Shown here: piece after piece, positions 1 to 36,178 of the stretch | Position numbering within the stretch: position 1 is the stretch's first letter | Layout: each line of letters starts with the position of its first letter | From: an uncultured Ruminococcus sp. | Lineage (GTDB): Bacteria > Bacillota > Clostridia > Oscillospirales > Acutalibacteraceae | Assembly (NCBI GenBank): GCA_902766885.1 | Contig: CACXFS010000011.1 | Coordinates: 1-36,178 of the forward strand | Length of the DNA stretch: 36,178 bases | Reading direction: 5' to 3' | Position numbers and translations under genes: made by a program | The notes under the pieces: model-generated | The model's database searches: none | Told to the model about the DNA's origin: nothing | What the model saw: only the letters and a program-made list of their open reading frames with translations

Positions 1-4
1 ATAT

Positions 5-82
5 GGTGGGATTAGCGTAGTTGGTTAACGCGCCAGTTTGTGGCACTGGAGACCACCGGTTCGAATCCGGTATCCCACCCCA
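5..82 (+). tRNA. tRNA-His (GTG)
   Basis: A full cloverleaf can be folded by eye. The acceptor stem GTGGGAT (6-12) pairs with ATCCCAC (72-78), the D stem is GCGT/ACGC, and the anticodon stem CCAGT/ACTGG holds loop TTGTGGC with anticodon GTG at 40-42. The extra G at position 5 opposite C79 is the G-1 identity element unique to histidine tRNA. The CCA end (80-82) is encoded. Confidence 0.97.
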
Positions 83-85
83 TTT

Positions 86-161
86 GACTCATTAGCTCAG
101 TTGGCAGAGCACTTGACTTTTAATCAAGGTGTCCGGAGTTCGAATCTCCGATGGGTCACCA
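86..161 (+). tRNA. tRNA-Lys (TTT)
   Basis: The acceptor stem GACTCAT (86-92) pairs with ATGGGTC (151-157), with one T-G wobble. Anticodon stem CTTGA/TCAAG encloses loop CTTTTAA with anticodon TTT. The T arm carries GTTCGAATC and the CCA end (159-161) is encoded. It lies 3 nt after tRNA-His, so the two are surely one transcript. Confidence 0.97.
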
Positions 162-192
162 AAAGCCGCTAAAGAGTTCCTTTGGCGGCTTT
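162..192 (+). terminator. hairpin after tRNA-Lys
   Basis: AAAGCCGC (162-169) pairs with GCGGCTTT (185-192), with a further AAAG/CTTT pairing inside. The stem starts right after the CCA end of tRNA-Lys. The downstream T tract is weak, so it could be either a terminator or a processing signal between tRNA-Lys and tRNA-Gln. Confidence 0.55.
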
Positions 193-210
193 AATTCTAT
201 ATAAATATTT

Positions 211-285
211 TGGGCCGTCGCCAAGCGGTAAGGCAACGGACTTTGACTCCGTCACCCGTGGGTTCGAATCCCGCCGGCCCAGCCA
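211..285 (+). tRNA. tRNA-Gln (TTG)
   Basis: The acceptor stem TGGGCCG (211-217) pairs with CGGCCCA (275-281). Anticodon stem ACGGA/TCCGT encloses loop CTTTGAC, whose anticodon is TTG. The discriminator is G282 and CCA is encoded at 283-285. The U1-A72 top pair is typical of glutamine tRNA. Confidence 0.96.
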
Positions 286-480
286 GTCGAGTGCCTCGAC
301 ACGCAAATCGCGTTTCGGGGCATTCTTCTTTTTTTAAGTTTTTTCTCGCGTCAGACGTAACATCTTTTTCGTAACCTATTGACAGTCGAGTGCCTCGACA
401 CGCAGATCGCGTTCGGGGCATTCTTCTTTTTTTAGTTTTTTCTCGCATCAGAAATAACATCTTTTTCATAATCTGTTGAC
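286..480. repeat. two-copy 99-bp tandem repeat downstream of tRNA-Gln
   Basis: Copy 1 starts at 286, the base after the tRNA-Gln CCA end, and copy 2 starts at 385. Each begins with the perfect inverted repeat GTCGAG-TGC-CTCGAC (286-300 and 385-399), followed by a CG-rich segment, a TTCTTTTTTT run and a TTTTTTCTCGC run. The copies differ by scattered substitutions and two single-base deletions. The T runs after a hairpin could terminate tRNA transcription. An open frame crosses both copies on the minus strand, but it reads through tRNA-Gln and is not a gene. Nothing else is seen up to 517. Confidence 0.8.
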
Positions 481-517
481 AAAAAAACATCCAATCACTT
501 TTTAGCGTATTCTCTGA

Positions 518-1732
518 TTATTTTGTCAGTAAAGCCTTCGGCGTTTCAATGAATTTTGCCGCAATAGCCGCAAACAGCATAACAGGAATTAGTTTTGCAG
601 GAAAAACAATCATTAAAAGAAGTACAGTAGCAAGCGGCTTTTTCAAAGTGTGACCGACAAGAGAGGTGGTGACAACGCTTGCGCAGAATACTGTATCAAT
701 CCCCAGAATCAGACTCATAGCACATCCGATGCAGATGCCGCAGAAGATAACAGGGAAGAAGTGACCGCCTTTTAGTCCCGAGTCAATGCAGATATTTGTC
801 AGGAGCAGTTTCACAACAGCAATCACAATCAGCGTTATAGCGCCGATTGTTTCGGTATTGTTCATTACCTCGCTAATCTGATGTTCACCGGAAAACATTG
901 TCAGCGGTAGAAATGTACCCGAAATTCCAAGAAGTAATCCGCCTGCTGTTGCTCTTAAAACGGTATATTTTTTTAATTTATTTTCAAGTGTAAATGTGAG
1001 CTTTTTGAAGATAAAATAAAGGTATCCTGCCGCAATTCCGACAGCTGACAGCGGAATTGCATAGAGGTATTGTAACCACTCTATTTTGTTCGCTTCAAGA
1101 TTCTCCAAGACTGTTCTGCCGCCAAATAGATTTCCAAGCAGGAAAAATACGCCGAATGAGCTTAAAATTGCCGCAAAGTAGAGAACAATTTTTGACGTTC
1201 TCGGCAGAACGACTTCTTTGTCAGATTCAATCGGCTCAATAAAGCCAAACATCGGAGAATGGAAAATTGTGCCGAGAGTGGCACTCAACCCGATTTGTGT
1301 CAGCTCCTCCACCTCTTTGAAATATAGTTTTAACTTATCTCCGACCCATGTGCAAAGTCCTGCTATAATACCTGTAAGGCCTGCCTCAGGACCGACGCTT
1401 GCTCCGATTAAAAGGGGAAACAGCGCTGAGCCAACCGTTGAAAACACATTATTGTATTGATATCTTCCTGTATTTTTGACTTTGCCCATAACAGTGCTGA
1501 GCTCTTCCGGATAGTCGCCGAACTTCTTTTTCCAAACTCCGATCAGCAATCCGCCTATAACGCATACAAAAAGTGTGTAGAGCGGAAAATTAAGATTTGA
1601 GGGTATATAATCCCAGATAAATTCAATTCCGAGATTCATTATTCTTATAAACGCCCAGACAATAGCACCTACAATTGCTCCGAGAATGACTGTATACAGC
1701 AGAAACAACACATTATTTTTGATTTTCTTCAA
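518..1732 (-). CDS. ClC-family chloride/proton channel or antiporter
   Basis: This is a multispanning membrane protein of about 404 residues with ClC signatures: a selectivity-filter motif GASVGPEAG in the N-terminal half (the family pattern is G-K/R-E-G-P) and the second-half motif SGLKGGHFFP with the usual GxFxP-like loop. ClC proteins move chloride or other anions, including fluoride, often by exchange with protons. The departure from the E. coli-type GREGP filter makes ion preference uncertain. I place the start at the TTG at 1730-1732 because a GGAGG box (1740-1744) lies 7 nt upstream. A longer reading starting at TTG 1780 would begin upstream of the probable -10 box TATAAT (1769-1774) and has no ribosome site. 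There is no CBS domain tail. It is transcribed towards the tRNAs and away from the dockerin gene. Confidence 0.85.
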   Translation of the reverse strand: MKKIKNNVLFLLYTVILGAIVGAIVWAFIRIMNLGIEFIWDYIPSNLNFPLYTLFVCVIGGLLIGVWKKKFGDYPEELSTVMGKVKNTGRYQYNNVFSTVGSALFPLLIGASVGPEAGLTGIIAGLCTWVGDKLKLYFKEVEELTQIGLSATLGTIFHSPMFGFIEPIESDKEVVLPRTSKIVLYFAAILSSFGVFFLLGNLFGGRTVLENLEANKIEWLQYLYAIPLSAVGIAAGYLYFIFKKLTFTLENKLKKYTVLRATAGGLLLGISGTFLPLTMFSGEHQISEVMNNTETIGAITLIVIAVVKLLLTNICIDSGLKGGHFFPVIFCGICIGCAMSLILGIDTVFCASVVTTSLVGHTLKKPLATVLLLMIVFPAKLIPVMLFAAIAAKFIETPKALLTK

Positions 1733-1768
1733 AACTCCACCTCCGAGATTGGCATTTTTGTTATCATT

Positions 1769-1797
1769 ATTATACAACAAAATGAATTGTATGAAAA
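1769..1797 (-). promoter_or_regulatory. probable promoter of the ClC gene
   Basis: On the minus strand TATAAT (1774 to 1769) is preceded, after a 17-nt spacer, by a weak -35 TTTTCA (1797 to 1792). Transcription would start near 1762, just ahead of the GGAGG box. This supports the TTG start at 1732. Confidence 0.5.
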
Positions 1798-1898
1798 GTA
1801 AGCCTCAGCCAAAAATTCTGTGTTTTTTTATAAAATTTCTGATGATATATTTGTTTGTTATTCATAAAACAAGCATTTGAATTTGTCTAAAATACTCG

Positions 1899-1927
1899 TT
1901 GAATAATTATTTCTTAGTTTGTATAAT
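1899..1927 (+). promoter_or_regulatory. promoter of the small dockerin gene
   Basis: TTGAAT (1899-1904), a 17-nt spacer and TATAAT (1922-1927) form a near-consensus vegetative promoter about 45 nt ahead of the start codon at 1971. Confidence 0.7.
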
Positions 1928-1970
1928 ATTATTGTAAAAGAAAAAATTGGCAAAATATGGAGGTAATATT

Positions 1971-3296
1971 ATGAAAATAAGAATAATGTCAATTATTTTG
2001 TCGGTGGCAATGACTTTTTCCTGTCTTGTGACAATTACTTCAATAGGAGCTTCTGCGGCTGATACAGACGATGAAACGATATACACGGTTTCGGGCAATA
2101 CAGAAGAAATTTTCGGTGCTCAGTGGAGCAAAGAAATTACCGAATACAACACAATGACAAAAGACGGCGACCTTTACACCATTACATTCAAAGACGTTCA
2201 GCCCCAATACGGTCCGAACCTTTTAGATAAAATCAGATTTAAGGTGCTGGCTCATAATTCCAACGGTAGAATCGATGAATACGGTGACGGAAAATCGTTC
2301 GGTATGAACTACTATTATAATTCATTCAGAGTATGCAAGGCTTGTGATGTGACTATCACCTTTGACCCATCAACGAAAGATATTAATATTACGGGTGACG
2401 GTGTAAGAACTTATGATAGAAATACAGAGAGATATTACGCCTATAGTATGAATTGCGATACATTCGGTATTGATGATAGAAATGATCCGTACCCTTTATC
2501 AAACGAAATGACGCTCGGTGAAGACGGCGTTTATTATGTTACATTCAAGAATGTTCAGCCGCAGAAAAATATTCTTATAAATATTACAGCAGAAACAGCA
2601 GAAACTATTGTTGGCTTTACGGGATATAATTACTGCGGAATTGATGTGACAGAGCCCTGTGACGTTACTGTTTATTTTTCAGGACGTGCATTTGATGATG
2701 ACTCCAGAATATGGGCAGAAGGTGACGGGGTTGAAATGAAAACAAAACCTGAAATCGGAGAAATGCACCTTATAGGCAGCTTATCTGACAATAGTCCTGT
2801 AGAAAGCAATAAAATGACGCAGACAGACGATTATGTTTTTACATATCGTGCCGATAAACTGACAGCAGGTATAAATTATGATTTCCAGTTCTATAATGTT
2901 CAGGAAAACCACAAAGATATGTGGTATGGTGTTAATGATGACAGTGATTTTGACTTTGGCACAGATAAACAAACAGCGTTTATCCTCAGTGATTATGCGG
3001 CTTTTTTTCAGAAAGATTCTTTCAGCGTACCGTTTGATAACGCAAGCGTGTTGATTACACTTGACCTTACAAATTTTGATTACGTTTCAAAGCAGAACGC
3101 AGCCTACAGAATTGACTTGTTCGGTGATATCTGCACAGACGGAAATATCTCGGTAACTGGCGCTACAGAGCTTCAGAAGTCCTTGGCAAGCATTACAAGC
3201 CTTACCGACAGGCAGAATAGTATTGCAGACGTAAACGGCGACGGTGAAGAAAATGTAAAGGACGTTACCGCAATTCAGGAGATTATTGTAAAGTAA
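1971..3296 (+). CDS. secreted dockerin-containing protein with repeated beta-rich modules
   Basis: This 441-residue exported protein has a signal peptide of about 30 residues ending in GASA-A. The middle holds at least two related beta-rich modules recognisable by YTITFKDVQPQ and YYVTFKNVQPQ, and a third region with DYVFTYRADKL. They resemble carbohydrate-binding modules of starch- or fibre-degrading Ruminococcus, but no family is certain. The last 60 residues are a dockerin: the first calcium loop is degenerate (the acidic residue in the usual VTDAT is replaced, giving VTGAT), while the second, ADVNGDGEENVKDVTAIQ, is near consensus. The dockerin should attach it to a cohesin scaffold outside the cell. 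The start is ATG 1971 with GGAGG 7 nt upstream; an in-frame start at 1947 lies ahead of that ribosome site and is not used. No catalytic motif is seen, so it is probably a non-enzymatic binding subunit. Confidence 0.8.
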   Translation: MKIRIMSIILSVAMTFSCLVTITSIGASAADTDDETIYTVSGNTEEIFGAQWSKEITEYNTMTKDGDLYTITFKDVQPQYGPNLLDKIRFKVLAHNSNGRIDEYGDGKSFGMNYYYNSFRVCKACDVTITFDPSTKDINITGDGVRTYDRNTERYYAYSMNCDTFGIDDRNDPYPLSNEMTLGEDGVYYVTFKNVQPQKNILINITAETAETIVGFTGYNYCGIDVTEPCDVTVYFSGRAFDDDSRIWAEGDGVEMKTKPEIGEMHLIGSLSDNSPVESNKMTQTDDYVFTYRADKLTAGINYDFQFYNVQENHKDMWYGVNDDSDFDFGTDKQTAFILSDYAAFFQKDSFSVPFDNASVLITLDLTNFDYVSKQNAAYRIDLFGDICTDGNISVTGATELQKSLASITSLTDRQNSIADVNGDGEENVKDVTAIQEIIVK

Positions 3297-3320
3297 AATC
3301 TTGATTTACAAAAAAATTCA

Positions 3321-3360
3321 GGAGCAGACTTTTGCCAATTAAGTCTGCTCCTTTACTTTT
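3321..3360. terminator. bidirectional terminator between convergent genes
   Basis: The 11-bp stem GGAGCAGACTT (3321-3331) / AAGTCTGCTCC (3341-3351) has a T-rich tail on the plus strand (from 3352). On the minus strand a T run also follows (complement of 3311-3316). It therefore serves both the dockerin gene ending at 3296 and the convergent esterase gene ending at 3359. Confidence 0.85.
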
Positions 3361-6253
3361 ATTTTACCGTAACCTTACAGGTTGCAGTTTTTCCGTTATA
3401 GGTTTTGATTGTAATAACAGCAGTACCGCTCTTTTTAGCAGTGATTTTTGCCTTGTTTCCGGTCGTTTTGACAACTGTAGCAACGCTCGTGTTTGAACTG
3501 CTCCATTGCAGATTAACAGCGTTTGCATAAGAGCCGCTGTTGGTTGATTCCGAAATTATATATTCACTGCCTGCTTTAAGTGATACATTCTGGACACTGA
3601 GTGTAACGCTTGAAGGAGCGTTTTTAACGGTTACTTTGCATGATGCTGTTTTGCCGTTATACGTCTTGATAGTAATTGTGGCTGTTCCGTTGTTCTTGGC
3701 CGTGATTTTAGCCTTGTTTGCAACAGTTTTTTCAACGGTTGCAACATTCGTATTTGAACTGCTCCATGTGAAATTCCGTGCATATGAGTTACTTTCCGAA
3801 TACTGATAAATTGTAATATTTTCACCTTTTCCCAGTATCACATTGTCAGCACTGAGATTTACGCTTTTGGGAGCATTTTTAACCGTTACCTTACATGTAG
3901 CGGTTTTGCCGTTATATGTCTTAACGGTAATTGTTGCCGTACCGCTGTTCTTGGCAGTAATCTTAGCCTTGTTTGCAACAGTTTTTTCAACGGTTGCAAC
4001 ATTTGTGTCTGAACTGGTGAAGGTAAAATTTTTTGCGTAAGAACCACTGTTTGTATATTCCGATATTTCAAAGCTTTCACCGCTTCCGAGCGTCACGCTG
4101 TTTGTGCTCAGCTGTACGCTTGATGGAGCTGATTTTACCGTAACCTTACAGGTTGCAGTTTTTCCGTTATATGTTTTTACCGTTATTGTTGCAGTACCGT
4201 TTCCCTTAGCCGTAATTTTTGCTTTGTTCTTTTCTGTTTTTTCAACAGTTGCAACACTTGTATTTGAACTGCTCCATGTGAAATTTTTTGCGTAAGAACC
4301 GCTGTTCGTGCTCTCGGAAATGATATATGATTCACCGTTTCCAAGTGTTAGGCTTGACAGGCTCAGCTTTATACTTGACGGAGCCGATTTCACTGTTACA
4401 TTGCATTTTGCAACTTTGTTATTTTGTGAGCAAAGCTTTAAAACAGCCGGTCCTGTTGTATTAGCAGTTGCTGTTCCGTCCTCTTTTACCGATACAACAG
4501 ACGGATTTTCCGAAGTCCACCTGCAATTGAGATTTTTATTTGAACAGTCGGATTTTGCCGAGATTTTATAGCTTTCACCTTTTCCTAATATAACAGAAGA
4601 AGCTTCTGCGCTGACTGTTTCGTTCTCAGATACTATTTTATTCATTTTTTCCTGAATAATCGGAGTGAAAATCTTTTCGTGGGCATATTTCAGCGGGTGC
4701 GTTCCGTCACCTTTGCCGTCTTTTTCTGTGTATCTGAAATACTGATTGCTGATTGTCTCGTTAATATTTGAAAACTCAGTTTCCTCGCTGATGTCAATAT
4801 AAGGAATATTCCATTTATCAAGCGCTGATTTAATTACATTCCAGTATTCGGAAATGTTGCTGATATCATTTCTTTGCTGACAAAGGACAAAAAGCGTCGG
4901 AGTGTCCGGGTAGTTTTTCTTTAAAAAATAACATATTGTTTCAACGGCGCCTGCAGTAGTATATTTGTCATAATTTCCGCTTTTGTTATTTGAATCCGTT
5001 ACAGTACCTATTTGAATTTTCTGAAACAGGTCATTATAACCTCCCTCAAGCAGAATAAAATCATACTTGCCCTTCATCTCAAGCACACGTTCCGTTATGC
5101 TTTTGTCATTTCCGGTCTTATCATCCTGTACGGCAAGCGTAGTTCCCGGAACTGCCTTCTGGGTGAGTTTCATATTATTTGCGTCTGCAATAAAATTACA
5201 GTAAGAATAATAGCTGTTGCCCTGAATATTCGTTCCTGTACCTCTTGCAATACTGTCGCCGTCGCAGTAAATTGCTTTTCCGTAAAGGTAATTTTCACTT
5301 TGATACTGACTTTTAACAGCAGGTATAGCCTTCAGCGAATAATCATTGCTTATGCACTTTTTTATAATGTTAGTATCAGTGCTGTTTATTTTTCCGTTGT
5401 AATCAACGTCAGCGTTTCTTTTTTGTATTGAATTGAAAGATGCCGTACCTTTTATATATTTATCGAGCAAGGCAGTATCCGAACTTGACAGTTTTCCGTC
5501 ACAATCAACATCGCCGAATTTTACAGTGCCTTTGCTTGTGAATTTAATGTTTTCATCTTTAGCATATTTTTGCGCATATGTACCGCTGTAACCGATTATT
5601 TCAAAATCGGATTTTTTAGTATATTTTTGCGTGCTGATTTTTTTACCGCTGGTTGAATCCGTTACGTCAACTGTAGTTTTACAGCTGTAAACAAAGCAGT
5701 CACCCCCGATTTTATCAATAGACATCGGTACAGAAACCAACTTGAGCGCAGAACAGTTCATAAAAGCACCGTAACAGATAGTTTTTAAGCCTTCGTTAAG
5801 ATAAACATTTTTTAAACCGGAACAGCCGTAAAATGCCCACCAACCGATTTCTTCAACAGTTGAAGGGATTGTGATATCTGTAAGTTGAGTTCTACTAAAA
5901 AAAGCGGCGGCTGAAATTTTAGTGGTTTTATATCCGTCGATATTTTCGGGGATATCAATAGAGCTGTTATTTCCGAGATAATCCTTGATTTCGGCACGTT
6001 CGTCATCAATTTTTCTGTATTTCCAATATCCGTTTACCGATATCAAATCAGAATTGCTGTTTGTGGATTTAAGCATATTCAGCGATTTTGAATAATCTTC
6101 AATGGTTTTGTCTTCCTCATTTTCCGATTGACTCAGCTCGTAATCGGTTATTTCGTTCTTATTTGTTTCTATAGCCGAAACTGAAATAGCAGAGCATGCA
6201 ATACAAGAAAATATAATTAAAACAGACAGCATTATAGATAAAAAGTTACGCAT
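3359..6253 (-). CDS. secreted LRR / dockerin / SGNH-esterase / five Ig-like repeat protein
   Basis: This 964-residue modular extracellular protein starts with a signal peptide (about 1-28). BspA-type leucine-rich repeats follow (about 105-190, e.g. LTDITIPSTVEEIGWWAF). An internal dockerin lies at about 247-305 with two calcium loops (GDVDCDGKLSSSDT and ADVDYNGKINSTDT). The SGNH/GDSL hydrolase domain spans about 325-540, with nucleophile Ser334 in GDSIARG, the Gly/Asn pair in GGYND (404-408) and Asp516/His519 in DGTHP. Five Big_2-type Ig-like repeats fill 548-964, ending in variants of KTYNGKTATCKVTVK. SGNH enzymes of this class usually deacetylate polysaccharides, so removal of acetyl groups from plant glycans is likely but not proven. 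The start has AGAGG about 6 nt upstream. The repeats are similar at DNA level, so copy number may vary between strains. Confidence 0.85.
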   Translation of the reverse strand: MRNFLSIMLSVLIIFSCIACSAISVSAIETNKNEITDYELSQSENEEDKTIEDYSKSLNMLKSTNSNSDLISVNGYWKYRKIDDERAEIKDYLGNNSSIDIPENIDGYKTTKISAAAFFSRTQLTDITIPSTVEEIGWWAFYGCSGLKNVYLNEGLKTICYGAFMNCSALKLVSVPMSIDKIGGDCFVYSCKTTVDVTDSTSGKKISTQKYTKKSDFEIIGYSGTYAQKYAKDENIKFTSKGTVKFGDVDCDGKLSSSDTALLDKYIKGTASFNSIQKRNADVDYNGKINSTDTNIIKKCISNDYSLKAIPAVKSQYQSENYLYGKAIYCDGDSIARGTGTNIQGNSYYSYCNFIADANNMKLTQKAVPGTTLAVQDDKTGNDKSITERVLEMKGKYDFILLEGGYNDLFQKIQIGTVTDSNNKSGNYDKYTTAGAVETICYFLKKNYPDTPTLFVLCQQRNDISNISEYWNVIKSALDKWNIPYIDISEETEFSNINETISNQYFRYTEKDGKGDGTHPLKYAHEKIFTPIIQEKMNKIVSENETVSAEASSVILGKGESYKISAKSDCSNKNLNCRWTSENPSVVSVKEDGTATANTTGPAVLKLCSQNNKVAKCNVTVKSAPSSIKLSLSSLTLGNGESYIISESTNSGSYAKNFTWSSSNTSVATVEKTEKNKAKITAKGNGTATITVKTYNGKTATCKVTVKSAPSSVQLSTNSVTLGSGESFEISEYTNSGSYAKNFTFTSSDTNVATVEKTVANKAKITAKNSGTATITVKTYNGKTATCKVTVKNAPKSVNLSADNVILGKGENITIYQYSESNSYARNFTWSSSNTNVATVEKTVANKAKITAKNNGTATITIKTYNGKTASCKVTVKNAPSSVTLSVQNVSLKAGSEYIISESTNSGSYANAVNLQWSSSNTSVATVVKTTGNKAKITAKKSGTAVITIKTYNGKTATCKVTVK

Positions 6254-6376
6254 ATTTACCTCTCGTTTTGTTTTTTAATTATATTTTATAATATTTTCTA
6301 AAAAAGTAAAGCCTTTTTTTACATAATTGTAAATAGAACAATAAAAAATGTAAATTTTTCAAGTTTTACATTTTTA

Positions 6377-6405
6377 TTGCAATTTAAGACGTTATGTAGT
6401 ATGAT
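6377..6405 (+). promoter_or_regulatory. promoter of the DUF5685/J-domain operon
   Basis: TTGCAA (6377-6382), a 17-nt spacer and TATGAT (6400-6405). A TATAAT-like box slightly further downstream (near 6414) is an alternative -10. No other gene lies between here and the GTG start at 6476. Confidence 0.5.
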
Positions 6406-6475
6406 ATATTATGTATAATATTATTTTAAAGCGTTTTAATAATTCAACAGTTAATAGTTAAATAAGGAGCAAATT

Positions 6476-7330
6476 GTGTTTGGATATTTGCAAATTCAAA
6501 AAAGCGAACTGCTTGTACGTGAGTTTGAGGCATATAAATCCGTATACTGCGGTTTGTGCAAACAAATGGGAAAGGATTATTCGTTTCTCACCCGCTTAAG
6601 CTTAAGCTATGACTGCACATTTTACGCAATGCTTCTTATGTCTGTATCAAAAACCTGCAAAGGCTTCAAAGACGGCAGATGTACCTTTAATCCGCTGAAA
6701 AAGTGCAAATTTGCCTTGTGTGAAAGCGATTGCTACAGCAAAGCGTCAGCCTTTTCCGTCATTTCCGTTTTTTATAAGCTAAAGGACGACTTAAAGGACG
6801 AGGGCTTTTTCAGAAGGATTTTAACAAGAATTTTACTTCTGTTTTTTTCACATTGGCAAAAGAAGGCAGCGAAAAAATATCCCGAAATTGATAAATTTAT
6901 TTCCGAAATGACTTCATTGCAGGCAGAAGCCGAGGCTGATGAAAACTGCTCTGTTGATATGGCGGCTCACCCGACGGGATATATGCTTGCAAATGTTTTT
7001 GCTCTCGAAGCCGAAAACGACACTGACAGACGTGTTTTCTATGAATTCGGCTATCATCTCGGAAGGTGGATTTATTTGGTTGACGCCGCCGATGACTTAG
7101 AAAAGGACAGGAAGAAAAAGAATTTCAATCCGTTTATTTCTTTAAAAGAAGAATATAATCAACAACAGATTGTATCAGCACTCAATCAGTCGCTTGCAAG
7201 GGCGTATGACGCTTACAATCTTATTGACATAAAGGATTTCAGAGGAATTCTCGACAATATGCTTTTGCTCGGCTTGCCCTCTGTTCAAAACAAAGTAACC
7301 GATAATTTAACCGGAGGTAATAATGAATAA
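6476..7330 (+). CDS. DUF5685-like cysteine-rich protein
   Basis: This 284-residue protein resembles DUF5685, a family of unknown function in Firmicutes and Actinobacteria. Visible hallmarks are the N-terminal [13 protein letters not shown] motif, a cluster of further cysteines ([16 protein letters not shown]) at about 80-100 that suggests metal or Fe-S binding, and the acidic helix [21 protein letters not shown] at about 200. That D-D-x-x-x-D pattern with a following basic stretch recalls prenyl-synthase-like helical folds, though I would not assign that activity. The start is GTG with AAGGAG (6464-6469) 6 nt upstream. Its last codons overlap the start of the J-domain gene by 8 nt, so the two are translationally coupled and probably act together. 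Confidence 0.7.
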
Positions 7331-7931
7331 TCCATACGAAGTGCTCGGAGTTTCCGAAACAGCCACCGATGAGGAAATCAAAGCGGCTTACAGAAAGCTT
7401 GCCAAAAAGTATCATCCCGATAACTACGCTGACAGTCCTCTTGCAGACGTGGCTGAACAGAAGATGAAAGAAATTAACGAGGCTTACGATACAATAAATC
7501 AGATGCGCCAAAAGGGCAAGGGCACGGGCTCAACAGGCTCCTCGTCATACTCCGGCTCTGCAAATTCGCAATTTTACAATGTAAGAATTTATATTCAGCG
7601 CAATATGATTGATCAGGCTGAGCAGATACTCGACTCAACTCCTATGGGAAACCGTACTGCCGAGTGGTACTATCTCAAGGGAATGTGTGCCTACAGACGC
7701 GGCTGGAGTGAGCAGGCATTCAATAACTTTACTACAGCCTGCAATATGGACCCGAATAATCAGGAGTACCGTGCGGCACTCAACAATATGCAAAATCAGC
7801 GTGCATATAATTACGGCGGCTATAATCAGCCGAATATGCAAGGCACAGGCGCTGGCTGCACCTGCTGTGATGTTTGCACAGCAATGATGTGCGCAGACTG
7901 TATGTGCGATTGTTGCAGGGCAGGTTGCTGA
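7323..7931 (+). CDS. J-domain co-chaperone with TPR-like segment and cysteine-rich tail
   Basis: This is a 202-residue protein. Residues 1-65 are a canonical J domain ([20 protein letters not shown], then [10 protein letters not shown] with the HPD tripeptide) that would stimulate an Hsp70 ATPase. Residues 85-155 include a TPR-like unit ([20 protein letters not shown] then ACNMDPNN). The last 25 residues carry ten cysteines in pairs and CxxC-like spacing ([16 protein letters not shown]). It lacks the Gly/Phe region, zinc-finger and C-terminal domains of true DnaJ, so it is a specialised J protein. The tail could bind zinc or a metal cluster. GGAGG lies just upstream of the ATG, inside the preceding gene. 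Confidence 0.85.
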
Positions 7932-7932
7932 T

Positions 7933-8481
7933 ATGAAAAACAGTGTAAAAAATTCGACCTTCAGGGTAGCGTTTTGCGGTATCATAGCGGCTCTGGCACT
8001 TGTATTGATGCTTCTTACTTCGCTCGTGCCTATAGGAACATATGCATTTCCTTGCTTTGCGGGAATATTTATTGCAGCCGTAGTTATTGAGTACGGCTGG
8101 AAATGGGGATTAGGTGTTTATGCAGTAGTGTCTGTTTTGTCGCTTTTTCTTGCAGGTGACAAAGAAGCTGTACTCTATTTTATCGCTCTTTTCGGCTATT
8201 ATCCGATATTAAAGGCAGTATTTGAAAAGCATATTAAAAAGAAAATCATTCTTTATTTAGTAAAATTTGCCGTGTTCAATGCGGCGGCAATCGCTTCGTT
8301 TTATGCAGCGGCTTTCCTGCTTTCAATTTCACCCGAAGAATATACTCTTTTCGGTGTGTATATGCCTCTTGCATTCCTTGCTTTCGGCAACGTATTTTTC
8401 CTTGTATATGATTTTGCCGTTACTGTATTTGTAAGTCAGTACGTAGTCAGATTAAGAAGTAAATTATTCGGCAGAAAATAA
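7933..8481 (+). CDS. small multispanning membrane protein, possibly ECF-type substrate-binding subunit
   Basis: This 182-residue hydrophobic protein has about five or six membrane segments. The N-terminus (FRVAFCGIIAALALVLMLL) and the next segment, with conserved-looking SLVPIGTYAFP, resemble the small S subunits of energy-coupling-factor transporters, which bind vitamins or cofactors, but I do not recognise a specific family and no ECF ATPase or T subunit is nearby. It starts 1 nt after the J-domain stop codon and so belongs to the same operon. Function remains open. Confidence 0.6.
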   Translation: MKNSVKNSTFRVAFCGIIAALALVLMLLTSLVPIGTYAFPCFAGIFIAAVVIEYGWKWGLGVYAVVSVLSLFLAGDKEAVLYFIALFGYYPILKAVFEKHIKKKIILYLVKFAVFNAAAIASFYAAAFLLSISPEEYTLFGVYMPLAFLAFGNVFFLVYDFAVTVFVSQYVVRLRSKLFGRK

Positions 8482-8496
8482 ATAATTAATTTTAAT

Positions 8497-8525
8497 TTGC
8501 GAAAAAAGAATTTTTATGTTATAAT
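8497..8525 (+). promoter_or_regulatory. promoter of the lysozyme gene
   Basis: TTGCGA (8497-8502), 17 nt, TATAAT (8520-8525), about 75 nt ahead of the ATG at 8603. It separates the secreted lysozyme from the preceding operon. Confidence 0.65.
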
Positions 8526-8602
8526 ATAAGATAATAAGAAAACACTAACGCTCATTCACGTTTAAATTAATGAAGTTTTGAAAAGAAACAAAGGTGGTAT
8601 CA

Positions 8603-11107
8603 ATGAAACAAAAGATATTTGTCAGAGTTATCTGTATTGCACTTGCAGTTGCAATTCTCGGCTCGGTTTTTCTGGTTGCAGTAAGCTCGCTTTCGGCAGG
8701 AGCAGTTTCAGAATCAACTGAAAACTCGGAAACTGTCACCCAATCTCCCGAAACACTTAAAAGTGATTTTGTAGCAACTGTGGGAACAAATCTTTTGCAG
8801 GCGACCTACGCTTCTCCTTCTGCCGGAGCAAGCGGATATGTCAGCGATGATTATGTAAATCTTCGCAGCGGTGCGGGAACTAATTATTCTGTTGTGACAT
8901 GTATGCGTAAAGATACAAAATTTACATATGTTGACGGAAAACTCTACAATTCCAACTGGTACAAAATTAAGCTTACGTCAAATTCTACAACAGGTTATGT
9001 TCATAAAGATTACGCTGCGCTTTCTTCAACATCTTCGGAGAACATGCCAACCGATAAAGTCACAGGTTATGTAAATGATGATTATGTAAATCTTCGCAGC
9101 GGTGCGGGAACAAGCTATTCCGTTGTAACCTGTATGCGCAAGAATACGCAGTTTACTTTTATAAGCACAACGCTTTATAATTCAAGCTGGTATAATATTC
9201 AGCTTTCAGACGGAAAAAAGGGCTATATCCATAAAGATTATGCCACAAAGAACGCCGGCTCGTCAGGGGCGGGTTCTTCTGATAAAGTAACAGGATATGT
9301 AAACGACGATTATGTAAATCTTCGCAGCGGCGCAGGAACAAGCTATTCTGTTGTAACCTGTATGCGTAAGAATACTCAGTTTACCTTTATCAGCACATCG
9401 CTTTATAATTCAAGCTGGTATAATATTCAGCTTTCGGACGGCAAGAAAGGCTATATCTATAAAACTTATGCTACCAAAAACAGCTCAAGTTCCAATCCGG
9501 AAACCCCGACTTCGCCGACAACCCCTACGACACCGACAACACCGTCCGGCTCAATCAAGCTTTCTGACACGAGCGAAACAATATATGTAGGCAACAAGTT
9601 TGCAATAACTGCAACGGGAGCAAGCTCTGTTAAGTGGAGCAGCTCAAACACTTCTGTCGCCACTGTAGACTCAAACGGTGTTGTTACAGCAAAGAAAAGC
9701 GGTACGGCTGACATTAAGGCTACATCGGGTTCAAATTCCGCAACTTGTAAAATTACGGTTAAGTCGGGAACTTCCGTTAATATTTCCTCAACTTCAATCA
9801 GCAATATGCGCAGAGGAAAATCTGTACTTCTGAAATCTACTACAGGCTCAGTAAAATGGAAATCTTCAAATACCGCAATTGCTACGGTAAACAACGGAAT
9901 TGTAGATACAAAGTCAAACGGCTATGTTACTATCACTGCCTACACCTCAAGCGGTGCGGCAACCTGTCTTATTAATGTAATAGGCAGAGATAACATCAGA
10001 TTTGTATATGCATCACCAAACTCTGCTCCCAAAAATTCAACCGTAACCTTTAAGGCAATTACAGATACCGACAGAGTTGCAGTTCGTTTTGTCGTATCAA
10101 ACGGCAGTACTTCATATACTGTTGAGGCAACGAGCAAAGTAAAAGACGGCAATAATTACATCTGGTCAGGCTCAAAACAGCTCAGTACCTCGGGTAAATG
10201 GACTGTCAAGGCCTATGCAAAATACAAAACCTCAAATGAATATCTCACAACTTCCGGAAACGGTGAGGGAGAGGTATTTGTAACTTCCTCTACAGACAAG
10301 ACAACAACGGTTTGTGCCGAAAGGCGTGCAAGTGATGAGGTAATTAACCTTATTGCAAATTACGAAGGCTTTTTAAGCAGTGTAACTGCCGACAGCATAA
10401 CCTACGACCCGACTCTCGGTTACGGCAAGGTAGTGCTTACAAACGAGCAGTTCTATAATAACCTCACCAAAAACGAAGCATACGCTTACCTTTGTCAGAC
10501 GGTCAATAAGGGAGGCTATACAACCAAAACTAATTCGTTCCTTATTGATAACGGCATAAAATTCAATCAGCAGCAGTTTGACTCACTTGTCTGCTTTACC
10601 TACAATGTCGGTGCAAGTGCAATCTACAATGATTCCGATTTGCAGTCTGTACTTCTTAATACAGGTTCAGGCAGCTCGACAATCAGTGCCGGTGCAAGCG
10701 GATATGTAAATGCAAGCGATGTAAATCTGCGAAGCGGTGCAGGAACAAACTATTCTGTTGTAACCTGTATGTCAAAAAACACTAAGTTTACATTTGTTGA
10801 CGGTAAGCTTTATAATTCAAGCTGGTACAAAATCAAGCTATCCAACGGTACAACAGGCTATATCTACAAATCATATGCGTCTGTTTCGGGCGGTACGAGA
10901 GATTTGAATAATGTAAACAAACAAGGCTATCTTAACAGCTTTTTACAATATCATCACGCAGCAGGCTCCTGCTACTGGGGACTTTTATACAGACGAGTTG
11001 ATGAGGCAGAAGTATTCTTCTACGCTGACTATCAGCGTGACGGAGAATACAACAAAAAGGGCTTTGACTTCTCCTGTCAGGTAAGACCGTCCTTTGGCAT
11101 ATGCTGA
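8603..11107 (+). CDS. secreted GH24-type lysozyme with four SH3 domains, one inside the catalytic domain
   Basis: This protein has 834 residues. After a signal peptide (about 1-34) come three bacterial SH3 domains (about 78-140, 155-215, 230-290; each with DDYVNLRSGAGT and SxWYxI), a Pro/Thr linker, two Ig-like Big_2 segments (about 315-460) and a further beta domain. The catalytic part starts near 575 and matches phage T4-type lysozyme: IANYEGF with the presumed general acid Glu588, YDPTLGYGKV, and FDSLVCFTYNVGASAI. The family then expects a terminal helix with an RR-x-x-E motif; this appears only at about 790-805 (YWGLLYRRVDEAEVFF), after a fourth SH3 domain (about 700-762). It should cleave peptidoglycan outside the cell. 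The start is ATG 8603; a GTG 9 nt earlier overlaps the AGGTGG ribosome site and was rejected. Confidence 0.85.
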   Translation: MKQKIFVRVICIALAVAILGSVFLVAVSSLSAGAVSESTENSETVTQSPETLKSDFVATVGTNLLQATYASPSAGASGYVSDDYVNLRSGAGTNYSVVTCMRKDTKFTYVDGKLYNSNWYKIKLTSNSTTGYVHKDYAALSSTSSENMPTDKVTGYVNDDYVNLRSGAGTSYSVVTCMRKNTQFTFISTTLYNSSWYNIQLSDGKKGYIHKDYATKNAGSSGAGSSDKVTGYVNDDYVNLRSGAGTSYSVVTCMRKNTQFTFISTSLYNSSWYNIQLSDGKKGYIYKTYATKNSSSSNPETPTSPTTPTTPTTPSGSIKLSDTSETIYVGNKFAITATGASSVKWSSSNTSVATVDSNGVVTAKKSGTADIKATSGSNSATCKITVKSGTSVNISSTSISNMRRGKSVLLKSTTGSVKWKSSNTAIATVNNGIVDTKSNGYVTITAYTSSGAATCLINVIGRDNIRFVYASPNSAPKNSTVTFKAITDTDRVAVRFVVSNGSTSYTVEATSKVKDGNNYIWSGSKQLSTSGKWTVKAYAKYKTSNEYLTTSGNGEGEVFVTSSTDKTTTVCAERRASDEVINLIANYEGFLSSVTADSITYDPTLGYGKVVLTNEQFYNNLTKNEAYAYLCQTVNKGGYTTKTNSFLIDNGIKFNQQQFDSLVCFTYNVGASAIYNDSDLQSVLLNTGSGSSTISAGASGYVNASDVNLRSGAGTNYSVVTCMSKNTKFTFVDGKLYNSSWYKIKLSNGTTGYIYKSYASVSGGTRDLNNVNKQGYLNSFLQYHHAAGSCYWGLLYRRVDEAEVFFYADYQRDGEYNKKGFDFSCQVRPSFGIC

Positions 11108-11158
11108 TGTGATTGAATAAATATGTGTTGTTAAAATGAAAATAAAGAAGGTAATAAG

Positions 11159-11959
11159 ATGAAAAAAATAGGTTTTATCGGTGCAGGAAATATGGCAACC
11201 GCAATAATCAAAGGACTTATCGCACAAAACGGCGGTAAAGCTGATTTTATCAATGTTTTTGACACCGATAAAGATAAGTGTTCTTTAATGTCTGAAATGG
11301 GTGTTTCTGTTTGCTTGTCCGGTTGTGAAGTTGTAGAAAACAGCGACATTACCGTGCTTGCAGTAAAGCCTCAGAATTATGCCGAGGTACTTGAAACAAT
11401 CAAGCCTGCCGTAAACGAAAGCAAGACCTTTGTTTCAATAGCCGCAGGAATTTCAATCGGATATGTTCAGTCTGCTCTTGACTGTAAATGTCCTGTTGTA
11501 CGTGTAATGCCCAACACTCCTTTGCTGCTGAAAAAGGGTGCTTCTGCACTCTGTCCGTCAGACAATATCAGCGACGAGGACAAACAGCTTGTATATAATA
11601 TGTTTGCCGGCAGCGGCGTATGCGAATACATAACAGAGGAGCATATGAACGAGATTATCGCTGTAAACGGCAGCAGCCCTGCATATATCTACCTTTTTGC
11701 AAAGGCAATGGCTGATTATGCGCAAAAGCAGGGAATAGACTACGATAAGGCTATGAACCTTGTCTGTGCAACACTTGAAGGCTCAGCGGCAATGCTGCGT
11801 GAAAGCGGCGACAGTGCTGATGTTCTTATTCAGAAAGTAAGCTCAAAGGGCGGCACCACAATAGCCGCACTCGATAAGCTCAAGGAGCACGGTTTCTACG
11901 AGGCTGTTCAGGACGCAATGGACGCCTGCACAAAGCGTGCAGAGGAGCTAGGTAAGTAA
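11159..11959 (+). CDS. proC: pyrroline-5-carboxylate reductase
   Basis: This 266-residue cytoplasmic enzyme is the usual ProC length. It reduces 1-pyrroline-5-carboxylate to proline with NAD(P)H, the last step of proline synthesis. The N-terminal Rossmann motif GFIGAGNMATAI is intact. VVRVMPNTPLLLKKGASAL and the C-terminal dimer-domain block VSSKGGTTIAAL, both family signatures, are present. The ribosome site AGAAGG lies about 8 nt upstream. It follows the lysozyme gene by 51 nt with no terminator, so some readthrough is likely. No other proline gene is adjacent. Confidence 0.96.
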   Translation: MKKIGFIGAGNMATAIIKGLIAQNGGKADFINVFDTDKDKCSLMSEMGVSVCLSGCEVVENSDITVLAVKPQNYAEVLETIKPAVNESKTFVSIAAGISIGYVQSALDCKCPVVRVMPNTPLLLKKGASALCPSDNISDEDKQLVYNMFAGSGVCEYITEEHMNEIIAVNGSSPAYIYLFAKAMADYAQKQGIDYDKAMNLVCATLEGSAAMLRESGDSADVLIQKVSSKGGTTIAALDKLKEHGFYEAVQDAMDACTKRAEELGK

Positions 11960-12052
11960 CATTCATATTATAAATACATTCTGCATAATGTTTTAATGGG
12001 ACAACCAGAATTAACATTCGGAAAACCCCGATAAAACGAAGGGAATGTATTT

Positions 12053-12724
12053 ATGAAAAGCTTGGTATTTTCGTTCAAAAAGACAGAATTAGGCAGAAAA
12101 GGAATACGCAGAATAACGCTGTCCGATTTGCAATATTTTTTCAGACGGTACGGTTTAAGGGTGATGTTCACATCAGTCTTACTTGTCGGACTTGTCGCAG
12201 GCTCAATCTTCGCACAAAATTCAGGTGAAACCCTGCTTAATTCTCTTGATTTTTTATTTACAACAAACCTTGACGCAAGACTTGCACAGAACGCAGCAGG
12301 TACTTTCTGTGCTTGCTTTGCGTCAGATTTTATATTTTTATTTTCCGTATTTTTACTCGGACTCACCCCGTGGGGAGTGTTCGTTATGCCTTTTGTTGTC
12401 CTTTTCAAGGGCTTTGGCACAGGCTTAACAGCAGGTTACCTTTTTGCTGTGCAACAGCTCGGCGGAGTAGGTTTTTATTTGCTCGTGCTGTTACCGGGTA
12501 CTTTTTTATTCTGCATTGCGCTTGTAATGTTTTCGTCAAATTCCTTTATGTTTTCAAAGGATATGTTTGCCTACACATTTGCAAAATATCCGCCCAAGCA
12601 GTCAATGCGTTCGGGAGCAACCTCGCTTTGCTCTCACCTTATGGCTTCACTCATAATGACGTTCTGTGCATCTCTTATTGATACAGCACTCTGGACGTTG
12701 TTTGCAGGAGCGTTCAATTTTTAG
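12053..12724 (+). CDS. SpoIIM-like membrane protein
   Basis: This 223-residue integral membrane protein has an N-terminal basic region, a first membrane segment (VMFTSVLLVGLVAGSIFA) and a core FLLGLTPWGVFVMPFVVLFKGFGTG that fits the SpoIIM family pattern (a short polar-glycine turn followed by LFKGFGxG). In spore formers SpoIIM joins SpoIID and SpoIIP in the engulfment complex. The family also has members without a sporulation role, and neither spoIID nor spoIIP is in the window, so I give no symbol. The ribosome site is AAGGG 7 nt ahead of the ATG. Confidence 0.7.
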   Translation: MKSLVFSFKKTELGRKGIRRITLSDLQYFFRRYGLRVMFTSVLLVGLVAGSIFAQNSGETLLNSLDFLFTTNLDARLAQNAAGTFCACFASDFIFLFSVFLLGLTPWGVFVMPFVVLFKGFGTGLTAGYLFAVQQLGGVGFYLLVLLPGTFLFCIALVMFSSNSFMFSKDMFAYTFAKYPPKQSMRSGATSLCSHLMASLIMTFCASLIDTALWTLFAGAFNF

Positions 12725-12754
12725 ATTTTCTTATGCAAAAGTCGGAGGTTTAAA

Positions 12755-13717
12755 ATGTCAACTGAAAAAAGCTCTGTTGCTCTGACATCTTTTATTTCAA
12801 GCTTATTTCATAATTTTCCGAAACTTCTGCTGACAAATTTGCTTTTTGCAGTACCGTCAGCCGTATTTTTCGGCATCTTTTGGTTTATCAATATGATTAC
12901 GGGATTAAACTCAAATTTCATACTTTTTTTAACAGCAATACCGCTTTTCCCGTTTTATGCAGGTGTCGTTCAGGTCACCTCGCATATGGTCAGGGGAGAG
13001 GAAAACGTAGATGTTTTACATAACTTCATTTCCGGAGTTAAAGAAAATTTCCTGCGATTCCTCGTTCACGGAATTGTCTTTTATGTTGCGATATTTTTTA
13101 GTTACTATTCAATCACAATGTATACATCCTTTGGCAAGGTCAACGGAGTGTTTTACATTTTCCTTGCAATCAGCATAATAGTAAGCATATTTTTCCTTTT
13201 TACATTTTATTATATTCCACCGATGACTGTAACATTTGATATTTCAATGAAAAATATCTACAAAAACAGCGCATTGATGACCTTCGGAGAATTTAAACAC
13301 AATTTAATAGCAACCCTTGGCTTGTTCGTGCTTTTTCTGCTTTGTGCAACAGTTCTTATGTGCTGTTACGTGCCTATTGCGGTAATTATAGCAACTATTG
13401 TTCTTGCGCTTTTCTTTGTTCCGTCGATAATGTCGTTCATAATCAATTCTGCGGTATACAAGCCTATGTATACAATGATAGTCAAGGGTGATGAAAAGAG
13501 CAAAGAAATTGACAGGAAGATAGAGAACAGAAAGAACGGCATTTTTGACGATACAGAAGAAACTCCGAAGAAAAACATAGCCGATGGATTCTCTGATATT
13601 GAAGTTGACGAAAAAGCAGACGGCGATGAATATATTTACTATAACGGAAAAATGGTAAAGCGAAGCGTGCTTTTAAAGCTAAAAAATGACGAAACCCCGA
13701 AAGGAGAGCAGGACTAA
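12755..13717 (+). CDS. YesL/DUF624-like membrane protein with cytoplasmic tail
   Basis: This is a 320-residue protein. The first 245 residues contain about six membrane segments with the layout of YesL-type proteins, including the amphipathic stretch DISMKNIYKNSALMTFGEFK before the last helices. The final 75 residues are charged and probably cytoplasmic (IEVDEKADGDEYIYYNGKMV). The function of the family is unknown, although relatives often sit beside carbohydrate-uptake genes. GGAGG lies 7-8 nt before the ATG. The stop codon overlaps the next start by one base (TAATG), so the two are coupled. Confidence 0.5.
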   Translation: MSTEKSSVALTSFISSLFHNFPKLLLTNLLFAVPSAVFFGIFWFINMITGLNSNFILFLTAIPLFPFYAGVVQVTSHMVRGEENVDVLHNFISGVKENFLRFLVHGIVFYVAIFFSYYSITMYTSFGKVNGVFYIFLAISIIVSIFFLFTFYYIPPMTVTFDISMKNIYKNSALMTFGEFKHNLIATLGLFVLFLLCATVLMCCYVPIAVIIATIVLALFFVPSIMSFIINSAVYKPMYTMIVKGDEKSKEIDRKIENRKNGIFDDTEETPKKNIADGFSDIEVDEKADGDEYIYYNGKMVKRSVLLKLKNDETPKGEQD

Positions 13718-14337
13718 TGGCAGGAAGACACAGCGCAAAAAGCTCAAAAAAACCACTTGTCATAATCTGCATTGCAGCGGCAGTAATAATCATAGCTGTA
13801 GTTTGTGCAGTAATATTCTTAAATTCAGGCTCAAAGCCGGCAAATACAAATTCAACAACCGCACAGCAGACGACTTCAACCGTCCAGTCAGCCTCGGCTG
13901 AATCTTATGAAACAACACTTCAGCCCGCCACAGACGCACAGCAAACAACACAAATTGAAACCTTTGCAGGCGAAACCTCCGAAGTGCCGAAAGTGGTAGT
14001 TCCCACACAAAGCGGTCAGGAAGTCAGCTATTTTAACGCAACCTATGTGCCCTATAAGGCGATTGACTCATCCACAAATGAAGAATGTTCGTTGCGTGAA
14101 GTTTTCGGCTCTGCATTCTCACAGGGCGTAATTACTTTCAACAGCGACGGAACATTTACCGATTCTGTTACTTCATCTTCTGTTGACTCAGGTGCTTATG
14201 CCGTAGAAGGTGACACAATAGTTGCGACATATTCAAACGACAAGAATATGTCTGTCAAGGTTGCCTCGTGGGACGGCGATACTCCCGTAGAGCTAATCAT
14301 AAATTACGGCGGTTATGACGTTTACTTTAATATGTAA
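13717..14337 (+). CDS. membrane-anchored protein with C-terminal beta domain (paralogue A)
   Basis: This is a 206-residue protein of unknown function. It has a short basic cytoplasmic N-terminus, one transmembrane helix (about 14-37), a low-complexity Thr/Ser/Gln linker (40-95) and a beta-rich extracellular domain that ends in VELIINYGGYDVYFNM. The C-terminal domain is similar to that of the protein at 14423-14917, so the two are paralogues. Expression is coupled to the YesL-like gene through the TAATG overlap. Confidence 0.65.
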   Translation: MAGRHSAKSSKKPLVIICIAAAVIIIAVVCAVIFLNSGSKPANTNSTTAQQTTSTVQSASAESYETTLQPATDAQQTTQIETFAGETSEVPKVVVPTQSGQEVSYFNATYVPYKAIDSSTNEECSLREVFGSAFSQGVITFNSDGTFTDSVTSSSVDSGAYAVEGDTIVATYSNDKNMSVKVASWDGDTPVELIINYGGYDVYFNM

Positions 14338-14361
14338 TTGAGTAAGCGAAACTTTCCGTAG

Positions 14362-14383
14362 GGGACGGCATCCTTGACGTCCC
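14362..14383. repeat. REP-like intergenic palindrome
   Basis: In GTAGGGGACGG-CATCCTTGA-CGTCCC the arms GGGACG (14362-14367) and CGTCCC (14378-14383) pair. Such GTAGGGG-headed palindromes occur repeatedly between genes in Oscillospiraceae genomes, and a comparable one is seen at 21030-21049. Confidence 0.5.
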
Positions 14384-14422
14384 GATATTCTAAAACAGCT
14401 TTAAAATACTTACGGTGACAAT

Positions 14423-14917
14423 ATGGCAAAAAAGAAAACGAAAAAATCTACTGCAAAATCAAAACAATCTCAGAAAAATCAAACCAAAAAGCTACCGATA
14501 ATCATAGGAATTATCATTGTTGCAATAATAATAGCGGCAACAGCAATATCAATAGTAAGCTGTACCTCACAGCAAAACCGTAACAACGAGCTTTGTTCTT
14601 ATCAATGGATTCCGTCAACAGCCAAAAACGCAAGCGGTGACGAGGTTGAAATGTCGGAAATTTACAACACCAACTACACATCCTACCAAGGCTCGCTCAC
14701 ATTTAATGACGATGGAAGATTTTCGCTCTGGCTCACACCGGGAACAGCCGACGACGGAACGCATACAGGCAGTTTTACCGTAAACTCCGACGATGAGATA
14801 GAGGCTTACTTTGACGATGGTACAAACACAACCTTTAAAATTGAACGTAAAAACGGTAATGCAAATGGAATAATAATCAATTATAATGATTATGAAATAT
14901 ATTTTTCACACGAATAA
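14423..14917 (+). CDS. membrane-anchored protein with C-terminal beta domain (paralogue B)
   Basis: This 164-residue paralogue of the preceding protein has a very lysine-rich cytoplasmic N-terminus (1-26), one transmembrane helix (about 27-49) ending in VSCTS, and an extracellular beta domain with SLTFNDDGRFSLWL and the closing IIINYNDYEIYFSHE. The last motif parallels IINYGGYDVYF in paralogue A. The domain pattern resembles small lipocalin-like domains of Gram-positive surface proteins, but no function can be given. The ribosome site is weak (GGTGA). It is probably co-transcribed with the acyltransferase 13 nt downstream. Confidence 0.65.
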   Translation: MAKKKTKKSTAKSKQSQKNQTKKLPIIIGIIIVAIIIAATAISIVSCTSQQNRNNELCSYQWIPSTAKNASGDEVEMSEIYNTNYTSYQGSLTFNDDGRFSLWLTPGTADDGTHTGSFTVNSDDEIEAYFDDGTNTTFKIERKNGNANGIIINYNDYEIYFSHE

Positions 14918-14930
14918 GGGGCATTAAAAA

Positions 14931-15965
14931 GTGATTCAAAATGCAGAAAACAAAGCAAGCAGAATATATCTTTTTGACAACATAAAATTTCTTGCAATTC
15001 TGCTTGTAGTAATCGGTCACGCAATCAACTTTCTGACCGAATCAGACAACGGAAATATGCTTGAAAAAAGCTTGTTTCTGACAATCTATTCAATCCATAT
15101 GCCGCTTTTCATCTTCATAAGCGGACTTTTTCTCAAACCGATGGACAAGTCAACAAAATTTCCGAAACAAAAGGTAATTTCATATATCCTTATCGGAATA
15201 GTACTGCGTATAATGATGTCCGTTCTTCGTCTGATACTCGGCAAAGAAATAAACTATTCACTGTTTGATATGTACGATTCATTCGCTTGGTTTATGTGGG
15301 CAATGGCAGTGTTCATCACGATTATGTGGATTTTCAGGGAGTACAACACTAAAATTATTTTTCTGATTTCACTGCTTATCGGTTGTATGGCAGGCTACGA
15401 TAAATTTCTCGGAGATAAACTCGCCCTTATGCGCATAGTAGTTTTTCTCCCGTTTTTCATAGCAGGCTATATTATAAAGCCGGAACTGCTTGCAGACCTT
15501 TTGTCAAAGACGTGGTTAAAAATCGTATCAATATTTGTAGTAGTCGGATTTGTAGCACTGTTCTTTATAAATACCGATATATATCAGTATCTCAGACCGA
15601 TTTTCACAGGCAGAAATTCCTTTGAGGTACTTGAGGAGTGCGAAAGCTTCGGCGGACTTATAAGACTTCTATGCTACGCAATTTCATCGCTGTTCGGTTT
15701 AGCGGTAATGAGTCTTATCCCGAACAAAAATCTCGGAATTATCACAAAAACAGGCACAAAAACCCTGCAAATTTACTTCTGGCATCAGGCAATCTTGCTT
15801 TTGCTCTCGTATTTCGGAGTTTATGGGCTCATCTCATCAGTCACAGGCGACACGATTGCAACGGCAGTATATATACTGATTGCTGTTGCTGTCACATTTG
15901 TATGCTCGCTGCCAATATTCTCATTTCCGACTAAGCAGCTCCTGTCATTCGGCAAACACAATTAG
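14931..15965 (+). CDS. membrane O-acyltransferase (acyltransferase 3 family)
   Basis: This 344-residue protein has about ten membrane segments. The N-terminal RIYLFDNIKFLAILLVVIGH contains the R/D and the catalytic His of the acyltransferase-3 family, which moves acetyl or other acyl groups onto surface polysaccharides, peptidoglycan or small molecules. FWHQAILLLLSYFGVYGL near the end is the typical last-but-one helix region. No in-frame ATG precedes the family start, so the GTG at 14931 with AGGGG about 9 nt upstream is chosen. The acceptor is unknown. Confidence 0.82.
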   Translation: MIQNAENKASRIYLFDNIKFLAILLVVIGHAINFLTESDNGNMLEKSLFLTIYSIHMPLFIFISGLFLKPMDKSTKFPKQKVISYILIGIVLRIMMSVLRLILGKEINYSLFDMYDSFAWFMWAMAVFITIMWIFREYNTKIIFLISLLIGCMAGYDKFLGDKLALMRIVVFLPFFIAGYIIKPELLADLLSKTWLKIVSIFVVVGFVALFFINTDIYQYLRPIFTGRNSFEVLEECESFGGLIRLLCYAISSLFGLAVMSLIPNKNLGIITKTGTKTLQIYFWHQAILLLLSYFGVYGLISSVTGDTIATAVYILIAVAVTFVCSLPIFSFPTKQLLSFGKHN

Positions 15966-15994
15966 AAACAAACAGTAAAATACTGATTATCTAT

Positions 15995-16025
15995 CAGCTC
16001 CCCTGAAAAGGGGAGCTGTTTTTTT
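15995..16025 (+). terminator. intrinsic terminator after the acyltransferase
   Basis: CAGCTCCCC (15995-16003) pairs with GGGGAGCTG (16010-16018), with a 6-nt loop and seven T residues. It closes the run of genes that begins at proC or earlier. Confidence 0.93.
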
Positions 16026-16340
16026 GTAACAAAATAAATAAAGGAATGAGATGAACTTTTCCTCAAAACACAACCTATCATTGAAATACTACACAAAATT
16101 ATATTTTAATAGTTGTATAAAACGCCAAAAATTAAAAATAATGCACAAATATTATAAAACTGAATAAAAAAATAAATTAATTATGCTATAATTTATCTGT
16201 AAAAAAAGCAAAAATAACGTCATAAAACGACAAAAATACGCTAAAAATCCAAAAAATCTTTACAAAATGACAACTATAATTCATTTATAACACAATAATT
16301 CATTAAATATAACAAATGGAATAAAACGGATATAAAACTA
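16026..16340. other. AT-rich gap without a gene
   Basis: This stretch of about 300 nt is very AT-rich with many AAAA and ATAAAA runs, and has no convincing reading frame or hairpin. It is best read as the upstream region of the strong promoter at 16341. Confidence 0.6.
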
Positions 16341-16369
16341 TTGAAATAATTTCATTAAAATGTTATAAT
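16341..16369 (+). promoter_or_regulatory. strong promoter of the CotH-dockerin gene
   Basis: TTGAAA (16341-16346), a 17-nt spacer and a perfect TATAAT (16364-16369). Transcription would begin near 16376, giving a leader of about 145 nt. Confidence 0.8.
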
Positions 16370-16375
16370 GTCCTA

Positions 16376-16520
16376 AATAAATGTGGGGAACTATACCCTT
16401 TTTCAGCCGAAATCATCCGATTTCACTGTAGGTCAGGCAGTAAAAGCTGATAATCTATAAGATTTCAAAAGTCTATAGCTCTCTGCTTACCAATATATAA
16501 GGTTATGGAGGTAATAAAAA
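16376..16520 (+). promoter_or_regulatory. structured 5' leader of the CotH-dockerin gene
   Basis: The leader can fold into several consecutive hairpins: GGGG/CCC around 16385-16398 followed by TTTTT; GAAATC-ATCC-GATTTC (16409-16424) closed further out by GCC/GGC (16406-16408 with 16436-16438); and GCAG/CTGC (16437-16440 with 16483-16486) enclosing AGCT/AGCT and AATCT-ATA-AGATT (16452-16464). The ribosome site GGAGG is at 16507-16511. I do not recognise a known riboswitch class; the fold is my own pairing and is unproven. Confidence 0.4.
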
Positions 16521-19500
16521 ATGAAAACAAAAATTTCTCGTATCGGCAAAAAGTCATTGTCTGTTATCATTGCTTTAATGATGATAGTATCAACAATGCT
16601 CGTCGGTATGGTTTCGGTTAATGCAGCGAACGATCCAACTAAAGCGGAATTTTACCTTGTTGGTCAATTTACTGGTAGTAACTGGAATAGCGATAAGACT
16701 AAATATAAAATTGAAAATAATTATTCTGGTTCTAATGTAATATTTTATTATGATGTTGGTGGTACTGATTTAAATGGCAAATGGTTTGCTATTTGCAATT
16801 CTTCTGGTTCAAGATATGCTCCTAGTACTTCTCAAGCTATTGGTATTGGCCAGTCTAATAAAAAGTCAGGAACATATAATGAAAGCAATTCCTGGCAGTA
16901 CACAGGTTCAGCAACTAAAATAAGAATTTGTGTTGATCAAAGAGACAGCACTAGTGACAATATGTACTATCCTTATGTTTGGGTTGAAGAAATATCTGAA
17001 TCTACAAAATATACTGTATCAAAAGGTACTGAAACAAATGGTACATTTTCAGTATCTTCAACTTCTGCCGCTGAAGGTGACACAGTAACAGTAACTACTT
17101 CTCCTTCTAACGGTTATGAAGTTGATACAGTAACATATACTCCCGATGGCGGTTCAGCTACAACTATTTCAGGTAGCAATAATACATATACATTCACAAT
17201 GCCTGCCGCTAATGTAACAGTAAACGTTAGCTTTAAAGCAACTTCAACTCCGTCAACAACCTACTATCTTACCGGTCGATTTGGTATCAAAAAGGACGGT
17301 AATATGACTTATCTTGGCGGAAGTCTGAATTCTTGGGTAGGTGACAATACCTCTAATATTACATTTACCCAGGTTTCCGATTCTACACTCTATAAATTGG
17401 AAACAGGTCAAACTATTAAAGAACTTGCAACAAATACTGGTAACAGTACTTGGTTCTTCCAGATTTCTGACGGAACAACAAAGTATCGTCCGGCTAGCGG
17501 TGATGATAATGGTGACAGTTCATTAACTATCTCTGATAATAATACTGAATTTGAAACAGGCACATCAAAGGGTAGTTTCTACTTCACCGGTGATGATGAA
17601 ACAGGTAACGTTACTCTTTATTTTGATTCTTCAAGCAAAAAGTTCCATTTTGAAGTTGAAGGTAGCTCAACAACTACAGGTGCTTTCACAATCACTGATA
17701 AAACAGCGCTTAATGGTTCATTGTCATTCAGCGCAGACGGCAAAAAAGCAGGTACTGCTGATGCAGGAGATACAGTAAATGTTACTGCAAAACCTGCCTC
17801 GGGATTTACTTGCTCAGGCATAACTGTAACATATACAAATGCTACAACAAGTGAAACAGTAACACTTGAATCAACCGGTTCAGGTAATAGCTATACATTT
17901 GATGTTCCTGCTGAACTCACTACAGCTGAAGTAAAGAAACAGGAAATTGCCGTAAAGGCAACCTTTACTCTTGATAAATCTGCTTATATCGCAACGCAGG
18001 GCGACGGCTTGTGGATAGACGTTGCTCCTGATGAAAGCGACTCAACAGCAACTCTTATCAAGTGGAACAACTATACAGGCAACTCTCATTCAGACAGAGG
18101 TTCATATATTTTCTATGTTCCGAAGAACGTTGACCTTACAAACGCCAACATTTACAACGGTTACGGCAGTGCTGTTACTCTTAACGGAACGTCAATACCG
18201 GCAGATGGAACAGCTGTTGTTTCTCTTGCAAAAGATACTTCATACAGTACATCAGGCAGTGTAAGTACTTCTGTAAAGGTAATGCAGGGTTCAACTGACG
18301 CAATGTTCCTTTACACAACTGACAAAAATGGCAATTCATATAATCTTCCTACTAAAACAGATAGCAGTTTAACATCAAAAAGCACAGTTAAATCTTCCGG
18401 TGGTTCTTGCAAAACTATGGTAAGCGGTGAAACATCTGCTACTTTCTCATCAGCAATTGCACTTGAAAGCGTAAAGGGCAGAGGTAACTCATCTTGGGAA
18501 GCAAGCTACAAGCTTTTCGGTAAATACGCTTTCAATATGAAGCTTTCTTCAAAGACAAAGCTTTTTGGTATGGACGGCGCAAAGAGCTGGTGCTTACTTG
18601 CAAACAATGCCGATGAATCAATGCTTCGTAATGCTCTGACATTCCAGCTTGCTGCTGAAATCGGAATTCAGGATACTCCCGAATTCAGATTTGTTGACAT
18701 CTACGACAACGGTGAATATATGGGTGCATATCTTGTAACCGAAAAGGTAGACGTAGGTTCAAGCAAACTCGTTAAGGGCGAAAGCTTTGATGACATCAAC
18801 GAAGAAACTATTCAGGATATTTATCAGGACGATACCAAAACTGTTGATGAAACAAAGATTAAGACTGACACATATACATACAATGGCAGCACATACAAAA
18901 TGAGTTATGCAACCGTTGACTCACAGGGCACATCTTCATACCCGACTGATACTCGTGGTAAATACTTGCTTGAGTTTGAAATTGCATCTCGTTATGATGA
19001 TGAAACCTCATACTTCCAGTCACCAAGAGGACAGTATGTAGTTGTAAAGAGTCCTGAATTTGCAACAAAAGAGCAGGTAACATACATTGCACAGAAGTTT
19101 GCAGCTATGGAAGAGTTGGTATTTACTTCCGGTGCTACAAAAGCACAGCTTTCAACTGTAATGGACCTTGAATCCTTTGCAAAAATGTATCTCATTCAGG
19201 AATTTTCATCAAACCTCGACTCAGCTGCAACAAGCTACTACATCACATTTGATTGTGCACAGTCTGACCCCGTATTCGTAGCAAATCCTGTCTGGGACTA
19301 CGACTGGGCATATGGTCAGTATAGGAAAGATGAAAAGGAATCGGTAACTGGTTCAGGCGTATCTTCTCCTCTTGACACAGATAATCCTCAGGCTTGGTAT
19401 GCTAAGACAAAGAAAATGGGTGACGATCAGAAAGACGATTACAGTATCCAGTCACAGCTTGCAAATAACAACTCTGCATTCAAATCCGAAGTAAGAAAAG

Positions 19501-20951
19501 CATGGGAAGGTACAAACGGTTTCTATGCTACTGTTCAGAAGTATTTCGGAGATAACAGCCAGATTGATACATGGTACACTCAGATTAAAGATTCAGTTAA
19601 TATGAACGAAACCCGTTGGGGATTCATTGCAAGCGATCCGTTAATTAATTATGAAGACTGGGGTTCAAAGGATACAGGTTCAACACACGAAGCTGCTGTT
19701 AATTATCTTGAAAACACATGGACTTCTGTTCGTGCATCATGGCTCAATGGAAAGTTCACAGATGATTCAGAGTACGCTCCCTATACTCCTTCTAAGCCTA
19801 CAATTGCAGCATACAATTCTGATCAGTCAGCTGAAATTACTGAAGTTAGCTCGGGAACAGATTTTGTAATCAAGGTTACTTCAAATATTGAAAGTGGCGT
19901 AAAATATCGTTTGTATGAAGGTTCTTCAACCGGTTATTTAGAGAATTCAGACGGTATATTCATTCTGAATGTAACTGAGGCTGGCACAAAGACATATACA
20001 GTTAAGGCTGTTTACGGCACTACAGAGAGTGAAGCTTCTGATTCAGTTTCAGTAACCGTTGTTGCTGCCGTTGATATTTCCGGCGTAACGCTTTCAGTAT
20101 CAAAAGCAGATGTAAATGTTAACGAAGAGTTTACTCTTACAGCAACAGCTACTCCTGCAGGTGTAACCGGTGTAACATATACTTTCTATAAGGGCAGCAC
20201 AGCAATTGCTACAGATGTTACATCTAATACATTAAAAACAAAACTTACTGCTGAAGGCTCTGCTGAATATACAGTAACGGCAAAAGCAAACGGAATTACA
20301 GTAACTTCAACAGCTGTTACCGTAACTGCTACAAAGGTAGCACAGGTACACGATTTCACAGTTTACTTCAAGTGTGCTTCAGCTCCTGCTTATAAACCCT
20401 ATGTTTCACTCGATGGCGCTACAGCTGTTGCAATGACTCAGGGAACAGAGCTCGGAAAGAACTATGCAGGAACTCTTACCTTCTATTGGTACAGTTATAC
20501 ATTCAACGTAGATTCTGCTGATACCCACAACTTAACATTTACCTCAAAAAAGACAAAGCTCAACGCAACAATTACAGATAATTTCGCTAATTCAGAATAT
20601 TATCTTGCAGTTGATAATCTTATGACAGGCACAGAAGTTGTTGACCTTACAGGTTCACTTGAATATGTTCGTAACTTCTTCCATTCCGCAACAAATATGG
20701 TATACAGCGGTGTTGGTACCGATGGTACTCTCGGATTTACAAACATAGACGGTGAAAGGTATAAGATGGGTACTGTTGTAAATACTGACGGTACATTAAC
20801 ATTCAGCGTCAAATCTGCAACTACAATGCAGATGCTCACAGCTGAACTTACAACAGTTTCTGATACCCAGAAGGCACTTCTTGACGTAGACCTTGACGGC
20901 AAGGTAGACATCAAAGACGCCACATTAATGCAGAGAGCTCTTGTAAGCTGA
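16521..20951 (+). CDS. secreted CotH-kinase protein with carbohydrate-binding-like modules and a half dockerin
   Basis: This is a 1476-residue extracellular protein. The signal peptide (about 1-36) ends in VNAAN and nearly repeats that of the protein at 21190. Two N-terminal beta modules start with AEFYLVGQFTGSNW and TYYLTGRFGIKKDG and look carbohydrate-binding. Between and after them are InlB-B-like repeats (GTFSVSSTSAAEGDTVTVTT). The CotH domain spans roughly 640-1080: KGRGNSSW near 652, FGMDGAKSWCLLANNADESM, and VWDYDWAYGQY with the acidic metal-binding residues of this atypical kinase fold. Ig-like segments follow. The end, LLDVDLDGKVDIKDATLMQR, is a single dockerin calcium loop; the first half expected before it is not recognisable. 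CotH proteins phosphorylate secreted proteins in spore formers; in cellulosome bacteria they occur with dockerins. Whether this one is active, and on what, is unknown. Confidence 0.85.
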   Translation: MKTKISRIGKKSLSVIIALMMIVSTMLVGMVSVNAANDPTKAEFYLVGQFTGSNWNSDKTKYKIENNYSGSNVIFYYDVGGTDLNGKWFAICNSSGSRYAPSTSQAIGIGQSNKKSGTYNESNSWQYTGSATKIRICVDQRDSTSDNMYYPYVWVEEISESTKYTVSKGTETNGTFSVSSTSAAEGDTVTVTTSPSNGYEVDTVTYTPDGGSATTISGSNNTYTFTMPAANVTVNVSFKATSTPSTTYYLTGRFGIKKDGNMTYLGGSLNSWVGDNTSNITFTQVSDSTLYKLETGQTIKELATNTGNSTWFFQISDGTTKYRPASGDDNGDSSLTISDNNTEFETGTSKGSFYFTGDDETGNVTLYFDSSSKKFHFEVEGSSTTTGAFTITDKTALNGSLSFSADGKKAGTADAGDTVNVTAKPASGFTCSGITVTYTNATTSETVTLESTGSGNSYTFDVPAELTTAEVKKQEIAVKATFTLDKSAYIATQGDGLWIDVAPDESDSTATLIKWNNYTGNSHSDRGSYIFYVPKNVDLTNANIYNGYGSAVTLNGTSIPADGTAVVSLAKDTSYSTSGSVSTSVKVMQGSTDAMFLYTTDKNGNSYNLPTKTDSSLTSKSTVKSSGGSCKTMVSGETSATFSSAIALESVKGRGNSSWEASYKLFGKYAFNMKLSSKTKLFGMDGAKSWCLLANNADESMLRNALTFQLAAEIGIQDTPEFRFVDIYDNGEYMGAYLVTEKVDVGSSKLVKGESFDDINEETIQDIYQDDTKTVDETKIKTDTYTYNGSTYKMSYATVDSQGTSSYPTDTRGKYLLEFEIASRYDDETSYFQSPRGQYVVVKSPEFATKEQVTYIAQKFAAMEELVFTSGATKAQLSTVMDLESFAKMYLIQEFSSNLDSAATSYYITFDCAQSDPVFVANPVWDYDWAYGQYRKDEKESVTGSGVSSPLDTDNPQAWYAKTKKMGDDQKDDYSIQSQLANNNSAFKSEVRKAWEGTNGFYATVQKYFGDNSQIDTWYTQIKDSVNMNETRWGFIASDPLINYEDWGSKDTGSTHEAAVNYLENTWTSVRASWLNGKFTDDSEYAPYTPSKPTIAAYNSDQSAEITEVSSGTDFVIKVTSNIESGVKYRLYEGSSTGYLENSDGIFILNVTEAGTKTYTVKAVYGTTESEASDSVSVTVVAAVDISGVTLSVSKADVNVNEEFTLTATATPAGVTGVTYTFYKGSTAIATDVTSNTLKTKLTAEGSAEYTVTAKANGITVTSTAVTVTATKVAQVHDFTVYFKCASAPAYKPYVSLDGATAVAMTQGTELGKNYAGTLTFYWYSYTFNVDSADTHNLTFTSKKTKLNATITDNFANSEYYLAVDNLMTGTEVVDLTGSLEYVRNFFHSATNMVYSGVGTDGTLGFTNIDGERYKMGTVVNTDGTLTFSVKSATTMQMLTAELTTVSDTQKALLDVDLDGKVDIKDATLMQRALVS

Positions 20952-20952
20952 T

Positions 20953-21163
20953 AACATTGTGGTCAGACAATGTTTAATCTGAAATAAATGTTTTGTAAGC
21001 CCCGAAAAAACGTTTTTGAAAACTGTAGCGAGCGACGCCCTCGTCGCTCACAGGCACAACGTTGTAAATAACCGCTTGCGGTGGAGGGATTCGCAAAATA
21101 TTTTCAGATATATAAATAATCGGTGCGCCGAAATCCTCGGCGTTTAACCGCAAACGGCGCACC
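20953..21163. repeat. intergenic hairpins, including a REP-like palindrome
   Basis: Three hairpins lie in this 238-nt gap. AACATTGT/ACAATGTT (20953-20960 with 20967-20974) follows the stop codon and may end transcription, although it has no T run. GAGCGACG-CCCT-CGTCGCTC (21030-21049) is a perfect 8-bp palindrome resembling the element at 14362. GGTGCGCCG/CGGCGCACC (21122-21130 with 21155-21163) is a 9-bp stem enclosing GTTT/AAAC, 14 nt ahead of the ribosome site of the next gene. No clear promoter is seen. Confidence 0.6.
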
Positions 21164-21189
21164 ATAATAAAATTTATGGAGGTATACTA

Positions 21190-24100
21190 ATGAGACATTC
21201 AATTAAGCGCATAAGCAAATCTGCGCTTTCCGTCATCCTCGCATTGATGATGGTTGTTTCAACTATGGTTGTCGGAATGGTTTCTACCAGTGCCGCAAAT
21301 GGTAAAATTACAGTATATTTTAAAAATACTGTTAACTGGAGTAATGTATATGTGTATTTTTATTCCAGTTCTTATTGGAGCGATTCTAATGGTTCTGGTT
21401 CAAATGGAATTGCCGGCGGCCCGTTTCAAATGACAAAAGTGGACGGAACCACTGATATTTATTCATATACTTATACGGGTACTTATTCTCAATACATTTC
21501 TTTTACAAAAGATTCACAATCTGGATATAGTAACTTTTGGCAAACTGAAGCAGCCTATAGAGGCGATTTTGATGCAAGTAAGCCATTATATACACCAGAA
21601 ACAACTGCATCTGGTACTTATAATACAAATGTTAAGTATTATAATAACGGTTCTTGGTCAACATATAGTTCCAGTGGTGGCTCTGATTTAACCTATACGT
21701 TAAATGACAGTAATGGTAATACATCTGATTTTACAAAGACTTCTGATGGTGTTTATGAAACTACTGTATCACTCTCTGCAAATACAGATTATAAATACTA
21801 CATTACAGATAATGAAAATCATTATTATAGAAATTCATCTGGTACAATTTCCTCAACTGGTGGTTCGGTTACTTTGTACAGATACGGTAGTAATAATAGT
21901 AGTCATTATATTACTGTAAAAGCAAGTACTGCCGGTGATTATACATTTAAATGGGAATATACCGGTGCTGGTGCTGCTGATACAAATGGTAAATTAACTG
22001 TTACATATCCTACTATTTCCAATTACACCATCAGTGTAGCTGCTCGTTATCAGTCATTTAATAATGACAGTGAAACTTATAATGCTGTATCTTCAACTCT
22101 TCCTGGTGATATCGGTGCTACCTATACTGTTGACGGCGGTTCTTCTGCAACTGTTTCAGCCGGTTCTCCTGTAACCTTAGCAGCTTCAACTACTAACACA
22201 GACAAATACACATTTGCTGGTTGGTACACTGATGCAGCTTGTACGAATGCAGTTGGCACTACGACTCCGACTCCTTCAGCTGATACAACATATTATGCTC
22301 TCTATCAGCAGAAATTCAAAAATGTTACATATAATGTTACCGGAGCTGACGGTACAATCAACGGTTATGCAAATGGTACAGTAAAGAAAACAGGCGTAGG
22401 CACAGAGGTTACTGTTACTGCTTCTGACGTAACAGGCTATACTTCAAATGTTACTGTATCCGGAGCAACTTTAAGCAGTAACAAATTTACTGTTGGTACA
22501 TCTGATGTTACTGTTACAGCAACATATACTCCTAATTCTCACAAAGTAACATTTGCTTCACTTTCAAATGGTTCTTTTGATTCTTCAACCGAAAAAACTG
22601 TTAATTACGGTGATACAGTTACAGTAAAAGTAACTCCGAGTGCAGGCTACAAGGTTGATACAGTTACTTATGGTTCTGAAAACGCAACAGTAACTTATAA
22701 CGGGGATGTTGCTACTGCTACATTCACAATGCCTGATTCAGACGTTGAGGTTAATGCAACTTTCTCTAAGAAAGAGTATACAATCACTGATTCAAGCGAT
22801 AATTCAAAAGGTAGTGTTCAGCCTAAAGTAAACGGAACAGCTTCCTCTACATTTAATATAGGTGATGTAATTACCTTTGAACCTACAGCTGTTGACGGCT
22901 ACGAATTAACTTCCTATACAGTTGAATTCGCAGATGGTTCAACTCAGACAGTAAATAATGGTGACACATATTCAGTTACTATTGATTCTTCACTTATCGG
23001 AGATATCACAGTAACCGGCACTTTCACAGAAAAGTCATACAATATTACTTATGTCGGTGATAATTGCACAAAGCCTGCCAATACTACAGCAAAATACAAT
23101 TCTTCTGTAGCAATTTCCGGCTTTACCGCAAATGACGGCTATGTAATCACAGGCTATACTGTTACAAAAACAGGTGATACTTCTACTTCTGTAGAAATTA
23201 CAGATAACAGTTTCACAATGCCTGCTTATGACGTAACTGTTACAGCAACAGTTAAGAAACAGCATACTGTTACAGTAACAAGCGGTGAAAATGGTTCAGT
23301 TAATCCAACAACTGCAACTGTTATTGACGGCGAAACAGTAACATTAACTGCAACTCCTGTTAATGGCTACGCTGTTGACACATGGACTATTCCTTCAGGC
23401 GCAACTCTTTCATCAGGTACTCTTAAGGATAAAGTAATAACTGTTACTGTTACTGATGATGTAACAATCAACGTTTCCTTTATCGAATCACAGGACATTG
23501 TAATTTATCTTGCTACACCTACAAGTTGGTCTGAATGGAGTACGATGTCTGTTACACAATCTATAAGTGGAACATCTGCTACTGGTAATAAATATATAGT
23601 CAGCAGTTCTACTTCAGGCACATCGATAGGATGTGTCGGCGATAAGATTGGTACAAAAAATATTAATGGTAGTAGTAGAATGGTTTCGTATATTGTACTT
23701 CCTGCTGAATGTGCAAACTGGACTTCATTCTATATTGGTAATGCTAGTGGTGGATATTTCTGCTCATATCAGTTCAGCGGTGCTCCTCAATACGGATATT
23801 GCTATTATAATACTTCTACTTCTGGTGGTGGTTCCTGCGCAGCAACTACTATTTCTTCACCCCAGGCAAATGGTAGTGATACTGCATCCTGTTTTGTAAA
23901 CGAAACGGTTAGCTTAACTTCTACCGTTACAAAAGCAAACACATCATCAGGTAATTATACTGCAGGTGGTACTACTTACCACGTAAAGTATATTGTAACT
24001 GATGAAAGCAATAATTCGACTGAATTAGATGCTGATGTTGCAACTTGGACTCCAACAACGCCCGGTACATATACTATCACGGCAAAATTATATGATAATT

Positions 24101-27100
24101 ACACAACATTTGTTTCTGCTGAAACTGCAACAGTTACTGTAAAGACCAAGACTTTGTCAAATATTACTGCAACTGCTTCAAATGCAACTGTAAAGATTAC
24201 AGACAGCAGCGATACAGAAATCACACAGGCTTATGAAGGCGATACAGTGAAAGTAACTGTTACTCCTGCTACAGGCTATGAGTGTGACGGCACATACACA
24301 GTTACTCCTTCAACACTTAATGTAAGTTATTCTGATAATACATTTACATTCACAATGCCCGGTGAAGATGTAACTTTAACACCAACTGTTTCTGCAAGAA
24401 AAGTAGCTACCGTTAATGTTGCTTCTAACGATGACGCATACGGTTCAGCAGCGCTTACAACTACAGGAACAATTTATGTTGGCGACTCATTTACTGTTAA
24501 AGCAACTCCTGCTACAGAATATGTATTTGACAGCTTCACAGTTACTGGCGCAACACAGGTTGCTATAGTTAAAAATGAGGACGGTTCAACAACCGGCACA
24601 TTTAAAGCAACTTCACAGAATGTTAATGTTACAGCTAACTTCACAGAAAATAGCGGCGAATTAACATCGTTATACCTTATCTATGGTACATCTAACAATC
24701 CTTCTTCTTTAACTTCTTCACTTCCTGTTTATAAATTAAGTGACGGTTCTTACGTTGCTAAATTTACCGGAGTTACGCTTGAGAAGAATACAAACTATTA
24801 TTTTGCATTATCTTCATCAACTTCTTACACCAATATGTACTGGCAGGAAAACTCCAATGTTCCTGTATCAAGTACTAATACAACATATGTAACAGCTGAA
24901 AAACAGCACTATGGTTTAAATAATGTTAACTACTATTTCGGTTACTTCAAGATTATTTCTGATCAAGTTACTGACATCACAGTACTCGTTGGTAACGATG
25001 ACGGTTCTGGAAATATTAAACAGCCGAATTATGTAGTTACTCCTAAGGTTGAAACTCTTCCCGAGGGTACAGCAAAAGTTTATGCTAAAGACGGTACTAC
25101 AATTGACGGCGGTACATATCAGTATGGTGATACAAAGGTAGTAACAAGTGATACAATTAAGTTAAAGAGCGAACATACTGCTTATAATGTTTACTCTGCT
25201 GAGAAAGACTCTTACCTTACTATCCAGACTACTATGGACTCAACATACAGCGGTTACGGTTTCTACGTTTACGCTTTCTGTATCAACGGTGAATCATATC
25301 CTGCTGTTGCAAAAGCCGGTGGAGTTTATGAAACTACCTATAAGGTAACCGGTGAAGAGGAAAACTCAATCGTTGAAATTACACCTGTTTATTACAACAC
25401 AAAAGTTGAAGACGCAGGTGACTACATCAGCGTTTATGTTGACGCTTCACAGCTTGGTGACCACTGGGGCAACACAATCTCTTGTTATTCTTATTATTAC
25501 AAGAGCACATCCGGCACAGATGCATTTGAAACAACTCCGTACCCCGGTCAGCCTATGCTCCTCGGTACAAACGGTTTGTATTATACCCGTGTTCCTCGCT
25601 ATGCATACGAAAATGGTGAGAGAAAGGTAGATTCCGAAGGTAATCCATACGCTGTTTCCGGCGTAACTCTTAACAGCTTCTCTGAAAGTGAACTTCACGG
25701 AACACTTTATTCCTATTTGAATGGTAAAAACTATCAGACCTACGACTACGATGATTTTAAATACATCGCAGACCTCGGATTTGATACCGTTAAGTTTGTA
25801 ATTGAGTACAGAGATGGTACAACTAACCAGAAAACACTTCTTAACAATGGAAATACTGCACCTGATAAGTCCGGTTCTACTATAACACCTTCTGTTTATG
25901 AAGGTCAGAACGGCTGGGATGATTTCTATGATTTCGATGGAAATAAGACTGATATTCTCGGAAATGTTCTGACAGCAGAACAGCAGACATCAAGTCCTAT
26001 TTATGTTGTTTCAACAGGTAACCAGAATACCTCAATGGGTGAATGGTCTACTGTATGGTATGTTTATGATAGCAGTGGTAATTATGTAACACAGGGTATT
26101 CCTTCTGACTTTATTCCACGTAATACCGACGGAGGTTCTGCTACTAATACAGATGCTTATCAGGCAATCGTTAATGCCGGATTAACCGGTGTTCCCGTTC
26201 AGATTTGTTATGAATCAGAACAAAATGCTTCAACATCTACAAACTCCGGTAACAGTGGTGTTCGTGTTGACGGTCGCTGGTACTATACAACATCTACTCA
26301 GGATACTCCTGTAGACGTAATTGTTCAGTACAGAGATGATACTTCACAGGATGTTTGGACAACAGATACTACCGGCGTAAGCGGTACAGCTACAATTGAC
26401 GGTGTAACTGAAAAAATATTTACAGAACGTAACGTAACTGCACAGCTTAACGCAGTTGCTAAAAGTGGCTATGTATTTGTTGAATGGGGCACAGTTGATG
26501 ATAATGGTGAGAACTATACAAAGCTTTCCAATATCAAATCAGCTTCTGCAGAATTTATGATTGATACAAGCTATCACCTTGTAGCTCGTTTCGAAAAGGT
26601 TGAAGACGGTTCGCTCGTTATCAGCCATGAAAAGTACACAGGTCCCGATTATGTCGGCGGTGGCGGTTACTATCTTGTATCCGCAGTAGTTTACAATGCA
26701 GATGGTACAGTAAACAGCACCTATGACCTTACTGAAGGCTCAATCACAATCCCCGAACTCGCTTCATTAAAGGATAGTAATTGCACAATTGAAATTACCA
26801 TGGTCACAAAAATGAAAGGTGAAAACACATTTATTGATTGGTATATGTTGACACCTGAAGGTGATTATGATAATATTACTCAGGATGAAGCTGCTTGGGG
26901 TGCTACCGGCGAAGTTTCTCAGACAATAACAGTAGTAGTAGATGATCTTTATTCCGGTAGTGAATTGGTTGTTAATACTCTGCAGTATTATTCTGATATT
27001 GCTCGAGTTACAAAGGATGCAGTTCTTAACTACAAATATTATAACCGTTTCGGTGAAGAGAGAACTTACACTGTAACTGTTACACTTAATGATACTTATA

Positions 27101-28062
27101 TTGAGGAAAATGGCTATAGCATTACGGATCAGTTAATCTATGACAATGCTCCTGCTATTGAGGACCTTTATAAGGATTGTATCTGGACAATTACAGACCA
27201 GTCTACAACAAAGAACGGTACAACTGCTACAATTTGGGGTACCCATAACGAAGTAACCTATAATGTTACTTTAGATGACGGTATTAATCCTAAAGTAGCA
27301 GCAACAGTTAAGTACAGTAAATATCTTACGAATCCTGATACAGATGCATTCTATACAGCACCTGCAGAGAATGAAGGCGTTTCATTTGCATACTGGTTAG
27401 TAGAAGAAAACGGTAAAGAAGTTGCAATATGCTATGCTAACGAGTTTAACCTCAAAATACTTGGCAACTATACAATTACTGCCGTTTACGCTAACGAGAA
27501 AGATTCTTCACTCTCAATTGTTGGTCCTACTTACACTCGTGAGCAGTTTACTGATGATGCAGGCAACGTTAAATCCGATTACCTTTATGTTGACTTTATC
27601 GTAGCTTATATGAATTCATACGGTATTCTTCTTAACGGTGATTTAGCTAAAGATATGGATTACCATACCGGCTTAATCATTGAATTTGATAGAAACATTA
27701 AGGTTACTGACGAAGATGCTGAAAATGCTACATTGAGCAAACCTCTTACTGACTATGCTTACGATGATTATAGCGGTATTGAGGACATTGCCAAAAACAG
27801 CGATAAGACTTCAGGTTCGTTAACTGTAGATGGCGACAGAGCTTTGTATAAGTTTGAAATTGATAATGCCGGTTACAATAATAAGAACAGACTTGACTAT
27901 TATGTTAAGTTTAATAATACTAAGAGTTTCAGACATTATGTAATGAAAGCTTATTATTATGTATACTACACTAACGATCAAGGCGAAATTGTTTACCAGC
28001 AAACTGAACCCGTATACTTCTGCTTGTTTGAAATCGGTAACTCAACAGCTGATTTATCTTAA
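21190..28062 (+). CDS. giant secreted surface protein with starch-binding-like and InlB-type repeats
   Basis: This is a 2290-residue protein. The signal peptide (1-36) is almost the same as in the CotH protein. Residues 37-160 start with NGKITVYFKNTVNWSNVYVY, the pattern of starch-binding family 26 modules; a second possible module begins with LTYTLNDSNGNTSDF. A Flg_new-type repeat (YTFAGWYTDAACTNAV) lies near 350, followed by at least five divergent InlB-B repeats of about 75-85 residues (e.g. HKVTFASLSNGSFDSSTEKT, HTVTVTSGENGSVNPTTATV). Another possible starch-binding module begins DIVIYLATPTSWSEWSTMSV. The C-terminal 600 residues are a large non-repetitive region ending in ...FCLFEIGNSTADLS. 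There is no dockerin, LPxTG signal or hydrophobic tail, so its mode of attachment is unclear. GGAGG precedes the ATG. It is closely followed by the peptide gene. Confidence 0.8.
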   Translation: MRHSIKRISKSALSVILALMMVVSTMVVGMVSTSAANGKITVYFKNTVNWSNVYVYFYSSSYWSDSNGSGSNGIAGGPFQMTKVDGTTDIYSYTYTGTYSQYISFTKDSQSGYSNFWQTEAAYRGDFDASKPLYTPETTASGTYNTNVKYYNNGSWSTYSSSGGSDLTYTLNDSNGNTSDFTKTSDGVYETTVSLSANTDYKYYITDNENHYYRNSSGTISSTGGSVTLYRYGSNNSSHYITVKASTAGDYTFKWEYTGAGAADTNGKLTVTYPTISNYTISVAARYQSFNNDSETYNAVSSTLPGDIGATYTVDGGSSATVSAGSPVTLAASTTNTDKYTFAGWYTDAACTNAVGTTTPTPSADTTYYALYQQKFKNVTYNVTGADGTINGYANGTVKKTGVGTEVTVTASDVTGYTSNVTVSGATLSSNKFTVGTSDVTVTATYTPNSHKVTFASLSNGSFDSSTEKTVNYGDTVTVKVTPSAGYKVDTVTYGSENATVTYNGDVATATFTMPDSDVEVNATFSKKEYTITDSSDNSKGSVQPKVNGTASSTFNIGDVITFEPTAVDGYELTSYTVEFADGSTQTVNNGDTYSVTIDSSLIGDITVTGTFTEKSYNITYVGDNCTKPANTTAKYNSSVAISGFTANDGYVITGYTVTKTGDTSTSVEITDNSFTMPAYDVTVTATVKKQHTVTVTSGENGSVNPTTATVIDGETVTLTATPVNGYAVDTWTIPSGATLSSGTLKDKVITVTVTDDVTINVSFIESQDIVIYLATPTSWSEWSTMSVTQSISGTSATGNKYIVSSSTSGTSIGCVGDKIGTKNINGSSRMVSYIVLPAECANWTSFYIGNASGGYFCSYQFSGAPQYGYCYYNTSTSGGGSCAATTISSPQANGSDTASCFVNETVSLTSTVTKANTSSGNYTAGGTTYHVKYIVTDESNNSTELDADVATWTPTTPGTYTITAKLYDNYTTFVSAETATVTVKTKTLSNITATASNATVKITDSSDTEITQAYEGDTVKVTVTPATGYECDGTYTVTPSTLNVSYSDNTFTFTMPGEDVTLTPTVSARKVATVNVASNDDAYGSAALTTTGTIYVGDSFTVKATPATEYVFDSFTVTGATQVAIVKNEDGSTTGTFKATSQNVNVTANFTENSGELTSLYLIYGTSNNPSSLTSSLPVYKLSDGSYVAKFTGVTLEKNTNYYFALSSSTSYTNMYWQENSNVPVSSTNTTYVTAEKQHYGLNNVNYYFGYFKIISDQVTDITVLVGNDDGSGNIKQPNYVVTPKVETLPEGTAKVYAKDGTTIDGGTYQYGDTKVVTSDTIKLKSEHTAYNVYSAEKDSYLTIQTTMDSTYSGYGFYVYAFCINGESYPAVAKAGGVYETTYKVTGEEENSIVEITPVYYNTKVEDAGDYISVYVDASQLGDHWGNTISCYSYYYKSTSGTDAFETTPYPGQPMLLGTNGLYYTRVPRYAYENGERKVDSEGNPYAVSGVTLNSFSESELHGTLYSYLNGKNYQTYDYDDFKYIADLGFDTVKFVIEYRDGTTNQKTLLNNGNTAPDKSGSTITPSVYEGQNGWDDFYDFDGNKTDILGNVLTAEQQTSSPIYVVSTGNQNTSMGEWSTVWYVYDSSGNYVTQGIPSDFIPRNTDGGSATNTDAYQAIVNAGLTGVPVQICYESEQNASTSTNSGNSGVRVDGRWYYTTSTQDTPVDVIVQYRDDTSQDVWTTDTTGVSGTATIDGVTEKIFTERNVTAQLNAVAKSGYVFVEWGTVDDNGENYTKLSNIKSASAEFMIDTSYHLVARFEKVEDGSLVISHEKYTGPDYVGGGGYYLVSAVVYNADGTVNSTYDLTEGSITIPELASLKDSNCTIEITMVTKMKGENTFIDWYMLTPEGDYDNITQDEAAWGATGEVSQTITVVVDDLYSGSELVVNTLQYYSDIARVTKDAVLNYKYYNRFGEERTYTVTVTLNDTYIEENGYSITDQLIYDNAPAIEDLYKDCIWTITDQSTTKNGTTATIWGTHNEVTYNVTLDDGINPKVAATVKYSKYLTNPDTDAFYTAPAENEGVSFAYWLVEENGKEVAICYANEFNLKILGNYTITAVYANEKDSSLSIVGPTYTREQFTDDAGNVKSDYLYVDFIVAYMNSYGILLNGDLAKDMDYHTGLIIEFDRNIKVTDEDAENATLSKPLTDYAYDDYSGIEDIAKNSDKTSGSLTVDGDRALYKFEIDNAGYNNKNRLDYYVKFNNTKSFRHYVMKAYYYVYYTNDQGEIVYQQTEPVYFCLFEIGNSTADLS

Positions 28063-28087
28063 GCATTGATTAAAGGAGGTATGTAAA

Positions 28088-28237
28088 ATGAGAAAATTAT
28101 ATGAAGAACCTTTATTCGAAGTTGATAAATTTTCTTTTGAGGATATCTTAGACGATTATGTTAAGGACAGCGATCCTGAAGGTGATCCCGGCAGCCAAGG
28201 CGGAGAAATATCTTCAAATCCTTGGGGCGACGAATAA
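28088..28237 (+). CDS. 49-residue acidic peptide of unknown function
   Basis: This short gene has one of the best ribosome sites in the window (AAAGGAGG, ending at 28079, 8 nt before ATG) and starts 25 nt after the giant protein, so it is real and co-transcribed. The peptide begins MRKLYEEPLFEVDKFSFEDI, continues LDDYVKDSDPEGDPG and ends SQGGEISSNPWGDE. It has no signal peptide or membrane helix and no cysteine. The conserved-looking N-terminal half followed by a Gly/Ser/Asp-rich tail is the layout of a leader plus core, as in ribosomally made modified peptides, and similar YExPxFEV-type peptides are common in Oscillospiraceae. No modifying cyclase, radical-SAM enzyme or recognition domain is near, however. 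The HprK-like kinase three genes on could act on its serines; that is inference. Confidence 0.75.
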   Translation: MRKLYEEPLFEVDKFSFEDILDDYVKDSDPEGDPGSQGGEISSNPWGDE

Positions 28238-28267
28238 TTCGTTTCTTTTGTACGGTAACTGATAACG

Positions 28268-28292
28268 GAGGGGCAAATCTCATTTGCCCCTC
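28268..28292 (+). terminator. strong hairpin between peptide and LRR-dockerin genes
   Basis: GAGGGGCAAAT (28268-28278) pairs with ATTTGCCCCTC (28282-28292) around a 3-nt loop. There is no T run after it. It may protect the 3' end of the giant-protein/peptide message, or partly terminate it, before the ribosome site of the next gene. Confidence 0.6.
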
Positions 28293-28316
28293 TAACTGTA
28301 ATATGATGGTGATATT

Positions 28317-29177
28317 ATGAAAAAATTAAAATTGTATGTTGCACCTGTTTTAATTATTGCGTCATTACTTTTTGCTGATATTATGTCTGTTTCTGCGGCA
28401 ACATACTTTAGTGACGGCAATTTTACCTTTAAGAAAAACGGTGACGGAACAATTACCATTACTGAGTATAATTTAAAGGATGGCAATATGGTTGTTCCTG
28501 AATCAATTTTCGGTGATACAGTTGTTGCAACAGATACTCTTGCATTTTACAACAATGACTACATCGTAACTGCCACTTTCCCTGATACATTGACTTCTAT
28601 CGGTGATTCGTCTTTTAATGAGGCTTCTAATCTTACATCTGTAGTTATTCCTGAAAACTGTCTGTATCTTGGCAGTGGTGCTTTGCAGAACTGTCCTTTA
28701 TTAAAAAATGTTGAGATCAAGTCGAATTTAACTGAAATTAACAATCAGGTATTTTACAATTGTAAAAGCTTAGAAACAATTGATTTACCTTCGACTGTTG
28801 AATCAATCGGTTCATTTGCATTTTCTGACTGTTCTTCTCTGACCTCTCTCGTGATTCCGAAAGCAACAACTTCAATTGCTTCAAACGCATTCAGAAATTG
28901 CCCTAATCTCACACTTTATGTTTACAAGGATTCCTATGCACAGCAGTACGCTGAAGAAAAATCTATCAAATATGAGATTATTCCCGAATATGAAATCGGC
29001 GATGTTGATATGAGCGGAATTGTAGATATCAGAGATGCTACGCTCATTCAGTCTTATTCTGCCGACATTAAGGAACTCTCTGATTATCAGCTTTCAATTG
29101 CTGATGTAAACGCAGACGGAGCAGTTAATGTAACTGACGCAACTCAGATTCAGCGTATTCTTGCAGAATTTGTGTAA
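28317..29177 (+). CDS. secreted LRR (BspA-type) protein with C-terminal dockerin
   Basis: This 286-residue protein has a signal peptide (about 1-27, ending VSAA) and then BspA/LRR_5-type leucine-rich repeats (about 75-205; e.g. LTSIGDSSFNEASNLTSVVI and VESIGSFAFSDCSSLTSLVI). It ends in a complete two-loop dockerin (about 223-286: GDVDMSGIVDIRDATLIQSY and ADVNADGAVNVTDATQIQRI), the best preserved of the window. It should dock onto a cohesin-bearing scaffold and contribute protein or polysaccharide binding rather than catalysis. GGTGAT lies 6 nt ahead of the ATG. Strong hairpins flank the gene on both sides. Confidence 0.88.
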   Translation: MKKLKLYVAPVLIIASLLFADIMSVSAATYFSDGNFTFKKNGDGTITITEYNLKDGNMVVPESIFGDTVVATDTLAFYNNDYIVTATFPDTLTSIGDSSFNEASNLTSVVIPENCLYLGSGALQNCPLLKNVEIKSNLTEINNQVFYNCKSLETIDLPSTVESIGSFAFSDCSSLTSLVIPKATTSIASNAFRNCPNLTLYVYKDSYAQQYAEEKSIKYEIIPEYEIGDVDMSGIVDIRDATLIQSYSADIKELSDYQLSIADVNADGAVNVTDATQIQRILAEFV

Positions 29178-29194
29178 TTAACTAGTAAATTAAG

Positions 29195-29228
29195 TTTTGG
29201 GGAACGATATATTTGTCGTTCCCTAAAA
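29195..29228 (+). terminator. hairpin between LRR-dockerin and kinase genes
   Basis: The 13-bp stem TTTTGGGGAACGA (29195-29207) / TCGTTCCCTAAAA (29216-29228) contains one G-T pair and an 8-nt loop. The flanking T and A runs give it the look of a bidirectional or attenuating terminator, but the downstream T run is interrupted. The kinase gene follows 20 nt later, so readthrough is likely. Confidence 0.6.
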
Positions 29229-29247
29229 TATTATTTTGGGAGCAAAA

Positions 29248-29949
29248 ATGAAGTATCTAATAGCTGACCTTGTAACCGAGTTTGAACCAAAACACAGTAA
29301 TTTAATAACTCTCGCAAAGCCTTTTGAGTATTTTGGTGACAGGAAAAGCGATATTTCAATCTCGCTTTCTGATGAATACATTAATTCTATGTTAAAGAGA
29401 ATGGTTTCTGGTACTTCAATCGGTGCCGCAGAGGAGTTTTCTTATGCAGGAAAATTTTGCAAAAGCATAATTAAATTCAATGCAATGCTGATTCATTCAT
29501 CTGCGATTGAATATAACGGCAAGGCTTATTTATTTTCAGCAGACTCGGGAGTCGGAAAGTCTACGCATACTGCACTCTGGCGAAAGGCATTTGGAAATGA
29601 TGTAAAAATGATTAATGACGATAAGCCGGTAGTGCGAATCATTGACGGAAAAGCGGTTGCTTACGGAACTCCATTTGACGGCGGAAGCGGTATAGCAAAT
29701 AATATTTCAGCTCCGCTTGGTGCAGTTGTGTTTATCGAAAGAGGTGAGAGCAACTCAATCAGAAAAGCTGAAACGTCTGAAATAATAAAAAAGCTCTATT
29801 TTTCAACAGCACATTTCGTCAGCAGAAACACCGCTGATAAAATGCTGACTAATTTCGAAAGCCTGCTTCTCTGTACTGATTTCTATATTCTGACATGCAA
29901 TATGGATATTTCTGCGGCTTACACAGCCCGAAATGGTATAGTAAAATAG
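29248..29949 (+). CDS. HprK-like serine kinase (HPr kinase/PEPCK-type P-loop protein)
   Basis: This 233-residue cytoplasmic protein has the short HprK C-terminal fold. The P-loop is ADSGVGKST (98-106), followed by the family acidic pair NDD (123-125) and the PFDGGSGIANN loop (142-152). It lacks the N-terminal half and phosphorylase signatures of true HprK, and no HPr gene is near. Such stand-alone HprK-like kinases accompany ribosomally made peptide clusters in Firmicutes, where they phosphorylate peptide serines. Here the 49-residue peptide at 28088 is a possible partner. ATG 29248 with GGGAG about 5 nt upstream is preferred to the TTG at 29236, which overlaps that site. Confidence 0.75.
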   Translation: MKYLIADLVTEFEPKHSNLITLAKPFEYFGDRKSDISISLSDEYINSMLKRMVSGTSIGAAEEFSYAGKFCKSIIKFNAMLIHSSAIEYNGKAYLFSADSGVGKSTHTALWRKAFGNDVKMINDDKPVVRIIDGKAVAYGTPFDGGSGIANNISAPLGAVVFIERGESNSIRKAETSEIIKKLYFSTAHFVSRNTADKMLTNFESLLLCTDFYILTCNMDISAAYTARNGIVK

Positions 29950-29962
29950 ATATTATAGAAAC

Positions 29963-30000
29963 AAAAATGCAAAGGTAGATTATTCTGCCTTTGCATTTTT
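29963..30000. terminator. intrinsic terminator after the kinase
   Basis: AAAAATGCAAAGG (29963-29975) pairs with CCTTTGCATTTTT (29988-30000). A/T runs at both ends make it usable in both directions. It ends the extracellular-protein block and isolates the CRISPR region. Confidence 0.92.
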
Positions 30001-30050
30001 GCTTTAAATAAAGTATTTTTTGCAATTTTTGAAATACTAATACAAAATTA

Positions 30051-30079
30051 TTGAAAAAAATTCACAAATATAGTAAAAT
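30051..30079 (+). promoter_or_regulatory. cas3 promoter
   Basis: TTGAAA (30051-30056), a 17-nt spacer and TAAAAT (30074-30079). I found no match here to the spacer-like segment of the small RNA at 32293-32374. Confidence 0.55.
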
Positions 30080-30143
30080 AATATACAAATCAAGACGAAT
30101 ATTTAAATATTTTATCAAAACAGTAAATTAAGGAGTTGATTCA

Positions 30144-32294
30144 ATGGATTATATAGCTCATTTACGAAGCGAAACTGATAAAAAAGAACAGCCGTTGTAT
30201 GAACATATAAAAAATGTTGCTGAGTTGTCTAAAAAATTTTCCGAGTGCTTAATTCTGTCCGATTATGCTGAAATTATTGGAATGTTGCATGACATCGGAA
30301 AATACAGCAATCGTTTTCAACAGAGAATTAACGGAAATGACAAAATAAAAGTAGACCATTCAACGTGCGGGGCACAAGAAGCTTTTAAAATGAAACTTCT
30401 TATGGCAGCATTTTGCATTGCAGGACACCACGGTGGAATCCCTAATATTGGCGTTAGAACTGATAGTGAAAATGATCCGACTCTGACAGGCAGGCTAAAA
30501 AGAAACACAGAAGATTACTCAGCTTGGATAAATGAAGTTGATCGGAGTAAATTCAAACCGATTGCCGAGCCTTTTACTAAAAACAGAATACCTTACACTT
30601 TCATTTTACGTTTTTTATTCTCGTGCCTTGTTGATGCTGATTATCTTGACACTGAGAATTTTATGTCAAACGGTGCTGTTTTAAGAGATAGTGGTGAAGA
30701 TCTGACTTATCTTTTGAACTTACTGAATAAACATATTGAAAAATGGCAGAACCCAAGCGGAAAACTTAATATTCTTAGAACGCAGATGCTCAACGAATGT
30801 ATAGATGTCGGTAAAAATTGTAACGAAAAACTTTTTACTCTTACTGTACCGACGGGTGGAGGTAAAACAATTTCTTCAATGGCATTTGCACTTAATTATG
30901 CAGTAAAACACAGCAAAAAGAGAATTATTTATGTTATACCTTACACAAGCATTATTGAACAGAATGCTGAGGTGTTCAGAAAAATTTTTGGCATGAATAA
31001 TGTACTTGAAAATCATTCTAATGTTGATTTTGATAGTTTAGATAATGAAACCAAAATACAGATGATGTTAGCAGCTGAAAATTGGAATTCTCCTATTGTT
31101 GTTACAACGGCAGTTCAGTTCTTTGAATCAATGTTTTCAAATAAACCATCTAAATGCAGAAAAATTCACAATATTGCTGACAGTGTTGTAATATTTGACG
31201 AGGCTCAGATGTTACCGCTTGATTACCTTTTACCTTGTGCGACCGCAATAAGACAGCTTGCAGAAAACTACAATTCTGCTGTTGTGTTGTGCACAGCAAC
31301 ACAGCCAAATTTTCAGTCAATACTAAATCTTACTGAAAAAAACAACAAATTACAATTAACGGAAATTTGTAAATCCGCTGAAAAGATGGCGGATGATTTC
31401 AGACGTGTTAATTTTAAATATGAAGGCAAGCTTGAAGATGATGAAATAGCATTGGAATTAAAACAATGCAAGCAAGTCCTATGTATAGTAAATAAAAAGG
31501 CTCACGCTCAAAAAATCTATTCAATGCTTGGTAAGTCAGATGAGAATTTTCATTTATCAACATATATGTATCCCGCTCATCGTCAACAGGTCCTTGATGA
31601 GATAAGAAAAAGACTTGATGAAAACAAACCTTGCAGGGTCGTTTCAACAAGTCTTGTTGAGGCTGGAGTTGATATAGATTTTCCGACGGTTTACAGAGCA
31701 ATTTCGGGTATTGATTCAATTTTACAGGCGGGAGGAAGGTGCAACAGAGAAAACAAAAGGAATTCTGCAGAAAGTGTAGTACATATTTTCAATACTGATG
31801 AGGTTTTGTCCTATCAGCAGACAAATACTGATGCGGCAATGGCGGTTATCAAAAAGTACGGTGATAAAATTTATTTGCCCGAAGCAATTAAAATGTATTT
31901 TGACGACCTGTACTATTACCGTGACATTGATAAAACGCATAAAGTGTTTGATAAAAAAGACATTATACATTGTCTTACAAATCTGGAATTTGAAACTGTT
32001 TCACAAAGATTCAAGATGATAGAGAACGACACCAAAGCATTATATATTTGCACAGATGAGAATAAAGAAGAAATTAATCAATTAAGGAATGGCAATTACA
32101 CTAAAGAGCTTTTCAGAAGTCTGCAGAAGTATGTAGTTAATCTTTATGAGAAAGATTTTAATAAGCTTAACGAAGTATGTGCTATTGAATATGTAGACAA
32201 TATCTTTTATATTCTGGCTGACAATAAATATTACAGCAGTAAATCAGGGATTACTTTTCCTGATGATAATACAGTAAAAGGTATATTTATATAA
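30144..32294 (+). CDS. cas3: Cas3 nuclease-helicase, type I-C
   Basis: This 716-residue fused HD nuclease and superfamily-2 helicase is recruited by Cascade to nick and degrade target DNA. HD domain: His21, the His49-Asp50 pair in LHDIGK, and GHHGG at 94-98. Helicase: Walker A VPTGGGKT near 236, Walker B FDEAQ near 351 (a DEAQ version of the DEAD/H box), motif III CTATQPNF, and C-terminal-lobe motifs STSLVEAGVDIDF and QAGGRCNRE. All residues needed for activity seem present, and the length suits a compact I-C Cas3. AGGAG lies 8 nt before the ATG. It has its own promoter and is separated from cas5c by a 223-nt gap that holds a small RNA gene. Confidence 0.95.
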   Translation: MDYIAHLRSETDKKEQPLYEHIKNVAELSKKFSECLILSDYAEIIGMLHDIGKYSNRFQQRINGNDKIKVDHSTCGAQEAFKMKLLMAAFCIAGHHGGIPNIGVRTDSENDPTLTGRLKRNTEDYSAWINEVDRSKFKPIAEPFTKNRIPYTFILRFLFSCLVDADYLDTENFMSNGAVLRDSGEDLTYLLNLLNKHIEKWQNPSGKLNILRTQMLNECIDVGKNCNEKLFTLTVPTGGGKTISSMAFALNYAVKHSKKRIIYVIPYTSIIEQNAEVFRKIFGMNNVLENHSNVDFDSLDNETKIQMMLAAENWNSPIVVTTAVQFFESMFSNKPSKCRKIHNIADSVVIFDEAQMLPLDYLLPCATAIRQLAENYNSAVVLCTATQPNFQSILNLTEKNNKLQLTEICKSAEKMADDFRRVNFKYEGKLEDDEIALELKQCKQVLCIVNKKAHAQKIYSMLGKSDENFHLSTYMYPAHRQQVLDEIRKRLDENKPCRVVSTSLVEAGVDIDFPTVYRAISGIDSILQAGGRCNRENKRNSAESVVHIFNTDEVLSYQQTNTDAAMAVIKKYGDKIYLPEAIKMYFDDLYYYRDIDKTHKVFDKKDIIHCLTNLEFETVSQRFKMIENDTKALYICTDENKEEINQLRNGNYTKELFRSLQKYVVNLYEKDFNKLNEVCAIEYVDNIFYILADNKYYSSKSGITFPDDNTVKGIFI

Positions 32295-32322
32295 AAAGAA
32301 AGCAGGGCTGAAATCGCCCTGC
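32292..32322 (-). terminator. intrinsic terminator of the CRISPR-like small RNA
   Basis: Read on the minus strand, GCAGGGC (32322-32316) pairs with GCCCTGC (32308-32302) around a 7-nt loop and is followed by TTTCTTTTTAT. The T tract is strong only on the minus strand, so the terminator belongs to the leftward RNA and not to cas3. The cas3 stop codon is at 32292-32294. Confidence 0.88.
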
Positions 32323-32374
32323 CGTCTTTGCAAATATGAAATTAATAGTATTTCAATCCACTGTTTTCACAGAC
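32293..32374 (-). ncRNA. CRISPR-resembling guide RNA (CreR/CreA-like), predicted cas autoregulator
   Basis: A complete minus-strand transcription unit of about 80 nt lies between cas3 and cas5c. Its extended -10 promoter places the start at G32374, the first base of a degenerate type I-C repeat: GT, hairpin CTGT-GAAA-ACAG, then TGGATTGAAAT. That last segment equals the 11-nt 5' handle that Cas5c leaves on I-C crRNAs. The spacer-like segment runs from 32349 (ACTATTAATTTCATATTTGC) to the base of the terminator hairpin, which may also stand in for the second repeat. The first 18 nt match a PAM-flanked site beside the cas5c promoter with one mismatch. Guide RNAs of this kind are known from type I systems, where they direct the effector to repress cas genes or a toxin. 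No toxin frame is present, which favours cas autoregulation. Expression is unproven. Confidence 0.8.
32350..32374 (-). CRISPR. solitary degenerate type I-C CRISPR repeat
   Basis: Read on the minus strand it is GTCTGTGAAAACAG joined to TGGATTGAAAT, 25 nt. Ordinary I-C repeats are about 32 nt with pattern GTC-stem-loop-stem-GTGGATTGAAAT. The first three bases and the 3' handle are kept, while the stem is shortened to 4 bp with a GAAA loop. It is a single copy and not part of an array in this window. Confidence 0.8.
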
Positions 32375-32380
32375 AAATAT

Positions 32381-32409
32381 ATTATATCATAACTAAAAAT
32401 AAAAATCAA
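32381..32409 (-). promoter_or_regulatory. extended -10 promoter of the small RNA
   Basis: On the minus strand TTGATT (32409-32404), a 17-nt spacer and TATAAT (32386-32381), with TGA just before the -10 giving TGnTATAAT. The seventh base after the -10 is G32374, the start of the repeat-like segment. It points away from cas5c. Confidence 0.78.
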
Positions 32410-32412
32410 ATT

Positions 32413-32450
32413 ACAGATAAACGAAAATAAAATATTAAATTAATAGTGAA
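32413..32450 (-). promoter_or_regulatory. predicted Cascade target site of the small RNA
   Basis: On the minus strand the PAM TTC (32450-32448) is followed from 32447 by ACTATTAATTTAATATTT. The small-RNA spacer reads ACTATTAATTTCATATTT: 11 matched seed bases, one mismatch at position 12, then six matches; beyond position 18 the pairing fails. The PAM side faces the cas5c -35 box 9 nt away and the distal side of a 35-nt protospacer ends 3 nt from the small RNA's own -35. Bound Cascade would therefore sit between the two divergent promoters. Confidence 0.75.
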
Positions 32451-32459
32451 AAAATAGTA

Positions 32460-32487
32460 TTGACAAACGAATATGATGTGCTATAAT
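32460..32487 (+). promoter_or_regulatory. promoter of cas5c-cas8c
   Basis: Consensus TTGACA (32460-32465), a 16-nt spacer and TATAAT (32482-32487). The leader is only about 20-25 nt, with AAAGGAG at 32504-32510. This is the strongest promoter of the CRISPR region, and it stands immediately beside the predicted Cascade target. Confidence 0.88.
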
Positions 32488-32517
32488 TTAACTATAATAA
32501 ATGAAAGGAGTGATATA

Positions 32518-33165
32518 ATGAGCATTAAAGTTGAAGTATGGGGCGACTATGCCTGCTTTTCAAGGCCAGAACTTAAGATTGAACGTTTCACGTACGATTG
32601 CATAACTCCGTCTGCCGCAAGAGGCATACTTGATGCAGTATTCTGGCATCCGGGATTAGTGTGGGTTATTGATAAAATCTACATACTAAGCCCGATTGAG
32701 TTTACAAACATAAGGCGAAATGAAGTAAAGTCAAAGTTGCTTTCTTCCAAAGCAAAAACTGCAATGAGCGGAAAGAATGTTGACCTTTTCATTGACACAA
32801 GCTCGGATATTCAGCAAAGAGCAGCAACCGTACTTAAGAATGTTCATTACGTTATTGAAGCACACTTTGATATGACCGACAAGGCAAATCAAAGTGACAA
32901 TACGGGAAAATTTCAGGAAATGATGAAACGTCGCTTGGATAAGGGACAGTGCTATCATCAGCCGTATCTGGGATGCAGAGAATTCCCTGCAAAATTCCGA
33001 CGATGGGAATTTGACACTGTGCCAACTGTGGATATTTCTTCAGACCTCGGACTTATGCTTTATGATATGGACTATTCCGACAAAAATAATATTACACCTA
33101 TGTATTTCAGAGCAAAAATACAAAACGGTGTACTTGACCTTAGAGATTGCGAGGTGCTTAGATAA
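32518..33165 (+). CDS. cas5c: Cas5c, CRISPR RNA-processing subunit of type I-C Cascade
   Basis: This is a 215-residue protein. Cas5c (Cas5d) cuts the pre-crRNA at the base of the repeat hairpin and stays on the 5' handle; in type I-C it replaces Cas6. Family features are the N-terminal MSIKVEVWGDYACFSRPELK, the segment TPSAARGILDAVFWHPG, and the RR-rich mid-part. ATG 32518 is chosen because AAAGGAG lies 7 nt upstream; an in-frame ATG at 32473 is inside the promoter. The stop overlaps the cas8c start (TAATG). It is presumably the enzyme that would also process the small RNA at 32374. Confidence 0.95.
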   Translation: MSIKVEVWGDYACFSRPELKIERFTYDCITPSAARGILDAVFWHPGLVWVIDKIYILSPIEFTNIRRNEVKSKLLSSKAKTAMSGKNVDLFIDTSSDIQQRAATVLKNVHYVIEAHFDMTDKANQSDNTGKFQEMMKRRLDKGQCYHQPYLGCREFPAKFRRWEFDTVPTVDISSDLGLMLYDMDYSDKNNITPMYFRAKIQNGVLDLRDCEVLR

Positions 33166-34940
33166 TGGTTTTACAATCCCTTGTGAATCTTTACGAGGTT
33201 CTCTCAGCTAAAGATAAGGTAGATAAGTTGGGCTGGGCAAAATCAAAAGCATCATACGGTCTGATTATTGACGAAAACGGTGTATTAACAAACGTCATTT
33301 CACTAAAAACTACCGATAAAAGCGGAAAAAAGGAGATAGCGTCACAAATCAGCCTTCCAATGCCGGTTAAAAGAGCGGTAAATATATCGGCAAATTTTCT
33401 GTATGATACAGCGTCTTATCTTTTCGGAAATGACCGAAAGGGTAAGCCTGAACGAAATAAGCTGTGCTTTGAGGAGTCAAAGCGGCTTCATCAAAAGCTG
33501 CTTGCAGACGATGATTCCACTGCGGCAAAAGCAATATTGCTGTATTATGAAAATATTGATATTGACAACATTGAAAGCTATCTTGTTGATATTGGCTGTA
33601 ACGAAAATGTCATAACCGATATTTTTAAAAATAGTGCAAATCTTGTATTTATGCCGCTCGGAAAACTTGCAACCGATTACGCTGACATTTGCAACTGCTG
33701 GAATAAGCATTACAGCAAAAGCGAATCTGAAACGGAAATCTGCCTTGTTACAGGTAAAAAGCTACCTGTGTCAAGACTTCATCCTGTAATTAAAGGAGTA
33801 AGAGGCGGACAGTCAATGGGAACCTCTCTTGTATCCTTTAATGCACCTGCATTTGAGTCTTTCGACAAATCACAAGGAAATAACTCACCTGTCAGCGAAT
33901 ATGCCGCTTTTGCCTACACAACAGCACTTAATTATCTGCTGTCAGAAAGTGAATATGTAAACTATTTCGGTGATACGACAGTAGTCTGTTGGACTGAAGA
34001 TGATAACGAAGGCTGTCAGGATATTTTTGCTGACTTCTTCGGAAACAGTGACGAACTAAAGCAAAAAGATTTGTGGAATGTTATCAAAAAACTGTCAATG
34101 GGGCAGAGCGTTGAGTGGAACTCAATACCGATTAATCCCGAAGTTAAATTTTATATTCTCGGTTTATCGCCTAATGCGGCACGACTCTCGGTAAGATTCT
34201 TTCTTGTAAACTCTTTCGGAAATTTTATGAAAAATGTTGTGAAACACGAAGAAAATATGCGTATTGACATTCCGAAGTTTTTACAGAGTACACATTTTCC
34301 TGCGTGGAAAGTTTTAAGAGAAACGGTAAATCAGAACTCAAAAAATAAAAGCGCAAAACCACAGCTTGCAGGAAACTATATCTACTCGATATTAACCGGT
34401 TACAAATATCCTGCAACACTCTATGACAACATAATGATAAGGATAAAAGCTGAAAGAGATGTCAACGCAGAACGAGAGGCAATAAGAGCAGCTGTTATCA
34501 AAGCATTTTTAAACAGAAACTATCCCGAATATAAGGAGGTATTAACTGTGTCAATAAATAATGATACCAATAATCAGGCTTATAATCTCGGCAGACTTTT
34601 CTCGATTCTTGAGGAAATTCAGTCGGTAGCAAACCCAACTATCAATTCAACTATAAAGGACAGGTATTTTTCGTCAGCAAGTTCAACACCGGCGGCAATA
34701 TTCCCGTTTCTTTTAGATCTTGCTCAAAAGCATATTAAAAAGATAAGAACAGATAATCCCGGATTTTGCATAGCAAAGCAAAAGGAAATAACCGATATTC
34801 TTTCAAAATTTGAAGAAAGCTTTCCAGCAAGAATGACTATGCAGGAAAAGGGAGCTTTCCAAATAGGCTATTATCATCAGGTACAGAAAAGATATACAAA
34901 AAACCTGCTAAGAAAAGTCAATAGGCAAATTACAAGTTGA
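33165..34940 (+). CDS. cas8c: Cas8c (Csd1), large subunit of type I-C Cascade
   Basis: This 591-residue protein has the usual Csd1 length, so it is complete. Cas8c recognises the PAM and helps unwind target DNA. Family features: the N-terminal LVNLYEVLSAKDKVDKLGWA, the central segment CLVTGKKLPVSRLHPVIKGV (the typical Csd1 CxxTG...H-P-I block), and AYTTALNYLL. The start shares a base with the cas5c stop. The last 130 codons also encode the small subunit from an internal start at 34548. In other type I-C loci cas7 follows directly; here an IS110 element begins within about 80 nt. Confidence 0.95.
   Translation: MVLQSLVNLYEVLSAKDKVDKLGWAKSKASYGLIIDENGVLTNVISLKTTDKSGKKEIASQISLPMPVKRAVNISANFLYDTASYLFGNDRKGKPERNKLCFEESKRLHQKLLADDDSTAAKAILLYYENIDIDNIESYLVDIGCNENVITDIFKNSANLVFMPLGKLATDYADICNCWNKHYSKSESETEICLVTGKKLPVSRLHPVIKGVRGGQSMGTSLVSFNAPAFESFDKSQGNNSPVSEYAAFAYTTALNYLLSESEYVNYFGDTTVVCWTEDDNEGCQDIFADFFGNSDELKQKDLWNVIKKLSMGQSVEWNSIPINPEVKFYILGLSPNAARLSVRFFLVNSFGNFMKNVVKHEENMRIDIPKFLQSTHFPAWKVLRETVNQNSKNKSAKPQLAGNYIYSILTGYKYPATLYDNIMIRIKAERDVNAEREAIRAAVIKAFLNRNYPEYKEVLTVSINNDTNNQAYNLGRLFSILEEIQSVANPTINSTIKDRYFSSASSTPAAIFPFLLDLAQKHIKKIRTDNPGFCIAKQKEITDILSKFEESFPARMTMQEKGAFQIGYYHQVQKRYTKNLLRKVNRQITS
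34548..34940 (+). CDS. cas11c: Cas11c small subunit from an internal start within cas8c
   Basis: A textbook ribosome site AAGGAGG (34533-34539) is followed after 8 nt by GTG at 34548, exactly in frame with cas8c (codon 462). The product would be 130 residues, starting with the SINNDTNNQAYNLGRLFSIL segment. Independent translation of the cas8c 3' part to give the Cas11 small subunit is established for type I-C systems, and the length suits it. Cas11 lines the belly of Cascade and stabilises the R-loop. Confidence 0.8.
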   Translation: MSINNDTNNQAYNLGRLFSILEEIQSVANPTINSTIKDRYFSSASSTPAAIFPFLLDLAQKHIKKIRTDNPGFCIAKQKEITDILSKFEESFPARMTMQEKGAFQIGYYHQVQKRYTKNLLRKVNRQITS

Positions 34941-36178
34941 CAAAGAGAAAAGAAGGTATAGCAAAGCTGAGCGGCAGATAAAAAAGTATGTGCCGCTCCG
35001 GATATTGAAAAAGAATCATTTATGAGATATCAACTCTGCTACAAAAGACCAGCTTGTCAGATGTGTAAGTATACAGTTCGGTAACTCTGCCGTAATAGAT
35101 ACGAAGGAATTTGTTGAGACCTGCAATCATAGCTTCTTTACCACATTTGCCTTCGGAGCGTTTCTTTTGTATGAAGTCGTACACCGGATCGCCAACAGGC
35201 TTATGCTGAATAAGGCACTGCATAATCTCAAAACCAGTTTTCCTTAGATAACTGTTACCACGTTTTGTAATATGCCGTTCTGTAGAATTGAAAGAACCTG
35301 ACTGGTAAGGCGGAGGATCAATACCTGCGTACGCAATTAAAGAGTGTTTATTGCGAAAGCGTTTGACGTCACCGATCTCGGCAATAATGCGCGGTGCAAG
35401 GACATCGCCGATGCAGGGCATATTACGGACAACAGAATATTCTGGCAGGGACTTGGCAAGCTGTTGCATTTGTGCTAAAATGGTGTCACGAGATAATTCA
35501 ACCTGATGAATCACTCGTACTGCTTCCTGAACTACAAGTTTGGTTGACAAGGAGTTAGGAAGCACAGGGATACCGTTTTGAGCTACGGCAAGGATCTCCT
35601 TTGCCAAACGTTCGTACACACGGTATCCCTTTTTCTTTGCCCATTTACAGTAATCAGTTAGAAATCGCTTTTCTCCCATGGCAAGGATATGCCCATAGTG
35701 CCAGTATCTGTCTACAAAGTCGGTCAATTTGTGGTTAGAGGGGCTGTCCGACATCAAATTTTGGATACCGGGCATAACCTGATCCAGCAAGTTGCTGAGA
35801 TTGACTTTAGCCTTAACCAGTATAGATACTGTTTGGTAATACTGACGGGCAAGCAGCTTCAATTCTCTGTAAACGTCCTTCGGAGGCATTACCGGAGTCA
35901 ATTCATACCAGTATGTAAGTCCGAATGAAGCGATGCGAACAGAATCAATCTTGTCTGTTTTCGCTTTGCGAATACTTTGAGAACAATACTTTTTCATGCG
36001 CAGAGCGTTGACAGTACAAACAAAGATACCTTTTTCAACAAGCAGCGATACCACAGGTAAGTGGTAGTGTCCAGTATCTTCCAAAACGACGCGAGTTTCT
36101 TCATCATAGGATTTGATGAGATTGCAAAGATGAACGATATCCTCTATGGAATGAAGCATTTTGAACGGAGGCTTTAAC
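34941..36178. mobile_element. IS110-family insertion sequence (left part of window only; right end outside)
   Basis: The transposase gene fills 35020-36178 and runs off the window. The exact left boundary is not visible, because IS110 elements lack clear terminal inverted repeats; it lies between the cas8c stop (34940) and 35019. In that gap AAAAGAAGGTATAGCAAAG looks like a ribosome site for a gene whose start is missing, followed by hairpin GAGCGGCA/TGCCGCTC (34969-34976 with 34991-34998). IS110 elements carry a bridge RNA in a noncoding end; any such RNA upstream of the transposase would be outside the window. Confidence 0.75.
35020..36178 (-). CDS. IS110-family transposase (DEDD recombinase), 5' part outside window
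   Basis: At least 386 codons are open to the right edge. An internal ATG exists at 36159, but the frame continues upstream with LKPPFK, and the first catalytic Asp of the DEDD RuvC-like domain (usually in GIDVSK) has not yet appeared, so the gene is cut by the window. Visible: the Glu in VVLEDTGHYH, Asp residues in KTDKIDSVRIA, then the C-terminal Tnp_20 domain with PCIGDVLAPRIIAEIGDVKRF, AYAGIDPPPYQSG and the ITKRGNSYLRK segment with the conserved serine. The enzyme makes RNA-guided (bridge RNA) strand exchange. It looks intact, without stop or frameshift. It is oriented against the cas genes. Confidence 0.92.
   Translation of the reverse strand, partial: LKPPFKMLHSIEDIVHLCNLIKSYDEETRVVLEDTGHYHLPVVSLLVEKGIFVCTVNALRMKKYCSQSIRKAKTDKIDSVRIASFGLTYWYELTPVMPPKDVYRELKLLARQYYQTVSILVKAKVNLSNLLDQVMPGIQNLMSDSPSNHKLTDFVDRYWHYGHILAMGEKRFLTDYCKWAKKKGYRVYERLAKEILAVAQNGIPVLPNSLSTKLVVQEAVRVIHQVELSRDTILAQMQQLAKSLPEYSVVRNMPCIGDVLAPRIIAEIGDVKRFRNKHSLIAYAGIDPPPYQSGSFNSTERHITKRGNSYLRKTGFEIMQCLIQHKPVGDPVYDFIQKKRSEGKCGKEAMIAGLNKFLRIYYGRVTELYTYTSDKLVFCSRVDIS

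What the first reader, a model, noticed from the sequence alone, without database searches (positions are those of the whole stretch)
32293..32409. A hidden CRISPR-resembling small RNA gene in the cas3-cas5c gap
On the minus strand one finds in order: TTGATT, 17 nt, TGATATAAT, a predicted start at G32374, a single degenerate I-C repeat (hairpin CTGT-GAAA-ACAG plus the handle TGGATTGAAAT), a spacer-like stretch, and an intrinsic terminator with TTTCTTTTT. The start point coincides with the first base of the repeat, and the stem ends exactly where Cas5c would cut. This is a whole gene, invisible to protein-based annotation, with the anatomy of CreA/CreR-type guide RNAs. I know of such RNAs in other type I systems; a type I-C example next to cas5c in a Ruminococcus-like genome may be undescribed.
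Basis: partly seen in the sequence, partly recalled or inferred. Interest (0 to 1): 0.96.

Follow-up and report, generated by a model that had tools for sequence, protein, structure and literature searches.

The report
RNA brake on a CRISPR system
Next to a bacterial CRISPR immune system sits a tiny RNA gene that looks built to make the CRISPR complex turn down its own genes, and a virus living in the same genome carries a copy of the same switch.

Summary
In detail: the cas3-cas5c gap carries, on the minus strand, a promoter, a one-repeat type I-C element ending in handle TGGATTGAAAT, a short guide and a terminator; the genome's true array ends in the same handle. The guide's first 18 nt match 17 of 18 bases just upstream of the cas5c promoter's -35 box, beside a TTC PAM; the one mismatch is position 12. 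Congeners have different guides that match their own cas5c promoters; in the closest (Cas5c 96% identical), guide changes at positions 2, 5 and 8 are mirrored in the promoter. Among 37 cas-linked one-repeat loci, 31 match their own upstream region; foreign guides do so in 0 of 1322 comparisons. Matching dips at 6 and 12 and ends near 17, as expected for Cascade binding without cutting. Best reading: a CreR-type autorepressor of a type I-C system. A prophage in the same genome carries the same guide under another promoter and hairpin, plausibly hijacking the switch. No expression data exist, and this assembly lacks cas7 behind an IS110, so this strain's system may be broken.

The parts
32404..32409 (-). 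-35 box TTGATT of the small RNA gene
32381..32386 (-). -10 box TATAAT (preceded by TG) of the small RNA gene
32350..32374 (-). single degenerate I-C repeat GTCTGTGAAAACAGTGGATTGAAAT; handle TGGATTGAAAT at 32350-32360
   Evidence: same handle as the array on C13
32332..32349 (-). targeting part of the guide, 18 nt, ACTATTAATTTCATATTT
32292..32323 (-). intrinsic terminator and T-rich tail
32430..32447 (-). matching target (17 of 18, mismatch at position 12) upstream of the cas5c promoter
32448..32450 (-). TTC, I-C-type PAM next to the target
   Evidence: TTC as I-C PAM in PMC8406640 (passages)
32460..32487 (+). cas5c promoter TTGACA-16-TATAAT, 12 of 12; 9 bp lie between PAM and -35
30144..32294 (+). 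cas3
32518..33165 (+). cas5c
33165..34940 (+). cas8c
35020..36159 (-). IS110-type transposase where cas7 would follow; contig end

Best explanation
It is a CreR-type gene: a one-repeat small RNA that Cas5c would process like a crRNA. Loaded into type I-C Cascade, it leads the complex to the TTC-flanked site just upstream of the cas5c -35 box, where the bound complex lowers transcription of cas5c-cas8c and whatever genes follow. Because matching stops near position 17, the complex should bind without making Cas3 cut. Repression should ease when array crRNAs or anti-CRISPRs occupy Cascade. A prophage in the same genome carries a copy of the same guide and plausibly uses it to keep host cas genes low. 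Shown here: anatomy, target, PAM, covariation across species, place of the prophage copy. Inferred: transcription, processing, loading, binding, repression.
For: Target 17 of 18 beside TTC, next-best TTC site in the 36-kb window 10 of 15. Five congeners, five guides, each 15 of 15 on its own promoter region. G457 (Cas5c 95.8% identical) mirrors guide changes at positions 2, 5, 8 in its target. 31 of 37 cas-linked loci pass with their own guide, 0 of 1322 with foreign guides; profile dips at 6 and 12 and falls to background from 18, positions not used for scoring. One-repeat rows: 33 of 49 best with a TTC target of at least 13; rows with three or more repeats: 0 of 68. Target footprint overlaps a promoter facing the leftward gene in 21 of 31 loci against 30 of 310 shifted controls. 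A 27-base match is needed for I-C self-killing in Xanthomonas (PMC8406640 passages), so 17 should not cut.
Against: No RNA or binding data. Cas7 is not found in this assembly, both Cas1 homologues look type II and an IS110 follows cas8c, so this strain's effector may be incomplete. Six of 37 cas-linked loci fail the TTC test: L106 is at a contig end, L136 reaches 12, L190 reaches 10, and L168, L193 and L199 have their best site beside TTT. In the three genus loci no promoter overlaps the footprint; it abuts the -35 by 8-9 bp. In L149 and L153 other genes stand between the element and cas5c.
Confidence: 0.85

Rival explanations
1. A degenerate leftover or decoy repeat: an array remnant, or a repeat mimic that occupies Cascade without targeting DNA.
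For: Single, degenerate repeat with a weak predicted hairpin; phage solitary repeats inhibit I-F and I-C systems (PMC10651486 passages).
Against: Own guide-target matches in 31 of 37 loci against 0 of 1322 foreign; mirrored changes between G000 and G457.
Confidence: 0.05
2. CreA-type antitoxin: the guide represses a toxin gene and makes the CRISPR system addictive.
For: Anatomy alone fits; CreA also uses partial complementarity to a promoter (PMC12737573 passages).
Against: The target is upstream of the 12-of-12 promoter facing cas5c, and no ORF of 80 aa or more lies within the gap. A small RNA toxin was not tested for.
Confidence: 0.04
3. An antisense RNA or terminator element acting on the 3' end of cas3 mRNA rather than a Cascade guide.
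For: The gene reads toward cas3 and ends right beside its stop codon.
Against: It does not explain the handle, the TTC-flanked target, the dips at 6 and 12, or the prophage copy far from any cas3 on its contig.
Confidence: 0.03
4. For the prophage copy: a plain Racr, a repeat mimic that titrates Cascade, with a guide inherited by chance.
For: Prophage place, own promoter, stronger hairpin. Two other prophage elements in I-C hosts have no TTC target in the fetched I-C stretch of their host. No second hijack-like case was found.
Against: The copy keeps 15 of 15 scored positions of the host target while promoter and hairpin differ from the host copy.
Confidence: 0.35

Closest known systems
CreR, cas-regulating RNA (passages in PMC13131331 and PMC12737573; primary paper Liu et al. 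2023 not held, recalled)
   Same: crRNA-like gene beside cas genes, partial complementarity to the cas promoter, no protein toxin seen
   Different: passages name types I-B, I-E and V-A (or 'Type I and Type V-A'); this is I-C, one repeat, between cas3 and cas5c; repression not shown here
CRISPR-derived regulatory mini-arrays predicted by Shmakov et al. 2023 (not held; recalled from memory)
   Same: standalone repeats with guides to cas promoters, also predicted in phages
   Different: whether I-C loci of this kind are in that paper could not be checked
CreA of CreTA
   Same: degenerate repeat, short guide, PAM-flanked promoter target
   Different: the target faces cas5c, not a toxin gene
Racr, RNA anti-CRISPR (PMC10651486, passages)
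   Same: for the C20 copy: solitary I-C-type repeat with its own promoter in a prophage
   Different: the C20 copy carries a guide matching the host's cas5c promoter region; Racr as described needs no DNA target

Membership tests
CreR | crRNA-like gene with the host system's handle, beside cas genes | tested here: met
CreR | limited, PAM-flanked complementarity to its own cas promoter region | tested here: met
   site abuts the -35 and does not overlap it
CreR | not coupled to a toxin gene | tested here: inconclusive
   no ORF of 80 aa or more within the gap; RNA toxins not tested
CreR | Cascade-dependent repression of cas genes, relieved by crRNAs or anti-CRISPRs | not testable with these tools
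   needs bench work
CreA (CreTA) | target is a toxin promoter | tested here: not met
   target faces cas5c
CRISPR array | two or more repeats around spacers | tested here: not met
   one handle in the window
Racr (prophage copy) | solitary I-C-type repeat with promoter in a prophage | tested here: met
Racr (prophage copy) | acts by titrating Cas proteins without a DNA target | not testable with these tools
   it has a 15 of 15 match to the host target, which titration would not need

The most novel reading that the evidence does not exclude
Type I-C systems, in records labelled as several phyla, carry a one-repeat autorepressor RNA with a fixed 17-nt targeting rule, and a temperate phage has taken up its host's copy, now with another promoter and a stronger hairpin, as an anti-CRISPR RNA that makes the host's own Cascade shut down the cas5c operon.
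Probability: 0.55. Interest if true: 0.85.

Novelty: new variant of a known kind. Interest (0 to 1): 0.74.

Why it matters
If true, RNA-guided self-repression extends to the common, minimal I-C system, and the rule read from 31 loci (TTC; positions 1-5, 7-11 and 13-17 matched; then stop) says how a Cascade can sit on its own genome without cutting it. The prophage copy makes a sharp question testable: can a phage disarm CRISPR by supplying the host's own off-switch?

Tried and rejected
Ordinary array: rejected, one repeat only; the true array is on C13. Rfam family: none at E up to 1 in 32100-32700. The element in phage records: no match; in plasmid records: two partial matches at E 0.9. Exact handle-plus-guide pattern in viral contigs: 0; patterns from two other host guides: 0 each. 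In 300 genomes of the family the pattern hit 2: the window's genome and G193, an ordinary array spacer. A small protein near the C20 element: no relatives confirmed in viral contigs.

Other phage elements as hijackers: none of the 30 viral-contig guides, nor of 15 untargeted one- or two-handle rows, reached 13 of 15 on the 40 targets held; best 11. Some reached 13-14 beside TTC elsewhere in the loci held. I looked at four such places (L120, L122, L109, L187): three lie inside an ORF, one inside an array, none near a Cas3, Cas5c or Cas8c match. Velocimicrobium porci and Cuneatibacter caecimuris, prophage hosts with cas8c, show no TTC target in the I-C stretch fetched.

Array spacers against C20: best 26 of 34 beside TTC, but triplet shuffles reach 25, so inconclusive; my notebook entry overstates this. 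ARAGORN found no tmRNA gene on L082 or L204; the prophage reading rests on the 87-bp overlap with C77 and partial Rfam tmRNA matches below the gathering score.

120 rows were kept and 2 dropped at contig ends (L131, L132). The 37 cas-linked loci are 34 of 52 one- or two-handle rows with a tblastn match to the window's Cas3, Cas5c or Cas8c, plus G000, G080 and G067. The other 18 of 52 were left out; 6 of them (L089, L092, L108, L138, L160, L194) have a TTC target of at least 13. Foreign comparisons leave out pairs whose guides share 13 or more of 17 bases. Scored positions are selected by the threshold; 6, 12 and 18-30 are not. G457 and G040 came later and are not in the 37. Of the 31 passing loci, 22 have a tblastn match to Cas5c or Cas8c, 3 more have Cas5d by Pfam (L118, L149, L153), and 6 (L088, L090, L091, L126, L161, L198) have a Cas3 match only, so their subtype is not settled.

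Full report
What is there. Between cas3 (30144-32294) and cas5c (32518-33165) lies a gap of about 220 bp. On its minus strand are a promoter (TTGATT-17-TATAAT), a G at 32374 at start distance, a 25-nt repeat-like element ending in TGGATTGAAAT, a guide and a terminator. The array on contig C13 has repeat GTCACCCTCCACTCGGAGGGTGTGGATTGAAAT. The gap element keeps GTC and the last 12 bases around a shorter stem. In type I-C Cascade the crRNA handle runs from U1 to C11 (PMC7684278, passages), which fits an 11-nt UGGAUUGAAAU.

The target. The first 18 guide bases, ACTATTAATTTCATATTT, match minus-strand 32447-32430, ACTATTAATTTAATATTT, with one mismatch at position 12 and TTC directly before it. The next-best TTC sites in the 36-kb window reach 10 of 15 scored positions. 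Nine bases separate the PAM from the -35 of a 12-of-12 promoter reading into cas5c.

Relatives. Cas5c was found in 11 of 100 genomes of the genus at E up to 1e-20, the window's own included. G080 and G067 have the same anatomy with different guides, each matching the region upstream of its own cas5c beside TTC; G034, G068 and six more distant loci (L043-L048) have short gaps without it (read by eye). A pattern search over the 161 genomes held for the genus hit 6. G000, G067, G080, G457 and G040 have the element in the cas3-cas5c gap; G068 and a second G080 hit are array repeats. All five reach 15 of 15 beside TTC. G457, with Cas5c 95.8% identical to the window's, keeps the terminator almost letter for letter. 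Its guide differs at scored positions 2, 5 and 8, and its target carries the same three changes. This mirrored change is the strongest single piece of evidence.

Wider survey. Of 120 rows, 49 had one handle nearby, 3 had two and 68 had three or more. The best match within 1 kb was at least 13 of 15 beside TTC in 33 of 49, 1 of 3 and 0 of 68; beside other triplets it was so in 4 of 49 (three TTT, one GGT) and 3 of 68. Among 37 cas-linked loci 31 pass within 400 bp upstream; guides of other loci pass in 0 of 1322 comparisons. Over the 31, matching is 100% at 1-5, 48% at 6, 94-100% at 7-11, 45% at 12, 90-100% at 13-16, 71% at 17 and 16-35% at 18-30, against a base rate of 24-32%. That Cascade leaves every sixth base unpaired is recalled and comes from no call. 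Record labels among the 31 include Brevibacillus gelatini, Paenibacillus alvei, Trichococcus alkaliphilus, Thermoclostridium caenicola, and MAGs called Thermoguttaceae and Gammaproteobacteria. The footprint overlaps a promoter facing the leftward gene in 21 of 31 loci against 30 of 310 shifted controls; in G000, G080 and G067 it lies 8-9 bp from the -35 instead. A Cas5c or Cas8c was matched in 25 of the 31. In L149 and L153 other genes stand between the element and cas5c.

Mechanism. In Xanthomonas, I-C self-killing needs at least 27 matching bases beside TTC (PMC8406640, passages), so a 17-base match should bind without cutting. The likeliest chain is transcription, Cas5c cut, loading, binding beside the cas5c promoter, less cas5c-cas8c transcription. 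Each of these steps is inferred.

The prophage copy. Contig C20 (35,684 bases) carries portal, terminase, tape-measure, major head, endolysin and primase-helicase genes. Its first 87 bases equal the last 87 of contig C77; they hold a repeat found at many places in this genome and the 3' end of tmRNA (partial Rfam matches below the gathering score). I therefore read C20 as a prophage in this genome's tmRNA gene. On its minus strand, about 438-300, lie TTGACT-17-TATAAT, GTCAGGTAAGGCACTGCGCTTTACCTGTGGATTGAAAT, a guide beginning ACTATTAATTTTATATTTGCAAA, and a terminator-like hairpin with a T run; the RNA folds with z -4.2. The stretch shared with the window copy matches at 97% over 35 bases, E 6.8e-10. 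After position 18 the two guides agree with each other (GCAAA) and not with the promoter, so I infer descent from a creR gene and not fresh capture of the promoter. The copy still fits the cas5c target at 15 of 15. Thirty viral contigs match a similar pattern, some of them arrays or likely chance; none shares a guide with the targets held. Hijack is thus a single case.

Caveats. No Cas7 is found in the assembly (92.6% complete), both Cas1 homologues are best matched by type II models, and an IS110 lies where cas7 follows cas8c in G080. Either the effector is broken in this strain or its genes lie in an assembly gap.

Literature. I saw passages of PMC13131331 (CreR in I-B, I-E and V-A), PMC12737573 ('Type I and Type V-A'), PMC10651486 (Racr, one of them I-C), PMC11656645 (viral single repeats and mini-arrays), PMC7684278 and PMC8406640. 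The listings of searches show no title on an I-C CreR; they cover open-licence PMC text and show only the best rows. Liu et al. 2023 and Shmakov et al. 2023 are not held; from memory the latter predicts cas-promoter mini-arrays widely, also in phages. Hence 'new variant of a known kind'.

Noticed in passing
contig C20, L203:707-761 (+): Type-P5 twister ribozyme in the prophage, 65 bits against a gathering score of 37.6.
   Followed up: no
L108, L138 (Blautia schinkii), L160 (Faecalicatena faecalis): Similar one-repeat elements without a cas3, cas5c or cas8c match in the fetched stretch, whose TTC target lies in the element's own upstream promoter region, facing away. L138 and L160 genomes have a cas8c elsewhere. 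Possibly CreTA-like.
   Followed up: partly
window 32327-32330 (-): CAAA just after the matching part of the guide is invariant in the four aligned genus loci, though their guides differ and the target does not share it.
   Followed up: no
L053, L054, L056, L059, L060, L063, L071, L073, L080: Viral contigs with a promoter-like box, one I-C-type repeat, a short guide and a terminator-like hairpin; L059 and L054 recur in Velocimicrobium porci (L086) and Cuneatibacter caecimuris (L172). Candidate RNA anti-CRISPRs.
   Followed up: partly
G000:C77:21334-22041 and G000:C19:9469-10116: Two Cas1 homologues best matched by type II models, so the genome may hold other CRISPR systems.
   Followed up: partly
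window 35020-36159 (-): IS110-type transposase directly after cas8c at the contig end; may interrupt the I-C operon or only mark an assembly break.
   Followed up: partly
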